A stretch of DNA of 64,000 nt from Oceanospirillaceae bacterium (lineage in GTDB: Bacteria > Pseudomonadota > Gammaproteobacteria > Pseudomonadales > Balneatricaceae), in NCBI GenBank assembly GCA_029938085.1, contig JAPYOS010000003.1, positions 186,001 to 250,000 of the forward strand. The letters run 5' to 3'. A program made the translations under genes and the position numbers. Every line of letters begins with the position of its first letter. The first letter of the stretch is position 1. The notes below the pieces were generated by a model. That model was not told the DNA's origin and ran no database searches. It worked only from the letters and a program-made list of their open reading frames with translations. Positions 1-64,000 of this stretch are shown piece after piece.

Positions 1-80
1 ACCTTTGGTCGGCTGTTGCCGTTGTGTGGTTGGCCGCTAAATAGGTCGATAACCTGGGCCTTAGGAGCTACAGTGGACAT
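1..80 (-). CDS. 5' end of an unidentified gene, cut by the window edge
   Basis: Reading the minus strand from the ATG at 80-78 gives an open frame of about 26 codons (MSTVAPKAQVIDLF, then a polar stretch with SGQPHNGNSR) that leaves the window at position 1. A purine-rich AGAGGATG sequence lies just upstream as a plausible ribosome binding site. It is divergent from the ProQ-like gene at 304. The fragment is too short to assign a family. Confidence 0.5.
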   Translation of the reverse strand, partial: MSTVAPKAQVIDLFSGQPHNGNSRPK

Positions 81-303
81 ATTAACATCCTCTAAGAAAA
101 CCGTTTATGACGAAAAATAACTACGACAATGTTTACCTTAGGTGCGGTCAGTATAGGCAGGTAAAGTGTATTTCTGCAAGTCAGGCCTCAAGTTTAATGT
201 AAAAGCTTGAAAAATATGGCCCTGCGCGCAATCAATAGGTACAATGCTCGACGCAATTGTAAACACACAATTGTAAGGCGCCAAGAATTTTGAAGGACAG
301 ACT

Positions 304-1098
304 ATGACCACATTCATGCCAACGCAGCCTGTGGCTCCAGAACTAGTTGATCAGCTTTCGAAGCGTATTGAACATCAACAAAGGCAATTGACTGCTGCAC
401 AACAGCAAGTGAAGGCTCTACGGCAAGAGCATCATGAGTTAAAGCAACAGCAGGCCCTAAAACAAATACCAACTGACGATATTATGACTAGCACCAGTGA
501 AGAAGTAACCCTCTCAAACCCACAGGTAGAGCCTGAGGCAACGCCAATAGATGCTGCGGCGTCAGCTGAAACCAGTACTGCCAGTGAGATGAGTGCGGCG
601 GATCGAAAAAAGGCTAAGAGTCGAGCCGCAAATCGAGCTGCGGTAGAGCTTCTGTGTGAAACTTATCCTCAAACCTTTGCCTTTGCTAAACCACGGCCGC
701 TTAAAATTGGTATTCAAGAAGAATTGGTTGCCGATGGCAAACTAAGCCAAACTAAGATTAAGCGAGGCCTTGCAAGCTACGTACGCGCGTTTGGGTATTT
801 GAAGTCGCAAACTGATGGTGCTCCGCGAATTAACTTGTTGGGAGAAGCCGATGGCGCTGTAACCGCAGATGAAGCGGCCCATGCGTTGACTAAGTTGCCT
901 GCACCGCGTAAACCAAGTAAGCCACGCACAGACACTAAGAAACGTCCTGCCCGTGCTCACAACAAACCTAAGCAGCAGCCCCCAAAAGCAGCTAAACAGC
1001 AGGCTAAGGTTGAAAAAGCGCCGAGCCCGTTTGATGGGCTTAACGATGGCCAACGTATGGCCAGCAAGCTGGATTTGTTAATGACTAAGCACAAGTAG
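304..1098 (+). CDS. ProQ/FinO-family RNA chaperone
   Basis: 264 residues with a ProQ/FinO domain at about 105-200 (RAANRAAVELLCETYPQTF, then LKIGIQEEL and RGLASYVRAFGYL). ProQ/FinO proteins bind structured sRNAs and mRNA 3' ends and help pairing or stability. The domain is preceded by a glutamine-rich, probably coiled-coil segment (about 15-60) and an acidic low-complexity linker. It is followed by a lysine- and proline-rich basic tail (about 200-245) likely to add RNA affinity. The layout differs from E. coli ProQ, which starts with the FinO domain, so this is a family member rather than a certain ProQ orthologue. AAGGA sits a few bases before the ATG. Two direct copies of CAATTGTAA (254-262, 268-276) lie upstream, and a strong terminator follows. 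Confidence 0.85.
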   Translation: MTTFMPTQPVAPELVDQLSKRIEHQQRQLTAAQQQVKALRQEHHELKQQQALKQIPTDDIMTSTSEEVTLSNPQVEPEATPIDAAASAETSTASEMSAADRKKAKSRAANRAAVELLCETYPQTFAFAKPRPLKIGIQEELVADGKLSQTKIKRGLASYVRAFGYLKSQTDGAPRINLLGEADGAVTADEAAHALTKLPAPRKPSKPRTDTKKRPARAHNKPKQQPPKAAKQQAKVEKAPSPFDGLNDGQRMASKLDLLMTKHK

Positions 1099-1113
1099 CG
1101 AATAACAAATTCT

Positions 1114-1154
1114 AGGCATAAAAAAACCGAGCTCAGCTCGGTTTTTTTATGCCT
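1114..1154. terminator. bidirectional intrinsic terminator
   Basis: A near-perfect inverted repeat (AGGCATAAAAAAACCGAGC with its complement after a two-base centre) lies between two convergent genes, the ProQ-like gene (+) and trxA (-). The GC-rich core ACCGAGCTCAGCTCGGT is flanked by A and T runs, so it can terminate transcription from both sides. Confidence 0.9.
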
Positions 1155-1171
1155 AACAATAACCTAAGTGA

Positions 1172-1498
1172 TTAGGTGTTGTCGGAGATGAAGGCTAACA
1201 AATCAGACTTGGCTAAGGCGCCAACTTTAGTGCCAGCAACTTCACCCTTGTTAAATAACATCAGGGTAGGGATGCCACGTACGCCGTAACGGGCCGCAAT
1301 TTCGCTGTTTTCGTCAACGTTGATTTTGCACACTTTAACACTACCGGCAAACTCTGCTGCAACGTCTTCAAGAATAGGGGCAATCATCTTGCATGGGCCA
1401 CACCAAGGCGCCCAAAAGTCTAACAATACGGGCACATCTGCATTGGCTACATCTAGGTCGAAAGTGGCGTCGGTAACGGCGTGGGTAAGTTCGCTCAT
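1172..1498 (-). CDS. trxA: thioredoxin 1
   Basis: 108 residues, the usual length of TrxA. The redox site WCGPC is at residues 32-36 after the beta strand VLLDFWAP, and the cis-proline loop GIPTLMLF is present. It is the general cytoplasmic disulfide reductant, reduced by thioredoxin reductase, and serves ribonucleotide reductase and PAPS reductase. That link matters here because a CysH-type domain is encoded at 24850. It has no close operon partner and shares a terminator with the convergent ProQ-like gene. Confidence 0.97.
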
Positions 1499-1574
1499 AG
1501 TTTTCTCGTGAGTTAGTTTTGATGCTGGACATCATACGTGAATTTAACACAACCTTATATGGTGTTGGTTTGGC

Positions 1575-2960
1575 TTAATTCAATTGCGGTAGTGGTTTTA
1601 ATAACACCCGTAATAAGCGTAAGCTCAGTAACACTGCTGCCACACTTAAACCAAAAATAATACCAATCCAAAACCCCGACGCATCCATAGACGGATACAG
1701 CCAATCGGTCATAGCCAACACGTAGCCCAAGGGTAAGCCGATGAGCCAGTAGGAGATAAAAATTAATACCAGTGGTTTGGCGGTGTCTTTAAACCCACGC
1801 AGGGCACCGTTGGCGGCGATTTGTAAGGCATCGGAAAATTGAAACAATGCGGCGAAAATAAATAAGCTGACCGCGATGTCGGCCACTAGAGGATCTGCGG
1901 TATAGACCGCTGCTAGAGCATCCGGCAATACCAGCATCATTAAACAGGTGAGGGTGGCAAGGCCTACAGCAAGGCTATAACCCACCACCACCGAGCGTTT
2001 CACCTGTTGTGGCAAGTTGCTGCCGATACCGTGGCCCACGCGAATAGTTAGCGCCATGCCCACACTTAGCGGTAGCATAAAACACATGCTGGCAAAGTTT
2101 AAAACCAGTTGGTGAGCGGCAACAATATCGGCACCTAACGGTGCCAATAATAAGGCAATAATCGCAAACATGGTGGACTCGATGAAGATCGAAAAACCAA
2201 TGGGTAAGCCCACTTTTAATATTTTACGTTGCACCTCAAGTTGGGGCCAGTGTAACTGTGTGAACATGGCGCACTGACGATATGCGGGTTTAGCGTATAC
2301 ATAGATGGCCATGCCAACCACACTGGCCCACATACTAATGGTAGTGGCCCAGCCACACCCTTCGCCACCCATTTCGGGGACACCGAATTTGCCGTAAATA
2401 AAGATGTAATTAAGTGGGATGTTAATGACCAGACCCAATAAGCTGAAATACATCATCGGCTTAGTGATGCCAAGGCCCTCACTAAAGCTACGTAAACTTT
2501 GCATGATCGCCACGGCAGGCAAGCTGAGCGCTGCCGCATGGAGGTAGCTTAAACCAATGCCCTTAATCGGGTCACCAATATCAAGCCAGTCAAATAATGG
2601 GTCTAAAGCATAGAGTAACGCCACCGCCAAACAGCTTAATATGGCGCCTAACCACAACGATTGCTGCACAAATGGACCAATGGCCGACAGTTTTTTAGCA
2701 CCGAAAAGTTGCGCAACTGTAGGCGTAGTGGCCATGATGATGCCCATCATGAGGATAAGCACAGGAAATAACATGCTCGAACCTACAGCCACCGCAGCTA
2801 AATCCGCCGAGCTATAGCGGCCGGCCATAATGGTGTCAACAAAGCTAGCGCTCATGTGTAGCGCTTCAGCAATAAGGATGGGACTGCCTAGGCGTACAAA
2901 TTGGCGCAATTCTTGGGCCATGGCGGGGGCACTAAAAGTGTGGCTTGAGGATGTGTTCAT
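1575..2960 (-). CDS. MATE-family multidrug/Na+ (H+) antiporter, NorM-like
   Basis: 461 residues, twelve hydrophobic segments and the family's usual length. The N-terminal half has the MATE signature region (LGSPILIAEALHMSASFVDTIMAGRYS, in parts) and a second pseudo-repeat begins near 240 (KVGLPIGFSIFIESTMFAI). Such transporters sit in the inner membrane and export cationic drugs or metabolites in exchange for Na+ or H+. The substrate cannot be read from the sequence. The ATG at 2960 is followed by a short polar N terminus before the first helix. It is divergent from epmC. Confidence 0.9.
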   Translation of the reverse strand: MNTSSSHTFSAPAMAQELRQFVRLGSPILIAEALHMSASFVDTIMAGRYSSADLAAVAVGSSMLFPVLILMMGIIMATTPTVAQLFGAKKLSAIGPFVQQSLWLGAILSCLAVALLYALDPLFDWLDIGDPIKGIGLSYLHAAALSLPAVAIMQSLRSFSEGLGITKPMMYFSLLGLVINIPLNYIFIYGKFGVPEMGGEGCGWATTISMWASVVGMAIYVYAKPAYRQCAMFTQLHWPQLEVQRKILKVGLPIGFSIFIESTMFAIIALLLAPLGADIVAAHQLVLNFASMCFMLPLSVGMALTIRVGHGIGSNLPQQVKRSVVVGYSLAVGLATLTCLMMLVLPDALAAVYTADPLVADIAVSLFIFAALFQFSDALQIAANGALRGFKDTAKPLVLIFISYWLIGLPLGYVLAMTDWLYPSMDASGFWIGIIFGLSVAAVLLSLRLLRVLLKPLPQLN

Positions 2961-3036
2961 GGATAGAAAATCAGCTAACGAGCTCTAAAGTTGGGCTATA
3001 ATAGCCGCTTTACTCATTGGCGGCCATGGTTTAATA

Positions 3037-3591
3037 ATGCAGCTTCAATCGCAACTCATCAGCCTGTTTAATGGCTTGTTTGCACAAACCTACAATACGC
3101 GTTTAGTGTGTGCTTTATCAGACGGCCGTGTTGGAGCCTTAGACGAACCAGTGTATGAGCCGGCCAACAGCCAGCGCAGTTATCATCAAGTGGTGTTTGC
3201 CCATGGCTATTTTGCCAGCGCCTTACATGAAATGGCCCATTGGTGTGTGGCTGGTGCGGAACGGCGCTTGTTGCCAGATTTTGGTTATTGGTATCGGCCT
3301 GATGGACGGACGCAAAGCCAGCAAGCCGAATTTGAACAGGCCGAAGTTAAACCTCAAGCCTTAGAGTGGCTGTTTAGTATGGCGTGTGGCCGAACATTTA
3401 TTGCCAGCGCCGACAACTTGGCCGGTGAGGCAAGTGATGACCTTGGTTTTAGGTTAGCGGTATCGGCACAGGCGCGTGCCTATGTGGCGCAGGGGTTACC
3501 AACAAGAGCAGCCCAACTGACAGAACAGTTGACTGCAGTTTTTGGTGGTCAAGTCGATATTAAACAGCTGTATTGGCCTGAAGAGGTTTAG
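3037..3591 (+). CDS. epmC: elongation factor P hydroxylase (EpmC)
   Basis: 184 residues matching the YfcM/EpmC family along its whole length. The metal-binding motif is HEMAHW at residues 64-69 (H64, E65, H68), followed by VAGAERR and DFGYWY, both typical of the family. EpmC hydroxylates the beta-lysylated lysine of EF-P, a step after EpmA and EpmB. Those two genes are not in this window. A TATAAT hexamer at 2997-3002 lies about 35 bases before the start and may be the -10 element. The gene converges on the SCO gene with only one base between them. Confidence 0.93.
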   Translation: MQLQSQLISLFNGLFAQTYNTRLVCALSDGRVGALDEPVYEPANSQRSYHQVVFAHGYFASALHEMAHWCVAGAERRLLPDFGYWYRPDGRTQSQQAEFEQAEVKPQALEWLFSMACGRTFIASADNLAGEASDDLGFRLAVSAQARAYVAQGLPTRAAQLTEQLTAVFGGQVDIKQLYWPEEV

Positions 3592-3592
3592 G

Positions 3593-4204
3593 TTACAGGT
3601 GTTGTTTGAGTAATTTAACTATTTCGTCCACCGAGGTGCCGTGAGCCAAGGTGGTAATCAACTTGCCTTGGGCGTCGATCACATAAATCCGTGACGTGTG
3701 GTCTACGGTGTAACCTAGGGCAGAGTTCTCAAGCGGGATGTGGCGGTAATATGCACCGTATTGTTGCACCAAGTTATCCAGGTATTCAAGACTCCCCGTA
3801 AGCCCCAGCATACGCGGATGAAAGTAGGCGCTATAGGCGGCAAGGTTGTCTAACGTGTCTCGTGCTGGATCGACGCTAACAAACAAGGGTTGGATTTTTT
3901 GTTCAAGTTCTGGGCCTAGTTCACGCATGCTAGCAGCCATGCTGGAGAGTGCGGTTGGGCACACATCTGGGCAGGATGTAAAACCAAAATACATGAGTAC
4001 CAGCTGGCCTTGAAAGTCTGTTAGTGCTACCTCGCCTTGCTGGCTGTTGAGGGTAAAGTCACCACCTAAGTTGGCATACCCATTGCTGGATTGCTGGCCC
4101 TTGTTCCAAGGTGCCCACTGGGCGAGCAATAGTCCACCCGTAAAAAGGCCGATCAGTACTAAGACATAAACAAGTTTAGCGCCGTTGTTGGGTAATAAGT
4201 TCAT
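3593..4204 (-). CDS. SCO1/SenC/PrrC-family copper chaperone
   Basis: 203 residues with an N-terminal membrane anchor (about 10-30) and a thioredoxin-like periplasmic domain. The copper ligands of the family are present: CPDVC with C78 and C82, and the distal histidine H169 in TVDHTS. SCO proteins deliver copper to the CuA site of cytochrome c oxidase or act as periplasmic thiol reductants. The gene directly follows a small anchored protein (4232-4678) and pheA on the same strand. No oxidase genes are visible nearby, so its client is unknown. Confidence 0.93.
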   Translation of the reverse strand: MNLLPNNGAKLVYVLVLIGLFTGGLLLAQWAPWNKGQQSSNGYANLGGDFTLNSQQGEVALTDFQGQLVLMYFGFTSCPDVCPTALSSMAASMRELGPELEQKIQPLFVSVDPARDTLDNLAAYSAYFHPRMLGLTGSLEYLDNLVQQYGAYYRHIPLENSALGYTVDHTSRIYVIDAQGKLITTLAHGTSVDEIVKLLKQHL

Positions 4205-4231
4205 ATTCGATTAGTCTCTGGCTGGTCTTCG

Positions 4232-4678
4232 TTAGTGAGTCGGGCTGCTAAAAAAGAACGTTTGGTTCTGGTGGGTCGCTGTCTCGCCCTGGCTAATATC
4301 CAATCGCCATATCATGGGTTGGTTTTCCACGCAGTTGGGTAAGCTGGTTATGGCCTGTAATTGGCCTTGCTGATTGCGTTTAAAGTTAACATTAAACTGC
4401 CCCATATACATACTCTCACCGCTGATTCGGCCGCTCAATGGGGTCGTGGCTGCACCCACTAAATCGATTTCTATTAAGCCAGGTCCAGTATTGCTTGATA
4501 ATTCTTTGGTGCTCTTAGTTACATGTAATTGAAGTTGTTCATCTGCGCCACTGCACCAGTTTAAACTCGCATCGCAGGCTGTGGCCATTGCCTGAGTGGG
4601 TTGCCGGCTGAGACCTAGCCATAAACCTATGCTTAATACTAGCAGGCCAATAACCACTAAACGTGGTATTGAGTTCAA
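4232..4678 (-). CDS. small membrane-anchored periplasmic protein, SCO partner candidate
   Basis: I choose the TTG at 4678-4676 as start. It lies one base after the pheA stop, and a GAGGTG ribosome binding site is inside the last pheA codons. The longer ATG reading (to 4711) would overlap pheA and add a non-hydrophobic tail. The resulting protein of about 148 residues has one membrane segment (LVVIGLLVLSIGLWLGL) and a periplasmic domain with conserved-looking features SMYMGQFNVNF and a few cysteines (ACDASLNWC, LPNC). I do not recognise a named family. Its placement immediately before the SCO gene suggests a role in copper or oxidase maturation, which is inference from context only. Confidence 0.7.
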   Translation of the reverse strand: MNSIPRLVVIGLLVLSIGLWLGLSRQPTQAMATACDASLNWCSGADEQLQLHVTKSTKELSSNTGPGLIEIDLVGAATTPLSGRISGESMYMGQFNVNFKRNQQGQLQAITSLPNCVENQPMIWRLDISQGETATHQNQTFFFSSPTH

Positions 4679-4679
4679 G

Positions 4680-5552
4680 CTACACCTCGGCGTAACGGTA
4701 GTCGCTCGCAACGTAGGTGCCTAGCATCCGAATATCTTTGGCAAAGTAGGCTAATTCGTCCATCGCCAGTATCATGTTGTTATCGTTGGGGTGGGCTTCC
4801 ACATCAATGTGAAACTGGGTGGCCACCATACGGCCGTCGGGGGTGTAACTTTCGAGTTTAATTAAGTTGACGTTGTTGGTGGCAAAGCCCCCCATTGCCT
4901 TGTAGAGGGCTGAAGGAATATTACGTACGGTAAACAAAAACGAGGTGATGTATTTTTGCCCGGTAACTTGGGTAGGCACTTTGTGCTCACGGGACAAAAT
5001 CAAAAAGCGGGTGGTATTACCTTGCACGTCCTGGAAGTTCTCTTGCAAAATCTTTAGGTCATAGAGCTTAGCCGCTAAACTAGATGCAATAGCGCCATGG
5101 CTAGGGTCTCCCTTTTGGCTTACCTCAAGGGCAGCTCCAGCGGTGTCTAGTGTGGCAAGGGGGCTGATATGTAGTGAATTAAGGTGCTTGTCGCATTGTG
5201 CCAGCGCCTGCGGATGGGAACCCACTGTTTTGATTTGCTCAAGTGAGCTGTCTTGAGTGCCCATAAGGCAATGATTTACAGGCTCGTAATGTTCGCCAAT
5301 CACATACAAAGAGGTATGGGGTAATTGGCGGTATATTTCTTCTACTCGGCCAGCCGTAGAGTTTTCTACGGGAATCATAGCGATTTGAGCGTCGCCACAC
5401 TCGACCATAGACATTGCCGCGCTAAAGGTCATGCAGGCATGGGCTTCAAAGTTTGGAAACACCCGTTGACACGATAAGTGAGAATACGCGCCTCGGTGGC
5501 CTTGGTAAGCAATAATGGGTGTGGTGGTGTGGGTTGTCATTGATCGTGTCAT
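4680..5552 (-). CDS. pheA: prephenate dehydratase (monofunctional, PDT-ACT)
   Basis: 290 residues. A periplasmic-binding-protein-like catalytic domain opens with AYQGHRGAYSH and contains IPVENSTAGRV and the catalytic NTTRFLIL motif. A C-terminal ACT domain follows (about 200-280), with ESYTPDGRM where the usual phenylalanine-sensing ESRP motif lies. The enzyme converts prephenate to phenylpyruvate in phenylalanine synthesis. The chorismate mutase domain of enteric PheA is absent, so mutase activity must come from elsewhere. The second methionine (MTTHTTTP, at 5537) could also be the start. It is the first gene of a minus-strand run with the anchored protein and SCO. Confidence 0.9.
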   Translation of the reverse strand: MTRSMTTHTTTPIIAYQGHRGAYSHLSCQRVFPNFEAHACMTFSAAMSMVECGDAQIAMIPVENSTAGRVEEIYRQLPHTSLYVIGEHYEPVNHCLMGTQDSSLEQIKTVGSHPQALAQCDKHLNSLHISPLATLDTAGAALEVSQKGDPSHGAIASSLAAKLYDLKILQENFQDVQGNTTRFLILSREHKVPTQVTGQKYITSFLFTVRNIPSALYKAMGGFATNNVNLIKLESYTPDGRMVATQFHIDVEAHPNDNNMILAMDELAYFAKDIRMLGTYVASDYRYAEV

Positions 5553-5702
5553 TTAATACGTTATGCTGCGCAGTGTAACAAATCCAGCTAATAAATTGGT
5601 ATCATTAAAGGCCCATAGCTATACCTTTTATCTTGGTGTTCGTATTGTGCAAAGGTCTCGCTTTAATAACCGCTCATATAACTGCACCTTTGCCGGAATA
5701 CT

Positions 5703-6437
5703 ATGACTCCAGATCGTTTGGCAAAATATAAAGCCACCTTAGCCCGTAGACAGCTCGACTTAACCATCATTACCGACCAAGTGAATAAGGCTCAAAATGT
5801 GGCTGCGCTCATCCGCACCTGTGATGCGGTGGGCGTACACAATGCTCATATTGTTACGCCAGAAGAGGGTTTTCGCGAACACAAACGCACGGCTCGTGGC
5901 AGCCAGCAATGGGTGAATGTGGTGGCTCACGATAATATTACCAGTGCCTTAACAGCCGCTAAGCAACAAGGCATGCAGCTGGTGTCGGCTCACTTTAGTG
6001 AACAGGCAGTCGATTTTCGCGCCCTAGATTACACCTTGCCTACGGCATTGATTCTAGGTGCCGAAATGCATGGCGTGAGCGACGAGGCCGTTGCTGCTTC
6101 AGACCACCAAGTGGTGATACCGATGCTAGGCATGGTGCATTCGTTTAACGTGTCTGTTGCTGCGGCAGTGATATTGTTGGAGGCACAGCGCCAGCGAGAC
6201 TTAAGTGGCAGCTACAACCGCCCTCAGCTTACGGGCTCCGATTACCATGACACGCTCTTTCGCTGGAGTCACCCAGAGGTGGCTGAATTTTGCCATCGCC
6301 ATAGTTTAGGCTACCCTGCAATGGAATTAGACGGCGGCATTATGAACCTTAATCAATGGTACGCTAGTGCACGGGCAGACATATCAACCAAACCAGCCAA
6401 ATCAGAGGCGCCGTTACTAGATCAGGAAATGAACTAA
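5703..6437 (+). CDS. trmH: tRNA (guanosine-18-2'-O)-methyltransferase
   Basis: 244 residues of the SPOUT/TrmH class, close to E. coli TrmH length. Motif 1 NKAQNVAALIRTCDAVG is near the N terminus. The SAM-binding knot motifs ILGAEMHGVS and IPMLGMVHSFNVSVAAAVIL are both present. The C-terminal extension (about 185-244) is typical of TrmH rather than RlmB. It methylates the ribose of G18 in the tRNA D-loop. The stop codon overlaps the pdxB start by one base, so the two are translationally coupled. Confidence 0.93.
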   Translation: MTPDRLAKYKATLARRQLDLTIITDQVNKAQNVAALIRTCDAVGVHNAHIVTPEEGFREHKRTARGSQQWVNVVAHDNITSALTAAKQQGMQLVSAHFSEQAVDFRALDYTLPTALILGAEMHGVSDEAVAASDHQVVIPMLGMVHSFNVSVAAAVILLEAQRQRDLSGSYNRPQLTGSDYHDTLFRWSHPEVAEFCHRHSLGYPAMELDGGIMNLNQWYASARADISTKPAKSEAPLLDQEMN

Positions 6438-7612
6438 TGGGTTTAATTAATATTGTTGCCGATGAAAATATTCTGCTACTCGATGAGTTTTTTGGTGACC
6501 TAGGCAAGGTCACCAAGGTCAATGGCCGCACCATAAGTGCCGAGCAGGTGGCCCAAGCAGACGCCTTGGTATTGCGTTCTACAGCTAAAATAACCCCCGC
6601 AATACTGAGCAATAGCAAGGTGCAGTTTGTCGGTACTTGTACCATCGGTACCGATCATTTAGCGAAGGATTACATGGATGTCAACAGCATTGTTTGGCGC
6701 AATGCACCGGGTTGTAACGCGGCTGGGGTCGGAGACTATGTCATTGCCTGCCTAAACCACGCATGGCAAACCCTAGCCATAGACCCCCGTGAAGTCACTA
6801 TTGGTATAGTGGGGTCTGGCAACGTGGGCGGCCGATTAGCTCAGCGCTTAAGGTCCGCTGGATTTAACCTTTTAATATGTGATTCGCCTCAAGCTTCGGC
6901 GGGGCAAAAAGGTTTAGTAGAGCTAGATGAATTGTTAGCTCAAAGCCAAATTGTATGTCTGCATACCCCCTTAACCACCCAAGGGCGCCATGCCACCGAG
7001 AATCTAATTAATGCAAAGCGGGTAACAGGCCTAGCAAAAGGTACCGTTTTAATAAGCGCCGGCCGTGGCGAAGTGGTGGATCAGCAAGCGGTGCTAGAGC
7101 GCCAGCAACAACATAATGACTTACACTTATACATGGACGTATGGCATCAAGAACCGAATATAGATACCCAGTTGTTTGGCTATAGCCACTGTGTCACGCC
7201 CCATATTGCAGGGCATTCCTTAGAAGGGAAAATGCGCGGCACGCATATGATTTACCAAGCCCTTTGCCAGCATTTTGGGTTACAAGAAAGTACAACTCTA
7301 GAACACTTAATGCCAGAGCCAACTTTGGCAAAGCTGGCTATAAGCTCAAGCGCAACAGCCAAAGAAACCATGCAACAAGCCTGTAATGGGGTTTATCCAC
7401 TGATGGAAGACGATGCCCGTATGCGGTGCATGCAAAATAGTAACGATTTTGATTTGCTAAGAAAAACCTATCCAGTAAGGCGCGAGTTTTCTAGCTTACA
7501 GCTCCTCGGTATCGCAGACGCTGAAATCAGCAATATGATGGCGGGTCTCGGTTTTGGGCTGGCCGTTGATGCAAACATAACTAAAACGCGAGGCCCGGTT
7601 AATGACCTTTAA
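6437..7612 (+). CDS. pdxB: erythronate-4-phosphate dehydrogenase
   Basis: 391 residues of the D-2-hydroxyacid dehydrogenase superfamily. The N terminus INIVADENILLLDEFF and the C-terminal PdxB dimerisation domain (DDARMRCM, FDLLRKTYPVRREF) identify PdxB rather than SerA. The NAD-binding GIVGSGNVGGRLAQRL is near residue 123, and the catalytic Arg, Glu and His are in SAGRGEVVD, YMDVWHQEP and TPHIAGHS. It acts in the DXP-dependent route to pyridoxal phosphate. The start overlaps the trmH stop, and the end overlaps the next gene by 11 bases. Confidence 0.95.
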   Translation: MGLINIVADENILLLDEFFGDLGKVTKVNGRTISAEQVAQADALVLRSTAKITPAILSNSKVQFVGTCTIGTDHLAKDYMDVNSIVWRNAPGCNAAGVGDYVIACLNHAWQTLAIDPREVTIGIVGSGNVGGRLAQRLRSAGFNLLICDSPQASAGQKGLVELDELLAQSQIVCLHTPLTTQGRHATENLINAKRVTGLAKGTVLISAGRGEVVDQQAVLERQQQHNDLHLYMDVWHQEPNIDTQLFGYSHCVTPHIAGHSLEGKMRGTHMIYQALCQHFGLQESTTLEHLMPEPTLAKLAISSSATAKETMQQACNGVYPLMEDDARMRCMQNSNDFDLLRKTYPVRREFSSLQLLGIADAEISNMMAGLGFGLAVDANITKTRGPVNDL

Positions 7613-8729
7613 TATTGGCCTAGTGGTTAACCCTTTAGCGGGCTTAGGTGGCAGTGTGGCCCTAAAGGGTAGTGATAATGTAGCCCAAGAGGCCCTAGCC
7701 CGAGGCGCGGTGCCTAAAGCTAATGCACGTTGCCAGCAAGCGCTAGCACAGCTTACTGGGCTAGATGTTTGTGTGCACACCTACGCCGGTGAAATGGGAG
7801 AGGATTGCGTAACCGCCGCGCGCTTGCCAGTACAGGTCATCGGTACTGCTAAAACCCAGCCTACCACTGCAATTGACACCATAGAAGCCGCTCAAGCCTT
7901 GGTATCTCAAGGGGTAGATATTCTTGTGTTTGTAGGGGGCGATGGCACCGCTATAGACATCTTGCAAGCCATTGGCGACCAAGTGCCCGTAGTGGGTATT
8001 CCTGCCGGGGTGAAAATTCATTCGGGTGTGTATGGCATTACGCCCGTTGCAGCAGGGCAGGTCATCGAGCAATTAGTGAAAGGTGAACTAGTGAGTTTAC
8101 GTAGCCAAGAAGTGCGTGATATAGACGAAGACGAATTTAGGGCCGGCCGTGTAAAAGCCCGTTATTACGGCGAGCTACAAGTACCAGAAGCCCATCAATA
8201 CATGCAGGCAACCAAAGACAGCAGTCAAGCCGGGGGGCATGAGTTAGAAAGTTTGGTGTTAGATGACATTGCCGCTCACATAGAAGAACTTATGGAGCCA
8301 GATGTTCGCTATATTATGGGGTCGGGTTCTACCGTAGCCGCAGTAATGCATGGCCTAGGATTGCCAAATACCTTATTGGGCGTGGACGTGGTTGAAGACG
8401 GGCGGGTGATCGCTAGCGATGTGACCGCGGCGCAGTTGCTAAGCTTGTGTGAACATCACCCAGCACAGCTAGTTATCACTCTTATAGGCGGGCAGGGCCA
8501 TGTGTTAGGGCGCGGTAATCAGCAGCTAAGCCCACCACTGATAAAACACTTAGGCATGGAAAATATCCATATTATTGCCACTAAAACTAAACTCAAAAAA
8601 CTTGCTGGCAGGCCTTTGCTAGTGGATTCTGGAGACCCTCAATTAGATATAGATTTAGCAGGCTTAGTGCCGGTAATTTGTGGTTTCCATGATGTTGTTT
8701 TATACCCTTTAGGGAACCCTCAAACATGA
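7602..8729 (+). CDS. ATP-NAD kinase / AcoX-like family protein
   Basis: 375 residues of the COG3199 type. The NAD-kinase fold signature GGDGTAIDI is near residue 110, preceded by IGLVVNPLAGLGG and followed by GIPAGVKIHSGVYG. The C-terminal half has YIMGSGSTVAAVMHGLGL and a GGQGHVLGRGNQQ segment characteristic of this AcoX/NAD-kinase branch. Members are proposed to phosphorylate NAD or a related compound; the true substrate is not established. It is third in the trmH-pdxB-x-methyltransferase run, with overlaps on both sides, so it is co-expressed with vitamin B6 synthesis and RNA modification. Confidence 0.85.
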   Translation: MTFNIGLVVNPLAGLGGSVALKGSDNVAQEALARGAVPKANARCQQALAQLTGLDVCVHTYAGEMGEDCVTAARLPVQVIGTAKTQPTTAIDTIEAAQALVSQGVDILVFVGGDGTAIDILQAIGDQVPVVGIPAGVKIHSGVYGITPVAAGQVIEQLVKGELVSLRSQEVRDIDEDEFRAGRVKARYYGELQVPEAHQYMQATKDSSQAGGHELESLVLDDIAAHIEELMEPDVRYIMGSGSTVAAVMHGLGLPNTLLGVDVVEDGRVIASDVTAAQLLSLCEHHPAQLVITLIGGQGHVLGRGNQQLSPPLIKHLGMENIHIIATKTKLKKLAGRPLLVDSGDPQLDIDLAGLVPVICGFHDVVLYPLGNPQT

Positions 8730-9646
8730 CTATTGATCGCCCAATGCAGATGATTATTGACCATATGCAGCCTAAACTGGCTCAAGTGTCTGCTCACCCT
8801 AAAGAGGCAAGGCGATTGCTCCATGGCCGTGGCAAATGTTTTGCCGGTTGGGAGCAAATTAGTATCGATTATTACCCACGTTTGTTGATGCTCACCATTT
8901 TTCAACCCCATAACCAGCAACAGCAGCTGTGTGAGGCGTTGTTAGCCCAGTGGCAGCCCTATATCGATGGTTTTTTAATCCAAGTAAGGTACGAAAAACC
9001 CGCCGTTAACACCGTGTATTGGGGCGCAGTGCCAGAGCATCTTATAGCGTATGAGAAAGGTTTGGCATTTCATGTAACCAGCCAGCATCAAAACACCGGT
9101 TTGTTTTTAGATATGGCGCCGGGTAGGCAATGGGTACGAGACCATGCCCAAGACAAGAAAGTACTTAATCTATTTGCCTTTACTTGTAGCTTGTCGGTGG
9201 CAGCCATCGCTGGTGGCGCTAACGAAGTGATTAACATGGACATGAACGGTGGTGTGCTAAAGCGTGGGCGTGATAACCAAGCGCTAAACCGGCAGCAAGA
9301 CGCAAAGGTGAAGTACTTCTCCCACCAAATATTAAAAAGTATGGGTAAGCTGGATAAGAACGGACCTTATGACATTATCATTGCCGACCCGCCAAGCTTT
9401 CAGAAGGGTAGTTTTGAACTCAATCGAGATTACCCGAAGCTGTTGCGACGCCTGCCCAAAATGCTCAACCCCGGTGGTCAGCTCATGCTGTGTTGTAACA
9501 GCCCGTCGATGACTAGCCTTGAGTTTAATGCCTTAGTAGAGGCTGCAATGCCTACGGTCCAGTTGGTAAAACGCCTCGAGGCTAACCCTGACTTTGAAGA
9601 ACAGGACCCCGAGGCGGCTTTGAAGGTGATGATTTATCAGCTTTAA
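8726..9646 (+). CDS. class I SAM-dependent methyltransferase, RlmI/RlmL-like
   Basis: 306 residues of the PF10672-type methyltransferase group. After an alpha/beta N-terminal domain comes LNLFAFTCSLSVAAIAGGA (SAM motif I), INMDMNG (motif II) and IIADPPSF (motif IV, the base-methylation signature). PSF in motif IV and the NTGLFLDM lead-in resemble rRNA methyltransferases such as RlmI and RlmL/K. No PUA domain is seen, so it is not RlmI itself. It is the last gene of the operon, overlaps its neighbour by four bases (ATGA) and converges on alaA with a two-base gap. Confidence 0.85.
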   Translation: MTIDRPMQMIIDHMQPKLAQVSAHPKEARRLLHGRGKCFAGWEQISIDYYPRLLMLTIFQPHNQQQQLCEALLAQWQPYIDGFLIQVRYEKPAVNTVYWGAVPEHLIAYEKGLAFHVTSQHQNTGLFLDMAPGRQWVRDHAQDKKVLNLFAFTCSLSVAAIAGGANEVINMDMNGGVLKRGRDNQALNRQQDAKVKYFSHQILKSMGKLDKNGPYDIIIADPPSFQKGSFELNRDYPKLLRRLPKMLNPGGQLMLCCNSPSMTSLEFNALVEAAMPTVQLVKRLEANPDFEEQDPEAALKVMIYQL

Positions 9647-9648
9647 GA

Positions 9649-10863
9649 TTACTTACGTAACGTGGCAAGATAGGTCGCTATGCGGCCTACGGCTTCTATC
9701 AGTTGCTCTTCGTGAGGCAAGAACACAATGCGGAAGTGTTGGTTGTCTGACAGGTTAAAGCCACTGCCCTGAACCACCAGTACCTTTTGCTGCGACAGCA
9801 AATCAAAGGCGAACTTTTCGTCATTTTCAATCTGATAAATTTCCGGATCTAAACGCGGGAATAGGTACAGCGCTCCCTCTGGTTTGTGGCAACTCACGCC
9901 GGGCAAGGCATCAAGCATTTGCCATGCCATGTCGCGTTGACGCTTTAGGCGGCCACCATCCACAATGAGTTCCTTAATGCTTTGGTAACCGCCCAGGGCC
10001 GTTTGAATGGCATACTGACTCGGCACGTTCGAGCATAAGCGCATGCTGGCGAGCATGTCTAAACCCTGAATGTAGTCTTTGGCAATATGCTTAGCGCCAG
10101 ACAGAACCACCCAGCCAGACCGAAATCCTGCAGCACGGTAGGTTTTAGACAGGCCGTTAAAGCTCATGAATAAAACATCGTCGGCAAGGCTCGCCATAGG
10201 TATAAATTTGGCGCCATCGTAAAGGATTTTGTCGTAAATTTCGTCGGCAAAAATAATTAGCTTGTGACGACGTGCCAGTTCGATAATAGCCAGTAACGTT
10301 GCTTCGCTATATACCGCACCGGTAGGGTTGTTTGGGTTGATCACCACGATGCCGCGAGTACGGTCGTTGATCTTGGTTTCCATGTCTTCTAAATCTGGCT
10401 GCCAGCCGTTTTCTTCATCGCAACGGTAGTGTACGGGTGAGCCACCCGATAACGAGGTAGCAGCAGTCCATAGTGGGTAATCTGGCGCCGGGATGAGCAT
10501 TTCATCACCTTCGTTGAGCAGGCCCTGCATGGCCATCACAATGAGCTCGCTCACACCATTGCCAATGTAAATGTCGTCGATGGTAACGTTTTTAACGTTT
10601 TTGCGTTGGCATTCGTGCATCACCGCTTTGCGCGCTGCAAATAGGCCTTTCGAGTCGCAATAACCTTGGGCATTAGGTAGGTTATGAATCACGTCTTGTA
10701 CGATTTCTTCCGGTGCTTCAAAACCAAACGGGGCAGGGTTGCCGATGTTTAGTTTAATGATGCGGCTGCCTTCGTCTTCTAGACGTTTGGCTTCATCAAG
10801 TACTGGGCCGCGGATGTCGTAGCATACGTTCATCAATTTCTGCGATTTGCGTATCATGCTCAT
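9649..10863 (-). CDS. alaA: alanine transaminase (AlaA-type aminotransferase)
   Basis: 404 residues, aminotransferase class I fold type I, matching E. coli AlaA (YfbQ) in length and in its N terminus (SQKLMNVCYDIRGPVLDEA). The PLP lysine is in FNGLSKTYRAAG, with NPNNPTGAV and FADEIYDKI upstream and the phosphate-binding arginine in GFRSGW. It makes alanine from pyruvate and glutamate. It is a single gene, divergent from nothing close; the 150 bases upstream are AT-rich and may hold its promoter. Confidence 0.92.
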   Translation of the reverse strand: MSMIRKSQKLMNVCYDIRGPVLDEAKRLEDEGSRIIKLNIGNPAPFGFEAPEEIVQDVIHNLPNAQGYCDSKGLFAARKAVMHECQRKNVKNVTIDDIYIGNGVSELIVMAMQGLLNEGDEMLIPAPDYPLWTAATSLSGGSPVHYRCDEENGWQPDLEDMETKINDRTRGIVVINPNNPTGAVYSEATLLAIIELARRHKLIIFADEIYDKILYDGAKFIPMASLADDVLFMSFNGLSKTYRAAGFRSGWVVLSGAKHIAKDYIQGLDMLASMRLCSNVPSQYAIQTALGGYQSIKELIVDGGRLKRQRDMAWQMLDALPGVSCHKPEGALYLFPRLDPEIYQIENDEKFAFDLLSQQKVLVVQGSGFNLSDNQHFRIVFLPHEEQLIEAVGRIATYLATLRK

Positions 10864-11015
10864 AGACTTAATCTCGTAGGATAATTGCGATAATGATCGC
10901 TTATCATACGTGGTAGAAAATGTTTAGAAAACTATAAAAACGTCATCAAACAGTATTATTTAACCAAACAAGGCCCATCTTGACGGGCTATGCTCATTGG
11001 TATGCGTAAATATTG

Positions 11016-11591
11016 CTAGTTGCGCGCCAAAAAGTTGGCTAGGCTAATATCGCTAAATCCACGTTCTAAACTTGTGCTCAGTACTTCATTGATAATTTCA
11101 GCGTTCTTTTGAGCGTCTGGCAAGCGTGGAAATTTATGGCTGCGCTGGGTGCGGTAGTGGCCTATATGGTTGCTGCCATTAACGTCTGTTATGAGGGTAA
11201 TTTTGGCATCTAAGCTAATGGTGTGAATGAGATTGCGAGTTTGGGTGTCGTAGGTGAGTTGCTCTAGTACTAGGGTGACATGCGCAGGCGTAGCGGAACT
11301 GCTGCCGTCAAACCCAAGCTGTATGCTAGCGGCGTGAGCAGCGACCAATAGGGCGGCGTTGATATCGTTAGATAGGGTGATGGTGCTAGAGGCTTCATAA
11401 ACCCCGCCTCGACTGCCTAAGGCGGTATTAGCGCGATGATCCTCTACGCTAATGGTAAGGGCTCGACCTTGCCCGTAAAGAGCGCCAGAGACGTTAACTA
11501 AAGGCTGTACAACCACTGATTGAGGGCTAACGGCGCAGGCAGAGATAAATAGGCTCAAACTAAGGCCGAGGGTTTTTAGTATGGGTTTCAT
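11016..11591 (-). CDS. YajG-family outer-membrane lipoprotein
   Basis: 191 residues. A lipoprotein signal peptide ends with the lipobox ISAC at residues 17-20, followed by a mature domain resembling YajG: ALYGQGRALTISVEDHR, ALGSRGGVY, and a C-terminal segment with NEVLSTSLERGFSD. YajG proteins are uncharacterised envelope lipoproteins. In enterobacteria yajG lies beside ampG; here it stands alone before the tRNA cluster. Confidence 0.8.
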   Translation of the reverse strand: MKPILKTLGLSLSLFISACAVSPQSVVVQPLVNVSGALYGQGRALTISVEDHRANTALGSRGGVYEASSTITLSNDINAALLVAAHAASIQLGFDGSSSATPAHVTLVLEQLTYDTQTRNLIHTISLDAKITLITDVNGSNHIGHYRTQRSHKFPRLPDAQKNAEIINEVLSTSLERGFSDISLANFLARN

Positions 11592-11758
11592 GGTGGCATT
11601 CCTATAGCGTACACGGTGGCGAGAATAATTAGTCTGCTAACAAGACTAAACCATCCGAGCAAAGGTTCCAAGTGAAGTGGCTTAGGAGGCTAATATTGGC
11701 TAAATGTGTATGCTTTTTGAACAACTTAAAGAAATATTAAGTTTTTTCGCCTAAACGT

Positions 11759-11786
11759 TTGACACGGCTGAAGAAATCATTAAAAT
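11759..11786 (+). promoter_or_regulatory. strong sigma70 promoter of the tRNA-Asp/Val/Asp cluster
   Basis: TTGACA (11759-11764), a 16-base spacer and TAAAAT (11781-11786), followed by a GCGC discriminator. This is the form expected of a stable-RNA promoter under stringent control. It lies 50 bases before the first tRNA. Confidence 0.8.
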
Positions 11787-11836
11787 GCGCATCTCCTAAA
11801 GGCAACGCCGAACACGGTTTAGCCAAAAGGAATAGC

Positions 11837-11913
11837 GGAGCGGTAGTTCAGCTGGTTAGAATACCGGCCTGTCACGCCGGGGGTCGCGGGTTCAAATCCC
11901 GTCCGTTCCGCCA
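11837..11913 (+). tRNA. tRNA-Asp (GTC), copy 1
   Basis: A 77-base cloverleaf with acceptor GGAGCGG pairing with CCGTTCC, anticodon loop CTGTCAC (anticodon GTC), T-loop GGTTCAAATCC and an encoded CCA end. It is identical to the copy at 12092. It is the first of three co-transcribed tRNAs. Confidence 0.97.
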
Positions 11914-11985
11914 TTTATTTTTTTGTTCGCTGTAAGCCACCTTGAACTTGGCTTAAAGTTAAAAAATAAATAGCACTTAGTACAT

Positions 11986-12061
11986 GGGTGATTAGCTCAG
12001 TTGGGAGAGCATCTGCTTTACACGCAGAGGGTCGGCGGTTCGAACCCGTCATCACCCACCA
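11986..12061 (+). tRNA. tRNA-Val (TAC), copy 1
   Basis: A 76-base cloverleaf with acceptor GGGTGAT/ATCACCC, anticodon TAC in CTTTACACG, T-loop GGTTCGAACCC and encoded CCA. It is identical to the copy at 15038. It is the middle gene of the Asp-Val-Asp cluster. Confidence 0.97.
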
Positions 12062-12091
12062 AGTGTACTAAACAAGTAGTGATTCTAATGC

Positions 12092-12168
12092 GGAGCGGTA
12101 GTTCAGCTGGTTAGAATACCGGCCTGTCACGCCGGGGGTCGCGGGTTCAAATCCCGTCCGTTCCGCCA
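12092..12168 (+). tRNA. tRNA-Asp (GTC), copy 2
   Basis: A 77-base exact copy of the tRNA-Asp at 11837, with anticodon GTC and encoded CCA. It is the last gene of the cluster and is followed by a hairpin with a T run. Confidence 0.97.
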
Positions 12169-12183
12169 TTTTCACTTATGAGG

Positions 12184-12204
12184 CCGCTTTGTTGCGGTTT
12201 TTTT
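12184..12204 (+). terminator. intrinsic terminator of the tRNA cluster
   Basis: CCGC, a six-base loop and GCGG followed by seven T residues, starting 16 bases after the second tRNA-Asp. Confidence 0.8.
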
Positions 12205-12245
12205 GTGCCTAAAAAATGAGATTTCCATGCAGCCGGGCACGCTAT

Positions 12246-12271
12246 CGTCATCCTGACGAAAATCAGGATCT
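12246..12271. repeat. extragenic palindromic repeat (CGTCATCCTGAC type)
   Basis: CGTCATCCTGACG followed by AAAATCAGGATCT, with TCCTGA pairing with TCAGGA. The same motif recurs at 22083-22171, 23471-23520 and, variant, at 44968-44994. It lies between the tRNA terminator and the convergent EAL gene. Confidence 0.75.
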
Positions 12272-12283
12272 AACCCTCAAGCC

Positions 12284-13384
12284 TTACAACAAACCTTTGT
12301 CTAGCTGGTCCAACCAATAATCCACGCTTTGCGGACGGCCGTAATAGTAGCCTTGCACCCGGGTAACGCCTGCTTCTTCTAATAGGCGTGCTTGAGCGAG
12401 TGTTTCTATGCCTTCTGCGATGATTTGAAAATCAAGCTCTTTGGACATGCTCACGAGTGCCTTGATAATGGCTAAGCTGCGAGGGTTGCCTTCCATTTGC
12501 ACGATAAAACTACGGTCAATTTTAACAAAGTCTGCAGGGATGTCGCGGATGCGATCCATGTTGGAGTGTTCCATGCCAAAATCATCTAAAGCGATGCCAA
12601 AGCCATTGTTGCGTAAGAGTGAAACGTTGCTTAACACCAGCTCTTGATCGTCTATGGTGGCTGTGTCTGGCAGCTCTAGGACCAAGCAATTAGGGCTGGC
12701 ATCAGAAAGGTCAAACTGGCTGATTAAGTCGATGACAAATTCTTTTGAATGAATAAACGTGCTGTCGGTATTAAACGCCAAATAGTAGTTGGGGTTGCGG
12801 CTCATGAGGCTCATGAGAATAGGCACGATTTGCGCCAGCGAGGTTTCTTTAAAGCTGGGGTAGACTGGTGGTGACAGAGCAATGTCTAAAAAACTACCCG
12901 GTGCCAATATGCTGCCGTCTGACCTATGCCAGCGCATCAGGGTTTCAAAACCAACGGCCTTATGGGTTTGGTTGTCGCATATGGGTTGTATATAAAATTG
13001 AAATTCGTTGTTGGCTAAGCCTGCAAGTATCGCTAATGGCGAGTTTTTGGGCAGAGTTAAACCGCGCTTATACCACTGTAATACTAAGAACATCATATTG
13101 CCGGTGGCGGCAAATTCAAGTAAATGCAGGTGTTTAAATAGAAACTCAATATCGGTAATTTGACCGAGGCTTAAGCTGCCTAGGCTCATCCAATGTTGCA
13201 ATAATAAGATACAAACATAGACCAACATAATTGGCAGCAACCCTGGCAGGTATGAGCCAAAGTAGCCGGTGAAGTCTGAAGGTGTCCATAATTTGCCGAG
13301 TATTTTCGCCGGTAACGCCATACATACACTGCCCACCAAGTAAGTGGCTATTAAAGGCCAGTGGGGCGCGCCCGTTAAGGGCAA
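12284..13384 (-). CDS. EAL-domain c-di-GMP phosphodiesterase, catalytic part
   Basis: This open frame of about 366 codons begins just after an in-frame TAA (13390-13388); the first possible start is TTG at 13384. It has about four hydrophobic segments (roughly 8-105) and then an EAL domain (about 125-360). Catalytic positions look intact: GFETLMRW (ETL in place of EAL, glutamate kept), the Asn in LAFNTDS, the Glu in LELPD, LDDFG, the Lys in FVKIDRSF, AEGIET and VQGYYYG. It should hydrolyse c-di-GMP to pGpG from the inner membrane. The upstream open frame 13388-13618 is in the same reading frame and supplies the missing first membrane segments, so the gene is probably one protein interrupted by a nonsense codon. 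Confidence 0.8.
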   Translation of the reverse strand: MPLTGAPHWPLIATYLVGSVCMALPAKILGKLWTPSDFTGYFGSYLPGLLPIMLVYVCILLLQHWMSLGSLSLGQITDIEFLFKHLHLLEFAATGNMMFLVLQWYKRGLTLPKNSPLAILAGLANNEFQFYIQPICDNQTHKAVGFETLMRWHRSDGSILAPGSFLDIALSPPVYPSFKETSLAQIVPILMSLMSRNPNYYLAFNTDSTFIHSKEFVIDLISQFDLSDASPNCLVLELPDTATIDDQELVLSNVSLLRNNGFGIALDDFGMEHSNMDRIRDIPADFVKIDRSFIVQMEGNPRSLAIIKALVSMSKELDFQIIAEGIETLAQARLLEEAGVTRVQGYYYGRPQSVDYWLDQLDKGLL

Positions 13385-13387
13385 TAA

Positions 13388-13618
13388 TTACCAAGCTAAG
13401 TGACAGCCAATTAAGGCAAGTGCAACACCCACCCAATGCTTTATGGGTGCCACGTATAATGCCGCGCTAAAGCAGGCAATCACCCATGTAGTGTCGTGTG
13501 TTTGAGGGGTGTTGTTAAGCAGTATGGTGTAGATGTTGACTATGGCCACAAGCGCAAACACCCACACATAACCAAATATGTATGGGCGGTTCATAATGAA
13601 TGCGCGTATTTGCTTCAT
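13388..13618 (-). pseudogene. N-terminal membrane part of the interrupted EAL protein
   Basis: 76 codons from an ATG at 13618, with two or three hydrophobic segments (YIFGYVWVFALVAIVNIY; WVIACFSAALYVAPI; GVALALIGCHLAW). It ends at TAA and continues in the same frame two codons later into the EAL gene. A bare two- to three-helix membrane peptide of this kind is not a known protein, so it is best read as the front of the split gene. The alternatives are translational re-initiation at the TTG at 13384, stop read-through, or a sequencing error. It follows fabV by 36 bases and may share its transcript. Confidence 0.65.
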
Positions 13619-13654
13619 CTAAATGTCTGCACCTAGCGGTTAAAAGGCGTCGGT

Positions 13655-14851
13655 TTAGGCGCTGATCAGACTTTCAATGTTAACCACAGGGTTAACGTCA
13701 GCGTCATAATCTACGCCGTCGAGGCCAAACCCAAATAGACGTAAAAATTCATCTTTATAGCCTTGCATGTCACTGACTTCAAAAAGGTTTTCATCAGTAA
13801 TGTTGGCCCATAGTTTTTCCACCGCAGACTGTACATGAGGTTCTATTTCTTTGTAGTCTGCACGTAAGCGGCCTTCTTCGTCTTGGTACGGTTTAGTGCC
13901 GTATAGACTCTCGCGGAACAAGAGGTCGATTTGCTCTATGCAGCCTTCGTGAGTGCCTTCTTGTTTCATTACTTTAAACAATAAACCCAAATATAGGGGC
14001 ATCACAGGTATGGCTGCGCTGGCTTGAGTAACTACTGCTTTGAGTACCGACACGCGGGCATCGCCGTCGATGCGCTGCATTTGTTGACGAATACCCACGA
14101 CTTTAAGGTCTAAGTCTTTTTTGGCTTGGCCAATGGTACCGTCCCAATAAATATCGCGAGTGACTTGTTCGCCTACATAAGTGTATGCCGTGGTCTTGCA
14201 GCCTGGCGCCAATACACCTGCATCACTGAGGGCCGAAATCCACATTTGCCAATCTTCGCCACCCATGACAGCCACGGTATTATCAATTTCTTCTTGGCTG
14301 GCTTGGCCAATGGCAAATTCCTTAATGATGCCCTTGTCGGTATCGACGCCTTGTTGGATTACGTCCTTGCCAATCGGCTTGAGTGTGGACATGTGTACTT
14401 CACCGGTTTTAGGGTGCTGGCGACGAGGCGAAGCGAGGCTGTATACCACTAGATCGACTTGGCCAAGATCGGCTTTAATGGTGTCGATGGTCAATTGCTT
14501 AACCGCATCGGAAAAAGCGTCGCCGTTAATGCTCTTGGCATAGAGGCCTTTAGCTTGTGCAGCATCATGGAAGGCTGCGGAGTTATACCAGCCGGCCGTA
14601 CCTGGTTTTTTTTCGGTACCTTCTTTTTCAAAAAACAAACCTAAGGTGGCGGCGTCGCTCGCAAAGGCCGAAGTAATGCGCGAAGCTAAACCGTAGCCGG
14701 TGGATGCACCGATAACCAGCACCTTTTTGGGCCCGTTGGCTAAGCTGCCGTTGGACTGTACATAGTCGATCTGGCTTTGAACGTTAGCGGCGCAGCCGGT
14801 GGGGTGGGAGGTGATACACATAAAGCCGCGAACACGAGGTTTGATAACCAT
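13655..14851 (-). CDS. fabV: enoyl-[acyl-carrier-protein] reductase (NADH), FabV type
   Basis: 398 residues, the FabV length. The N terminus [17 protein letters not shown] is diagnostic. The Rossmann motif [16 protein letters not shown] is at about 44-59. YSLASPRR is also typical of FabV. The catalytic Tyr-x8-Lys of this family lies in the [13 protein letters not shown] region. It reduces trans-2-enoyl-ACP in the last step of fatty-acid elongation. FabV enzymes are known for natural triclosan tolerance. It is upstream of the split EAL gene on the same strand. Confidence 0.96.
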
Positions 14852-14960
14852 GAAGGAATCCTTTACAAAAGAGGCTTAAATTGCCCAGTGGAGAAATTAA
14901 CGGCTTATTATAGCTTGCCATGGCGGAATAAGCAGCTTACTAAAAAATCTTAATTAATCA

Positions 14961-14988
14961 TTGACCTATGGTGTTATTGTCTTATAAT
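14961..14988 (+). promoter_or_regulatory. strong sigma70 promoter of solitary tRNA-Val
   Basis: TTGACC (14961-14966), a 16-base spacer and a consensus TATAAT (14983-14988), followed by a GCGC-containing discriminator, 50 bases before the tRNA. The layout matches that of the promoter at 11759. Confidence 0.8.
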
Positions 14989-15037
14989 ACGCGCACTGAT
15001 TTAGCGGAGCGATTAAGCCTTTGCAAACAGATCATGT

Positions 15038-15113
15038 GGGTGATTAGCTCAGTTGGGAGAGCATCTGCTTTACACGCAGAGGGTCGGCGGTTCGAACCCG
15101 TCATCACCCACCA
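15038..15113 (+). tRNA. tRNA-Val (TAC), copy 2
   Basis: A 76-base exact copy of the tRNA-Val at 11986, in the same orientation, with anticodon TAC and encoded CCA. It has its own promoter and terminator. Confidence 0.97.
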
Positions 15114-15122
15114 CTATTCTTT

Positions 15123-15158
15123 AAAAAAAGACGGCTTTTATAGGTCGTCTTTTTTTTG
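15123..15158 (+). terminator. intrinsic terminator after tRNA-Val
   Basis: AAAAAAAGACG pairs with CGTCTTTTTTT around an 11-13 base loop, ten bases after the tRNA end. Confidence 0.8.
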
Positions 15159-15290
15159 CTTCAATTTTGGCATTCTGAAATTAGGTTTGACGAACAGGGT
15201 GAGTCCGTCCATATCAGTATGTAGCGCTACCTTTAAGGAGCGGGATAGGCGCGAGTGAAGGCTGTTGCTAATGATTTATTGGTGGTGAAA

Positions 15291-16146
15291 ATGACTATTC
15301 AGCAAACATCATTTGCCTTTGTTATGCTAGTTGCTTATATTTTTTCCAAGTGTAGGTTATGCTGATGGTGCCGCCCCAGGCTTAGCCAAGTGTAATGCTC
15401 CTGCTGCCGATCTTGTGGCGGCTTCTGGTCTTGATCTTACAGACCTCACCCAAGGTGACCCCTTCTACTACACGAGCAACATTGAGCCTCGTCCAACGAC
15501 TACGCATTCTGATATTCCGCATTTACCTGTGTATGCGGGTTACATGAGTACCAACGACACTTATCGTTTTGTGAACATAGTGGAGCAGGTGTTTACCCTT
15601 ATAGGCGAAGGTAAACATGGTTTGTGGCGGGTTCAGGAAAACGGCATGGTGCGTGAATATCGTCGTGCAGGTAAGCCTGGATTGCCTGCCAACGCCGATG
15701 TATTTGACGAGGCGGTTCAGCAACAAATAGCCCACAATTATAGCCACTACCTGCCACATGAAAGCTGGGCTGGTTATAAATTACCGAACCATCAAGTGGA
15801 TGAGCTAGGGCTCACTTATATTGACTTGCCTATCCACCATGCTAAATACGGCGCTAACTATGCGCAGGCGCCCATGGTTGACTTACCTCATTGGTACTGC
15901 ACATTATCAAGTTTTCGTTATCCTTATGCAAAAAAGGCCATCGACTTTGCATTTGCTCAACAAGGCGCTAATAAAATTGGGCCTTTGGGTATGAGGGCTG
16001 GGTTAAACGTGCGGCAAAATTTCCTTAACGTATTACACTTGAAGCTGTTCCCAGATGCCCGTTCGTGGGTCAATGTAGGTACGGCTAGCGAGGTGGATTG
16101 GCAGGCTGTGGATGGTGGCGATGGGCGCGGAATATTATCTATATGA
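15291..16146 (+). pseudogene. secreted protein of unknown function, 5' part (frameshifted)
   Basis: An ATG at 15291 opens a signal-peptide-like stretch (MTIQQTSFAFVMLVAYIF) that runs into a T6 run. Removing one T joins it to the long open frame that starts with PSVGYADGAAPG, giving a natural cleavage site after GYA. Read this way the mature protein continues for about 260 codons (LPIHHAKYGANYAQAPMVD, FRYPYAKKAIDFAFAQQGA) and stops at TGA 16146 just after a GGG triplet. Dropping one G there gives DGAEYYLYERLFF, which is the next frame. I recognise no family. Starting instead at TTG 15331 gives an uninterrupted but leaderless product. Confidence 0.6.
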
Positions 16147-16762
16147 ACGTTTATTTTTTAACGAAAGGTATGTTTTTATAGCCGCTATTTTTGACGATGT
16201 TGCACACCAAACCATGCCGTATGTTAGACCCGATGGTGCCTATTATGAACATTTAAAGCAACGCGGATTAACGCCGAAGAATGCTACAGTTACGCTAAAT
16301 CCATGGTTCAATTTAGAAAATGGAGAGCGAGCTAAAGCCACGGGCACGCATGTGTACGGTGTGCATCATCCAGACCACGCTTCGTATGATGGGGGTGGCG
16401 CTTGCCCCATGCGTGGCGGCGACTATGCTGATTACCCTAAAACGTCAGGTGGGGCGGGTTGGCCTACCAATTATGAAGAAGTAACACCTCTTTGTGATGC
16501 GGTGGTTTTGGATATTAAACTAACTGCCAACTTAGACGGGGGTAGCTGGAACAACCCAACCAAGTACTTACCTAATGCGGGCACCGGCAGGCTTGCCCGT
16601 GAATATCAAATTAAGCCTGTTGGTGAATACGGAAGATTTAGCGACGTATATCATACCCAAAGTGGTATTATCAATCCGCAACAAAGGATCATTGGTCCAA
16701 GCGAAACAATTACTTATAAGACAGTTCAGGAACCAGTTATTTACACGAGCATTGAAAATTAG
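16112..16762 (+). pseudogene. secreted protein of unknown function, 3' part (frameshifted)
   Basis: This is the continuation of the preceding gene in the next reading frame: about 210 codons (EYYLYERLFFNERYVFIAAI, NPWFNLENGERAKATGTH, YGVHHPDHASYDGGGACP). The internal ATG at 16112 has no convincing ribosome binding site, and the first residues fit as a direct extension of the upstream frame. No catalytic motif or named domain is recognised. Together the two parts would make a predicted periplasmic or secreted protein of about 480 residues. Confidence 0.6.
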
Positions 16763-16861
16763 GGTTACGCTTTTTTCCTTTCTGCTATTGGCTAATTTTG
16801 GGTAACTGAGGTGTATTGAGCTGTGTAAATCAGCTGATAAGTCGAATATATCCTCTTTTTT

Positions 16862-16895
16862 GTCGTTTTGCGCTCAAAAGCGACACAAGGTGTCG
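16862..16895 (+). promoter_or_regulatory. paired hairpins in the sarcosine oxidase leader region
   Basis: GTCGTTTTG/CAAAAGCGAC (16862-16884) forms one stem and CGACAC/GTGTCG (16881-16895, three-base loop) a second. They share the CGAC at 16881-16884, so only one can form at a time in RNA. They lie 135-168 bases before soxB. This could be a regulator binding site or an RNA switch. The sequence shows the dyads; any function is inferred. Confidence 0.4.
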
Positions 16896-17029
16896 ATTTA
16901 TCCTTCTACCCTCTAGGCCAATTATTTTACTTTTTCAACACTAGATAAAGTACCCATTTTGTATGGCAATACTTTGTTATTTCTGCCAACCAGCCACTTG
17001 TGGCTACAACAATAATAGCGGAGGCACAC

Positions 17030-18286
17030 ATGGGCCAATATAATGCCCTGAATATCGCTTGGAACGCTCTACGAGGCCATAAAAATTGGCAGCGTGCGTG
17101 GCGTGACCCGGAGCCAAAACGTAACTACGACGTCATCATCATCGGTGGTGGCGGCCATGGCCTTGCTACTGCTTACTATTTGGCAAAGAATCATGGTATC
17201 ACTAACGTCGCCATCCTCGAAAAAGGCTGGATCGGTGGTGGTAACGTGGGTCGTAACACCACTATTGTACGTTCTAACTACTTGTTAGATGGCAACGCGC
17301 CTTTCTACGAGCATGGTATGAACTTGTGGCGCGATATGGCGCAAGACTTAAACTACAACGTCATGTTCTCTCCGCGTGGAGTAATGAACATTGCCCATAC
17401 TAAGTCGCAATACGATACCTTTGCTCGCCGTGCGAACACTATGCGTCTTAACGGCATTCAAGCCGAACTACTAAGCCGTGAAGAAGTGCTAGAACGCGAA
17501 CCTATTATTGATGGCAGTGCCGATACTCGGTTCCCAGTATGGGGCGGTATTTTACAGCCAGACGCCGGTAACGCTCGTCACGACGCCGTTGCTTGGGGTT
17601 ATGCACGTGCAGCCGACCAGCTGGGTGTAGACATTATTCAAAACTGTGAAGTAACCGACTTTATTAAGCAGGGCGAACGCATTATTGGTGTTAAAACCAG
17701 TCGTGGCGATATTCATGCAGAAAAAGTAGGCATGGCGGTTGCGGGTTCTTCTAGCCGTTTGGCAGAGAAGCTGGACTTGCGTCTGCCGATTGAAAGTCAC
17801 GTTCTTCAAGCCTTCGTTACCGAGCCATACAAGCCATTAATTAATGGTGTGGTTACCTTTGGTGCGGGCCACTTTTATGTGTCTCAGTCAGACAAAGGCG
17901 GCGTAGTATTTGGTGGCGACATCGACGGCTACAATACTTACGCTCAACGCGGCAACTTGCCTGTGTTTGAAGACGTAATTGCCGGTGGCTTAACCATGAT
18001 GCCATGTCTATCTCGCCTTAAGTTACTACGTAACTGGGGTGGTGTAATGGACATGTCGATGGACGGTTCACCTATTATTGACGTTGGCCCAATTGACGGT
18101 TTATACCTCAACACCGGTTGGTGTTACGGTGGCTTTAAGGCCACGCCTGCCTCGGGTTATTGTTTTGCGCATACCATTGCCAATGACGAAGCCCACGAAC
18201 TTAACAAAGCTTATACCTTAGATCGTTTTGCCAAAGGCTACACGATTGATGAAAAGGGTATGGGTCCATATCCGAAGGCGCACTAA
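17030..18286 (+). CDS. soxB: sarcosine oxidase, beta subunit
   Basis: 418 residues from the ATG at 17030, chosen because GCGGAGG lies six bases before it; the GTG at 17000 has no such site. It is a DAO-family flavoprotein. The FAD dinucleotide motif is YDVIIIGGGGHGLATAYYL. The histidine that binds covalent FMN in heterotetrameric oxidases is expected near residue 170 (NARHDAVAWGYARAA). The C-terminal FAD contact is in LYLNTGWCYGGFKATP. The beta subunit oxidises sarcosine to glycine, and the electrons pass to FMN and O2. It is first of four tightly packed genes and has strongly biased, highly expressed-type codons. Confidence 0.97.
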   Translation: MGQYNALNIAWNALRGHKNWQRAWRDPEPKRNYDVIIIGGGGHGLATAYYLAKNHGITNVAILEKGWIGGGNVGRNTTIVRSNYLLDGNAPFYEHGMNLWRDMAQDLNYNVMFSPRGVMNIAHTKSQYDTFARRANTMRLNGIQAELLSREEVLEREPIIDGSADTRFPVWGGILQPDAGNARHDAVAWGYARAADQLGVDIIQNCEVTDFIKQGERIIGVKTSRGDIHAEKVGMAVAGSSSRLAEKLDLRLPIESHVLQAFVTEPYKPLINGVVTFGAGHFYVSQSDKGGVVFGGDIDGYNTYAQRGNLPVFEDVIAGGLTMMPCLSRLKLLRNWGGVMDMSMDGSPIIDVGPIDGLYLNTGWCYGGFKATPASGYCFAHTIANDEAHELNKAYTLDRFAKGYTIDEKGMGPYPKAH

Positions 18287-18288
18287 TT

Positions 18289-18561
18289 ATGATTAGAATT
18301 AATTGCCCCTATTGTGGTGAACGTGAACACAGTGAATTCACTTACGGTGAAGACGCCACACGCACCACTCCAGACAACGACGCTCCGATGGAGGAGTGGA
18401 ACAAGTTTGTTTACGAGCGGGATAACCCAGCTGGTGAACATATTGAATATTGGCATCACGCGTTTGGTTGCAGAGCTTGGTTAAAAGTTCAGCGCAACAC
18501 TATTACGCACGACATTTCTTGGGTGGGTTTACCCCATGAAAATCCGGAGGCTACATCATGA
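18289..18561 (+). CDS. soxD: sarcosine oxidase, delta subunit
   Basis: 90 residues, the normal size for this small zinc-binding subunit. It starts MIRINCPYCGERE with a CxxC, and has a second ligand set in YWHHAFGCRAWL. It is structural in the alpha-beta-gamma-delta complex. The start is two bases after soxB and the end overlaps soxA by four bases (ATGA). Confidence 0.96.
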   Translation: MIRINCPYCGEREHSEFTYGEDATRTTPDNDAPMEEWNKFVYERDNPAGEHIEYWHHAFGCRAWLKVQRNTITHDISWVGLPHENPEATS

Positions 18562-21527
18562 GCGGATTTAGACATGGCGCTGGCCGTTTAGGCGATGCCC
18601 AGCTCAACTTTACCTTTGATGGTAAACCCATGCTTGCACGCGCTGGCGACACAGTGGCTTCGGCCTTGTTAGCCAACGGCGTAGAAGTGGTTGGACGTAG
18701 TTTTAAATATCACCGCCCGCGTGGCGTCACCTCAAGCGGCCCAGAAGAAGCAGGCGCATTGGTCACTATTGGCAAAGGTGGCAAAGCCGACCCTAACGCC
18801 CGTGCAACCATGGAGCCCGTAACTCAAGGTTTGGAAGTGTTTTCTCAAAACTGCTTCCCGTCACCCAAGTTCGACTTGATGTCTGTGAACGGTTTGGCTG
18901 GTGCAATCTTGCCTGGCTCATTGTTCTCGGCAGGTTTCTACTACAAGACCTTTATGTGGCCAGCGGCCCTTTGGTATAAGTTTTACGAACCTTCTATTCG
19001 TGCCGCAGCTGGTATGGGTGTACCGCCTAAAGTGGCCGACCCAGATATCTATGATCGCATTCAAATGTTTTGCGACGTGGCTGTTGTTGGTGGTGGTTCT
19101 GCTGGTTTGTCTGCAGCTTTGAGCGCGTCTCAAAGTGGCCTGCGCGTAGTCATCTTTGATGAGCACAACGACCTAGGTGGTCAGCTGCTGAACGAAGCAA
19201 ACAGCGACGCCAATGCCGACCTAGAGCAATGGCGTAAAGACACCATTGCTGCTCTAGACGCCGCTGATAACGTCACTGTATTGGCGCGTGCCGTATGCTG
19301 GGGTCGTTTCGACGGCAACATGCTTGCAGCGCATCAAAGTGTCGATGGCAAAGTACGTCAAAATTACATCAAGGTACAAGCTAAGAAGATTATCATTGCG
19401 GCAGGTGCCATCGAGCGCCCATTAGTGTTTGGTAACAACGATAAGCCTAACGTTATGTTGGCTTCTGCGGCACGCCGTATGTTGAACCACTATGGTACAG
19501 CCACAGGTAAGATGTTGGCCGTATTTACTAACAACGACAGCGCTTACCAAACTGCATTTGATTACTCAGATGCTGGCATTCAGGTTTCAGCCGTCGTAGA
19601 CAGCCGCCAATACCCAGGCCAAGCCTTGGTAGACGGTTGTAAGTCGCGCGGTATTACTTTGCACACCCAAGCGGTTGTGACTGAAGCCAAAGGTTGGCAG
19701 GCAGTCCGTAGCATTGAAATTGCAGACCTTGCGGCCAACGGTCAAAGTGTCCGCAATCGTCGTCGTGTTGCTTGTGATGTGCTTGCACATTCAGGTGGTT
19801 GGACGCCGCAAGTTCAAATGGCTGCACACGGTGGTAAGCCACCAGTGTATGACAAAAATATTGCTGCGTTTGTCGTGGGCGACCAAGCCCCAGACACTTA
19901 TTCTGTAGGTGCAGCTGAAGGCGAAAATGGTTTGTTAGCCGGTGTTTCCCAAGCCATAGACGCCGCTAAGGCTGCGTGTGCGGAACTGGGCGCCACTGCG
20001 GGTTCTGTAATCGCGCCACCACAAGATCGTGACGGTGCTACCAACATTGTGCCTTTATGGAGCGTACCTGCCAAAGGTAAGCAATTGGTTGATATCCAGC
20101 ACGACGTAACGGCTGCAGACGTAGTTCAGTCTCACAGTGAAGGCTTTGTGTCGGTAGAACACCTTAAGCGTTACACCACTTTAGGCATGGCCAACGATCA
20201 AGGCCGTACCTCTAACGTTAACGCTTTGGCTATCATGGCGCAGTGTCGTGGTGTGAGTATTGCCGAAGCGGGTACTACACGTTTCCGTGCGCCGATTGCC
20301 CCTGTGTCTATGGGTGGTTTTGCCGGCCGCGAAATTGGTAAACACTTTAAGCCTGTGCGTCGTACACCGATGCAAGAATGGCATGAAAAAGCCGGTGCAG
20401 TATTCGTGCAAGCGGGTATGTACATGCGTCCACAGTATTACCCACAAGCGGGTGAAACCATTGATGATGCATACGAGCGCGAAACTGCTCATGTACGTCA
20501 AAAAGTGGGTATTTGTGACGTTACCTCCTTAGGTAAAATTGAAATTGTGGGTCCAGACGCTGCCGAATTCCTCGACCGTGTTTACATCAACATGTTCAGC
20601 ACCCTTAAAATTGGCAAGGCGCGTTACGGAGTAATGCTACGTGAAGACGGCATCGTTTATGATGACGGCACCACCTCTCGTTTTGCTGAAGATCGTTTCT
20701 TCATGACCACGACGACGGCTAAAGCTGGCCCAGTCATGGCCTACCTAGAGCGTTGTTTAGAAATTGATTGGCCAGAACTAAAGGTACGTGTGAGCTCGGT
20801 GAGTGAACGTTGGGGTGCCATGGCTGTTGCCGGCCCTGATTCACGTGCTACGTTGTCTGCAGCTTTCCCATCGGTAGACTTCAGCAACGAAGCCTTCCCA
20901 TTCATGGGTGTGGTTCATGCTGAGCATAACGGTGCCAAGATGGTTATCTTGCGTATCAGCTTCTCGGGCGAAATGGCCTACGAAGTGTACGCTACCTCTG
21001 AGCATGCGACTGACATCTGGCAAACCGTTGTTGATGCGGGTCAGGCTTACGATATCGTACCTTACGGTTTGGAAACTCTTGGCGCATTACGTATCGAGAA
21101 GGGCCACGTAACAGGTGCAGAGCTAGACGGTCGTGTGACCTTAGGCGATGTACATATGGACGGGATGGCTTCTAAGAAGAAGTGGTTTGTAGGTAAGAAC
21201 TTGAAAGACCGTGAAGGTATGGTTCACCCAGACCGTCCGCAGTTGGTTGGTTTGAAGTCGGTTGATCCGCGCACTCCAATCTCGACTGGCTCTATCTTAG
21301 TGACTGAGGCTAACGCTACAGCCGGTGCAGATAAGCAAGGTTGGGTGAGTTCGATGACCTATAGCCCAGAACTAGGCAACTTTATTGCCCTTGGCTTCCT
21401 TCGCGGTGGTAAAGACCGTATAGGTGAGCGCATTTATGCCGCTTACCCAGTGAAAGGTAAAAATGTTGAAGTGGAAGTTGTAAGCAACCACTTTGTTGAT
21501 CCAACTAACGAAAGGGTGAAAGGCTAA
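18558..21527 (+). CDS. soxA: sarcosine oxidase, alpha subunit
   Basis: 989 residues, close to the usual ~1000. The domains run in order. First is an N-terminal ferredoxin-like fold (about 15-110; LNFTFDGKPMLARAGDTVASAL, in parts) whose cysteines are absent, as is normal for SoxA. Then comes an NAD-binding domain with VAVVGGGSAGLSAALSAS near 173, and finally a C-terminal aminomethyltransferase (GcvT)-like domain (about 610-985) that binds tetrahydrofolate. The GcvT-like part captures the methyl carbon as 5,10-methylene-THF. No serine hydroxymethyltransferase or formyl-THF hydrolase is beside it, so C1 disposal is encoded elsewhere. Confidence 0.97.
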   Translation: MSGFRHGAGRLGDAQLNFTFDGKPMLARAGDTVASALLANGVEVVGRSFKYHRPRGVTSSGPEEAGALVTIGKGGKADPNARATMEPVTQGLEVFSQNCFPSPKFDLMSVNGLAGAILPGSLFSAGFYYKTFMWPAALWYKFYEPSIRAAAGMGVPPKVADPDIYDRIQMFCDVAVVGGGSAGLSAALSASQSGLRVVIFDEHNDLGGQLLNEANSDANADLEQWRKDTIAALDAADNVTVLARAVCWGRFDGNMLAAHQSVDGKVRQNYIKVQAKKIIIAAGAIERPLVFGNNDKPNVMLASAARRMLNHYGTATGKMLAVFTNNDSAYQTAFDYSDAGIQVSAVVDSRQYPGQALVDGCKSRGITLHTQAVVTEAKGWQAVRSIEIADLAANGQSVRNRRRVACDVLAHSGGWTPQVQMAAHGGKPPVYDKNIAAFVVGDQAPDTYSVGAAEGENGLLAGVSQAIDAAKAACAELGATAGSVIAPPQDRDGATNIVPLWSVPAKGKQLVDIQHDVTAADVVQSHSEGFVSVEHLKRYTTLGMANDQGRTSNVNALAIMAQCRGVSIAEAGTTRFRAPIAPVSMGGFAGREIGKHFKPVRRTPMQEWHEKAGAVFVQAGMYMRPQYYPQAGETIDDAYERETAHVRQKVGICDVTSLGKIEIVGPDAAEFLDRVYINMFSTLKIGKARYGVMLREDGIVYDDGTTSRFAEDRFFMTTTTAKAGPVMAYLERCLEIDWPELKVRVSSVSERWGAMAVAGPDSRATLSAAFPSVDFSNEAFPFMGVVHAEHNGAKMVILRISFSGEMAYEVYATSEHATDIWQTVVDAGQAYDIVPYGLETLGALRIEKGHVTGAELDGRVTLGDVHMDGMASKKKWFVGKNLKDREGMVHPDRPQLVGLKSVDPRTPISTGSILVTEANATAGADKQGWVSSMTYSPELGNFIALGFLRGGKDRIGERIYAAYPVKGKNVEVEVVSNHFVDPTNERVKG

Positions 21528-22051
21528 TGGCTGGTGCATTAAACGGGCATTTTGAAATGCCACAAACTTTCGCCGCAGTCTCCATCGACGTTACTGCCAC
21601 ACAAATGTGGCAACTCGAAGGCTGCGAAAACGTAGACGCAAAAGTAGCTACTATTGCTGGTATGGCTGTGCCTGCACAAGGTCAAGTGACCGTGCAGGGC
21701 GACGAGCGCTTAGTATGGGGCGGTCGTGACCGTTACTATCTAACCACAAGTCGCACAGACCTAACCGATGGCGATGGTGTATACGCAACGGATCAAACCT
21801 ATGGTAAGACCCAACTGTTGATTTCTGGCGAAGATGCACGCGCTTTATTGGCCCGTGGTCTACCTCTAGACATCAGCGAAGGTCAGTTTGCTATTGGTGA
21901 AGTTCAACATAGCCACATTAATCACATTGGTGTTAGCGTTATTCGCAACAACGATGTTGGTGGTCAACCACAGTTTGAAGTATGGGTTATGCGCGGTTTC
22001 GCCAAGTCCCTAACTGAATTTTTGGTACATTCGGCAGAGACGTTACGTTAG
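21527..22051 (+). CDS. soxG: sarcosine oxidase, gamma subunit
   Basis: 174 residues with the GcvT-like fold of SoxG. It has MWQLEGCENV near the N terminus and the sequence LVWGGRDRYYL, and ends QFEVWVMRGFAKSLTEFLVH. Its ATG overlaps the soxA TAA by one base. It completes the soxBDAG order. A tandem palindromic repeat array and a terminator follow immediately. Confidence 0.93.
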   Translation: MAGALNGHFEMPQTFAAVSIDVTATQMWQLEGCENVDAKVATIAGMAVPAQGQVTVQGDERLVWGGRDRYYLTTSRTDLTDGDGVYATDQTYGKTQLLISGEDARALLARGLPLDISEGQFAIGEVQHSHINHIGVSVIRNNDVGGQPQFEVWVMRGFAKSLTEFLVHSAETLR

Positions 22052-22175
22052 ATTCCGGCCTACGCCGGAATGACGGTTGAAGCGTCGTCCTGACGCATGT
22101 TCACCCGTCATCCTGACGTAGTTGCTCGTCATCCTGACCTAATTGTTCGTCATCCTGACGCAGGTCAGGATCTGA
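22052..22175. repeat. extragenic palindrome plus four tandem CGTCATCCTGAC units
   Basis: ATTCCGGC/GCCGGAAT palindrome (22052-22070), then CGTC[GA]TCCTGAC at 22083, 22106, 22127 and 22148, spaced 23, 21 and 21 bases. The last copy pairs with GGTCAGGATC. The sequences between the cores differ (GTAGTTGCT, CTAATTGTT), so only the core is conserved. Confidence 0.75.
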
Positions 22176-22184
22176 TGCCGCAAT

Positions 22185-22221
22185 AAAGGCCCGTAATAGC
22201 GACTATTGCTGGCCTTTTTTT
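22185..22221 (+). terminator. intrinsic terminator of soxBDAG
   Basis: AAAGGCC and AATAG pair with CTATT and GGCCTTT, followed by T residues. It separates the sox operon from the aminotransferase gene at 22284. Confidence 0.8.
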
Positions 22222-22283
22222 ATTTACGGGCCTTGGTTTCCATGCCAAGATTCGACCACGATTAAACATTATTAGGAGGCCTC

Positions 22284-23411
22284 ATGGCTGGCTTATTACC
22301 CAACGTTGATCCAGATGGATTGTTAGAATACTCAGTGGTTTACACAGACCGTGCCCTTAACCACATGTCACAGTCCTTCCAAGGCGACATGCGGTATATT
22401 TCCAGCACCCTAAAGAGCGTTTACGCTGCCGAGCAAGTGGCCATTGTGCCTGGTTCTGGTACCTTTGGTATGGAAGCGGTTGCACGTCAGTTTGCTACCG
22501 GCAAAAAGACCCTAGTGATTCGCAACGGTTTCTTTAGCTTCCGTTGGACTCAAATTTTAGAAATGGGCAGCATTGCTGAAAGCTCTACTGTGCTTAAGGC
22601 GCGTCAAGCCCAAGCGGGTGATCAAGAAGCTTTTGCTCCTGCCGCCATTGAAGAAGTGGTAGCGACCATCGCTAGTGAAAAGCCTGCCGTTGTTTTTGCA
22701 CCACACGTAGAAACTTCCTCTGGCATGATCTTGCCAAATGACTACATCAAAGCAGTCACCGACGCAGTTCACGCGGTTGGTGGTATCTTTGTATTGGACT
22801 GTATTGCTTCAGGTTGTTTATGGGTAGACATGAAGGCCATGGGCGTAGACGTGCTTGTAAGCGCGCCACAGAAGGGCTGGAGTGGTTCACCATGTTGTGG
22901 CATTGTAATGCTAGGCGATCAGGGCGTTGCCGCTCTAGAAGCGTCTACCAGCACTAGTTTTGCTTGTGACCTTAAAAAATGGCGCGACATTATGGCAGCC
23001 TACGAAAACGGCGGCCATGCCTACCACGCTACCATGCCGACAGACTCCATTGCTGCATTTGCAGCGGTAATGCGCGAAACCGAAGACTACGGCTTTGCCA
23101 AGGTTAAGGAAGAGCAGCAAGAGCTAGGTGACGCTGTACGCGCTTTACTCGCTTCGAAAGGCATTAAGAGTGTTGCCGCTGAAGGTTTTGGTGCTCCGGG
23201 CGTAGTAGTAAGCTACACCGCTGATACCGGCGTTCAAAACGGCAGTAAGTTTGTGGCCCAAGGCCTACAAATTGCCGCTGGCGTTCCACTAATGTGTGAC
23301 GAACCAGAAGGCTTCCGTACCTTCCGTTTGGGTCTATTTGGCCTAGACAAACTGCACAACGTAGAACGTTCTGTAGCCTCATTGGATGCAGCTTTAGATC
23401 AAGTTTTATAG
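22284..23411 (+). CDS. class V aminotransferase (serine/alanine-glyoxylate aminotransferase-like)
   Basis: 375 residues, fold type I class V. IVPGSGTFGMEAVARQF binds the PLP phosphate, VLDCIASGCLWVDMKAMGVD holds the PLP aspartate, and the Schiff-base lysine is in SAPQKGWSGSPCCG. The family includes serine-glyoxylate, alanine-glyoxylate and aminoethylphosphonate transaminases, and motifs alone do not separate them. Its place just after sarcosine oxidase suggests work on glycine, serine or glyoxylate made from demethylated betaines, which is inference. Codon bias resembles that of sox. AGGAGG precedes the ATG. It has its own transcript because a terminator lies between it and soxG. Confidence 0.85.
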   Translation: MAGLLPNVDPDGLLEYSVVYTDRALNHMSQSFQGDMRYISSTLKSVYAAEQVAIVPGSGTFGMEAVARQFATGKKTLVIRNGFFSFRWTQILEMGSIAESSTVLKARQAQAGDQEAFAPAAIEEVVATIASEKPAVVFAPHVETSSGMILPNDYIKAVTDAVHAVGGIFVLDCIASGCLWVDMKAMGVDVLVSAPQKGWSGSPCCGIVMLGDQGVAALEASTSTSFACDLKKWRDIMAAYENGGHAYHATMPTDSIAAFAAVMRETEDYGFAKVKEEQQELGDAVRALLASKGIKSVAAEGFGAPGVVVSYTADTGVQNGSKFVAQGLQIAAGVPLMCDEPEGFRTFRLGLFGLDKLHNVERSVASLDAALDQVL

Positions 23412-23430
23412 TCGGTCGTTATTGCTCTAC

Positions 23431-23520
23431 CGTCATTCCGGCGCATGCCGGAATCTTAGCGAGTTTGCTGAGATCCTGAATCAAGTTCAGGATGACGAGT
23501 TCTTGCGTTCAGGATGACGT
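23431..23520. repeat. two extragenic palindromic repeats between convergent genes
   Basis: CGTCATTCCGGCGCATGCCGGAATC (in parts; 23431-23455) and AGATCCTGAATCAAGTTCAGGATGACG (in parts; 23471-23497), plus a half copy GTTCAGGATGACG (23507-23519). They lie between the aminotransferase and the convergent flavodoxin-like gene and may act as a bidirectional terminator. Confidence 0.75.
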
Positions 23521-23538
23521 TTTTATAACGCTTGATTG

Positions 23539-24003
23539 TTACAACATTCCCACATCGAGTCCAGCCGCCATATATTGGCCTAGGTCAAAACACTGGTCGC
23601 TAAAAGTATCCTGCCATTCACCTTTGCAAACCAATACTGGCTGCGCTAAATTCCAGCGCAAACCGGTACATATAGACTCCACAGCTCGTTGGGTTCCGGT
23701 GCCGTCTAATCCTGCTCTGATCACTACGGCATAAGGCATGCCTTGTTTTATCTCTAACACGGGGTAATAAATTCGATCAAACCAGTCTTTGGTGGCCCCC
23801 GCCATATAACCAAGGTTTTCTGTGGTCATAATGATCACTGCGTCAGCATCCAGCACTTGGCTTGGTTCACATTCTAAAGGGGCTACAACACACACGCTGA
23901 TGTCGTCAGGTTCAGCGGCGGTGCTACCTTTAACACAAGCGTCCAGCATTTTTTTTGTGTTGGGGGACGGTTGGTGGGCGACGATAAGTAATTTTTTTAG
24001 CAT
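23539..24003 (-). CDS. flavodoxin-like NAD(P)H-dependent FMN oxidoreductase
   Basis: 154 residues from the ATG at 24003 (MLKKLLIVAHQPSPNTKKML); a longer GTG reading to 24033 adds ten unlikely residues. The flavodoxin-like fold shows LLIVAHQPSPNT as the phosphate loop and TTENLGYMAGATKDWFDRI, which is typical of FMN-dependent NADPH reductases. The family reduces quinones, flavins or metals; the physiological substrate is unknown. It is divergent from the YCII gene at 24090. Confidence 0.75.
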   Translation of the reverse strand: MLKKLLIVAHQPSPNTKKMLDACVKGSTAAEPDDISVCVVAPLECEPSQVLDADAVIIMTTENLGYMAGATKDWFDRIYYPVLEIKQGMPYAVVIRAGLDGTGTQRAVESICTGLRWNLAQPVLVCKGEWQDTFSDQCFDLGQYMAAGLDVGML

Positions 24004-24089
24004 TGAGACAGTGTAGCACCCCTCGATATACACTTAACACGGCTATCTGCTAGACTTATCTCAATTTCCTATCACGAGAGTTTAGAACC

Positions 24090-24407
24090 ATGGCACAATT
24101 TATCATTACCTATTTAGGGGGAAACCAACCCGCAACACCTGAAGAGGGCCGTGCTCACTTTGCTAAATACATGCAGTGGATCAAGGCGTTAGGTGATACG
24201 GTTGTTAGTGCAATGAATCCGTTAAAAGATACGCATCAAGTGTCTCCAGATGGCAGCGTTGCTACAAATACGGGCACTAAAATGTCTGGCTTCACCATCA
24301 TTGAAGTAGACTCCATTGAAGCCGCTGTAGAGATCACCAAAGCCTGCCCGTTCCTAGACATCGGCGGCACCTTAGAAGTGTCTGAACTGGTGCAAATGCC
24401 GGGCTAA
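24090..24407 (+). CDS. YCII-related (YciI-like) domain protein
   Basis: 105 residues, the size of a single YCII domain. It has a ferredoxin-like dimeric barrel with MAQFIITYLGG, HFAKYMQWIKALGD and a C-terminal GGTLEVSEL. YCII proteins are small, with suspected enzymatic roles but no established reaction here. A GAGAG ribosome site lies upstream. It may share a transcript with the two small genes that follow. Confidence 0.8.
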   Translation: MAQFIITYLGGNQPATPEEGRAHFAKYMQWIKALGDTVVSAMNPLKDTHQVSPDGSVATNTGTKMSGFTIIEVDSIEAAVEITKACPFLDIGGTLEVSELVQMPG

Positions 24408-24440
24408 ACCGAGGCTTGATAGCCCCTAAAGGCAACGTAC

Positions 24441-24674
24441 ATGGTTTTAATATATCTAGCAGAACCAGACAGAGATACCCGCTATTACCTTAAAGTTGAC
24501 CTAGCCAGTGCTAAGGTTATTGAACTCGGTATGGGTAATCGTCATGAGTTACTCAAAGAGAGCAAAGCCGAAAACTTAACAGGCGAGCACGGCTGGCACC
24601 GTGTACTGATTTCTCTTGGGCAATACAATCATTTGCGCGCAAGTGCTTTGGTAGAGCGTGATGCTGATGAATAG
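24441..24674 (+). CDS. small hypothetical protein
   Basis: 77 residues (YLAEPDRDTRYYLKVDLASA, then HGWHRVLISLGQYNHLR). I recognise no family. It has a mostly beta, soluble composition and no signal peptide. It follows the YCII gene by 33 bases and overlaps the next small frame by eight bases, which supports real translation. Confidence 0.6.
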   Translation: MVLIYLAEPDRDTRYYLKVDLASAKVIELGMGNRHELLKESKAENLTGEHGWHRVLISLGQYNHLRASALVERDADE

Positions 24675-24792
24675 TCAGCTCAATGGTAATATAAAAATTC
24701 GTGCGCAAGAGTTTTTCGACCGGCACCAAACTGGCGGTATGGTCAAGAATTTACCTTTGAGCATTCAAAGTTGGGTGCCGGCGGTTAAGTAG
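24667..24792 (+). CDS. 41-residue small protein
   Basis: The ATG at 24667 overlaps the stop of the preceding gene, the arrangement of a coupled gene. The 41-codon product (MNSQLNGNIKIRAQEFFDRH...WVPAVK) is polar and charged with no membrane segment. No family is recognised. A strong terminator starts 15 bases after its stop, so the operon appears to end exactly here. Confidence 0.45.
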   Translation: MNSQLNGNIKIRAQEFFDRHQTGGMVKNLPLSIQSWVPAVK

Positions 24793-24806
24793 ATCCCTCA
24801 TAGAAA

Positions 24807-24842
24807 TTATAGGCTCCTACGTTTTTTTGTAGGAGCCTATAA
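24807..24842. terminator. bidirectional intrinsic terminator
   Basis: A perfect 14-base inverted repeat, TTATAGGCTCCTAC and GTAGGAGCCTATAA, around GTTTTTTT. It lies between the small-gene operon (+) and the cysD-cysN operon (-). Confidence 0.85.
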
Positions 24843-24849
24843 CTTCCTT

Positions 24850-26826
24850 CTAGCTCGTTGCTAAGGTATGCAAACCACACTCGCGCCCAGCTTCGGCCTT
24901 GGTGGGGTCAAAGTAACGCGTCTCATCTGGCAAACCGTTTTGGGCCAAATAAGCCTGCATGTCCTCTAAACTCCAATCTAATAACGGCGATACTTTGATC
25001 ATGCCATTGGGCCCATGGGCTACCGTGTCCATTTGCTGTCGCAGCTGGCTTTGTTCACGGCGTAGGGCCGTGAGCCATACTTCGGGTGCAAGTTCGGTCA
25101 TGGCGCGTTTAAACGGTTCTAGCTTGAATTGTTGAGTGAACTCGGCATGTGCTGGGTCATCAATGGTGGGGATGCCTCCCATGACCGCGTCGCGCCTTGC
25201 AGCGCTAACCGTGGGTGCATACACCACCAAGTTGAGGTTGAGCTGGTTGATTACCCGCTGCGCAAACTCATAAGTTTGTGGCATGTTGTAACCCGAGTCG
25301 ATCCACAACACTTGGGTGTTTGGTGATACTTGATTCACCATATGTAATAACACGGCCTCTTGGGGGCCAAAGTTGGTGGTGACTAGCGTTTTTCCGCCTA
25401 ACTCGAGCGCCCATTGAACCACTTCTTGAGCATTACTTGCCGCGAGCTGTTGGTTAGCTTTTGCGAGGTCTAAGGCTTTTACATCATCGTTGGCGGCACT
25501 GGTAGAGGCCGCTTGTAGTTCGGATACCATGCCCGCAGCGGCAGTGGTGTGGCTGATTTTATCAATTAGGATAAACGCACCTAAACCTTTGCTGTTTTTG
25601 AATTCCGACGCTGGGATAGGTGCATCTAAATGTAATTCTACTAAACCAATTTCGTTAAGTTCAAGGGTGGTAGCAGGTTTTTTCTCGAGGTTATTAACGT
25701 TGATCTGGTGGTGAATTTGTTTAACCCTAGCGTTAATACGTTTGCCACCTAGTTTGAGTTCATAATCGCGGCTTAAGCTTAGTGGTTGTTGATCCATCCA
25801 AACTAAGTTTGCGGTTAAGTTTTGGCTGCTTACGGTGTGCTGGGCATCGCCGACATGTATTAACGTGTCACCACGGGAGATATCGATCTCGTTGGTCAGG
25901 GTGACGGTGATCGCCATAGGTGCAAAGGCTTGTTTTAAATCGCCGTCGGCGGTGACAATGCTGGCGATGGTGCTGGTTTGGCCAGAGGGTAATACACGGA
26001 CTTGGTCGCCTGGTTTTACGCTGCCAGAGGCAATAGTGCCACAGTAGCCACGAAAATCGGCATTAGGTCGGTTAACGTATTGCACTGGTAACTGCCAATC
26101 GCCTTGAGTAAGGTCAGTTTCTGTATCCAAATCTTCTAGTAGGTGTAACAACGATGGGCCTTGGTACCAAGGCATGTTGCTGCTTTCATCCACCACGTTA
26201 TCGCCTGTCAGGGCCGACACAGGTACAAAGTGGATGTTAGGTAAGTCTAAGCTGTTGGCAAAGGTTTTATAGTCTTGCTGGATCTGCTCGAACACATCTT
26301 CATTGTAATCCATCAAGTCCATCTTGTTGACGGCCACAACCACGTGCTTAATGCCTAACAAAGACACAATGAAACTATGACGGCGGGTTTGGGTGAGCAA
26401 GCCTTTACGGGCATCGACTAAAATGATGGCTAAATCACAATTAGATGCACCCGTTGCCATGTTGCGTGTGTATTGTTCGTGCCCCGGGGTATCGGCAATG
26501 ATGAACTTGCGTTTGCTGGTGGAAAAATAGCGGTAGGCGACGTCAATGGTGATGCCTTGCTCACGTTCGGCTTGTAGGCCATCAACTAACAGGGCTAAGT
26601 CTAGTTCGCCGCTGTCTTGGCTGCCTTGACTGGTAAGCGACGCTTGTTTTACGGCCGCTAACTGGTCTTCATACACCAATTTACTGTCGTGGAGTAGGCG
26701 TCCAATTAAGGTGGACTTGCCGTCGTCTACACTGCCACAGGTCAATAAGCGCATTAGGCTCTTGTGTTCGTGTTGCTGCAAGTAACTATGAATGTCTTGT
26801 TCAATGAGTTGGCTTTGATGGCTCAT
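24850..26826 (-). CDS. cysN: CysN (ATP sulfurylase GTPase) fused to a CysH-like PAPS reductase domain
   Basis: 658 residues. Residues about 20-435 are CysN: P-loop [10 protein letters not shown] (31-40), switch regions with [16 protein letters not shown], and EF-Tu-like domains 2 and 3. From about 445 the sequence is CysH-like, not the CysC kinase usually fused to CysN. It has [49 protein letters not shown] and the catalytic ECGLH with C650. The domain has no other cysteines, so it lacks the cluster-binding pairs of APS reductases and resembles the thioredoxin-dependent PAPS type. CysN boosts sulfate adenylylation through GTP hydrolysis. The fusion would join sulfate activation to PAPS reduction, with the APS kinase step elsewhere. 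It starts with a one-base overlap with cysD. Confidence 0.9.
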
Positions 26827-27743
26827 TAGAAATAGCCCTCCGCTTTTTTAAGTTCCATGGATCCTGCTTGGTCGGCATCAATGAGGCGACCTTGGCGTTC
26901 AGAGGTTTTGGCCAGAAGCATTTCTTGAATGATTTCTGGCAAGGTGTTGGCAGTGGACTCAATGGCTCCGGTGAGGGGATAACAGCCCAGGGTTCTAAAA
27001 CGCACCGACTTTAGTTCGACGGTTTCGTTAGCCGCAATAGGCATGCGGTCATCGTCCACCATAATGTCTATACCGTCACGCTTAACGACAGGGCGTTGAG
27101 CAGCAAAATACAAAGGTACAATGTCGATTTGTTCCATGTAGATGTATTGCCACACGTCCAATTCGGTCCAGTTAGAAATAGGGAATACACGAATGCTTTC
27201 GCCTTTGTTAATACGAGTATTAAACAGGTTCCATAGCTCAGGACGTTGGTTTTTAGGGTCCCATCGGTGTTCTTTAGAGCGGAAGGAGAATATACGTTCT
27301 TTGGCACGGGAGCCTTCTTCGTCGCGGCGAGCACCGCCAAAGGCGGCGTCAAACCCGTAGTGGTCGAGGGCTTGTTTTAAGCCTTGGGTTTTCATCACAT
27401 CGGTATGGACTTTAGAACCGTGGGTAAATGGGCTAATGTCCATGGCTAAGCCATCTGGATTAATGTGGGTGATGAGTTCCATGCCAGATTCCGCCACTGC
27501 TTTTTCACGAAACTGAATCATCTCTTTAAACTTCCACGTGGTGTCTACGTGCAATAGCTTGAATGGCGGAGGCGCAGGGTAAAAGGCTTTTTTGGCTAAA
27601 TGCAACATTACCGATGAGTCTTTGCCAATGGAATATAACATCACAGGATTGTTGAACTCGGCTACCACTTCACGCATGATGTGAATGCTTTCCGCTTCTA
27701 ATTGTTTGAGGTGACTTAGACGAGCGTTAGAGAGATTGCTCAT
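26826..27743 (-). CDS. cysD: sulfate adenylyltransferase, subunit 2
   Basis: 305 residues from the ATG at 27743, supported by GGAG nine bases upstream; the longer reading to 27815 adds 24 atypical residues. The PP-loop ATPase signature [17 protein letters not shown] is near residue 35. The later motifs [15 protein letters not shown] and [15 protein letters not shown] are typical of CysD. It transfers AMP from ATP to sulfate to make APS in complex with CysN. It precedes the cysN-cysH fusion gene, and their coupled start suggests stoichiometric expression. Confidence 0.97.
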
Positions 27744-27924
27744 GGCATGTTGCTCCGATTTTAAATTAACTGGCCCCATCGTGATTTGCAGATTGGTTCC
27801 ATGGATTGCGGGCATTATGTCACCACTTTTTTAAAAGAAAAAGTAATAAAAAACTTAATCGTTATTCTATTTGGTTATATGTGAGTGAGTATCACAACCC
27901 TATAACCTTGATCAGGGCACACTA

Positions 27925-28419
27925 ATGACACCAGCAAAAACTATTTCGATTACCTTAGTGGATTATCAAGACCCGCAACAAATGGCCATGTTAATAGCCC
28001 AGCTCGGTGAGTATGCCCTTGATGATATGGGTGGAGGGCAGGCGCTTGCTGACGAGGTAAAACAACGTTTATTGATTGACTTACCGAAGCAGCAGCAGAA
28101 TTTTAGTTTGTTGGCCTGGGTAGACAATGAGTGTGCCGGCATGACCAATTGCCTTTGGGGCTACTCCACGTTTGCTGCGCAACCGTTGGTGAATATCCAT
28201 GACTTAGGCGTACAAAAAAAATTCCGTGGCATGGGCATCAGTACCGCGTTACTCAATGCTGTAGAAGACCATGCTCGGCAAGGTAACGCCTGTAAAGTGA
28301 CACTAGAAGTATTGGGCAATAATACTATTGCCAAAGCCTCGTATAACAAATTTGGTTTTAGAGCCTATGAATTAACCGAGGGCGCAGGTAAGGCAGAATT
28401 TTGGCAAAAATACCTGTAA
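27925..28419 (+). CDS. GNAT-family N-acetyltransferase
   Basis: 164 residues with the GNAT acetyl-CoA loop in KKFRGMGISTALLNAVEDHA and the later motif LGNNTIAKASYNKFGFRAYEL. The N-terminal part holds the usual beta-strand WVDNECAGMTNC. The substrate is unknown. It lies between the cysteine genes and avtA; nothing in the spacing ties it to either. Confidence 0.85.
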   Translation: MTPAKTISITLVDYQDPQQMAMLIAQLGEYALDDMGGGQALADEVKQRLLIDLPKQQQNFSLLAWVDNECAGMTNCLWGYSTFAAQPLVNIHDLGVQKKFRGMGISTALLNAVEDHARQGNACKVTLEVLGNNTIAKASYNKFGFRAYELTEGAGKAEFWQKYL

Positions 28420-28527
28420 TATGCCGACTGGTTTGAGCAGTCGACACAATTGGCTAGCTCAAGGAGACGTCGCTAATCCGTGTGATCCATGGTTTGGTTT
28501 TAACCTCAGTTTAGTTGGAGTAATGGT

Positions 28528-29787
28528 TTGAATTTATCTACTTTTGGTCAAAAGTTTAGCGGTGAAGCGGGCATTACAGTGCTTATGGACGACATAACCA
28601 ATGCCCTTTCTAGTGGCCGTGATATGATTATGATGGGAGGGGGAAACCCTGCTAATATCCCAGAAATAGAAATGATTATGCAGCAACGTCTGCAAAAATT
28701 AGCTAATGATCCAGCTGCAGTGCGCAGTTTATTAGGTAGTTATGACCCCGCTCAGGGCAATGTAAATTTAATCGATGCCCTCGCAACCTTGTTCAGTAAA
28801 AAACTCGGCTGGCCGGTAACGCGCAAAAATATTGCCCTCACCAATGGCAGTCAATCTGCCTTTTTTATGTTGTTTAATATGCTCGCCGGTGAGTTTGACG
28901 ATGGCTCACATAAACAGATTCAGCTGCCTATGGCACCCGAATACATTGGTTATGCCGATGCCGGTATTGGCCAAAGTTTATTCACCGCAGCCCATCCAAA
29001 TATTGAAGAATTGGCGCAGCGTCAGTTTAAATACCGAGTAAAGTTTGACGATTTACATGTGGGTGAAAACACAGGTGCTATTTGTGTGTCACGCCCAACT
29101 AACCCCACAGGTAACGTCATTACCGACGACGAAGTAGAGCAACTCGATGCCTTAGCCAAGGCCAATAACGTACCGCTCATTATAGACGGCGCGTATGGCA
29201 TACCGTTTCCGGGGCTCATTTATACCCCAGCTACGCCGTTTTGGAATGACAACACCATCGTGTGTTTGAGCTTGTCTAAGTTTGGTTTGCCCGGAGCCCG
29301 TACTGGCATTGTGGTGGCAAATGAAGAAACCATTCAAATCATTTCAGGCATTAATGCAATTATCAATCTTGCCAGTGGCAGTTTTGGTGCAGCGTTAACC
29401 ACTGATCTGATTGCCTCTGGTGAAATAATTGATCTTAGCCAAAATGTAGTACGACCTGCCTACGAAGCACAACTGGCGTTCGCACAAAAAACCTTACATG
29501 AAGTCATGGATCCTAATGTGCCTTATGCCATGCACAAGCCTGAAGGTGCTATGTTCCTTTGGCTATGGTTTAAAGGCATGCCAATTTCCAGCCAAGAACT
29601 CTATCAGCGGTTAAAAGAGCAGGGCGTAGTGGTGGTTTCTGGGCATAACTTTTTTGTAGGTATTAACGACGACTGGCAACACCAGCATGAGTGTATTCGT
29701 ATTAACTACGCCGCCCAGTCGCCCGAACGTATTGCTGCCGGTCTAACCATTATCGCAGATGAAGTACGCAAGGCTTATTTAGGTTAA
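28528..29787 (+). CDS. avtA: valine-pyruvate aminotransferase
   Basis: 419 residues, matching AvtA. The start is TTG at 28528 (NLSTFGQKFSGEAGITVLMDD, in parts), supported by GGAG seven bases upstream and by the family's N terminus; an ATG slightly upstream is out of frame. PLP motifs: GGGNPANIP, SRPTNPTGNV, DGAYGIPFPG, and the Schiff-base lysine in SLSKFGLPGARTG. It exchanges amino groups between valine, alanine and their keto acids. It ends at a strong terminator. Confidence 0.95.
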   Translation: MNLSTFGQKFSGEAGITVLMDDITNALSSGRDMIMMGGGNPANIPEIEMIMQQRLQKLANDPAAVRSLLGSYDPAQGNVNLIDALATLFSKKLGWPVTRKNIALTNGSQSAFFMLFNMLAGEFDDGSHKQIQLPMAPEYIGYADAGIGQSLFTAAHPNIEELAQRQFKYRVKFDDLHVGENTGAICVSRPTNPTGNVITDDEVEQLDALAKANNVPLIIDGAYGIPFPGLIYTPATPFWNDNTIVCLSLSKFGLPGARTGIVVANEETIQIISGINAIINLASGSFGAALTTDLIASGEIIDLSQNVVRPAYEAQLAFAQKTLHEVMDPNVPYAMHKPEGAMFLWLWFKGMPISSQELYQRLKEQGVVVVSGHNFFVGINDDWQHQHECIRINYAAQSPERIAAGLTIIADEVRKAYLG

Positions 29788-29805
29788 ATAAGCCTTAAAT
29801 AAAAG

Positions 29806-29837
29806 TTTTTTTGGCTCTATCCACAGAGCCAAAAAAA
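29806..29837. terminator. bidirectional intrinsic terminator after avtA
   Basis: TTTTTTTGGCTCT pairs with AGAGCCAAAAAAA around a six-base loop, 20 bases after the avtA stop. Confidence 0.85.
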
Positions 29838-29886
29838 CAGTATCGTGGCGGCCTAAAGATAAGCACTTGTGGTGGAGATACGCGCC

Positions 29887-31248
29887 ATGTTGCAAGAAAT
29901 AAAAGCCAGCTGGGCCCTGCTATTGGGCATCGGTTTTATCATGGTAGGCAATGGCCTACAGGGTACGTTATTAGGCGTACGTGCAAACATAGAAGGGTTT
30001 AGTGTTTTCACCACCGGCATCGTCATGTCGTTTTACTTTTCAGGCATGTTAATTGGCAGTATTCTTACCCCAAAACTTGTGGCGAGAGTAGGGCACATAC
30101 GGGTATTTGCTGCGCTCGCTTCTACGGCTTCCATTGCTATCCTGTTGCACAGTATCTACGTTAATCCCTTCACATGGAGCGCTATGCGTTTAGTGACAGG
30201 CATCTGTTTTTCCGGCTTGTTTGTGGTCTCAGAAAGCTGGCTTAACGACCGAGCCAGTAACGAAAATCGTGGTGCTATCTTGTCTGCCTACATGGTAGTG
30301 GTGACTTTGGGTATGGGTAGCGGCCACCTTCTGCTTAACCTAGCAGACCCTGCAAGTACGGAATTGTTTATCCTTATTTCGGTCATCATTTCGTTTGCTC
30401 TGGTGCCTATATTGTTGACTGCGCGTCCAGCACCGGCGTTTGATCAAGGCGAAAGTATGTCTATTTTTACCTTGTACAAAGTATCGCCTTTAGCGGTGAT
30501 CAGTAACGCCTTAACAGGTGTAGCCCATGGTACGGTATTTGGTTTAGGCGCGGTATATGGCCTTCAAAAAGGTTTTGATACCAGTTTGGTTGCGCTGTTT
30601 ATGGCCTCGTTTTTATGGGGTGGGTTTTTACTGCAGTGGCCCATAGGTTGGTTATCAGACAAGTACGGTCGCCGTGGCGTGATGTTAATCAATGCGATGG
30701 TTGCTGTGGTTTTGTGTTTGTTGGCGTCGATATGGGATCACACAAGCAGTAGTTATATACCACTCATTGTGATTGTGGGTGGCTCGGTAATGCCTATGTA
30801 TTCTTTGTGTATTGCGTATGCCAGTGACCGCTTGTCGCCAGAACAAATTGTGTCTGCTAGTGGTGCTATGGTGATGGCCGCCGGTATTGGCCTGAGCATT
30901 GGCCCAATTATGGTTTCTTTTGCTATGTCTACCCTCGGGCCAGATGTTTATTTTATCGGTGTGGCGTTAGCGTTTGTTGCAATTGCTTTGGCGGTACTCA
31001 ACAGCATGCGCTATCGCGAAGTGACTGCCGAAGATGTGGAAGAACAGTCTCCAATTGTAGCCGCTGGTGTGATTGGAACACCTATCGCGGCCTTTACTTC
31101 TCCTGATGCAGAAGATTATGCTGTGGCACTCGAAGAAGATGAGCTAGAGCAGTTGGATGACATTGGCGAATGGACCCAAGCGCCTATGGCGGGCCCAGAA
31201 CTGGCCATTCCAGACCCAGACGAAGCTACGGAAGAAGACCACTATTGA
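29887..31248 (+). CDS. MFS transporter, YcaD-like
   Basis: 453 residues from the ATG at 29887, with GGTGGAG at a suitable distance; an earlier GTG at 29869 is possible. It has twelve hydrophobic segments, the YcaD-type N terminus (GIGFIMVGNGLQGTLLGVRA) and the MFS loop motif GWLSDKYGRRGVM between helices 8 and 9. The C-terminal ~60 residues are unusually acidic (EEDELEQLDDIGE, DPDEATEEDHY) and cytoplasmic. The substrate is unknown. It converges on the ABC exporter with a nine-base gap. Confidence 0.88.
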   Translation: MLQEIKASWALLLGIGFIMVGNGLQGTLLGVRANIEGFSVFTTGIVMSFYFSGMLIGSILTPKLVARVGHIRVFAALASTASIAILLHSIYVNPFTWSAMRLVTGICFSGLFVVSESWLNDRASNENRGAILSAYMVVVTLGMGSGHLLLNLADPASTELFILISVIISFALVPILLTARPAPAFDQGESMSIFTLYKVSPLAVISNALTGVAHGTVFGLGAVYGLQKGFDTSLVALFMASFLWGGFLLQWPIGWLSDKYGRRGVMLINAMVAVVLCLLASIWDHTSSSYIPLIVIVGGSVMPMYSLCIAYASDRLSPEQIVSASGAMVMAAGIGLSIGPIMVSFAMSTLGPDVYFIGVALAFVAIALAVLNSMRYREVTAEDVEEQSPIVAAGVIGTPIAAFTSPDAEDYAVALEEDELEQLDDIGEWTQAPMAGPELAIPDPDEATEEDHY

Positions 31249-31257
31249 TTTGTTAGG

Positions 31258-33084
31258 CTAATCCAAACCAATAAAGCCACCGGTTTGGTGTTGCCAAAGC
31301 TTAGCGTAAACCCCACTTTGGGCTAATAGCTCTTGGTGACTACCTTGTTCGATGATGTGGCCGGCATCAATAATAACCAAACGATCCATAGCGGCAATGG
31401 TGGACAAACGATGGGCAATAGCGATTACGGTTTTGTTTTCCATTAGCCGATATAAGCTGGCTTGAATAGCGGCTTCTACCTCTGAGTCTAGGGCAGAGGT
31501 GGCTTCGTCTAAGACTAAAATAGGTGCATTTTTAAGTAATACGCGGGCTATGGCAATGCGTTGACGTTGGCCGCCAGACAGCTTTACGCCCCGTTCGCCT
31601 ACTTGAGCCATATAGCCTTTGTTGCCCTTAGGGTCTTCTAACTCTGCAATAAATACGTCGGCTTCGGCTTGTTTACAGGCGTTTAGCAACTCGGCATCTG
31701 TAGCCTCAGGTTTACCATACACTATGTTCTCCCGAACGGAACGGTGCAGCAGGGACGTGTCTTGGGTCACCATGCCAATGGAGGCCCGTAAGCTGTCCTG
31801 GGAAACTTGGCTGATGTCTTGGCCATCGATACATATGTTGCCACCTTCTAAATCGTAAAAACGCATCAACAAGTTCACCAAGGTAGACTTTCCTGCACCG
31901 GAACGCCCTACAATGCCTACTTTTTCTCCTGCCTTGATAGACAGGCTCAAAGACTCGATGACACCTGCACTCTTACCATAATGAAAACGAATGTTATTAA
32001 AGTCTATCTGGCCTTGGGTCACCTGCATATTAGTTGAGTTACGATCTACCACCGTTTGCGGCTGCGAAATGGTATTCATGGCGTCGATCACGGTGCCTAT
32101 ACTTTCAAAAAAGTCGTGGACTTCCCACATTAGCCAATCAGAAAAGCTCTGTAAGCGCATCGCCAGCGCTAGGCTCACGGCTACCATACCAAGGCTTACA
32201 TCGCCGTTAAGCCAGAGGTAAATATCTACCGCCGCGGTTGAAAAAATAAGCAGGTTGTTGATGATGGTGACAGTGATGTCCATGCCCGTGCCGAGTCGCA
32301 TCATTTCAAATACATTGCGCAGAAATAGATCCATTGACGACTTGGCGTAATTGGCTTCGCCCTTGGTATGGGCAAACAGCTTCACCGTGGCAATGTTGGT
32401 GTAGCTGTCTACCACTCGCCCAGTCATAATGGCCCTTTTGTTGGCTTGTTCTTCGGACACCCGTTGTAAGCGGGGCAAGAAATAATATAAGGCGATTGAG
32501 AAACATATGATCCACCCAACGAGCGGCATGGCCATGCGCCAGTCGGCAAAGGTCAGTAACAGCAACATGGAAATGACACCCACCAGCACATAGAAAAAGG
32601 TGTCGCACAGCTTGCTAACAATTTGCCTAACCGCCAGCGCGCCTTGCATTACCTTAGCTGCTATACGGCCAGCAAAGTCATCCTGATAGAACTCCATGCT
32701 CTGGCGCAACAAATACCTGTGGGCCATCCACCGTACGCGTTGGGTAAGGTTAGGGATTAAGGTTTGGTGGCGCATGAGGTTGTTGATCAAAATAATAATA
32801 GGCATGCCGACTAATAACAAACCGCTCATGGTCCATAGCGTTACCGCCTGGTCTGCCAGAAACGTCTGTTTATTCTGCACTGCCAACCAGTCAACCAACT
32901 GGGCTACAAAGCCAAATAACACAATTTCCATGGCCGCAAAGGCACCGGCACTCAAGGCCAAAATCAGCATGTAACGCTTCATGCCCTCACAATAATGCAG
33001 GCAAAATTGCCAAACGCTACTGGGCGGTTGGGTAGGGGCTTGTGGCGGGTAGGGGTTAACTAGGTTTTCGAAATACTTAAACAT
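31258..33084 (-). CDS. ABC exporter half-transporter (fused permease and ATPase)
   Basis: 608 residues. A six-helix ABC transmembrane domain (about 30-330) is followed by a nucleotide-binding domain with Walker A GIVGRSGAGKSTL, signature LSGGQRQRIAIARVLL, Walker B APILVLDEATSALD and the H-loop AIAHRLST. The type I exporter fold works as a homodimer to export lipids, drugs or peptides. The short DKSS-free N terminus does not point to a peptidase or lipid A type. No partner gene is adjacent. Confidence 0.9.
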   Translation of the reverse strand: MFKYFENLVNPYPPQAPTQPPSSVWQFCLHYCEGMKRYMLILALSAGAFAAMEIVLFGFVAQLVDWLAVQNKQTFLADQAVTLWTMSGLLLVGMPIIILINNLMRHQTLIPNLTQRVRWMAHRYLLRQSMEFYQDDFAGRIAAKVMQGALAVRQIVSKLCDTFFYVLVGVISMLLLLTFADWRMAMPLVGWIICFSIALYYFLPRLQRVSEEQANKRAIMTGRVVDSYTNIATVKLFAHTKGEANYAKSSMDLFLRNVFEMMRLGTGMDITVTIINNLLIFSTAAVDIYLWLNGDVSLGMVAVSLALAMRLQSFSDWLMWEVHDFFESIGTVIDAMNTISQPQTVVDRNSTNMQVTQGQIDFNNIRFHYGKSAGVIESLSLSIKAGEKVGIVGRSGAGKSTLVNLLMRFYDLEGGNICIDGQDISQVSQDSLRASIGMVTQDTSLLHRSVRENIVYGKPEATDAELLNACKQAEADVFIAELEDPKGNKGYMAQVGERGVKLSGGQRQRIAIARVLLKNAPILVLDEATSALDSEVEAAIQASLYRLMENKTVIAIAHRLSTIAAMDRLVIIDAGHIIEQGSHQELLAQSGVYAKLWQHQTGGFIGLD

Positions 33085-33291
33085 GTAGGGCCCTGGCGTC
33101 CTTGGCTATATGCAGTTCATTCTAGCCCAAAAACCAATCCTGCAAGCTTGTTTTTTTCAAAAGGATCCCTTGGAAAAAATAAGTGTGGGCAATAAGGCGG
33201 AGGAGCACAAACCCATCGTGAACTTGCAGCACAATTAGGTCGCTACCTTAACCATGGGTGAAAGCGCTGTTTGAAAGCACCTTCGATCGAT

Positions 33292-33885
33292 TTATAACCA
33301 AATAAACCACACACAACTCGCCGTTAATCCAGCCATAATAATATTGAATAGCTTTAACCGTTGCGGTGAAGACAAGTAACGGCCAATGGCCTTGCCAAAG
33401 ATCACCCAACAGGCATTGGTGCAAGGGCCAACTAAAAAATAAGCGCCGATAATAGCGACAACCGAAGCCGAATATAAATCACCTTCTAGGCTGAAGCTCA
33501 CATTCGCCCCAATGGCCATGACCCAGGCTTTAGGGTTGACGTATTGAAAAGTGGCCGCTTGTAACATCGTCAGTGGTATTGGCGTGTTGGTGGCCGCAGC
33601 AATCGAATTACCGAGCATTTTCCAAGCCAACCACAACAAATAAGCACTACCTAACACTTTGAGGATATTTTGTAGAATTGGCAGTTGAATAAATACCGCA
33701 CCTAACCCTAAGCCCATTAACAAGTGCAGGCTGTTGAGACCCAGGTTAACGCCAAGCATATGAGGGATAGTTTTACGAAAACCAAAGTTGGCGCCCGAAC
33801 TAGTGAACATAATGTTATTGGGCCCAGGAGTGCCCGTGGTAACAAGGGCAAACAGGCAAATGGCAAAAAACAGTTCGTAGGTCAT
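33292..33885 (-). CDS. LysE/RhtB-family amino acid exporter
   Basis: 197 residues with six hydrophobic segments. The LysE signature TPGPNNIMFTSSGANFG is at about 18-34, and the matching C-terminal half has NPKAWVMAIG. Family members export amino acids or their derivatives at the inner membrane. The remains of a MocR-type regulator gene lie divergent at about 33985-34324, the usual partner for such exporters, so its normal control is probably lost. Confidence 0.9.
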   Translation of the reverse strand: MTYELFFAICLFALVTTGTPGPNNIMFTSSGANFGFRKTIPHMLGVNLGLNSLHLLMGLGLGAVFIQLPILQNILKVLGSAYLLWLAWKMLGNSIAAATNTPIPLTMLQAATFQYVNPKAWVMAIGANVSFSLEGDLYSASVVAIIGAYFLVGPCTNACWVIFGKAIGRYLSSPQRLKLFNIIMAGLTASCVWFIWL

Positions 33886-33984
33886 TGTGAGTCTATATTT
33901 GAATATTTAGGGAGGGGTTTTACTAGTTATTGACCCCCCATCAATATGTGGATGCCTAGCGCCCTAGACGCGATAAAACATGTT

Positions 33985-34324
33985 ACATCGCCCTTTGTGA
34001 TGCCATAGGCATAGCGAGCCGAGCATATCACGAAGCCGAGAGAATAGATTTGGTTCAAGCTAGGGTAGGTAGTGGTACGTTTGTGTTTCAGCATTCACAA
34101 GATGGGTCGGGTTATCGGCATTACAAACGCCTTCCATTATGGATGGCTGCATTGATTTGTGTGCTAACTTTGCCTTGCTGCCGGAGCATCTAGGCATTCA
34201 ACAGGTGTTAAAGCAGATTTCAGACCGACTGCCGCAACTGGATTTGTTGGGTTACCAGCTCGCTCAAGGTGTTCCTCACCAATTGTTGTGGGCACAAACG
34301 TGGTTTAGATATTTTTTAGCTTAG
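33985..34324 (+). pseudogene. remnant of a MocR-type (GntR HTH plus aminotransferase) regulator
   Basis: In one frame the sequence reads IASRAYHEAERIDLVQARVGSGTFVFQ (in parts), which is the second half of a GntR winged helix ending in the typical GSGTFV wing. Then the frame shifts near 34100-34139. It continues as DGCIDLCANFALLPEHLG...LDLLGYQLAQGVPHQLLWAQTWF, the linker and the start of the fold type I aminotransferase domain (compare E. coli YdcR). Both the first HTH helices and the whole catalytic part are missing; it stops at TAG 34324 inside the end of phhB. It is divergent from the LysE-type exporter. Confidence 0.65.
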
Positions 34325-34651
34325 CAAGTCATCTGTTTTGGCCGCCATAATAAAATCGTTGCGGTGTAAACCTTCTATTGTATGGGTCCACCAAGTGACG
34401 GTCACTTTGCCCCATTCTGTTAAAATGGATGGGTGATGAAACACGGATTCGGCTAATTCGCCCAGTTCATTAGTAAAGGCGAGGGCCGATTTGAAGTTTT
34501 TAAAACTATAAACCCGTTGCAGCTGCGTGGTGCCGTTGTTTTCAACCAGCGCCCAATGTGGTATTTCAAGCAGTAACACCGTAGCCTCTTTGTTGGATAC
34601 CATGGGTGCACCTGTGCGGCAGGCTTCGCAGCTTTGTTGGCTTAATTTCAT
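34316..34651 (-). CDS. phhB: 4a-hydroxytetrahydrobiopterin dehydratase (PhhB/PCD family)
   Basis: 111 residues, the full PCD length. It has the [16 protein letters not shown] segment, the active-site [20 protein letters not shown] and a C-terminal [16 protein letters not shown] recycles the pterin cofactor after phenylalanine hydroxylation and can also serve in molybdopterin or other pterin roles. No phenylalanine hydroxylase gene is visible near it. An AGGAG-like site precedes the ATG. Confidence 0.93.
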
Positions 34652-34696
34652 GACTTGCTCCTAGCTCGTAAAGCTAAATGGGGAGCAAGAACTCTA

Positions 34697-36412
34697 TCAC
34701 GTAAGGTCTTGCCACGCTTGATGCTGGCTAAGATAAATGCGGCCTGTTAACTGTTTAGAAAACTCAACCCGTTGTAAACGATCTAATACCGGGCCTTTGA
34801 CTTCTGACAAGTGCATGTTAATGCCTTTGTCTTTGAGGCGCTGATTGAATTCCAATAAGCTCTCTACGGCACTGGAATCAATGTGATTAATGCCAGATGC
34901 CATAAGGATCAGGTGTTCGATACAAGGATTTTTTGCTAATAATTCATTTAGCTGATTATCCAAATAACGTACGTTGCCAAAAAATAGACTTTCATCAATA
35001 CGTAGGGCGATGACTTGTTCACATTGTTCAACCTCGTGGCGCTCAATGTTGCGGAAGTGTTCGCTACCGGAAATCGGGCCTACAATGGCCGTGTGAGGAC
35101 GGCTAGTGCGCCACAGCATCAGTGAGATGGTGGCTGCTACACCGGCCATTACACCAGCCTCAACGCCCACACTGAGCACCATGCCAATGGTAATCATCAT
35201 GGCGGCAAAGTCGTGTTTGCTGTATTTCCAGGTAAACTTTATTTCGTGGGGCTCGATTAGTGTGAGCACGGCCACAAATATGGTGGCGCCTAGCACTGCT
35301 TTAGGTAAGAGCGCTAAGTAGGGAGTAAGGTAAAGGCTAGCTAGGGCAATGCCAACTGCGGTGAATACACCAGCCATGGGTGTTTGTGCACCGGCATCAA
35401 AGTTAACTACCGAGCGAGAGAAACCGCCGGTTACCGCAAAACCACCCGATGCAGCCGACGCCACGTTAGCCGCACCTAAACCTAATAACTCGTGGTTAGG
35501 ATCAATCTGTTGGCGGCGCTTATTAGCTAAGGTTTGCGCCACAGAGATGGATTCGACATAACCGATAAGACTAATCATGATGGCGGAGGGCATGAGTGTT
35601 GAAACCAGTAACCAGCTGAGCTCTGGCCAAGCCAAGGTTGGTAAGCCAGAGGGAATATCCCCAACCACTTTAACACCTTGCTGGTCTAGCCCTAAGTTTG
35701 AAACTAACAAAATAGAGATAATCACCGCGCTTACGGGCGCCAGTTTGCTTAGGGCGGAGGCCGCAGTTTTACTCATAAAGCGGTTTAGCAGCCGGGTTAG
35801 GGGCGCTCGAGCCCACCATAAAAAAGCCACACTGGTAACACCAACAACAACAGTGAGCAAGTGAGTATCGGTGCCGTATTGCTGAAGGCCGTTAATCAGT
35901 TCGGGCAGGTTGTGGCCCCCTAACGGGATTCCCAAGATGTGTTTGAGCTGGCCTAGGGCAATAAGAATGCCGGCGGCGGTGATAAAGCCTGTAACTACGG
36001 GGCGGCCCAATAGGTTAGCGATAAAACCAAGCTTAAATAACCCCATAAACAACATTAAGATGCCCGATAACAAGGCGAGGGTCATGGATAGGGTCAGCAC
36101 GTCTAAACCACTGTTAATATGAGCCAAACCCACAGCGTTAGCGGATAACAAGGAAATAACCGCCACTGGGCCCACCGCCAAGGTGCGGCTAGAGCCAAAC
36201 AGAGCGTAGGCTAATAATGGCAAAATACTGGCGTATAGGCCGGTAGCGGGAGGTAACCCCGCCAACATGGCATAGGCCAAACTCTGAGGAATAAGCATGA
36301 TGGTAACAATTAACGCAGCCATCGCGTCGGCTTGTAACGAACGTGCATCGTAAGTTTTAAGCCATACTAATGCAGGTAGTTTTGTAAGCGGATTCCAAAG
36401 AGTTTTAGTCAC
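34697..36412 (-). CDS. SulP-family anion transporter with STAS domain
   Basis: 571 residues. The membrane part (about 25-430) has the SulP start ADAMAALIVTIMLIPQSLAYAMLAGLPP (in parts) and GGFSRSVVNFDAGAQTPMAG. A C-terminal STAS domain (about 455-565) has LILMASGINHIDSSAVESL. SulP proteins import sulfate, bicarbonate or carboxylates. The gene lies five bases after the MBL gene on the same strand, and a sulfur role (sulfite or sulfate transport after persulfide oxidation) is suggested by that pairing, not by the sequence alone. Confidence 0.9.
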   Translation of the reverse strand: MTKTLWNPLTKLPALVWLKTYDARSLQADAMAALIVTIMLIPQSLAYAMLAGLPPATGLYASILPLLAYALFGSSRTLAVGPVAVISLLSANAVGLAHINSGLDVLTLSMTLALLSGILMLFMGLFKLGFIANLLGRPVVTGFITAAGILIALGQLKHILGIPLGGHNLPELINGLQQYGTDTHLLTVVVGVTSVAFLWWARAPLTRLLNRFMSKTAASALSKLAPVSAVIISILLVSNLGLDQQGVKVVGDIPSGLPTLAWPELSWLLVSTLMPSAIMISLIGYVESISVAQTLANKRRQQIDPNHELLGLGAANVASAASGGFAVTGGFSRSVVNFDAGAQTPMAGVFTAVGIALASLYLTPYLALLPKAVLGATIFVAVLTLIEPHEIKFTWKYSKHDFAAMMITIGMVLSVGVEAGVMAGVAATISLMLWRTSRPHTAIVGPISGSEHFRNIERHEVEQCEQVIALRIDESLFFGNVRYLDNQLNELLAKNPCIEHLILMASGINHIDSSAVESLLEFNQRLKDKGINMHLSEVKGPVLDRLQRVEFSKQLTGRIYLSQHQAWQDLT

Positions 36413-36417
36413 AGTGA

Positions 36418-37299
36418 TTAAGCGCCGATTTGATTAACAGGGATTTTAATATAAGCAATGCCGTTGTCTTCTGCCGGTGGCATATGGCCTGCACGCATAT
36501 TCACTTGCACGGAAGGTAAAAGCAACCGTGGCGCGCTTAGTTGAGCGTCTCGAGTGGTGCGCATATCAATAAATTCGGCTTTGGTTTTTCCCGCTAAGTG
36601 AATGTTGCTGGCTTTAGACGCTGCAACGGTACTTTCCCAAAGGTATTCGCGGCCACCGGGGGCATAATCGTGGCACATGAATAACCGGGTGTCGTCAGGT
36701 AAACTTAGAATGGTTTCCATTGACTCAAACAGTGTAGTCGCATCACCACCAGGGAAGTCACAACGAGCGGTGCCGTAGTCTGGCATGAATAAGGTATCAC
36801 CAACAAAGCAGGCGTCTGCAATCACAAAGCTCATACAGGCGGGTGTGTGGCCTGGTGTGTGCAGTGCCTTCATGGTCATGTTGCCAATGTTTAATTCTTC
36901 GTTGGGTGCTAACAAGTGATCAAACTGGCTGCCGTTACGGGCAAAACCATCTTCAGCATTAAATAAGTTGCCAAAAATGTCTTGAACTTGAGTAATTTGA
37001 TCACCAATAGCGATCTTGCCGCCTAATTGGCTTTGAATATATGGAGCACCTGACAGGTGATCAGCATGTACATGGGTTTCTAATAACCAAGCAACGGTTA
37101 GGCCTTGTGCTTTAATGCTAGCGATCACTTGGTCCGCAGAGTCTGTGCGGGTGCGGCCCATGTTAGCGTCGTAATCCAAAACAGAGTCGATCACTGCACA
37201 TTGTTTAGTCTCTGGATCTGCAACAATATAAGTGACGGTGAAAGTTGCTTCGTCAAACAAGGCGGTAATTACAGGTGATGCCGGTGTAGCTTGTGTCAT
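36418..37299 (-). CDS. MBL-fold hydrolase, persulfide dioxygenase-like (ETHE1/BLH type)
   Basis: 293 residues with the metallo-beta-lactamase motif THVHADHLSGAPYIQ, plus HTPGHTPACMSF, VGDTLFM and a final MCHDY histidine. The loss of the usual second zinc ligand pattern and the overall match to the BLH/ETHE1 group point to an iron persulfide dioxygenase that makes sulfite from glutathione or protein persulfide. A glyoxalase II-like role is the alternative. It heads the operon with the SulP gene, below a perfect palindrome at 37365-37384. Confidence 0.85.
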   Translation of the reverse strand: MTQATPASPVITALFDEATFTVTYIVADPETKQCAVIDSVLDYDANMGRTRTDSADQVIASIKAQGLTVAWLLETHVHADHLSGAPYIQSQLGGKIAIGDQITQVQDIFGNLFNAEDGFARNGSQFDHLLAPNEELNIGNMTMKALHTPGHTPACMSFVIADACFVGDTLFMPDYGTARCDFPGGDATTLFESMETILSLPDDTRLFMCHDYAPGGREYLWESTVAASKASNIHLAGKTKAEFIDMRTTRDAQLSAPRLLLPSVQVNMRAGHMPPAEDNGIAYIKIPVNQIGA

Positions 37300-37364
37300 G
37301 GTGCCTCCAAGAGGGCAAATTGATTAACTTGAAGCCATTGTACGGCGGTTGATTAGCAAAAGCA

Positions 37365-37384
37365 AATATAGTTATAACTATATA
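37365..37384. promoter_or_regulatory. perfect 20-bp palindrome upstream of the MBL-SulP operon
   Basis: AATATAGTTATAACTATATT is its own reverse complement. It lies 66 bases before the MBL start and is AT-rich, as are operators of ArsR-type sulfide/persulfide sensors such as BigR and SqrR. The dyad is seen directly; the regulator is inferred, and no ArsR gene is in the window. Confidence 0.6.
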
Positions 37385-37434
37385 TTAAATGGTTATAAAG
37401 CTGGGTTTGGATAGACGTTTTCTTCATTGCAGCG

Positions 37435-38127
37435 CTAAATAGCCGCATACAGACGCTCGGGGCGACCCACGCTGCCGTAGTGAATTTGTACCTTTATTTT
37501 GTCGATTCCAACTAAGTATTCTAAGTAGCGTCTTGCAGTGGTGCGGCTGGCACCAATGTCGTTGCCAATTTGTTCGGCGCTTAATGCTTGCGATTGCTGT
37601 GAAATGACATCAAGTACTTTGCTTAAAGTGAGTTCATCAATGCCTTTTGGCAGCCGTGTATTGAAAACGGTTGTGGCTTGAGCGAGGCGAGGCATAAGTT
37701 CATCTAGATCCGTTTGCCTTATCGCTGCCACCGTATTAAGCCGTACGTGGTGTTGCTGGTAGTTGGTTAGGCTGACCTTCAGGCGCTCGAATACCAAAGG
37801 TTTTAAAATGTAATCAAATACACCACCGTGTAATGCTGATTTAAGCACTTCAACTTCTTTGGCCGCGGTGATTAATATTACGTCTGTATGACTGTTATCG
37901 AACCGTAACTGGTGCAGCAGTTGCATGCCGTTGCCGGATGGAAAATATACGTCTAACAACAATAGGTCCGGTGTCAGTATAGACACCAGCTCTTGTGCAT
38001 CTTCGATACTGTGGGCAATGCCCACCAGCTCAAAACCTTCTAGTCGTTCTAAATAGGCCTGTTGGATCAGGGCATTTTGCGGATCATCTTCGGCAATGAC
38101 TACACGGATGGCGTTATTGTTTATCAT
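37435..38127 (-). CDS. CitB/DcuR-type response regulator
   Basis: 230 residues. The receiver domain has acidic AEDD (13-15), the phospho-acceptor D59 in LLLLDVYFPSG, the conserved threonine in LITA and the lysine in YILKPL. It is followed by a C-terminal helix-turn-helix (LSAEQIGNDIGASRTTARRYLEYL). The architecture is that of CitB/DcuR/DctR regulators of carboxylate uptake. The start overlaps the kinase gene by four bases. The tctCBA transporter lies divergent beyond the kinase and is its most likely target. Confidence 0.92.
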   Translation of the reverse strand: MINNNAIRVVIAEDDPQNALIQQAYLERLEGFELVGIAHSIEDAQELVSILTPDLLLLDVYFPSGNGMQLLHQLRFDNSHTDVILITAAKEVEVLKSALHGGVFDYILKPLVFERLKVSLTNYQQHHVRLNTVAAIRQTDLDELMPRLAQATTVFNTRLPKGIDELTLSKVLDVISQQSQALSAEQIGNDIGASRTTARRYLEYLVGIDKIKVQIHYGSVGRPERLYAAI

Positions 38128-39761
38128 AATCGTGGGGCCTGTTTCGGTAGGCTAATGGTAAAGCAGCTGCCACCTAAGGCGACAGGCTCCATAACCACAT
38201 AACCACCAAAGCGGGTGGCCAATTTTTGTACTAAGTGTAAACCTAGGCCGTGTTCGTCGCCGCTTTTGCTGCTATAACCTTTGGTAAAAATAAGCTCCCG
38301 TTGGCTTGAGTCTACCCCCGCGCCTTGATCTTCCACTTCAAACAAAATATCGGTGCCAAAATCGGTCATGGTTAGACTGATTTGGGTGCCGTGAGCAGTG
38401 TCCGCTAAGCAGGCTTCAAAGGCATTGTCTATAATGTTGCCAACCATACTTGCCAGCTGGTCGCTCGGCAGGTGTGCAGGAAGGTCGTTCATATGGCTGT
38501 TGGGGTCAATGCTAAAGTCGAGGCCAATCTCTTTCGCACGGTTATATTTACCAAGCAAACAGCCGGCCAAAATTGCATCTGACACGGTACTCATAAGTAA
38601 CTTTATAAGCGCGCGATGGGCTTGGTTTTCTTGACCAATGAGGTTGAGGGCTTGGTCTGACGCACCGATTTGAATGAGGCCAGCAATCGTGTGTAACTTG
38701 TTGGTGTATTCGTGGGCTTGGCTACGTAAACTGTCGGCATATTGCTGCACACGGCTAAGTTGTTGGCTTACCAAGTCTAGCTCGTCTTTAGGCCGAAAAC
38801 TGGCCACTAAACCGATAATAGCGCTTTCATTACGCAGGGGTAAACGGTTGACTATGTAGGGTTTTTGCTTAAACCACACCTCTTTATCAAACTCAGCGTT
38901 ATGAGGCTGAGTATCTAACATGGGGCTTTCCGGCATTACCGTGCTAATATTTTGCCCTTGCCACTGTATATGGTCCTCCAACTCTAAAAACTGCACAGCG
39001 GCCTTGTTGATGGTAGTGATTTGGCCCTCGGCATTGACGGCGATAATGCCTTCTCTAACAGATTCTAAGGTGGCGATGCGCTCCTGATAAAGTTGGCCAA
39101 TTTGTTCCGGCTCTAGGCCAAAAATGGCTTTCTTAAAATGGTTAGCAAACCATAATGCGGTTAACAGGCTAATGCAAAAAGCCGCCAATATTACCCATAG
39201 TAATGTGGCTCGGTAGCTGTCGATAACTGTTTCAATGCTGTCCAGCAGATAACCCACCGAAACCAAACCGACGATTTGTTCTCCTAAGGGATCAAAAATA
39301 GGGGCACGTGCGCGCATAGACCAGCCTAAACTGCCTTCTGCCTTGGATATTACTGCTCGGCCTTGACTTAAGGTAGGGCTGATTTCATCATTATCGTCAT
39401 CCATCATGGATGCACCGAGCTTTGCCGTATTGGGGTGAGCTAAGCGTAGGCCTGCGGCATCGCCGATCACCACAAAACGCGCATGGGTTTGCTGTGCCAA
39501 GGTTAAGCTTAGGGGTTGTAGGTGGTTAGTATCGCTGCGTTTTACTGCATTAGCGACTTCAGGCATGGCGGCAATGGTTTTTGCAACATGCAGGGCGCGT
39601 ACACCAATCTCGTCATTCAAAGATTGGTTGAGATACTGCAGAGCAAATAAACCCAACATACTGGTCTGCAATAAGGCCATTAAACCCAAAATGAGCATCA
39701 TGCGGCTTTTTAATTTGAGCTTTCGAAACGGTAGTTTCATGGTTTTTATTGTTATTTTCAT
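38124..39761 (-). CDS. CitA/DcuS-type sensor histidine kinase
   Basis: 545 residues. An N-terminal helix (about 18-40), a periplasmic PAS-like sensor of about 140 residues (RFVVIGDAAGLRLAHPNT), a second membrane helix (about 190-210), a cytoplasmic PAS (IAVNAEGQITTINKAAV), and then the kinase core. The phospho-histidine box is AHEYTNKLHTIAGLIQIG and the ATPase boxes are NIIDNAFEA, DQGAGV and GLGLHLV. The extracytoplasmic LRLAHPNT region is the ligand pocket in CitA/DcuS relatives, which sense citrate or C4-dicarboxylates. An internal ATG eight codons in (MKLPFRKL) is an alternative start. Confidence 0.93.
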   Translation of the reverse strand: MKITIKTMKLPFRKLKLKSRMMLILGLMALLQTSMLGLFALQYLNQSLNDEIGVRALHVAKTIAAMPEVANAVKRSDTNHLQPLSLTLAQQTHARFVVIGDAAGLRLAHPNTAKLGASMMDDDNDEISPTLSQGRAVISKAEGSLGWSMRARAPIFDPLGEQIVGLVSVGYLLDSIETVIDSYRATLLWVILAAFCISLLTALWFANHFKKAIFGLEPEQIGQLYQERIATLESVREGIIAVNAEGQITTINKAAVQFLELEDHIQWQGQNISTVMPESPMLDTQPHNAEFDKEVWFKQKPYIVNRLPLRNESAIIGLVASFRPKDELDLVSQQLSRVQQYADSLRSQAHEYTNKLHTIAGLIQIGASDQALNLIGQENQAHRALIKLLMSTVSDAILAGCLLGKYNRAKEIGLDFSIDPNSHMNDLPAHLPSDQLASMVGNIIDNAFEACLADTAHGTQISLTMTDFGTDILFEVEDQGAGVDSSQRELIFTKGYSSKSGDEHGLGLHLVQKLATRFGGYVVMEPVALGGSCFTISLPKQAPRL

Positions 39762-39820
39762 GGTTTATATACTACTTAACAATACTCGATTTAGCCCGTG
39801 AACATTATGGTCAAAATACA

Positions 39821-39840
39821 TTTAAAGTGTTTTAAAGCGT
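39821..39840. promoter_or_regulatory. tandem 10-bp repeat, candidate response-regulator site
   Basis: TTTAAAGTGT followed directly by TTTAAAGCGT, one helical turn apart. It is in the gap between the divergent kinase gene and tctC, 80-100 bases before tctC. It is a natural place for the CitB-type regulator to bind. Function is inferred. Confidence 0.4.
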
Positions 39841-39920
39841 TTAGTTTCAAAAACTATCCTCGTTAGCTAGTGCGTTTTATGCTGTTTCAGTACAACAATA
39901 AAACTAACTGAGGAATAATG

Positions 39921-40901
39921 ATGTTAAATAAATTTAAAACTAAACAACGCATGCTACTTACCGCTGTGCTCATGAGCGGCATGTTAGGTGCGGGTGCAGT
40001 AAACGCAGATGTAGACAGTATTCACTTTCTGATTCCTGGTGGCGCAGGCGGTGGTTGGGACGGTACAGCTCGTGGTACAGGCGAAGCGTTAACCAATGCA
40101 GGCCTGATCGATAGCGCCTCTTACCAAAACATGTCCGGCGGCGGCGGTGGCAAAGCCATTGCCCATCTTATTGAAACAGCAGACCAAGCCCATGGCACTC
40201 TGATGGTGAACTCCACACCTATAGTCATTCGCTCATTGTCTAAGGTGTTTCCACAATCCTTCCGTGATCTAACCCCTATTGCAGCAACCATAGGTGACTT
40301 TGGTGCGTTTGTAGTGAGATCTGATTCTAACTACCAGACTTTTGGTGATGTAGTTGCAGACTATAAGGCCAACCCTAAGTCAGTGATCATCGCTGGTGGT
40401 TCGGCTCGTGGCAGCATGGATCATCTGGTAGCGGCCATGGCCTTTAAGGCTGCTGGTGCTAACCCTAACAAAGTGAAATATTTAGCGTTTGACGGTGGTG
40501 GTAAAGCCATGGCGGGTTTGCTATCGGGTGAAGCGGGCCTTCTTTCAACCGGCTTTAGTGAAGCGTTAGCGCTGGCAGCGGCAGGTGAAGTGCGCATTCT
40601 AGTGATGACCGGTGATCAGCGTTCTGATGCTGCTCCTGAGGTACAAACCTTACAAGAGCAGGGTTATGACGCAAGCTTTGTTAATTGGCGTGGGTTCTTT
40701 GGCGCTCCAAGCCTAAGCGACGCAGAAGCTGATGAGTACGCTCAAACCTTAGCTGAAATGTATAAGACTGAAGCTTGGGAAAAAGTACGAGCTCGTAACG
40801 GCTGGACTGAAATTTTCAAGCCTCGTGCTGAGTTTGTCACTTTCTTAGAGCAGCAAGAAGAAGTGGTGGGTAACTTAATGCGCGAGCTGGGTTTCCTATA
40901 A
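39921..40901 (+). CDS. tctC: tripartite tricarboxylate transporter, periplasmic binding protein
   Basis: 326 residues from the second of two adjacent ATGs (39921), which has the better distance from GAGGA; the first is at 39918. A signal peptide ends near GAVNADVDS. The mature TctC fold has the ligand-loop FLIPGGAGGGWDGTARG, VIAGGSARGSMDHLVAAM and a final W-containing AWEKVRARNGW. It captures citrate-like or other carboxylates in the periplasm and hands them to TctBA. It is the first gene of tctCBA, followed by a hairpin with T run that could keep it more abundant than the membrane partners. Confidence 0.95.
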   Translation: MLNKFKTKQRMLLTAVLMSGMLGAGAVNADVDSIHFLIPGGAGGGWDGTARGTGEALTNAGLIDSASYQNMSGGGGGKAIAHLIETADQAHGTLMVNSTPIVIRSLSKVFPQSFRDLTPIAATIGDFGAFVVRSDSNYQTFGDVVADYKANPKSVIIAGGSARGSMDHLVAAMAFKAAGANPNKVKYLAFDGGGKAMAGLLSGEAGLLSTGFSEALALAAAGEVRILVMTGDQRSDAAPEVQTLQEQGYDASFVNWRGFFGAPSLSDAEADEYAQTLAEMYKTEAWEKVRARNGWTEIFKPRAEFVTFLEQQEEVVGNLMRELGFL

Positions 40902-40919
40902 ACATCTAAGCGTGTACTA

Positions 40920-40973
40920 ACGTCTTGTGTTGGAATTGTCCTACAGACAGCTCACATACAAGACGTTTTTTTT
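40920..40973 (+). terminator. attenuator-type hairpin between tctC and tctB
   Basis: ACGTCTTGT pairs with ACAAGACGT (40920-40928 and 40958-40966) across a 29-base loop, followed by eight Ts. It is placed to lower transcription into tctBA relative to the binding protein gene. Confidence 0.7.
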
Positions 40974-40991
40974 GCAAGAGCGGAGCAGCTA

Positions 40992-41456
40992 ATGATTAGC
41001 CTCACTAAAGACCGTTTTGGCGGTGTTCTATTTTTACTTTTATCCTTGAGCTACGGCTATTACGCAGCCGATATACCCTTGCTCCCAGGTGATAAATTTG
41101 AACCATTCCACGCACAAACCTTACCCTACTGGTTGGCTGGATTAGGATCTTTTCTAGCATTATTGTTGATTGTATCGAAAGCAACGCCAAGCACACAAGA
41201 AACACCTTTGTCCCGTGCCAATGTAAGCCTCATGTTAGGTTTATTGGCTTTGACGTTGTTGTTTTCCCTGAGTCTGCCTTGGCTTGGGTTTCCGGCGACA
41301 ACGAGTCTGTTTTTAATAGCCAGTTATTGGCTGTTGGGTGAACGCAGATTGAAAATGTTAGTGCTAGCGTCGGTGCCTTTTGCGCTGATTTTTTGGTTGT
41401 TATTAACCGAAGTGCTGGAGGTGTATATTGCACCCGCACGAATTTTATATTGGTAG
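40992..41456 (+). CDS. tctB: tripartite tricarboxylate transporter, small membrane subunit
   Basis: 154 residues, four hydrophobic segments and low overall conservation, as usual for TctB. It has the N-terminal DRFGGVLFLLLSLSYGYYAADIP and FWLLLTEVLEVYIAPARILYW at the end. GAGCGGAG precedes the ATG. It lies between tctC and tctA and forms the membrane complex with TctA. Confidence 0.92.
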   Translation: MISLTKDRFGGVLFLLLSLSYGYYAADIPLLPGDKFEPFHAQTLPYWLAGLGSFLALLLIVSKATPSTQETPLSRANVSLMLGLLALTLLFSLSLPWLGFPATTSLFLIASYWLLGERRLKMLVLASVPFALIFWLLLTEVLEVYIAPARILYW

Positions 41457-41465
41457 GAGGCTGAC

Positions 41466-42989
41466 ATGTTAGATGGCATGTTTTCAGGATTAGCTACGGC
41501 ATTAATGCCGTTTAACTTATTGATGGTAGTCGCGGGTTGTTTTGCGGGTACCTTTATTGGCATGTTACCGGGTCTTGGGCCTATTTCTGCCGTCGCATTG
41601 ATGATTCCTATTACTTATACCTTGGATCCATCATCCGGCATTATCCTTATGGCCGGGGTTTATTATGGTGCCGTTTTTGGCGGCTCAACGTCATCCATTC
41701 TCATTAATGCGCCGGGTTGTGCTAGTACGTTGGTAACCACTTTTGATGGTTACCCCTTGGCACAAAAAAATCAGGCCGGTAAGGCTTTGGCTTTAGCCGC
41801 CTATGCTTCTTTTACCGGTGGCACTATAGGCGCCATTATTCTCATATTTACAGCGCCGGCGCTGGCTAGTGTTTCCTTGAGCTTTCAGTCGGCTGACTAT
41901 TTTGCCCTAATGTTACTTGGGCTTACATCGGTGGCGGCGTTCTCTGGCAAAGGACAAGTCATTAAAGCCATGATGATGACCGTATTTGGTCTCATGATCG
42001 CAACCGTCGGTAACGACGTCATTACCGGTGCACCGCGCTATACCTTTGGCGCACTTGATCTTGTGGATGGTGTGAGCTTCTTGCTGTTAGCCATGGCCAC
42101 CTTTGCTTTAGCCGAAGTGATGATGACCATCATGCGTGGCCAAATGCACGGCTCAGAGCAGGCCATGCAACCCGTCGCTTTAAGTAGCATGAAGCTGTCT
42201 CGTGACGAGGTGAAAGAAGTGGCTCCCACCATAGCCCGCTCATCAGTGTTTGGCTTTGTTGTTGGAGTGTTGCCCGGAGCAGGGGCAACCATTGCCTCCT
42301 TTTTAGCCTATGGTTTGGAGCGAAATATAGCGCCACCAAGGCTGCGTAAAATGTTTGGCAAAGGCGCGTTGCGTGGTTTGGCGGCACCAGAATCGGCCAA
42401 CAATGCGGCCTCTACTGGGTCTTTTGTGCCGCTACTCACATTAGGCATACCGGGATCCGGTACCACGGCCATCATGTTAGGTGCGTTGATTGCTTATGGT
42501 ATTCAGCCAGGCCCTCGGTTGTACTTAGATCATCCTGACGTATTTTGGTCGGTGATTATCTCTATGTACTTTGGTAATTTGGTGTTACTGGTATTGAACT
42601 TACCACTAATTCCTTATATTTCTCGTTTGCTCGCAATACCGCCGCAAATATTGAATCCGCTGATCATTTTCTTCTCTATTATTGGTGTGTATTTGGTGAG
42701 TTTTAACACCTTTGATATTCAGATGATGGTGTTTATCACGCTCTTGGCCGTTGGCTTAAAGTTACTTAATTTTCCCATGGCACCCATGTTGTTAGGCTTT
42801 ATTTTGGGTGGAATGTTGGAAAAGAACTTAAGCCGAGCATTAGTGGTTAGTGACGGTAGTTTTGACTTTCTCTGGCAGCGGCCATTAACCTTTAGCATTG
42901 TCTGTATTACTGTGGTGATCTTGGTTTTGCCGTGGTTATTTGGGCTTGTCAAAAGCCGTCTTAAGGCAACATTGCCGGCCGCCGATTAA
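41466..42989 (+). CDS. tctA: tripartite tricarboxylate transporter, large membrane subunit
   Basis: 507 residues with about twelve membrane segments. It carries the signatures GTFIGMLPGLGPISAVALMIP (in parts), YYGAVFGGSTSSILINAPG and GVLPGAGATIASFLAYGLE, and the second half repeats GIPGSGTTAIMLGALI. It is driven by an ion gradient. It follows tctB by nine bases. Family members take up tricarboxylates, but many carry other organic acids, so the substrate should be learned from the regulator. Confidence 0.95.
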   Translation: MLDGMFSGLATALMPFNLLMVVAGCFAGTFIGMLPGLGPISAVALMIPITYTLDPSSGIILMAGVYYGAVFGGSTSSILINAPGCASTLVTTFDGYPLAQKNQAGKALALAAYASFTGGTIGAIILIFTAPALASVSLSFQSADYFALMLLGLTSVAAFSGKGQVIKAMMMTVFGLMIATVGNDVITGAPRYTFGALDLVDGVSFLLLAMATFALAEVMMTIMRGQMHGSEQAMQPVALSSMKLSRDEVKEVAPTIARSSVFGFVVGVLPGAGATIASFLAYGLERNIAPPRLRKMFGKGALRGLAAPESANNAASTGSFVPLLTLGIPGSGTTAIMLGALIAYGIQPGPRLYLDHPDVFWSVIISMYFGNLVLLVLNLPLIPYISRLLAIPPQILNPLIIFFSIIGVYLVSFNTFDIQMMVFITLLAVGLKLLNFPMAPMLLGFILGGMLEKNLSRALVVSDGSFDFLWQRPLTFSIVCITVVILVLPWLFGLVKSRLKATLPAAD

Positions 42990-43040
42990 ATCTAGGGTTA
43001 GTGTTTCATAGGTGAGTTAAAGTTTAGGGCTTGATTTATT

Positions 43041-43060
43041 TAACATGTTAATTATAATTA
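43041..43060. promoter_or_regulatory. overlapping AT-rich palindromes before the flavin reductase-MarR gene
   Basis: TAACATGTTA (43041-43050) and TAATTATAATTA (43049-43060) are both perfect palindromes, about 90 bases before the gene start. They are suitable as a dimeric repressor site such as MarR. No function is shown. Confidence 0.35.
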
Positions 43061-43147
43061 CTTCATCTAATTCGTAGCAAAACCTTAATTTTGCACCGAG
43101 ACCACCTATAATGGCGGTCTATTATTGACGTCTAAACTGGAACCCTT

Positions 43148-44080
43148 ATGACAACAGAAGCCTTTAACGCACGTGAATTTCGTGATGCACTTTCATCCTT
43201 TGCCACCGGAGTTACGGTGGTGACCTGTCTGGGTGCCAGTGGGGAGCCTGTAGGTGCGACGGCCAGTAGCTTTAATTCTGTGTCTATGGATCCGCCTTTA
43301 ATCTTGTGGAGTATCACTAAGACCGCCTATAGCGCGGATGCCTTCATCAACGCAAAACATTTTGTGGTGAATGTATTGGGTGCCGAGCAAACGGATATGT
43401 CTAACAAGTTTGCCCGTAGCGGTACTGATAAGTTTGCCGATGTGGCTGTAGAGGAAGGCATTGGTGGTGTTCCTATACTGCCGGGCACCATCACTTGTTT
43501 TGAGTGTGAAGCGTGGGCCACTTATGATGGCGGCGATCACGAAATTATTGTCGGTCAAGTTAAGGCTATGCGTAGCACGGCTGGTTCTGGTTTGGTTTTT
43601 TACCGTGGCGCCTATGCCACCGCCGAAGCTATTCCAACTTTGGCCCCAGTAGAGACCAATGACGTTAGTCACTTTATAGATAACTACTTGTTGTATTATC
43701 TAACACGGGCTACCCACCAAATGGGAGACGAGTTTCATCAGTTGGTGGCGGACGATGGTTTAACCACCAAAGAGTGGCGCATATTGGCCTGTTTGTACAA
43801 TCAAAATAGCATGACTTTGGCAGAACTGGCTAAGCGTACTATGGTGGATCAAACTACGCTGTTGGAGTTGGCCTTAGATCTACAGAAGCATGATATGGCG
43901 CGTGTGCAACAGTTAGATTCGGGCACTAGGGTGACGGGCACAGCGACAGGCCAGCAGCGTGTTGTACACCTGATTGCCGATGGCCAAAAGGCCGAGCAAA
44001 GCGCGTTGGATGGGCTAGATGCGGATGCAGCAGAAACCCTAAAGCTTATGCTGCAGCGCATTATTGACAACACCGACTAG
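43148..44080 (+). CDS. flavin reductase fused to a MarR-like domain
   Basis: 310 residues. Residues about 8-165 are a flavin reductase domain (FREDALSSFATGVTVVT-like FRDALSSFATGVTVVTCL, GATASSFNSVSMDPPLI, FVVNVLGAEQ, GGDHEIIVGQV). Residues about 180-305 form a MarR-type winged helix (LTTKEWRILACLYNQNSMTLAELAKRTMVDQTTL). The same architecture is known in the reductase component C1 of Acinetobacter 4-hydroxyphenylacetate hydroxylase, where the MarR-like domain acts as an effector-controlled brake. The likely job is NADH-driven FMN reduction for a two-component monooxygenase, plausibly the HpaB-type enzyme at 62556. DNA binding is not excluded. Confidence 0.85.
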   Translation: MTTEAFNAREFRDALSSFATGVTVVTCLGASGEPVGATASSFNSVSMDPPLILWSITKTAYSADAFINAKHFVVNVLGAEQTDMSNKFARSGTDKFADVAVEEGIGGVPILPGTITCFECEAWATYDGGDHEIIVGQVKAMRSTAGSGLVFYRGAYATAEAIPTLAPVETNDVSHFIDNYLLYYLTRATHQMGDEFHQLVADDGLTTKEWRILACLYNQNSMTLAELAKRTMVDQTTLLELALDLQKHDMARVQQLDSGTRVTGTATGQQRVVHLIADGQKAEQSALDGLDADAAETLKLMLQRIIDNTD

Positions 44081-44094
44081 TGGCCAGTGGAAGC

Positions 44095-44943
44095 TTAAAG
44101 CGGGGCTTTAAATTGTGTGTGTGTGGTTTCTAAAGCCTTATACACAGGCTCCCGCTTTTGGCCTTTGCTCATCATGGCTTCCATCATGTCCACTTCGGGC
44201 TGCAACATGCCCGCTTGCCAGGTAGCCTGATATTTCAGCGCATCATCAGTGCTGTGGTTCAGACCATAATTAATTATTTCCTTACAGCCGTACACCGCTA
44301 AGGGTGAGTGGGTAGCCATGGTTTGAGCTAATACCATCACTTCGCTCATCATCGTGTCTACATCACTAAATACCTGATTTACCAAGCCACTCGACAGTGC
44401 TTCTTGGCTATACAACCGTCTGCCGGTATAGGCCAACTCTTTGGCAAGGCCGGGTGCGATGAGTTTGGGCAAACGTTGTAAGGTGCCTAAGTCGGCAGCC
44501 ATGCCGAGACGGATTTCCTCAATGCTAGTAAACGCTCCCTCAGTCATATAACGGCAATCGCAGGCACAAGCCAAATCCAGTGCACCACCGATGGCACCAC
44601 CTTGAATCGCTGCTAAAACGGGCATGCGTAGATTTTCTACACTGCTAATAATGGCCTGTAGGTGTAATACAATTTGACGCATGTGTTCATTACGCCGGGC
44701 TGGATCTTTAGGACGTTTGATGGCCCCACTGGTAAATACGGCTAAATCCATACCGGCACAAAAGTGCTTTCCTTCACCGCTAATGACTAATACGCGGGCT
44801 TCTGGATCGTCGTCTAGGGCCGCTATGGCTTGAGGGAATTGCTGCCAAAACTCAAGGCTCATGGAATTGTATTTTAGCGGCCTATTAAACCGTAAATGGG
44901 CAACGTTGTTTTCAACGGTTAAATCAAAAGTGGTGTATTGCAT
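44095..44943 (-). CDS. crotonase-family enzyme, delta(3,5)-delta(2,4)-dienoyl-CoA isomerase-like
   Basis: 282 residues. The oxyanion-hole motifs are HFCAGMDLAVF and AIQGGAIGGALDLACACDCRY. The segment EEIRLGMAADLGTLQRLPKLI closely follows mammalian ECH1, keeping acidic residues in ACD, EEI and AAD that the isomerase uses, rather than the two glutamates of ordinary enoyl-CoA hydratase. It shifts 3,5-dienoyl-CoA to 2,4-dienoyl-CoA. The neighbouring fadH product reduces exactly that product, which supports the call. It converges on the flavin reductase gene with a 14-base gap. Confidence 0.85.
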   Translation of the reverse strand: MQYTTFDLTVENNVAHLRFNRPLKYNSMSLEFWQQFPQAIAALDDDPEARVLVISGEGKHFCAGMDLAVFTSGAIKRPKDPARRNEHMRQIVLHLQAIISSVENLRMPVLAAIQGGAIGGALDLACACDCRYMTEGAFTSIEEIRLGMAADLGTLQRLPKLIAPGLAKELAYTGRRLYSQEALSSGLVNQVFSDVDTMMSEVMVLAQTMATHSPLAVYGCKEIINYGLNHSTDDALKYQATWQAGMLQPEVDMMEAMMSKGQKREPVYKALETTHTQFKAPL

Positions 44944-44967
44944 AATAATTCTCTGGCGTGATTATTA

Positions 44968-45040
44968 AGATCCTGACCTTCGTCGGGATGACGGTTTAGG
45001 GGTCAGTCTGCCTTAATGTCATTCCGGCGTAGGCCGGAAT

Positions 45041-45042
<2 letters not shown>
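44968..45042. repeat. extragenic palindromic repeats between crotonase and fadH
   Basis: AGATCCTGACCTTCGTCGGGATGACGG (in parts; 44968-44994) and GTCATTCCGGCGTAGGCCGGAATCT (in parts; 45018-45042). Both belong to the same two repeat types seen at 22052 and 23431. They lie between two genes on the minus strand. Confidence 0.7.
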
Positions 45043-47104
<2,062 letters not shown>

Positions 47105-47174
47105 TCAGATTAGGTGTTGTGGCCAAGAGGGTCAAATTATTATACCTTCATGACCACTAGGTCAATGTAATGGG

Positions 47175-48026
47175 CTACTGGAGCAGGTCCATCATGTTAG
47201 CGGGCATAGGTGTCTCGAAGGTAAGGCGTTTGCCAGTTTCTGGCCGTGTAATGCTTAGACTCACGGCGTGTAACCCCGTACGTGGGCCGTAGGTGCCATA
47301 GTTGCCGTCTCCAACGATAGGGTGTCCTAACCAGGCCATATGAGCCAAGATTTGGTGGTGCCTGCCTGTTTCTAAGCGAACCTCCACTAGGGAGCGACCG
47401 TTAGCCGTGCGCAATGTTTTAAAATGAGTCACGGCTTTTTTGGCGTCTTCATGTGGGCCAACAATCACTTGTTGATTCTCATGGTCCGTGCGCAACGGCT
47501 GGTCTATACGCCCTTGGCTTGGGTTAGGGCTACCTTCAACTATGGCTAGATAGGTTTTCTCGGCTTGCCCCCAGTCTTCGTTAATGGCTTCGCGCATTTT
47601 GCGAGAAGTAACAAATACTAAGACCCCCGATGTTTCTCGGTCCAGCCGGTACACAGTCCATAGATTAACAGGCTGTTTGGGGCGGGATAACTGCTGGCGA
47701 AGAATCGCAAGGGCATGTTGTTTTTTTTCATCATCTGACGCAACAGACAATAACCCAGTTGGTTTATTGATCACCACAATGTCAGGGTCTGAATATAAAA
47801 TTTCTAAGCGTGTCGACTCACGAACCATAGGTTTGCCAGAGGCCCTAACTTCTATGTTATCGCCCACTGCAAGTGCGTGATCGTGCTGCATAATAGGCAC
47901 ATCATTAACCGTAACGCAGCCTGTTTTTAAGCGTTTTTTTACGTTGTTGCGAGTCCAACCTTTAAGTTGGGTATTAAGGAAGGGGAGCAGGCTTTCTGGG
48001 TGCTGCACGCGAAATCTATCAGACAT
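47175..48026 (-). CDS. RluA-family pseudouridine synthase with S4 domain
   Basis: 283 residues. It has an N-terminal S4 RNA-binding fold (LNTQLKGWTRNNVKKRLKTG), then INKPTGLLSVA and the catalytic YRLDRETSGVLVF, with RLD holding the nucleophilic aspartate. The YRLD in place of the commoner HRLD is noted. It isomerises uridine in rRNA or tRNA; the exact site cannot be told. Confidence 0.9.
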   Translation of the reverse strand: MSDRFRVQHPESLLPFLNTQLKGWTRNNVKKRLKTGCVTVNDVPIMQHDHALAVGDNIEVRASGKPMVRESTRLEILYSDPDIVVINKPTGLLSVASDDEKKQHALAILRQQLSRPKQPVNLWTVYRLDRETSGVLVFVTSRKMREAINEDWGQAEKTYLAIVEGSPNPSQGRIDQPLRTDHENQQVIVGPHEDAKKAVTHFKTLRTANGRSLVEVRLETGRHHQILAHMAWLGHPIVGDGNYGTYGPRTGLHAVSLSITRPETGKRLTFETPMPANMMDLLQ

Positions 48027-48114
48027 TGTGAATTATTCCCTAGCTGGTGTTCTAATAATGTTCTGTAGGCGTATTATCGCTTAACGTGTTGTGCAGTAGC
48101 AATGGACATCATGG

Positions 48115-49254
48115 CTATTCCTTGGTTTTATAAGGCAAAGCCGTTTGCGCCCATTGCATATAGTGCTCTATTTGTTCAGCTTCGGCTTTACAGTATTGTT
48201 CAATGGCGTCATCAAAACCCGTTTCTGCCAAATAGTGATAGGAATGGGTGGTTTGAGGAATAAAGCCGCGGGCGAGTTTGTGTTCGCCCTGTGCGCCCGC
48301 ATCAAAATGAGGGATGTTATTGGCAATACAATAATCAATGCCTTGGTAATAACAGGTTTCAAAGTGCAAGAAGTCTACTTCTTCTAAACAGCCCCAATAG
48401 CGCCCATAAAGGGCTTTATCATCCATAAAAAACAAAGCATATGCCAAAGGTTTTTGGTCTTGAGAGGCCGTGACTAATAACAGTTTGTCTGGCATTTGAG
48501 TTAACAGTTGAGCAAAAAATTCATAGGTTAAATAGCCTTGCCTGCTGCGCTTTAGGTAAGTGCTCTGATAACAATCGTAAAACTCTTGTAACGCCTGTGG
48601 CTCAATGTCGCCGCCGCGTTGCCAAGTAAACTCAATGCCTTGCTCTGCAATAACGCGCCGTTCTTTATTAATGGATTTACGCTTACGAGAAGTAAGGCGA
48701 GCGGTAAAGTCGGGAAATTCACTATAGTTTTCATTGTACCAGTGGTACTGGCAGTCCGTGCGCTGGTGCCACGTTTGTTGCTTTGCTGCTTGCCAGTCTG
48801 GTTGTTGCGCAAATAACCAATGCCAGCTGCTGAGTTTGAGTTGCGCACACAGGTGTGGCAATTGCTCCTGTAGAAAACTAAGGGCTTCGTCCAAGTTAGT
48901 GTTGGCCGCAAGTAACATTCTGGGGCCAGCACAGGGCGTAAAAGGCACCGCACTAATGAGTTTGGGGTAATACTCCAAACCATAACGTTGGTACGCATTG
49001 GCCCATTCAAAATCAAACACATATTCACCCCATGAATGGGTTTTTATATAGCTTGGTATTAAGGCGACGGGCTGGCCTTGTTGGGTGATTTCTAGATGCA
49101 TGGTCTGCCAACCGCTTTTGCCGCCCACGCTGCCACTGGCTTCAAGGGCGGCATGAAATGCGTACTGACTAAATGGATCTGACTCTGCACAAAGGTATTG
49201 TTGCCAATGCTTTTGGCCTAATTCTAGGGTGCTGGGGTGGAGGTGAAGTTGCAT
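48115..49254 (-). CDS. FemAB-like (DUF482, PF04339) GNAT-fold protein
   Basis: 379 residues, the normal size. It has DPFSQYAFHAALEASGSVGG (in parts), YVFDFEWANAYQRYGLEYYPKL, TPCAGPRML and TSRKRKSINKERR, all recurring in the PF04339 family, and ends FDAGAQGEHKLARGFIPQTTHS (in parts). The fold is shared with peptidoglycan bridge-forming acyltransferases, but no reaction is established. It is a lone gene between the RluA-like gene and the SRPBCC gene. Confidence 0.85.
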   Translation of the reverse strand: MQLHLHPSTLELGQKHWQQYLCAESDPFSQYAFHAALEASGSVGGKSGWQTMHLEITQQGQPVALIPSYIKTHSWGEYVFDFEWANAYQRYGLEYYPKLISAVPFTPCAGPRMLLAANTNLDEALSFLQEQLPHLCAQLKLSSWHWLFAQQPDWQAAKQQTWHQRTDCQYHWYNENYSEFPDFTARLTSRKRKSINKERRVIAEQGIEFTWQRGGDIEPQALQEFYDCYQSTYLKRSRQGYLTYEFFAQLLTQMPDKLLLVTASQDQKPLAYALFFMDDKALYGRYWGCLEEVDFLHFETCYYQGIDYCIANNIPHFDAGAQGEHKLARGFIPQTTHSYHYLAETGFDDAIEQYCKAEAEQIEHYMQWAQTALPYKTKE

Positions 49255-49360
49255 GTAGGTCGCACAAAGGTGGCTAAAACGTGAAAATTATTAATACTAA
49301 CTGCAGCATACAATAATAACGCCGCCAACAAAATGACGGCAACGCCTTGAGAGCCACAAT

Positions 49361-49792
49361 ATGAAATACACCGTATCGATGGATATCAATTTACCTTGTG
49401 ACCGCATGCTTGAACTGTTCGATAGCACGGAAAACATGTTTAAGTGGCAGGATTGCCTAGTTAGTTTTGACCATGTTTCAGGTGAACCGGGTCAGGTGGG
49501 TGCTGAGTCTCGTATGGTACAGACCATGGGCAAAAAACAGATTACTATGATCGAAACCATCACTGAGCGTAATTTTCCAGACACTTTTGCCTGTACCTAT
49601 GAAGCCGATGGCGTGTGGAACCTGGTAGAAAATTATTTTCACGACCGTGGCGAAACCACCCATTGGGTAATGGATACTGAGTTTCGTTGCACGGGCATGA
49701 TGAAAGTCATGTGTTGGCTCATGCCGTTTATGTTCAAAAAAGAAAGCCTGAAATTCATGCGCCAATTTAAAGAGTTTGCTGAGGCGCAGTAA
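49361..49792 (+). CDS. SRPBCC (START-like) superfamily protein
   Basis: 143 residues with the START/Bet v1-type pattern: a first strand YTVSMDINLPCDRMLELFDS, a central W (MFKWQDC) and a C-terminal long helix (FKKESLKFMRQFKEFAEA). Such proteins bind lipids or hydrophobic ligands in a cavity. No specific family is recognised. Confidence 0.8.
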   Translation: MKYTVSMDINLPCDRMLELFDSTENMFKWQDCLVSFDHVSGEPGQVGAESRMVQTMGKKQITMIETITERNFPDTFACTYEADGVWNLVENYFHDRGETTHWVMDTEFRCTGMMKVMCWLMPFMFKKESLKFMRQFKEFAEAQ

Positions 49793-49847
49793 AGCGCTAC
49801 AGAATTCGCAGGCAGTCTAGCATTTTGGGTCTTTTTATTGTCTTTGA

Positions 49848-49865
49848 CGTACAAAATTAGGTACA
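49848..49865. promoter_or_regulatory. YefM-YoeB operator: two GTACA cores 12 bases apart
   Basis: CGTACA (49848-49853) and GGTACA (49860-49865) are spaced exactly 12 bases, matching the known arrangement of the two TGTACA cores bound by E. coli YefM-YoeB. They lie about 45 bases before yefM, next to a TTGACG hexamer (49844-49849). Autoregulation is inferred from this match. Confidence 0.6.
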
Positions 49866-49909
49866 ATGTTTTTTAAAGTCGAAATTAACGCGTAGCACCG
49901 GAGTTCACC

Positions 49910-50164
49910 GTGGATACAATGAGCTATTCATCATTTAGGGCACAATTGGCAGGCACTTTAGATCAGGTTAATGACAATCATAAGCCGGTGTTGGTCACTC
50001 GGCAAAATGGCCGCCCGGCAGTGATCATGAGCCTTGAAGACTATCACTCTTACGAGGCCACGGCCTATTTAATGGCGAGTCCTACGAACGCCCAAAGACT
50101 AAATCAAGCCATCGCTGAAGTGCAGGCAGGTATGCTGACCGAACGCCCATTGGATGAATCGTGA
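49910..50164 (+). CDS. yefM: antitoxin YefM (Phd/YefM family)
   Basis: 84 residues with the YefM N-terminal DNA-binding part (SYSSFRAQLAGTLDQVNDNH) and PVLVTRQNGRPAVIMSLEDY, followed by SYEATAYLMASPTNAQRL. I prefer the GTG at 49910, seven bases after GGAG, over the ATG at 49919, which is too far from it. It neutralises YoeB and represses the operon. It overlaps yoeB by four bases. Confidence 0.93.
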   Translation: MDTMSYSSFRAQLAGTLDQVNDNHKPVLVTRQNGRPAVIMSLEDYHSYEATAYLMASPTNAQRLNQAIAEVQAGMLTERPLDES

Positions 50165-50415
50165 TTCTGTGTTGGGCCGAGGCGGCGTGGCAAGATTATT
50201 TATATTGGCAACAGACCGACAAAAAAGTGGTACAGCGAATCAACAAATTAATTAAAGACATCGGACGACAACCGCATCAGGGTTTGGGTGATCCAGAACC
50301 ATTAAAACACAACTGGTCTGGCTATTGGTCGCGCCGTATCGATCGGCAACATCGGTTGGTTTATAAAACCACTGCAGACCAAATTATCATCGTCCAAAGC
50401 CGATATCATTATTAG
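50161..50415 (+). CDS. yoeB: toxin YoeB, ribosome-dependent mRNA endonuclease
   Basis: 84 residues, starting with GTG. It aligns with E. coli YoeB along its length: WQDYLYWQQTDKKVVQRINKL, EPLKHNWSGYWSRRI, HRLVYKTT and the terminal SRYHY, whose histidine and arginines are the catalytic set. It cleaves mRNA at the ribosomal A site when YefM is degraded. It looks intact. Confidence 0.95.
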   Translation: MILCWAEAAWQDYLYWQQTDKKVVQRINKLIKDIGRQPHQGLGDPEPLKHNWSGYWSRRIDRQHRLVYKTTADQIIIVQSRYHY

Positions 50416-51458
50416 CCATATATCGCACTTGCCTCTTTCACGTACAGTAATACTCTAATCTTATAACGAAAAAATGGTTTTTCGCGCCCTAATAAACCTA
50501 CTGTGGCCGCATAAAAGCAAGCGCTTAATGCCAAGGTGACTGTGGTCGAAACCGATAAAGCTAGCCATGGTGTCGCTTCGTTTTTAACGATGCTAATGAG
50601 GGCCATTTGTTGACCCGAGATAGGCAGCCATTGCATGACCTCTGGAGCTGAATTATAGGTAGTGAGCATGGCCATAATCACATAAGCTAGATAGGCTTGG
50701 GCTTTTTTGAAGGACTTAGCCATGAAGGCGACAAAAATCAGAGCGCTGGCGGCCAATCCTGCCATGGAAAATATGGCCACCACCAGCACCTTCGCTAATA
50801 CAATTTGGGTTCGATTAACGGCGACACTTAATAGTGAGACTAAGGGATTACGTTCTCTTTCTCCGGCACTGGTGTCGATCGCAAGGCTCATTCCAGACAT
50901 AAAAACGGCGTACAAAAGTAGATAAATAAAGAACCCCAAAATGACCCCGTTTTTTGCTTCAGGGGAGTCTTGGTCTTGCGTCACTATGGTGATAGGTTGA
51001 ATGATGGATGGCGAAACGCCACGGGCGATGAGCCGAATTTGGGTGAGTTGCTGGCCATAGGCATTGATCTGTTTGCGTAGCCTGCGAGCTTGTGCATACA
51101 CTTCTTCAACAGAAAAATTGGCATAAATAGTTATGGCTGCTGTTTCACCACGACTAATGCGATGGCTAAACCCTGTCTCAAATTCAATGGTAATGTCGTT
51201 CTTGCTCGTGGGAGTGCCAGCTTTAGCTTGCTGAATGTGTTGGCTTGCAAGGTGTTGTACTAATGGTTGTGCTTCCTCGGCCTTATCCATGTGTACATAG
51301 AGGATCTCTGGGTCGCTATATTTTTCCGCCATTAATGCAAATATTATGGCCATCAATAATGGTGTTAACAACGAGTACATCAATGTCGCCATCACAGAGC
51401 GGCGGTCTCGTAAGGCGTCACGCAATTCTTTGGTCAGTAACACTCGTAATAAACTCAT
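50412..51458 (-). CDS. ABC export permease, NatB-like
   Basis: 348 residues from the ATG at 51458, which has AGGAGG seven bases upstream; a longer frame to 51521 would overlap the ATPase gene. It has a first membrane helix at about 20-45, a large extracytoplasmic domain, then five helices from about 180 on, as in ABC-2/NatB permeases. GFFIYLLLYAVFMSGMSLAIDTSAGERERNPL (in parts) is the family's landmark. It couples to a NatA ATPase, but the gene next to it is truncated, so the exporter may be dead. Confidence 0.85.
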   Translation of the reverse strand: MSLLRVLLTKELRDALRDRRSVMATLMYSLLTPLLMAIIFALMAEKYSDPEILYVHMDKAEEAQPLVQHLASQHIQQAKAGTPTSKNDITIEFETGFSHRISRGETAAITIYANFSVEEVYAQARRLRKQINAYGQQLTQIRLIARGVSPSIIQPITIVTQDQDSPEAKNGVILGFFIYLLLYAVFMSGMSLAIDTSAGERERNPLVSLLSVAVNRTQIVLAKVLVVAIFSMAGLAASALIFVAFMAKSFKKAQAYLAYVIMAMLTTYNSAPEVMQWLPISGQQMALISIVKNEATPWLALSVSTTVTLALSACFYAATVGLLGREKPFFRYKIRVLLYVKEASAIYG

Positions 51459-51715
51459 TGGTCGCCTCCTATGAGCGCGATAAAGGCGTCTTCTAAATTG
51501 TCGGCATTGGTGAGCTGGCACAAGGCTTGAGGGCTGTTATGAGCTACCGTAACACCCTCATGAATAAGCACCACTTGGTCACATAACATCATCACTTCTT
51601 GCATCACATGGCTAGAAAACACAATACAATGGCCTTGGTCTTTGAGGCTGATTAACATTTGCCTTAAGCTTTGTATGTGGCTCCCCTTGCTGGTGGCTAA
51701 ACGAATAACTAAATG
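51455..51715 (-). pseudogene. 3' remnant of a NatA-like ABC ATPase
   Basis: The open frame covers only the end of an ABC ATPase: LRQMLISLKDQGHCIVFSSHVMQEVMMLCDQVVLI, in parts, where SSH is the H-loop, then the C-terminal tail. Walker A, the Q-loop, the signature motif and Walker B are missing, and the frame is closed by TAA at about 51716. The stop overlaps the NatB ATG (ATGA), as in a genuine natAB pair. The lost N terminus corresponds to the junction with the catabolic island that starts at 51817. Confidence 0.8.
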
Positions 51716-51816
51716 TTATGGGTTCAGGTGATTAATAGTTGTTTGACCTTAGCTAACACAGGCCATTAGACTGTCTGCTTTAGCGCGATTAGCTATGACT
51801 TATTTGTGAGGACAAC

Positions 51817-52719
51817 ATGCAATTCAACGGTATCTATGTACCTGTCATCACCCCCTTTAACGACGACTTTTCCATTGATGAAGCAGGCTATAGCCGCATT
51901 ATAGATGGTGCTATTGCCTCTGGTGTGCAAGGCATTATTGTGGGTGGTACCACGGGCGAATATTACGCCATGGAAAAGGCTGAGCGGTTACGCACCTTTG
52001 CTATTGCTAAAGAAGTGATTGCTGGGCGTGTGCCGCTAATTACCGGCGTTGGTGCCTTACGAACAGAAGACGCCATCGATTTAGCCCAGCAGGCTAACCA
52101 GGCTGGTGCCGACTGTTTATTGCTGGGTGCACCATATTACGCCATCCCCACCTCGGAAGAACTGGTGCGCCATTGCCTCGCAGTAGAGCGGGCCACTGAT
52201 TTGCCTATCATGTTGTATAACTTCCCCGATCGCACCGGCGCACCCATGGATGAAGCCTGTTTAGAGCGCTTGAGTATGCGGCCTAACTTTTGTGCCATTA
52301 AAGAAAGCAGCGGCGACATTAATCGCGTGCATTTGTTAGCCCGGCGTTTTCCCCACATTCAATTGAGTTGTGGTATGGATGACCAAGCTTTGGAGTTTTT
52401 TGCATGGGGCGCAACCAGCTGGGTCGCGGGTGCCGCTAACTTTTTACCTAAAGAGCATTACGCTCTTTACCATGCGTGCGTGGTGGAGAAAGACTTTACC
52501 AAGGGTCGCCAAATCATGACCGCCTTGTTACCCCTCATGCAAACCTTGGAGCAAGGTGGCAAGTTTGTACAGTGTATTAAGTATGGCTGCCAGCTTGAGG
52601 GTATTGTCACGGGGCCAGTGCGCAAACCGCTGCGTGACATGAACAAAGAGCTTAAACGCGAATTTGAAGTCACTGTAGCCACAGTAAAAACCACCATTGC
52701 CAATATCTGTAATCATTAA
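51817..52719 (+). CDS. dihydrodipicolinate synthase (DapA) family lyase/aldolase
   Basis: 300 residues. It is a class I aldolase TIM barrel with GGTTGEYYAM at 43-52, proton-shuttle Tyr134 in MLYNFPDRTGA and the Schiff-base Lys162 in AIKESSGD. True DapA is usually elsewhere and housekeeping. Here it heads a catabolic operon with an ALDH and a FAD oxidase. Relatives in such settings cleave or dehydrate pyruvate-derived acids; LhpC-type hydroxypyrroline carboxylate deaminase is one candidate. GAGGA precedes the ATG. Confidence 0.85.
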   Translation: MQFNGIYVPVITPFNDDFSIDEAGYSRIIDGAIASGVQGIIVGGTTGEYYAMEKAERLRTFAIAKEVIAGRVPLITGVGALRTEDAIDLAQQANQAGADCLLLGAPYYAIPTSEELVRHCLAVERATDLPIMLYNFPDRTGAPMDEACLERLSMRPNFCAIKESSGDINRVHLLARRFPHIQLSCGMDDQALEFFAWGATSWVAGAANFLPKEHYALYHACVVEKDFTKGRQIMTALLPLMQTLEQGGKFVQCIKYGCQLEGIVTGPVRKPLRDMNKELKREFEVTVATVKTTIANICNH

Positions 52720-52746
52720 CCTCTGCAACCATTCAGGAATTACACC

Positions 52747-54261
52747 ATGTTAACTCAAGCCGAATACCTCGCCATTGCCGAGCAGATTAACTTTCCAACC
52801 AATGCGTGGATTGATGGCAGCTATACTCCTGCCATTAACGGTGGCACCTTGGCCACAATCAACCCAGCCACGGGCCAAGAGATTGCTCAAATCAGTGCCT
52901 GTGATGCAGCTGACGTTAATGTGGCGGTAGATAAAGCCCGTCAAGCCTTTGAAGCGGGCAGCTGGAGCAAGTTGCATCCCAGCCAACGCAAACAGGTGAT
53001 GATTAAGTTTGTTAAATTGATTAAGCGCAATCAACAAGAACTCGCGGTGATGGAAGCGTTAGAGAGTGGTAAACCCATTAAGGATTGTGTGTCCATTGAT
53101 GTGCCAGAAACCATTGACTGTATTCAATGGCATGCCGAGGCAATCGATAAAATTTACGATCAAATTTCGCCCTCTGGCGACGCTGCCTTGGGCATGATTG
53201 TGCGTGAACCCATTGGAGTGGTTGCCTGTGTCTTACCGTGGAACTTTCCCATGCTTATGGCGGCATGGAAATTAGGCCCAGCGTTAGCAGCAGGTAACAG
53301 CGTAATCCTTAAACCCGCAGAACAGACCAGCATGAGTTGTTTGCGTTTGGCTCAGTTAGCCCACGAAGCGGGCGTCCCCGCAGGCGTGATTAACGTATTA
53401 CCAGGTTTAGGTGAAACCTGTGGCCAAAGCCTTGGTTTGCATAATGACATTGATGCCGTGTCGTTCACAGGCTCCACCGAAGTGGGCCGGTTGTTTTTGC
53501 AATATTCTGCACAAAGTAACCTCAAGCGTGTGGTGTTGGAGTGTGGCGGTAAAAATCCATGTATCGTTTTAGACGATGCAGAACGTTTAGATGAAGTGGC
53601 TGAACACGTGGTTAACGCGGTGTTCTGGAACATGGGTGAAAACTGTTCATCTAACTCTCGCTTGATCGTTCACAGCGCGATTAAAGAGCAACTGATGGTT
53701 AAGGTGTTAGAGAAAACGCGTGACTGGATCACGGGGGACCCGATGGACCCGCGCAATGCTCTAGGTGCAATGATTAGCCAACAGCACTTTGAAAAAGTGA
53801 TGCAGTATATCGAAGGCGCAAAGCAGCAAGGCGCTGAGTTGATTTTGGGTGGTAGTGCGATAGAGCTTAACAATGGCTTATTTATTGAGCCCACCATTTT
53901 TGATCAAGTCACCAGTGACATGACCATTGCCCAAGAAGAAGTATTTGGCCCAGTGTTGGCAGTCATGACGGTTAACTCTGCGGCAGAGGCGGTGGCCCTA
54001 GCTAACGACACCTGCTACGGTTTGGCGGCGTCGGTTTTCACCAGCAACGCAAGGCGTGCCCACAACGTGGCCCGTGCGATTAAAGCCGGTACCGTGAGTG
54101 TTAACTGTTATAGCGAAGGGGACATGAGCACTCCATTTGGTGGTTACAAATCGTCTGGCTTTGGTGGCCGAGATAATTCATTGATGGCCCATGATCAGTA
54201 CACCGAAACCAAAACCATCTGGATAGATTTATCCACCGAATCTGATTCACAACTGGATTAA
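52747..54261 (+). CDS. aldehyde dehydrogenase, PuuC-like
   Basis: 504 residues. The NAD(P)-aldehyde dehydrogenase catalytic set is complete: N167 in PWNFP, E265 in LECGGKNP and the nucleophile C300 in MGENCSSNS. The C-terminal part VNCYSEGDMSTPFGGYKSSGFGGRD resembles gamma-glutamyl-gamma-aminobutyraldehyde dehydrogenase and related semialdehyde dehydrogenases. It oxidises a semialdehyde, probably one released by the operon's oxidase or lyase. The stop overlaps the next start by one base. Confidence 0.92.
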   Translation: MLTQAEYLAIAEQINFPTNAWIDGSYTPAINGGTLATINPATGQEIAQISACDAADVNVAVDKARQAFEAGSWSKLHPSQRKQVMIKFVKLIKRNQQELAVMEALESGKPIKDCVSIDVPETIDCIQWHAEAIDKIYDQISPSGDAALGMIVREPIGVVACVLPWNFPMLMAAWKLGPALAAGNSVILKPAEQTSMSCLRLAQLAHEAGVPAGVINVLPGLGETCGQSLGLHNDIDAVSFTGSTEVGRLFLQYSAQSNLKRVVLECGGKNPCIVLDDAERLDEVAEHVVNAVFWNMGENCSSNSRLIVHSAIKEQLMVKVLEKTRDWITGDPMDPRNALGAMISQQHFEKVMQYIEGAKQQGAELILGGSAIELNNGLFIEPTIFDQVTSDMTIAQEEVFGPVLAVMTVNSAAEAVALANDTCYGLAASVFTSNARRAHNVARAIKAGTVSVNCYSEGDMSTPFGGYKSSGFGGRDNSLMAHDQYTETKTIWIDLSTESDSQLD

Positions 54262-55592
54262 TGCCAGATCAAATGCGGCCGGTTCAGAGCTTACCGGACT
54301 ATAGGAACGACTGTGGTTGGTATAACAACCTGCCGCAGGCTTCTCTGAGTGCACCCTTAAAGGGGTTAGTGAAGGCCGATATCGCCATTATAGGGGCGGG
54401 GTTTACCGGTTTAGCGGCGGCGCGGCGTTTGGCCGAGTTAGCCCCCGAAAAACACATTGTATTGCTTGATGCGATGGCTGTAGGTATGGCCTCGGCAGGC
54501 CGCAATTCGGGGTTTATGATTGATTTGCCCCATGCCTTAAACAGCCACTCCTATACCACTGACTTAAGCCATGATCATAATATTATTGCCTTTAATCGGT
54601 CGGGCATTAACTATGCAAAAAACATCGTCAAACAGCACAACATAGCGTGTGATTGGAGCGAAAGCGGTAAAATCCATGGGGCTACCTCGGCCAATGGCGC
54701 TAAAAGCTTGGCTTCTTATGGGCGAGGGCTAGCAGCATTGGGCGAACCATTTAGCCATCTTTCTCGCCAACAAATGCAAGACACCACAGGGCTAAATTAT
54801 TACCACAGTGGTGTATTTACCCCTGGCACTGTGCTGATTCAACCGGCGGCGTTTGTACGTGGCTGTGCGCAGCATTTGCCCGCTAACGTGACCCTGTATG
54901 AAAACACACCGGTTACGGCTTACCAATGGGGCCGCCCAAACCTATTAACCACGCCTCATGGCCAAGTGAGCGCTGGCCAAGTGTTGTTATGCAATAACGG
55001 TTTTGCGCAAGCCTTTGGTCAACAAAAAGGGCGCCTAGTGCATGTATGTACCTACGCTAGTATGACGGCTGCGATGACGACCGAGCAGCAACAGCGTTTA
55101 GGTGGTGACCAAAGCTGGGGGCTGATTCCGGCACACCCCGCTGGCGCTACCATTCGCCGTACACCCGACCAACGCCTATTAGTGCGCAGTGTGATTACCT
55201 GTAATCCCAAGTTGAGTTACCGACGCATCAACATGGCCAAGGTTAAGGCACAGCACCAGCTGAGCTATAAACGTCGTTTTAGCGCTTTGCCAGATCTGCA
55301 GTTTGAACACACGTGGGGTGGTTTGTTGTGTTTGTCGGGTAACGAGGCGAGTTATTTTGGCCAATGCCAAGAAGGTGTTTATGCTGCTGTTTGTCAAAAT
55401 GGTTTAGGGGTGGCGCGCGGTACCGCAGCGGGCAAGTTGTTAGCAGAAATGGCCCTTGGCCACGACAGCGAGTTATTACGCCAACAAGTCAATCAAGGCG
55501 GACCCAGTTGGCTGCCACCCAAACCGTTGAGCGATTGGGCGGTAAAGGCAACCCTGATGATGTATAAAATGCGAGCCGGTCGTGAGGCCTAA
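54261..55592 (+). CDS. DAO-family FAD-dependent amine/imino acid oxidase
   Basis: 443 residues. The FAD motif IAIIGAGFTGLAAARRLAEL is at about 40-59, with LDAMAVGMASAGRNSGFMID downstream and a C-terminal HTWGGLLCLSGN region. It is distantly like PuuB (gamma-glutamylputrescine oxidase) and D-amino acid dehydrogenases. Substrate candidates are a secondary amine or imino acid. With the preceding lyase and ALDH it forms a compact three-gene module. Confidence 0.88.
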   Translation: MPDQMRPVQSLPDYRNDCGWYNNLPQASLSAPLKGLVKADIAIIGAGFTGLAAARRLAELAPEKHIVLLDAMAVGMASAGRNSGFMIDLPHALNSHSYTTDLSHDHNIIAFNRSGINYAKNIVKQHNIACDWSESGKIHGATSANGAKSLASYGRGLAALGEPFSHLSRQQMQDTTGLNYYHSGVFTPGTVLIQPAAFVRGCAQHLPANVTLYENTPVTAYQWGRPNLLTTPHGQVSAGQVLLCNNGFAQAFGQQKGRLVHVCTYASMTAAMTTEQQQRLGGDQSWGLIPAHPAGATIRRTPDQRLLVRSVITCNPKLSYRRINMAKVKAQHQLSYKRRFSALPDLQFEHTWGGLLCLSGNEASYFGQCQEGVYAAVCQNGLGVARGTAAGKLLAEMALGHDSELLRQQVNQGGPSWLPPKPLSDWAVKATLMMYKMRAGREA

Positions 55593-55611
55593 GTCAGTGC
55601 CGTTACCACCA

Positions 55612-56571
55612 TTAAAAGCTATTTAATAACCACTGGCTTAACGCTTGTACATCGGGGTGATGTACCAAGTTAGATTTAATGGCGAGGTAATAGCCGCGGC
55701 CGGTATCCCATACCTTGTCGGTGAGCCGAATTAATTTCCCCTGAGCTACCAAATCGCCGGTGGAATGTTCAAAGCCTAAGGCAATACCTTCGCCGTCTAA
55801 CACCGCCTGAATTAACAGGGGGTAATTGTTAAAGGTAAAGCCTGCGGGTATTTTAGCAGTATCATCATCAAGGTCCATGCCGGGCACATCAAAGTGATCT
55901 AACCAAGCAGGCCAGTCGATGGCGTCCCAGCCGATGTTGTCCCACAACTGTTCGTCCAAATGTAATAACCGGTGCTGTAATAGGTCTGCCGCCTGTAGAG
56001 GTGTTTGTCGGTTACTGAGGTACTCTGGGCTGCATACGGGGTAAGCCTGTTCGGAAAATAAATAATGAGTTTGGTTGCCCTGTAATTGGTTGTTGCCACA
56101 GGTGAGGGCAAGGTCTACTTTGTCGCTGCGCAATTCTTGCGCATTGTCCGAGGCGATCACGTGTACCTTAACGTCTGGGTATTGTTGATGAAATGCACGA
56201 ATGCGTGGCATTAACCAAAAGCTAGAAAAACCCAAGGTAGAGGCAATGGTGATTTGGCCGGTGGATTGCGTGCGGCGTATGTCGCTGCTGACGCTGGCAA
56301 TGTGACCTAGGCCCATCGTCACCGCTTGAAATAGTTTGTGGCCATCTTTGGTGAGTTCGATACGCCTTTGTGTACGGCGGAATACGGCGCAACCTAGTTG
56401 TTCCTCTAAGCGTTTTACTTGGCGGCTTACCGCGGCCTGTGACACGCACAGTTCGTTGGCCGCAAGTGTAAAGCTTAAGTGCCGTGCTGCCGCTTCAAAG
56501 GTCACTAGACCGTTAATGCCTGGTAATTGTTTACGTAACAAAGAACTTCTCCGCGGTCTATGGACTGCCAC
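55612..56571 (-). CDS. GcvA-like LysR-family regulator
   Basis: 319 residues. The N-terminal helix-turn-helix is FTLAANELCVSQAAVSRQVKRLEEQLG (in parts), typical of the GcvA branch. The effector domain runs from about 105. The protein is convergent with the oxidase gene and divergent from mttB. A T-N11-A dyad (56611-56625) lies between it and mttB and is a fitting operator. It probably controls both flanking modules. Confidence 0.9.
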   Translation of the reverse strand: MAVHRPRRSSLLRKQLPGINGLVTFEAAARHLSFTLAANELCVSQAAVSRQVKRLEEQLGCAVFRRTQRRIELTKDGHKLFQAVTMGLGHIASVSSDIRRTQSTGQITIASTLGFSSFWLMPRIRAFHQQYPDVKVHVIASDNAQELRSDKVDLALTCGNNQLQGNQTHYLFSEQAYPVCSPEYLSNRQTPLQAADLLQHRLLHLDEQLWDNIGWDAIDWPAWLDHFDVPGMDLDDDTAKIPAGFTFNNYPLLIQAVLDGEGIALGFEHSTGDLVAQGKLIRLTDKVWDTGRGYYLAIKSNLVHHPDVQALSQWLLNSF

Positions 56572-56610
56572 AGGCCTTTGGCCTTCGCAGTGACGTTATT
56601 CTAAATGATA

Positions 56611-56625
56611 ATAACATTAAGTTAT
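56611..56625. promoter_or_regulatory. LysR-type T-N11-A dyad
   Basis: ATAACATTAAGTTAT: ATAAC and GTTAT are inverted repeats with a five-base centre, and TAACATTAAGTTA fits T-N11-A. It lies in the gap between the divergent LysR gene and the mttB-family gene. Confidence 0.5.
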
Positions 56626-56703
56626 GCGTTGGTACCTAAATGTCGTTTGCATCATAGCTAACAAATGCCTAATTTGGCAGCTAAATATGCCAAAGGATCT
56701 TTT

Positions 56704-58275
56704 ATGACTCATGCTTTTGAACAGGCGACTCGCCCAGTGCGAGGACAACGTAGTGGTGGTCGCGCTAATCGTCAAAAATTACGAAGCCATAACATCGAAC
56801 AAATGCTGCCGCAGTTATGCCATGGTTTGCCTTACACCCAGCCTTTGGATGAGGACCAAATTCGTAAGATCGATGACGCTTCCATGGCTATATTGGAAGA
56901 GGTGGGCGTGGTATTTAGGGACCCTATTGCCTTGGAAGATTGGCGTAAGGCGGGTGCAAGAGTCGAAGGTGATTTGGTCAAGTTTGATCGCCATCATATT
57001 CGCGAATTGATTGCGAGTATACCCACAGACTTTGAGTATCAAGCGCGTAACAGCAATAACAATCTGAAATTGGGCGGCCGTCATTGCATGTTTGTGCCCA
57101 TGACAGGCGCCCCATTTTTACGCGATTTGGACGACAAACGACGCAACCCCACCCTAGACGATTTGGCGATGTTTCATAAGCTAGCGCACATGAGCCCCGC
57201 ATTACATTCGTCAGCCCATCATATCGTCGAACCCATGGATCATGCGGTGCCATGGCGGCATTTGCGCATTACTTATTCGTCCATGAAGTATTCGGACAAA
57301 ACCTTCATGGGCATGACCACCTCTGGAAAAAATGCCGAAGACGTGATGGATATGTGCGACATTTTGTTTGGTAAGGATTACCTCGACCAACACCCTGTAA
57401 CGACCGGCAACATTAACGGCAACTCACCCTTGGTATGGGATGCCACCATGTTGGGTGCGTTACGGGCCTTTGTTAAACGTAATCAACCAGTACTTTGTTC
57501 TCCGTTTGTATTGGGCGGGGCTAATACCCCGGCCTCTACCGTGCCTGCAGTGGTGCAGCTTAATGCAGAAGCCCTTTCTGCCTTGGCTTACACGCAAGTG
57601 GTACGTAAGGGTGCGCCGGCCATTTATGGCCATTATTTGGCTACCGTGTCCATGCAATCGGGTGCGCCTATGGCAGGCACCCCCGAAATTTGTTTAATGA
57701 ACTTTATGATCGGCCAAATGGCGCGCTTTTATGACGTGCCATGGCGTACCTCAAATACCTTGGGCGGTGCCAAAACCTTAGATGCCCAAGCGGGCTACGA
57801 AAGTGGCGTTAACTTAATGGCAGTGATGATGTCGGGGGCTAACTACATTTGGCATTCGGCAGGCTGGAACGAAGCGGGTATGCACTGCTCCACGGCCAAA
57901 TTTATGGTGGATGCCGAACAATGTGCCATGGCGTATCGTATGGCCGAAGGGCCTCGCTGGGATGACTTTGATGAGGCTTTAGCCGCCGTAAGAGATGTAG
58001 GCCCCGGTGGGCATTACCTTGCACACCCCCATACTCAAGATAACTTCCAACGGGCGTTTTATATGCCTAAGTTGTTGGATAACAACAACATTGAACAATG
58101 GATGGCGAATGGCAGTAAAAGCATTACCGAACGTGCCTTAAACTTAGCCAAGGCTAAACTCAATGAATATGAAGAACCTAAGCTAGACCAAGCTGTTAAT
58201 GATGAATTGTTAGACTACATTGCCCGCCGAGAGTCAGAAATTCCTGACGACGGTGGTTTAAACGAAGACTATTAG
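56704..58275 (+). CDS. MttB-family (trimethylamine methyltransferase-like) protein, no pyrrolysine
   Basis: 523 residues from the ATG at 56704, which has AAGGA seven bases upstream; the ATG at 56665 adds 13 residues. The whole family length is read without any in-frame UAG, so it is a non-pyrrolysine member. Landmarks are RKIDDASMAILEEVGVVF, FMGMTTSGKNAEDVMD, GGAKTLDAQAGYESGVNLM, GPGGHYLAHPHTQDNF and MPKLLD. Members such as MtgB, MtpB and MtcB demethylate glycine betaine, proline betaine and carnitine. The corrinoid acceptor gene normal for anaerobes is not visible. It is followed by a demethylase-type flavoprotein eight bases on, which suggests demethylation of a betaine-like compound. Confidence 0.88.
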   Translation: MTHAFEQATRPVRGQRSGGRANRQKLRSHNIEQMLPQLCHGLPYTQPLDEDQIRKIDDASMAILEEVGVVFRDPIALEDWRKAGARVEGDLVKFDRHHIRELIASIPTDFEYQARNSNNNLKLGGRHCMFVPMTGAPFLRDLDDKRRNPTLDDLAMFHKLAHMSPALHSSAHHIVEPMDHAVPWRHLRITYSSMKYSDKTFMGMTTSGKNAEDVMDMCDILFGKDYLDQHPVTTGNINGNSPLVWDATMLGALRAFVKRNQPVLCSPFVLGGANTPASTVPAVVQLNAEALSALAYTQVVRKGAPAIYGHYLATVSMQSGAPMAGTPEICLMNFMIGQMARFYDVPWRTSNTLGGAKTLDAQAGYESGVNLMAVMMSGANYIWHSAGWNEAGMHCSTAKFMVDAEQCAMAYRMAEGPRWDDFDEALAAVRDVGPGGHYLAHPHTQDNFQRAFYMPKLLDNNNIEQWMANGSKSITERALNLAKAKLNEYEEPKLDQAVNDELLDYIARRESEIPDDGGLNEDY

Positions 58276-58283
58276 GTTAGTTT

Positions 58284-60353
58284 ATGCGCCAAGATCCTTT
58301 ACTTCAGAACTTTCAACTTAAACACTTAACCCTGCGTAATCGGCTTATGAGTAGTGCCCATGCGCCAGGTTATATCGAAGACCGCATGCCCAAGGAACGG
58401 TATCGCCTCTACCACCAAGAAAAGGCTAAAGGTGGGTTAGGCCTCACCATGTTTGGTGGTTCTAGTACCGTGTCTGCCGATTCGCCTGCGGCGTTTTCGC
58501 AAATCGACTTGAGTCAAGATAGGGTGACGCCGTGGTTAAAGCAACTCGCCCAAGGGGTACACGACCAAGGCGCAGGCATTATGTGTCAGCTCACGCATTT
58601 AGGCCGTCGCACGCGTTTTGATGTGGAACATTGGTTGCCGCCTGTGGCGCCCACGGCTTTAGCAGAAAGACCCCATGGTAGTGTGCCTGCGCAATTGCTA
58701 GATGCCGACATCAAGCGCATCTTGCAAGACTACAGTAGCGCCGTTTACCGTTGTGCAGAGGCGGGCTTAGATGGCATTGAATTGATGGCCTATGGTCACT
58801 TAATCGACCAATTTTGGACCCCAAAATTTAATCAGAGAGAAGACGTATTTGGTGGCGAATTACACGGACGTTTGGAGTTTACCTACCGGCTATTTGACAG
58901 TATTAGGCAGTCTGTGGGGCATGACTTTATTGTCGGTATACGTATGACGGGTGACGACTTTTTGTTGCACAGTGATGCCGAAAATACGGCTAAACAGGGG
59001 CTCAATGAAGGCGCATGTCTTGCTATAGCCGAGGCCCTGCAAGCCACTGGTCAGTTGGACTTTTTTAACTTTGTGGGTGGTCATCTCACCACTGATATGG
59101 GTTTGGCTGATTGTATTCCGCCTATGGGTAGCGCCAGTTCGCCTTACCTAAATTTGGCAGGTCGATTAAAACAACAGCTGCAGCTACCGGTGTTGCATGC
59201 CACCCGTGTCACCGATGTGGCTACCGCTCGCCACGCTGTCGCCAGTGGTTTGGTTGATGTGATTGGTATGACTCGAGGCCATATGGCCGACCCTCATATT
59301 GTCAATAAAATTAAGGCCGGCCAAGAGCACCGCATTCGCCCCTGCGTGGGTGCAGGTTATTGTTTAGATCGGTTACACGCATTGGGTGAAGCCTTGTGTA
59401 TGCACAATGTAGCCACTGGCCGCGAAGCCGAATTACCCCACGTGATTGCTACCAGCGCCAAGCCCAATAAGCGTGTAGTCATTGCTGGTGCAGGGGTGGC
59501 TGGCCTAGAAGCGGCTCGTGTAGCTGCCAGCCGAGGGCACCAGGTCACAGTCATTGAGGCCACCAATCAGGTGGGAGGTCAACTTAACTTGGCTTCGCAA
59601 CCGCAACGACGCCAAGAAATGCAGGCAGTCAGTGGCTGGCTCTATGGCGAGTGCCAAGCCTTAGGTGTGCAGTTTGAATTTGATATCTGGGCCGATGTGG
59701 ATGTGATTTTGGCGTATGAGCCGCACATGGTTATTGTGGCCACCGGTGGGTTTCCGTTGGAATTACCCATTAAAGCCGGACAACCTCTATTAACCAGCAC
59801 ATGGGACATTCTTACAGGCCAAGTAAAACCTGCCAGCAGGGTTTTGTTGCATGACGAAACCGGTACCCATGTGGGCATGAGCTGCGCCGAATTTATGCTG
59901 CAAAAAGGCACTGAGTCATTAGAGATAGTTACACCGCACCGGTATATAGGCCGCGAAGTGGGCGATGTTAATTTCCCACATTATCTGCGTGGTTTATACG
60001 CCCTTGGTGCTCGCCTGACGCCAGATTGGGAGCTGGTTAACGTGGCGGCTAAGGACGCACAGCTAGAAGCTACACTCTGGAACGAATACAGTAATACCTA
60101 TCAAACCCGCTTGGTAGATCAGGTAGTTGTAGAAAACGGCACCCAAGTGAACGATGAGGTATTTCAACAGTTATCACCGCAGAGTCGTAATTTAGGCCAA
60201 ATAGATTTATCTGGCTTACGTCAGAATACGCCTGCATTACTAGATCTCAATAATGTTGGTAAGTTTTACCTATACCGTATTGGCGACGCTTGGGCGGGCC
60301 GCAGTGTGCATGCGGCGTTGTATGATGCATTGCGGCTGTTAAAAAACTATTGA
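58284..60353 (+). CDS. OYE-type demethylase flavoprotein (DgcA/TMADH-like)
   Basis: 689 residues. The FMN barrel (about 5-350) has LTLRNRLMSSAHAPGYIED (in parts) and GLTMFGGSS, followed by an Fe-S segment and an FAD/NAD-type domain with VVIAGAGVAGLEAARVAAS near 395. The cluster segment reads CVGAGYC...LCMHN, where the second cysteine of the common CxxCxxxC is an alanine. Close relatives act on dimethylglycine, N-methylproline or di/trimethylamine, releasing formaldehyde. It is coupled to the MttB-family gene. Confidence 0.88.
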   Translation: MRQDPLLQNFQLKHLTLRNRLMSSAHAPGYIEDRMPKERYRLYHQEKAKGGLGLTMFGGSSTVSADSPAAFSQIDLSQDRVTPWLKQLAQGVHDQGAGIMCQLTHLGRRTRFDVEHWLPPVAPTALAERPHGSVPAQLLDADIKRILQDYSSAVYRCAEAGLDGIELMAYGHLIDQFWTPKFNQREDVFGGELHGRLEFTYRLFDSIRQSVGHDFIVGIRMTGDDFLLHSDAENTAKQGLNEGACLAIAEALQATGQLDFFNFVGGHLTTDMGLADCIPPMGSASSPYLNLAGRLKQQLQLPVLHATRVTDVATARHAVASGLVDVIGMTRGHMADPHIVNKIKAGQEHRIRPCVGAGYCLDRLHALGEALCMHNVATGREAELPHVIATSAKPNKRVVIAGAGVAGLEAARVAASRGHQVTVIEATNQVGGQLNLASQPQRRQEMQAVSGWLYGECQALGVQFEFDIWADVDVILAYEPHMVIVATGGFPLELPIKAGQPLLTSTWDILTGQVKPASRVLLHDETGTHVGMSCAEFMLQKGTESLEIVTPHRYIGREVGDVNFPHYLRGLYALGARLTPDWELVNVAAKDAQLEATLWNEYSNTYQTRLVDQVVVENGTQVNDEVFQQLSPQSRNLGQIDLSGLRQNTPALLDLNNVGKFYLYRIGDAWAGRSVHAALYDALRLLKNY

Positions 60354-60365
60354 TGGAGAAAGGCT

Positions 60366-60486
60366 ATGGCACGTTTTACCGACAAACGGGTAATTATCAC
60401 GGGAGCAGCAGGCGGTATAGGCCAGACATTGGTCGATCTTTTTTTGCCGTGAAGGGGCTAGAGTGGTGGCGAGTGATCGTCAATAG
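60366..60486 (+). pseudogene. remnant of a short-chain dehydrogenase/reductase
   Basis: ATG at 60366 opens MARFTDKRVIITGAAGGIGQ, the SDR TGxxxGxG cofactor motif. It runs into TGA at 60450-60452 after TTTTTTTGCC. Dropping one C restores LREGARVVASDRQ up to TAG at 60484-60486, after which no SDR sequence follows. Only the first ~45 residues survive. It follows the OYE gene by 12 bases, so it was probably the last gene of that operon, ahead of a deletion. Confidence 0.7.
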
Positions 60487-60558
60487 GCTTGTCACAAATT
60501 GTTTGGTACACTGAATATTCGATTCATTCTTGGACCAGCGGATTTGCCCGAAAAACAG

Positions 60559-61491
60559 ATGCCTGACGCGATTCTGCCATACCTTACGGCGGCCATTGAC
60601 CTTGGTTCTAATAGCTTCCATGTAACGCTTGTTGATACTCGTCCAAACCAAGGTGGCGCGCCTTATACAGTGGTGAGTAGGGCGGGTGAAAAAATTCAAT
60701 TAGCTGCGGGTTTAGATGAAAACAATCATCTTAGTGATGCAGCCATTGATCGTGGTTTAAACTGCTTGCAACGATTAGCGCCAAAGTTGGCTGCAGTCGA
60801 CCCTAAAAACTGCCACGTGGTGGCAACCAATACCCTACGCGTGGCTATAAATAGCGCCGATTTTTTGATTAAAGCAGAAGCAATTTTGGGCGTGCCTATC
60901 CGTGTGGTATCTGGTGATGAAGAGGCTGCTTTAATCTTCACAGGTGTGGTGGGCGAAATCTCATGCACAGAATTTAAAGACAATGACAAATTAGTGATTG
61001 ATATTGGTGGTGGCAGCACAGAATTAATTCAGGGGTGTAATGACCCGCAAATTTTGCACAGCTTTCCCATGGGCTGTGTTGCATTTAGTCAACAATTTTT
61101 CCCCCAACGAAAAATCACCCAAGACGGTATACAACTTGCTGTTAATGCTGCCCAATCTACCATGGCTAACAAACTTCCCTGTTTCCAAGCTAAAGGCTGG
61201 CAGGTATGTATAGGCTCGTCGGGTACAGTCAAAGCACTGGCCCACATTAGTAACTTAAAACAACACGGTATTTGTTATTTAGATCGAGGATCAATGGCTT
61301 TAATAGAGCAAAAAATATTAGCATTTGATGAACTAGATGATGTACAAATAGATGGTTTGCGCCCAGATAGAGGAGAGGTCTTACCGGCGGGTTATGCCAT
61401 ATTAAAAGGCATTATGCTCAGCCTAAATTTAGACCGTATCTACTTTTCTACCGGAGCCTTGCGCGAAGGCGTGTTACTTGAGTCCTTGTGA
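60559..61491 (+). CDS. Ppx/GppA-family exopolyphosphatase / pppGpp phosphatase
   Basis: 310 residues from the ATG at 60559; a TTG at 60499 would add 20 residues of unlikely sequence. Actin-like fold: AAIDLGSNSFHVTLVD (phosphate 1), KLVIDIGGGSTELI (phosphate 2) and CIGSSGTVKAL (adenosine). It has only the catalytic half, without the C-terminal HD domain of the E. coli enzymes. It hydrolyses polyphosphate or pppGpp; the choice is not clear from sequence. It is not obviously part of the catabolic operon. Confidence 0.9.
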   Translation: MPDAILPYLTAAIDLGSNSFHVTLVDTRPNQGGAPYTVVSRAGEKIQLAAGLDENNHLSDAAIDRGLNCLQRLAPKLAAVDPKNCHVVATNTLRVAINSADFLIKAEAILGVPIRVVSGDEEAALIFTGVVGEISCTEFKDNDKLVIDIGGGSTELIQGCNDPQILHSFPMGCVAFSQQFFPQRKITQDGIQLAVNAAQSTMANKLPCFQAKGWQVCIGSSGTVKALAHISNLKQHGICYLDRGSMALIEQKILAFDELDDVQIDGLRPDRGEVLPAGYAILKGIMLSLNLDRIYFSTGALREGVLLESL

Positions 61492-61522
61492 ACGCACCTT
61501 CGCAATGACGTTTTTGTAACAT

Positions 61523-62425
61523 CTATTGAGACTGAAAGTGCTGTTTTGCGAACTCTTGGAAGGCTGTCATTAGGCGAGTGGGGCGCTTGGCCTCCAACCA
61601 CGTCATGCTGATATAGCCGGGTTCCACCTCTTCGGTGATGGGTTTAGTCACCAGCGCGTTACCATTGTAATCTACCCCCGTCTCTGGTTTTGTTACCAGC
61701 ACCGAATACCCCATGCCATGAGCCACAAACCCACGCACTGTTTCAAACGACGGCGAGCGATACTTGATCCATGGCTCTAGGCCTTGATTGCGAAATAGGC
61801 TGGTAAAATAATCGCGGCTGGGCGTTACATCAAGCAATACCATGGGAAATTCCACCAGTTCTGCCAAGCTGATGCTGTCTTTGTTTGCCAGTGGGTGTAA
61901 CGGGTCTAGTAAAATATGCGGCATAGGTTCGATCAGCGTGTCAGAAATAAAATCTTGGTCTAAAGCCAAACTGTACATAAACGCTAAATCAAACGTGCCT
62001 TGATGTAAACCGTGGTTGAGTTGGTCTTGGTTAGCTTCATACAGACGTAAATTTACCTGCGGATGTAAACGTAAAAACTCGGTTATTAAGGGCGGCATAT
62101 ACATAGGTGCGAGGGTAAAAAAACAGCCAATTTCTAACTTCCCTTGCAAGCCGGGGCCCAAGTCGCGCACATTGGTTTCTAGCTCTGTGGCGTGGGCCAA
62201 TAAACTACGGGCGCGAACTAATAAATCTTCTCCCGACGTGGTGAGTGATACGCCTTGGGCGTGGTGACGTAGAAATAACTGCAAGTTAAAGTGATCTTCT
62301 AACAAACCCATGGCATGGGTAATGGCCGGCTGCGAAATATGTAAGCTGCGAGCCGCCGCTGCAATACTTTGGTGCTCGGCAACGCTGACAAAGTAGCGTA
62401 ATTGTTTAAGGGTGACTTTAAGCAT
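61523..62425 (-). CDS. LysR-family transcriptional regulator
   Basis: 300 residues. The HTH is QSIAAAARSLHISQPAITHAM, followed by the LysR linker and a periplasmic-binding-like effector domain (about 90-295). It is divergent from the HpaB-type monooxygenase gene across a 130-base AT-rich gap that holds a TAAAATATTTTA palindrome (62468-62479). It most likely controls that gene in response to an aromatic substrate. Confidence 0.9.
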   Translation of the reverse strand: MLKVTLKQLRYFVSVAEHQSIAAAARSLHISQPAITHAMGLLEDHFNLQLFLRHHAQGVSLTTSGEDLLVRARSLLAHATELETNVRDLGPGLQGKLEIGCFFTLAPMYMPPLITEFLRLHPQVNLRLYEANQDQLNHGLHQGTFDLAFMYSLALDQDFISDTLIEPMPHILLDPLHPLANKDSISLAELVEFPMVLLDVTPSRDYFTSLFRNQGLEPWIKYRSPSFETVRGFVAHGMGYSVLVTKPETGVDYNGNALVTKPITEEVEPGYISMTWLEAKRPTRLMTAFQEFAKQHFQSQ

Positions 62426-62555
62426 GATATTCCTGCCTATAAAATTAATCTATCTAATTGCTAAATTTAAAATATTTTATTTAATCCTAGCATCATTGCA
62501 TACTCGATTCATATTATTTATTGAGGTTTTTGAATGCCTCATTTGGAGAGTTTGT

Positions 62556-64000
62556 ATGTTGCGTACTGGTGATGAATACCGTGAGTCAATAAGGGACGGC
62601 CGAGACGTTTGGATCGATGGTGAGAAGGTGCTCGACGTACCGAGTCACCCTGCCTTTAAACCCATTGTTGATATTCGTGCACGTATTTATGACATGGCCC
62701 ACGAGTCTGCTCACCAAGACGCTATGTCTTACGTGGATGAAAAAACCGATGAACGTAATTGTATAGGTTTTAAATTACCCCACACTCAAGCCGATTGGCA
62801 GGCTAAGCGCGAAGCCATTAAACGTGTAATGTATGACGTGGGCGCCGTGGTGACACGTGTAGGCGACGAAACGGCCGGAGAAATGTGGTCTTTGTACGAC
62901 GGCCAAGACATGCTCAATCAAGTAGACCCTCGTTTTGGTGCCAATATCGAGCGTCATATCCAACGGGTATTAGAAACCGATACCTTTCACGTGTCTGCCA
63001 ATACCGACCCCAAGGGTGACCGCTCTAAGCGGCCTCAAGATCAAGACCCAGACATGTTATTACATGCGGTGAAAGAAACCGATGAAGGCATTATTGTACG
63101 TGGCGCAAAGTACGAAACTGCAGCGGCCTATGCTAACCAAGCCTTTGTTAAACCTACTATTGCTAACTGGGGTGACCAAGAGTTGTCTGACTACGCCTTA
63201 GGTTTTATTTGCCCCATGAATGCGCCGGGCTTAAAACATATTTGCCGTAGTGGGTTTGCAGGGAGAGGTAGTCCTGAGGATTACCCGTTAAGCAATCGAG
63301 CCGATGAAATTGATACTTTGTTGATCTTTGATAATGTGTTGATTCCATGGGAAGACGTGTTGTTTTATCAACATACTAAAGCCGCTACCTTCATTCGTGG
63401 CACCTTGCACCGTTACAGTGCTTTGGCGTTTGTTGAGCGCATTCAACACATTGCCGATTTGATGATTGGTACAGCGTTACACAATGTGCGTCAAACTGGC
63501 CTAGACTCGCAACAAGCAGTGCGTGAAAAAATAGCTCAACTTATTTGTTATCGAGAAGGCATTGACGCCCACCTAACCGCGGCCATTGCTACTGCAGAAC
63601 CTAGCCCCAATGGTTTGTTAATGCCTAATCAGTCGTTCTTATACACGGGGCGAGTACACGCGTGTAGTCAATTGCCGGCGATGATGCATTTAGCCCGTGA
63701 ACTGTGTGGCGGACAAATTTGTGTCACCCCTAATGCAGCCGATTTTGCCAACCCCGATACCTTGCCGTGGTTAGAAAAGTTCTATTCTGTCAATGAGCGT
63801 TGGACCGCTGATGATCGCCGTAGATTGTTGGCGTTTGGTCGTGACCTGCTCAATTCTGATTACGCTGGTCATAAGGTCACTTTCCAGTTGTTTGCTCAGT
63901 CGCCACCGTTTGCCCACTTAAACACGGTGTACAATAATTTTGATTTTGAAGGCCCATTGAGCTTTGTTAAACAGGCCGCCGGTTTGTCTGATGCAGTGAT
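62556..64000 (+). CDS. HpaB-type flavin-dependent monooxygenase (partial)
   Basis: 481 full codons are in the window and the gene runs off its end. The start MLRTGDEYRESIRDGRDVW is the hallmark of the HpaB/PvcC family, with later GDRSKRPQDQDPD and LHAVKETDEGIIVRGAK. The FADH2-dependent oxygenase component hydroxylates phenols such as 4-hydroxyphenylacetate. It needs a separate flavin reductase. The fused flavin reductase-MarR at 43148 is one candidate, since none is adjacent in view. GGAGAG lies six bases before the ATG. Confidence 0.92.
   Translation, partial: MLRTGDEYRESIRDGRDVWIDGEKVLDVPSHPAFKPIVDIRARIYDMAHESAHQDAMSYVDEKTDERNCIGFKLPHTQADWQAKREAIKRVMYDVGAVVTRVGDETAGEMWSLYDGQDMLNQVDPRFGANIERHIQRVLETDTFHVSANTDPKGDRSKRPQDQDPDMLLHAVKETDEGIIVRGAKYETAAAYANQAFVKPTIANWGDQELSDYALGFICPMNAPGLKHICRSGFAGRGSPEDYPLSNRADEIDTLLIFDNVLIPWEDVLFYQHTKAATFIRGTLHRYSALAFVERIQHIADLMIGTALHNVRQTGLDSQQAVREKIAQLICYREGIDAHLTAAIATAEPSPNGLLMPNQSFLYTGRVHACSQLPAMMHLARELCGGQICVTPNAADFANPDTLPWLEKFYSVNERWTADDRRRLLAFGRDLLNSDYAGHKVTFQLFAQSPPFAHLNTVYNNFDFEGPLSFVKQAAGLSDAV

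Follow-up and report, generated by a model that had tools for sequence, protein, structure and literature searches.

An EAL gene behind fabV divided by a single in-frame TAA in an Oceanospirillaceae genome, tentatively read as stepwise loss of its sensor

A single TAA in an otherwise open frame raises the question of whether the gene is dead, whether the assembly is at fault, or whether the part beyond the stop is still translated on its own. Such a case is found in the window, by which we mean the whole stretch of 64,000 nucleotides analysed here, where a membrane peptide and an EAL domain share one frame and are parted by one stop codon. The genome (2.44 Mb, 46 contigs, 95.6% complete) was compared with 14 other genomes of the same genus, some of which are metagenome assemblies.

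The split gene and its counterparts behind fabV

On the minus strand, the ATG at 13618 opens an ORF of 76 codons that ends at the TAA. The same frame continues through TTA (13387-13385) to TTG and from this TTG remains open for 366 amino acids, the closing TAA having its last base at 12284 (Table 1). Read across the internal TAA, the ORF translation comprises 444 codons, one of them the stop. In the downstream ORF, Pfam recognises the EAL domain (PF00563, E = 5.4e-56, 190 bits against a curated cut-off of 31.3), and the upstream 76 codons matched no Pfam family above its cut-off. The codons on either side of the TAA are collinear with one continuous protein in relatives, so the split frame is not a product of chance, which confirms the sequence-only reading that a single gene is cut here by a single in-frame stop.

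Table 1. Features of the fabV-EAL locus in the window
Feature	Positions	Strand	Basis
fabV-type trans-2-enoyl-CoA reductase	13655..14851	-	Pfam PF12241, PF12242, PF07055
Codons 1-76, first membrane helices	13391..13618	-	ORF list, alignment with relatives
Internal TAA, codon 77	13388..13390	-	sequence, 10-row alignment
TTG two codons past the stop, restart candidate of the sequence-only reading	13382..13384	-	ribosome-binding energy -2.9 kcal/mol
GGTGGG, Shine-Dalgarno-like, 5' of ATG 13321	13332..13337	-	-6.0 kcal/mol
In-frame ATG, codon 100, other restart candidate	13319..13321	-	alignment, ribosome-binding energy
Codons 78-195, remaining membrane segment	13034..13387	-	alignment
EAL domain, residues 121-351 of the downstream ORF	12332..13024	-	Pfam stretch

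The split gene follows fabV after a gap of 36 bases. On the minus strand, the list of terminator-like sites has no entry between fabV and 13618, and the two genes are possibly co-transcribed. Four tRNA genes (Asp, Val, Asp, Val) on the plus strand, at 11837-12168 and 15038-15113, flank the fabV-EAL pair, which lies on the opposite strand. A neighbouring gene on the plus strand (15331-16762) is frameshifted into the ORFs 15331-16146 and 16112-16762 and has no Pfam match; G009 has one frame of 497 aa for it, 84% and 72% identical to its halves, and the frameshift in the window reflects either decay or an assembly error.

An EAL region 57-75% identical to that of the window was present in seven of the 14 other genomes (G001, G005, G007, G008, G009, G013, and G014), and G002 possessed the membrane part, open to the contig end. 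Nine relative loci were fetched, of which seven contained fabV, with the homologue of the split gene directly after it in all seven, the same place as that of the window copy; the other two were fragments of G001 without fabV. The intact syntenic form is a membrane-GGDEF-EAL protein of about 780 aa (G013, 785 and 777 aa; G005, 786 aa; G014, 779 aa), and its GGDEF and EAL domains were confirmed by Pfam in the G013 and G005 proteins. These intact genes resemble the window copy in their place after fabV and in their EAL (57-66% identical), but their membrane domain is complete and their GGDEF present, whereas the window copy has part of the former and lacks the latter. Two intact genes of this form stand in tandem after fabV in G013 (L042, 2912-7704).

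The membrane domain itself gave no membrane-sensor match in Pfam up to E 0.01 in five proteins, and among seven aligned members none exceeded the Pfam cut-off, with one weak match to MASE2 (E = 2.3). Its assignment to a named sensor such as MASE1 was therefore dropped. The predicted structure of this domain was poor (mean pLDDT 55.9).

Lesions in the window copy and in other lineages

Alignment with relatives showed that an in-frame loss has left the window copy with no GGDEF domain and with the first half of its membrane domain, and that the missing part maps to the downstream edge of the membrane segment, at about 13034/13033. The copy of G009 (569 aa) has a long membrane part and the EAL and no GGDEF domain, also by an in-frame loss, and in both shortened forms the EAL is still in frame with the membrane part. 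In G007 a frameshift at a stretch of eight T (L045, about 3450) divides the gene; the site is prone to slippage, and the frame change is either decay or a sequencing error. The copy of G008 has several stops and frame changes, one stop lying inside the EAL. Among the eight syntenic copies, the window included, the gene is thus intact (three genomes), cut by a contig end (one), shortened in frame (one) or left with a broken frame (three). The sequence-only reading had held that the membrane sensor would be altered without its first helices; an altered sensor is borne out, but the stop is not the whole cause, since the gene had already lost its GGDEF along with half of the membrane domain.

In the fabV and rpoB nucleotide trees the window fell outside G009 and the GGDEF-bearing G007, G002, and G013 (support 100 and 97); if this is so, the GGDEF was lost separately in the window and in G009, and a loss shared by the two is less likely given this placement. 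Support for the window-outside placement was just 56 in the rpoB protein tree, and the EAL tree leaves the placement of the window open (rpoB was found in 10 of the 15 genomes, G008 being without it).

In the alignment column of the TAA, seven of the nine other rows had Gln, G005 had Cys, and G014 had Ser. A sense codon in all nine rows means that the stop is peculiar to the window. We infer that the TAA is a further and later lesion than the in-frame loss, and we agree with the sequence-only reading that the event is a late one.

Two explanations deny that the TAA ended the full-length protein. The first is a programmed or tolerated bypass, by which the TAA would be read through and some full-length protein made, as had been suggested from the sequence. 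We regard it as highly improbable. TAA is an efficient terminator of translation, the sequence has no feature suggestive of a bypass, and since none of the nine other rows shares the stop, a conserved recoding site is lacking; the points in its favour are the identical frame on either side of the TAA and the unexplained full-length-sized bands from the nonsense-bearing dgcQ and dgcN of Shigella (PMC11327459).

The second explanation puts the TAA down to a mistake in the assembly or its consensus, or to a mixed assembly that fixed a minority variant; in either case most cells would have the uninterrupted frame. Several things would fit such an error: the assembly is in 46 contigs, the frame is otherwise clean, and another disrupted gene is found about 2 kb from this one, a pattern expected of base errors. 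Nevertheless, the lesion is of the single-substitution type and not an indel in a run, and the damage to this gene seen in other genomes lends plausibility to real decay. Both of these points are weak, and on balance we consider this explanation unlikely.

The EAL part: fold, translation and rates of change

The structure model of the downstream ORF had pLDDT <50 at residues 1-112 and 70-95 by block in the rest, and is good from about residue 113. The solved EAL phosphodiesterases RocR and PA3825 were its top Foldseek match (E = 2.6e-20) and the best sequence match (E = 3.2e-29), respectively. Ten positions of the downstream ORF (E147, R151, N205, E237, D267, D268, K288, E324, E327, and Q344), which we take to be the metal-binding and catalytic residues, were identical in 10 of 10 rows. 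The eleventh key position is Asp in the window and Glu in the nine other rows; it is presumably that of the loop 6-stabilising Glu. Loop 6 is DFGMEHSN in 8 of 8 rows, with DFGMENSN in the broken G008 copy outside that set, and so differs from the canonical DFG(T/A)GYSS (PMC12943098). The catalytic residues had been described as conserved; this stands for ten of the eleven key positions, which are as in the nine other rows, but loop 6 is non-canonical throughout the family and one Glu is replaced by Asp. The EAL fold is certain enough, and the non-canonical loop 6 together with the Glu to Asp change makes the predicted phosphodiesterase activity uncertain for the whole family.

A restart inside the frame is possible. 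Ribosome-binding energies were -6.0 kcal/mol for the first ATG (13618), -2.9 for TTG 13384, and -6.0 for ATG 13321, as compared to a median of -5.4 for 35 long ORFs of the window. However, 8% of 500 randomly chosen positions are as good as this, and with eleven start candidates in the frame a site of -6.0 is expected about 60% of the time; neither restart candidate stands out from chance. The re-initiation at TTG proposed from the sequence survives in that this codon is in frame and two codons past the stop, but it has little ribosome-binding signal and ATG 13321 is the better candidate. ATG 13321 was dropped as a feature of the window only: G014, alone among the nine other rows, also has Met there.

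A codon model of the EAL gave w = 0.056 on the window branch, with w = 1 rejected (2dlnL = 39.45), and the same test gave w = 0.09 on the plainly broken G008 branch and w = 0.42 on the intact G013a, so that it cannot show present function. For the membrane part, w was 0.156 on the window branch versus 0.263 in the background, with saturated branches, and the codon test therefore shows no relaxation. Dating the loss by dN/dS failed, as the broken G008 was also low and the branches were saturated. Had there been no selection, the lack of any further stop in the 366 codons would limit divergence since the loss to about 0.066-0.078 substitutions per site at most.

On the window lineage we counted 10 unique changes in the pre-stop segment, 12 in the post-stop segment (22 over the membrane part), and 8 in the EAL; the corresponding counts for five other lineages pooled were 28, 48 (76), and 91 (membrane versus EAL, Fisher p = 0.0055, uncorrected). 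No deviation at p<0.05 was seen in any of the five control lineages. Compared to single lineages, the window differed from G009, G008, and G007 (p 0.003 to 0.012) and showed no significant difference in these counts from G013a (p = 0.43) or G013b (p = 0.15). The three-taxon rate test against G009, membrane versus EAL, gave p 0.0002 to 0.14 over five outgroups and p 0.0024 with the outgroup consensus (0.33 to 0.84 in four control pairs), part of this contrast being supplied by the fast EAL in G009. In branch length, the window pre-stop segment was the longest of seven and the post-stop segment the third, and the window EAL branch was shorter than those of G009, G007, G008, and G013a. The pre-stop and post-stop segments of the window lineage did not differ in the three-taxon test (p 0.38 to 1.0), and thus the stop itself has no rate signature. 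These results fit a sensor whose constraint was lost before the stop appeared and an EAL that is still constrained, and the rates suggest that selection acted on the EAL module until recently.

We tentatively favour a stepwise loss of the sensor in which the EAL is still made by restart from an internal start. The ancestral gene after fabV would have encoded a membrane sensor-GGDEF-EAL protein, from which, as the alignment with relatives shows, an in-frame loss removed the GGDEF and the second membrane half. The nonsense codon present in the assembly would then have interrupted what remained of the membrane part, and the full-length protein would no longer be made. Most likely the EAL would still be produced at a low level, from ATG 13321 or TTG 13384, as a protein that has shed most of its sensor; no other EAL domain was found in the genome.

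The c-di-GMP setting and known parallels

The genome yielded one EAL domain and one GGDEF domain, the latter in a well-conserved receiver-GGDEF protein of 312 aa, and neither a PilZ protein nor a flagellin was found; at 95.6% completeness these absences are provisional. The genome also has one HD-domain protein (L050, 1068-1988; G000 contig C2), which looks non-canonical: it has a stretch like HHExxDGxGYP, and its HD pair appears to be absent. It was accordingly not counted as a canonical HD-GYP, that is, as a second c-di-GMP phosphodiesterase.

This setting bears on the alternative that the gene is an outright pseudogene, whose useful expression was ended by the TAA, with no EAL product that matters and a frame still intact because the loss is recent. 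With no PilZ and no flagellin found, c-di-GMP may matter little in this organism; moreover, the same gene is broken by many lesions in G008 and by the frameshift in G007, the neighbouring gene 15331-16762 is frameshifted too, and the restart sites are weak. On the other hand, no second EAL domain was found in the genome, where the conserved GGDEF protein is still there, the EAL changed slowly on the window lineage, and both shortened forms stayed in frame. A link of flagellin loss to breakage of the gene was also rejected, as G005 and G014 are without flagellin yet intact and G008 has flagellin and is broken. A pseudogene is, in our view, possible but doubtful.

If stepwise sensor loss with restart is nevertheless the case, the only EAL protein found in the genome could now be sensor-free and ungated, opposite a single response-regulator GGDEF protein, as a near-minimal c-di-GMP circuit in the middle of simplification. 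We consider this extension rather unlikely.

The split is real as a sequence feature and of an ordinary kind, that is, wear of a c-di-GMP gene as already known from other bacteria. In Shigella flexneri, dgcE, dgcQ, dgcN, dgcM, and pdeR likewise have nonsense codons before an intact catalytic domain with a nearby in-frame start, and the nonsense-bearing dgcE, dgcQ, and dgcN still raise c-di-GMP (PMC11327459). This precedent makes a restart in the window gene worth testing, although the Shigella genes are mostly GGDEF genes and were tested experimentally, whereas the window gene is an EAL gene that has lost its GGDEF and is known from sequence. In E. coli, ycgG has been truncated repeatedly and separately, losing its N-terminal membrane sensor but not the EAL, as here; those truncations, however, are deletions and the enzyme still works (PMC10333796), while the window gene has a deletion plus a nonsense codon and a putative activity. 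The window gene is also similar to the EAL-type phosphodiesterase genes of Yersinia pestis inactivated during a change of lifestyle, but those losses are tied to biofilm in the flea, and the window gene is not linked to any known phenotype (PMC10333796, PMC3084805).

If an EAL product is still made, it shows how sensor loss by deletion and nonsense codon can uncouple the enzyme from its signal, here in a genome that yielded a single EAL and a single GGDEF domain. If the gene is dead, the genus shows several separate losses of one gene (the window, G007, G008, and the GGDEF-less G009) and would offer a natural series in which the shrinking of c-di-GMP signalling could be followed. In both cases the event is an ordinary one. 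As a separate observation, the broken copy of G008 contains within it an intact EAL gene of a different kind (L040, 3274-4458), which resembles one in G011 (L051, 1669-2817).
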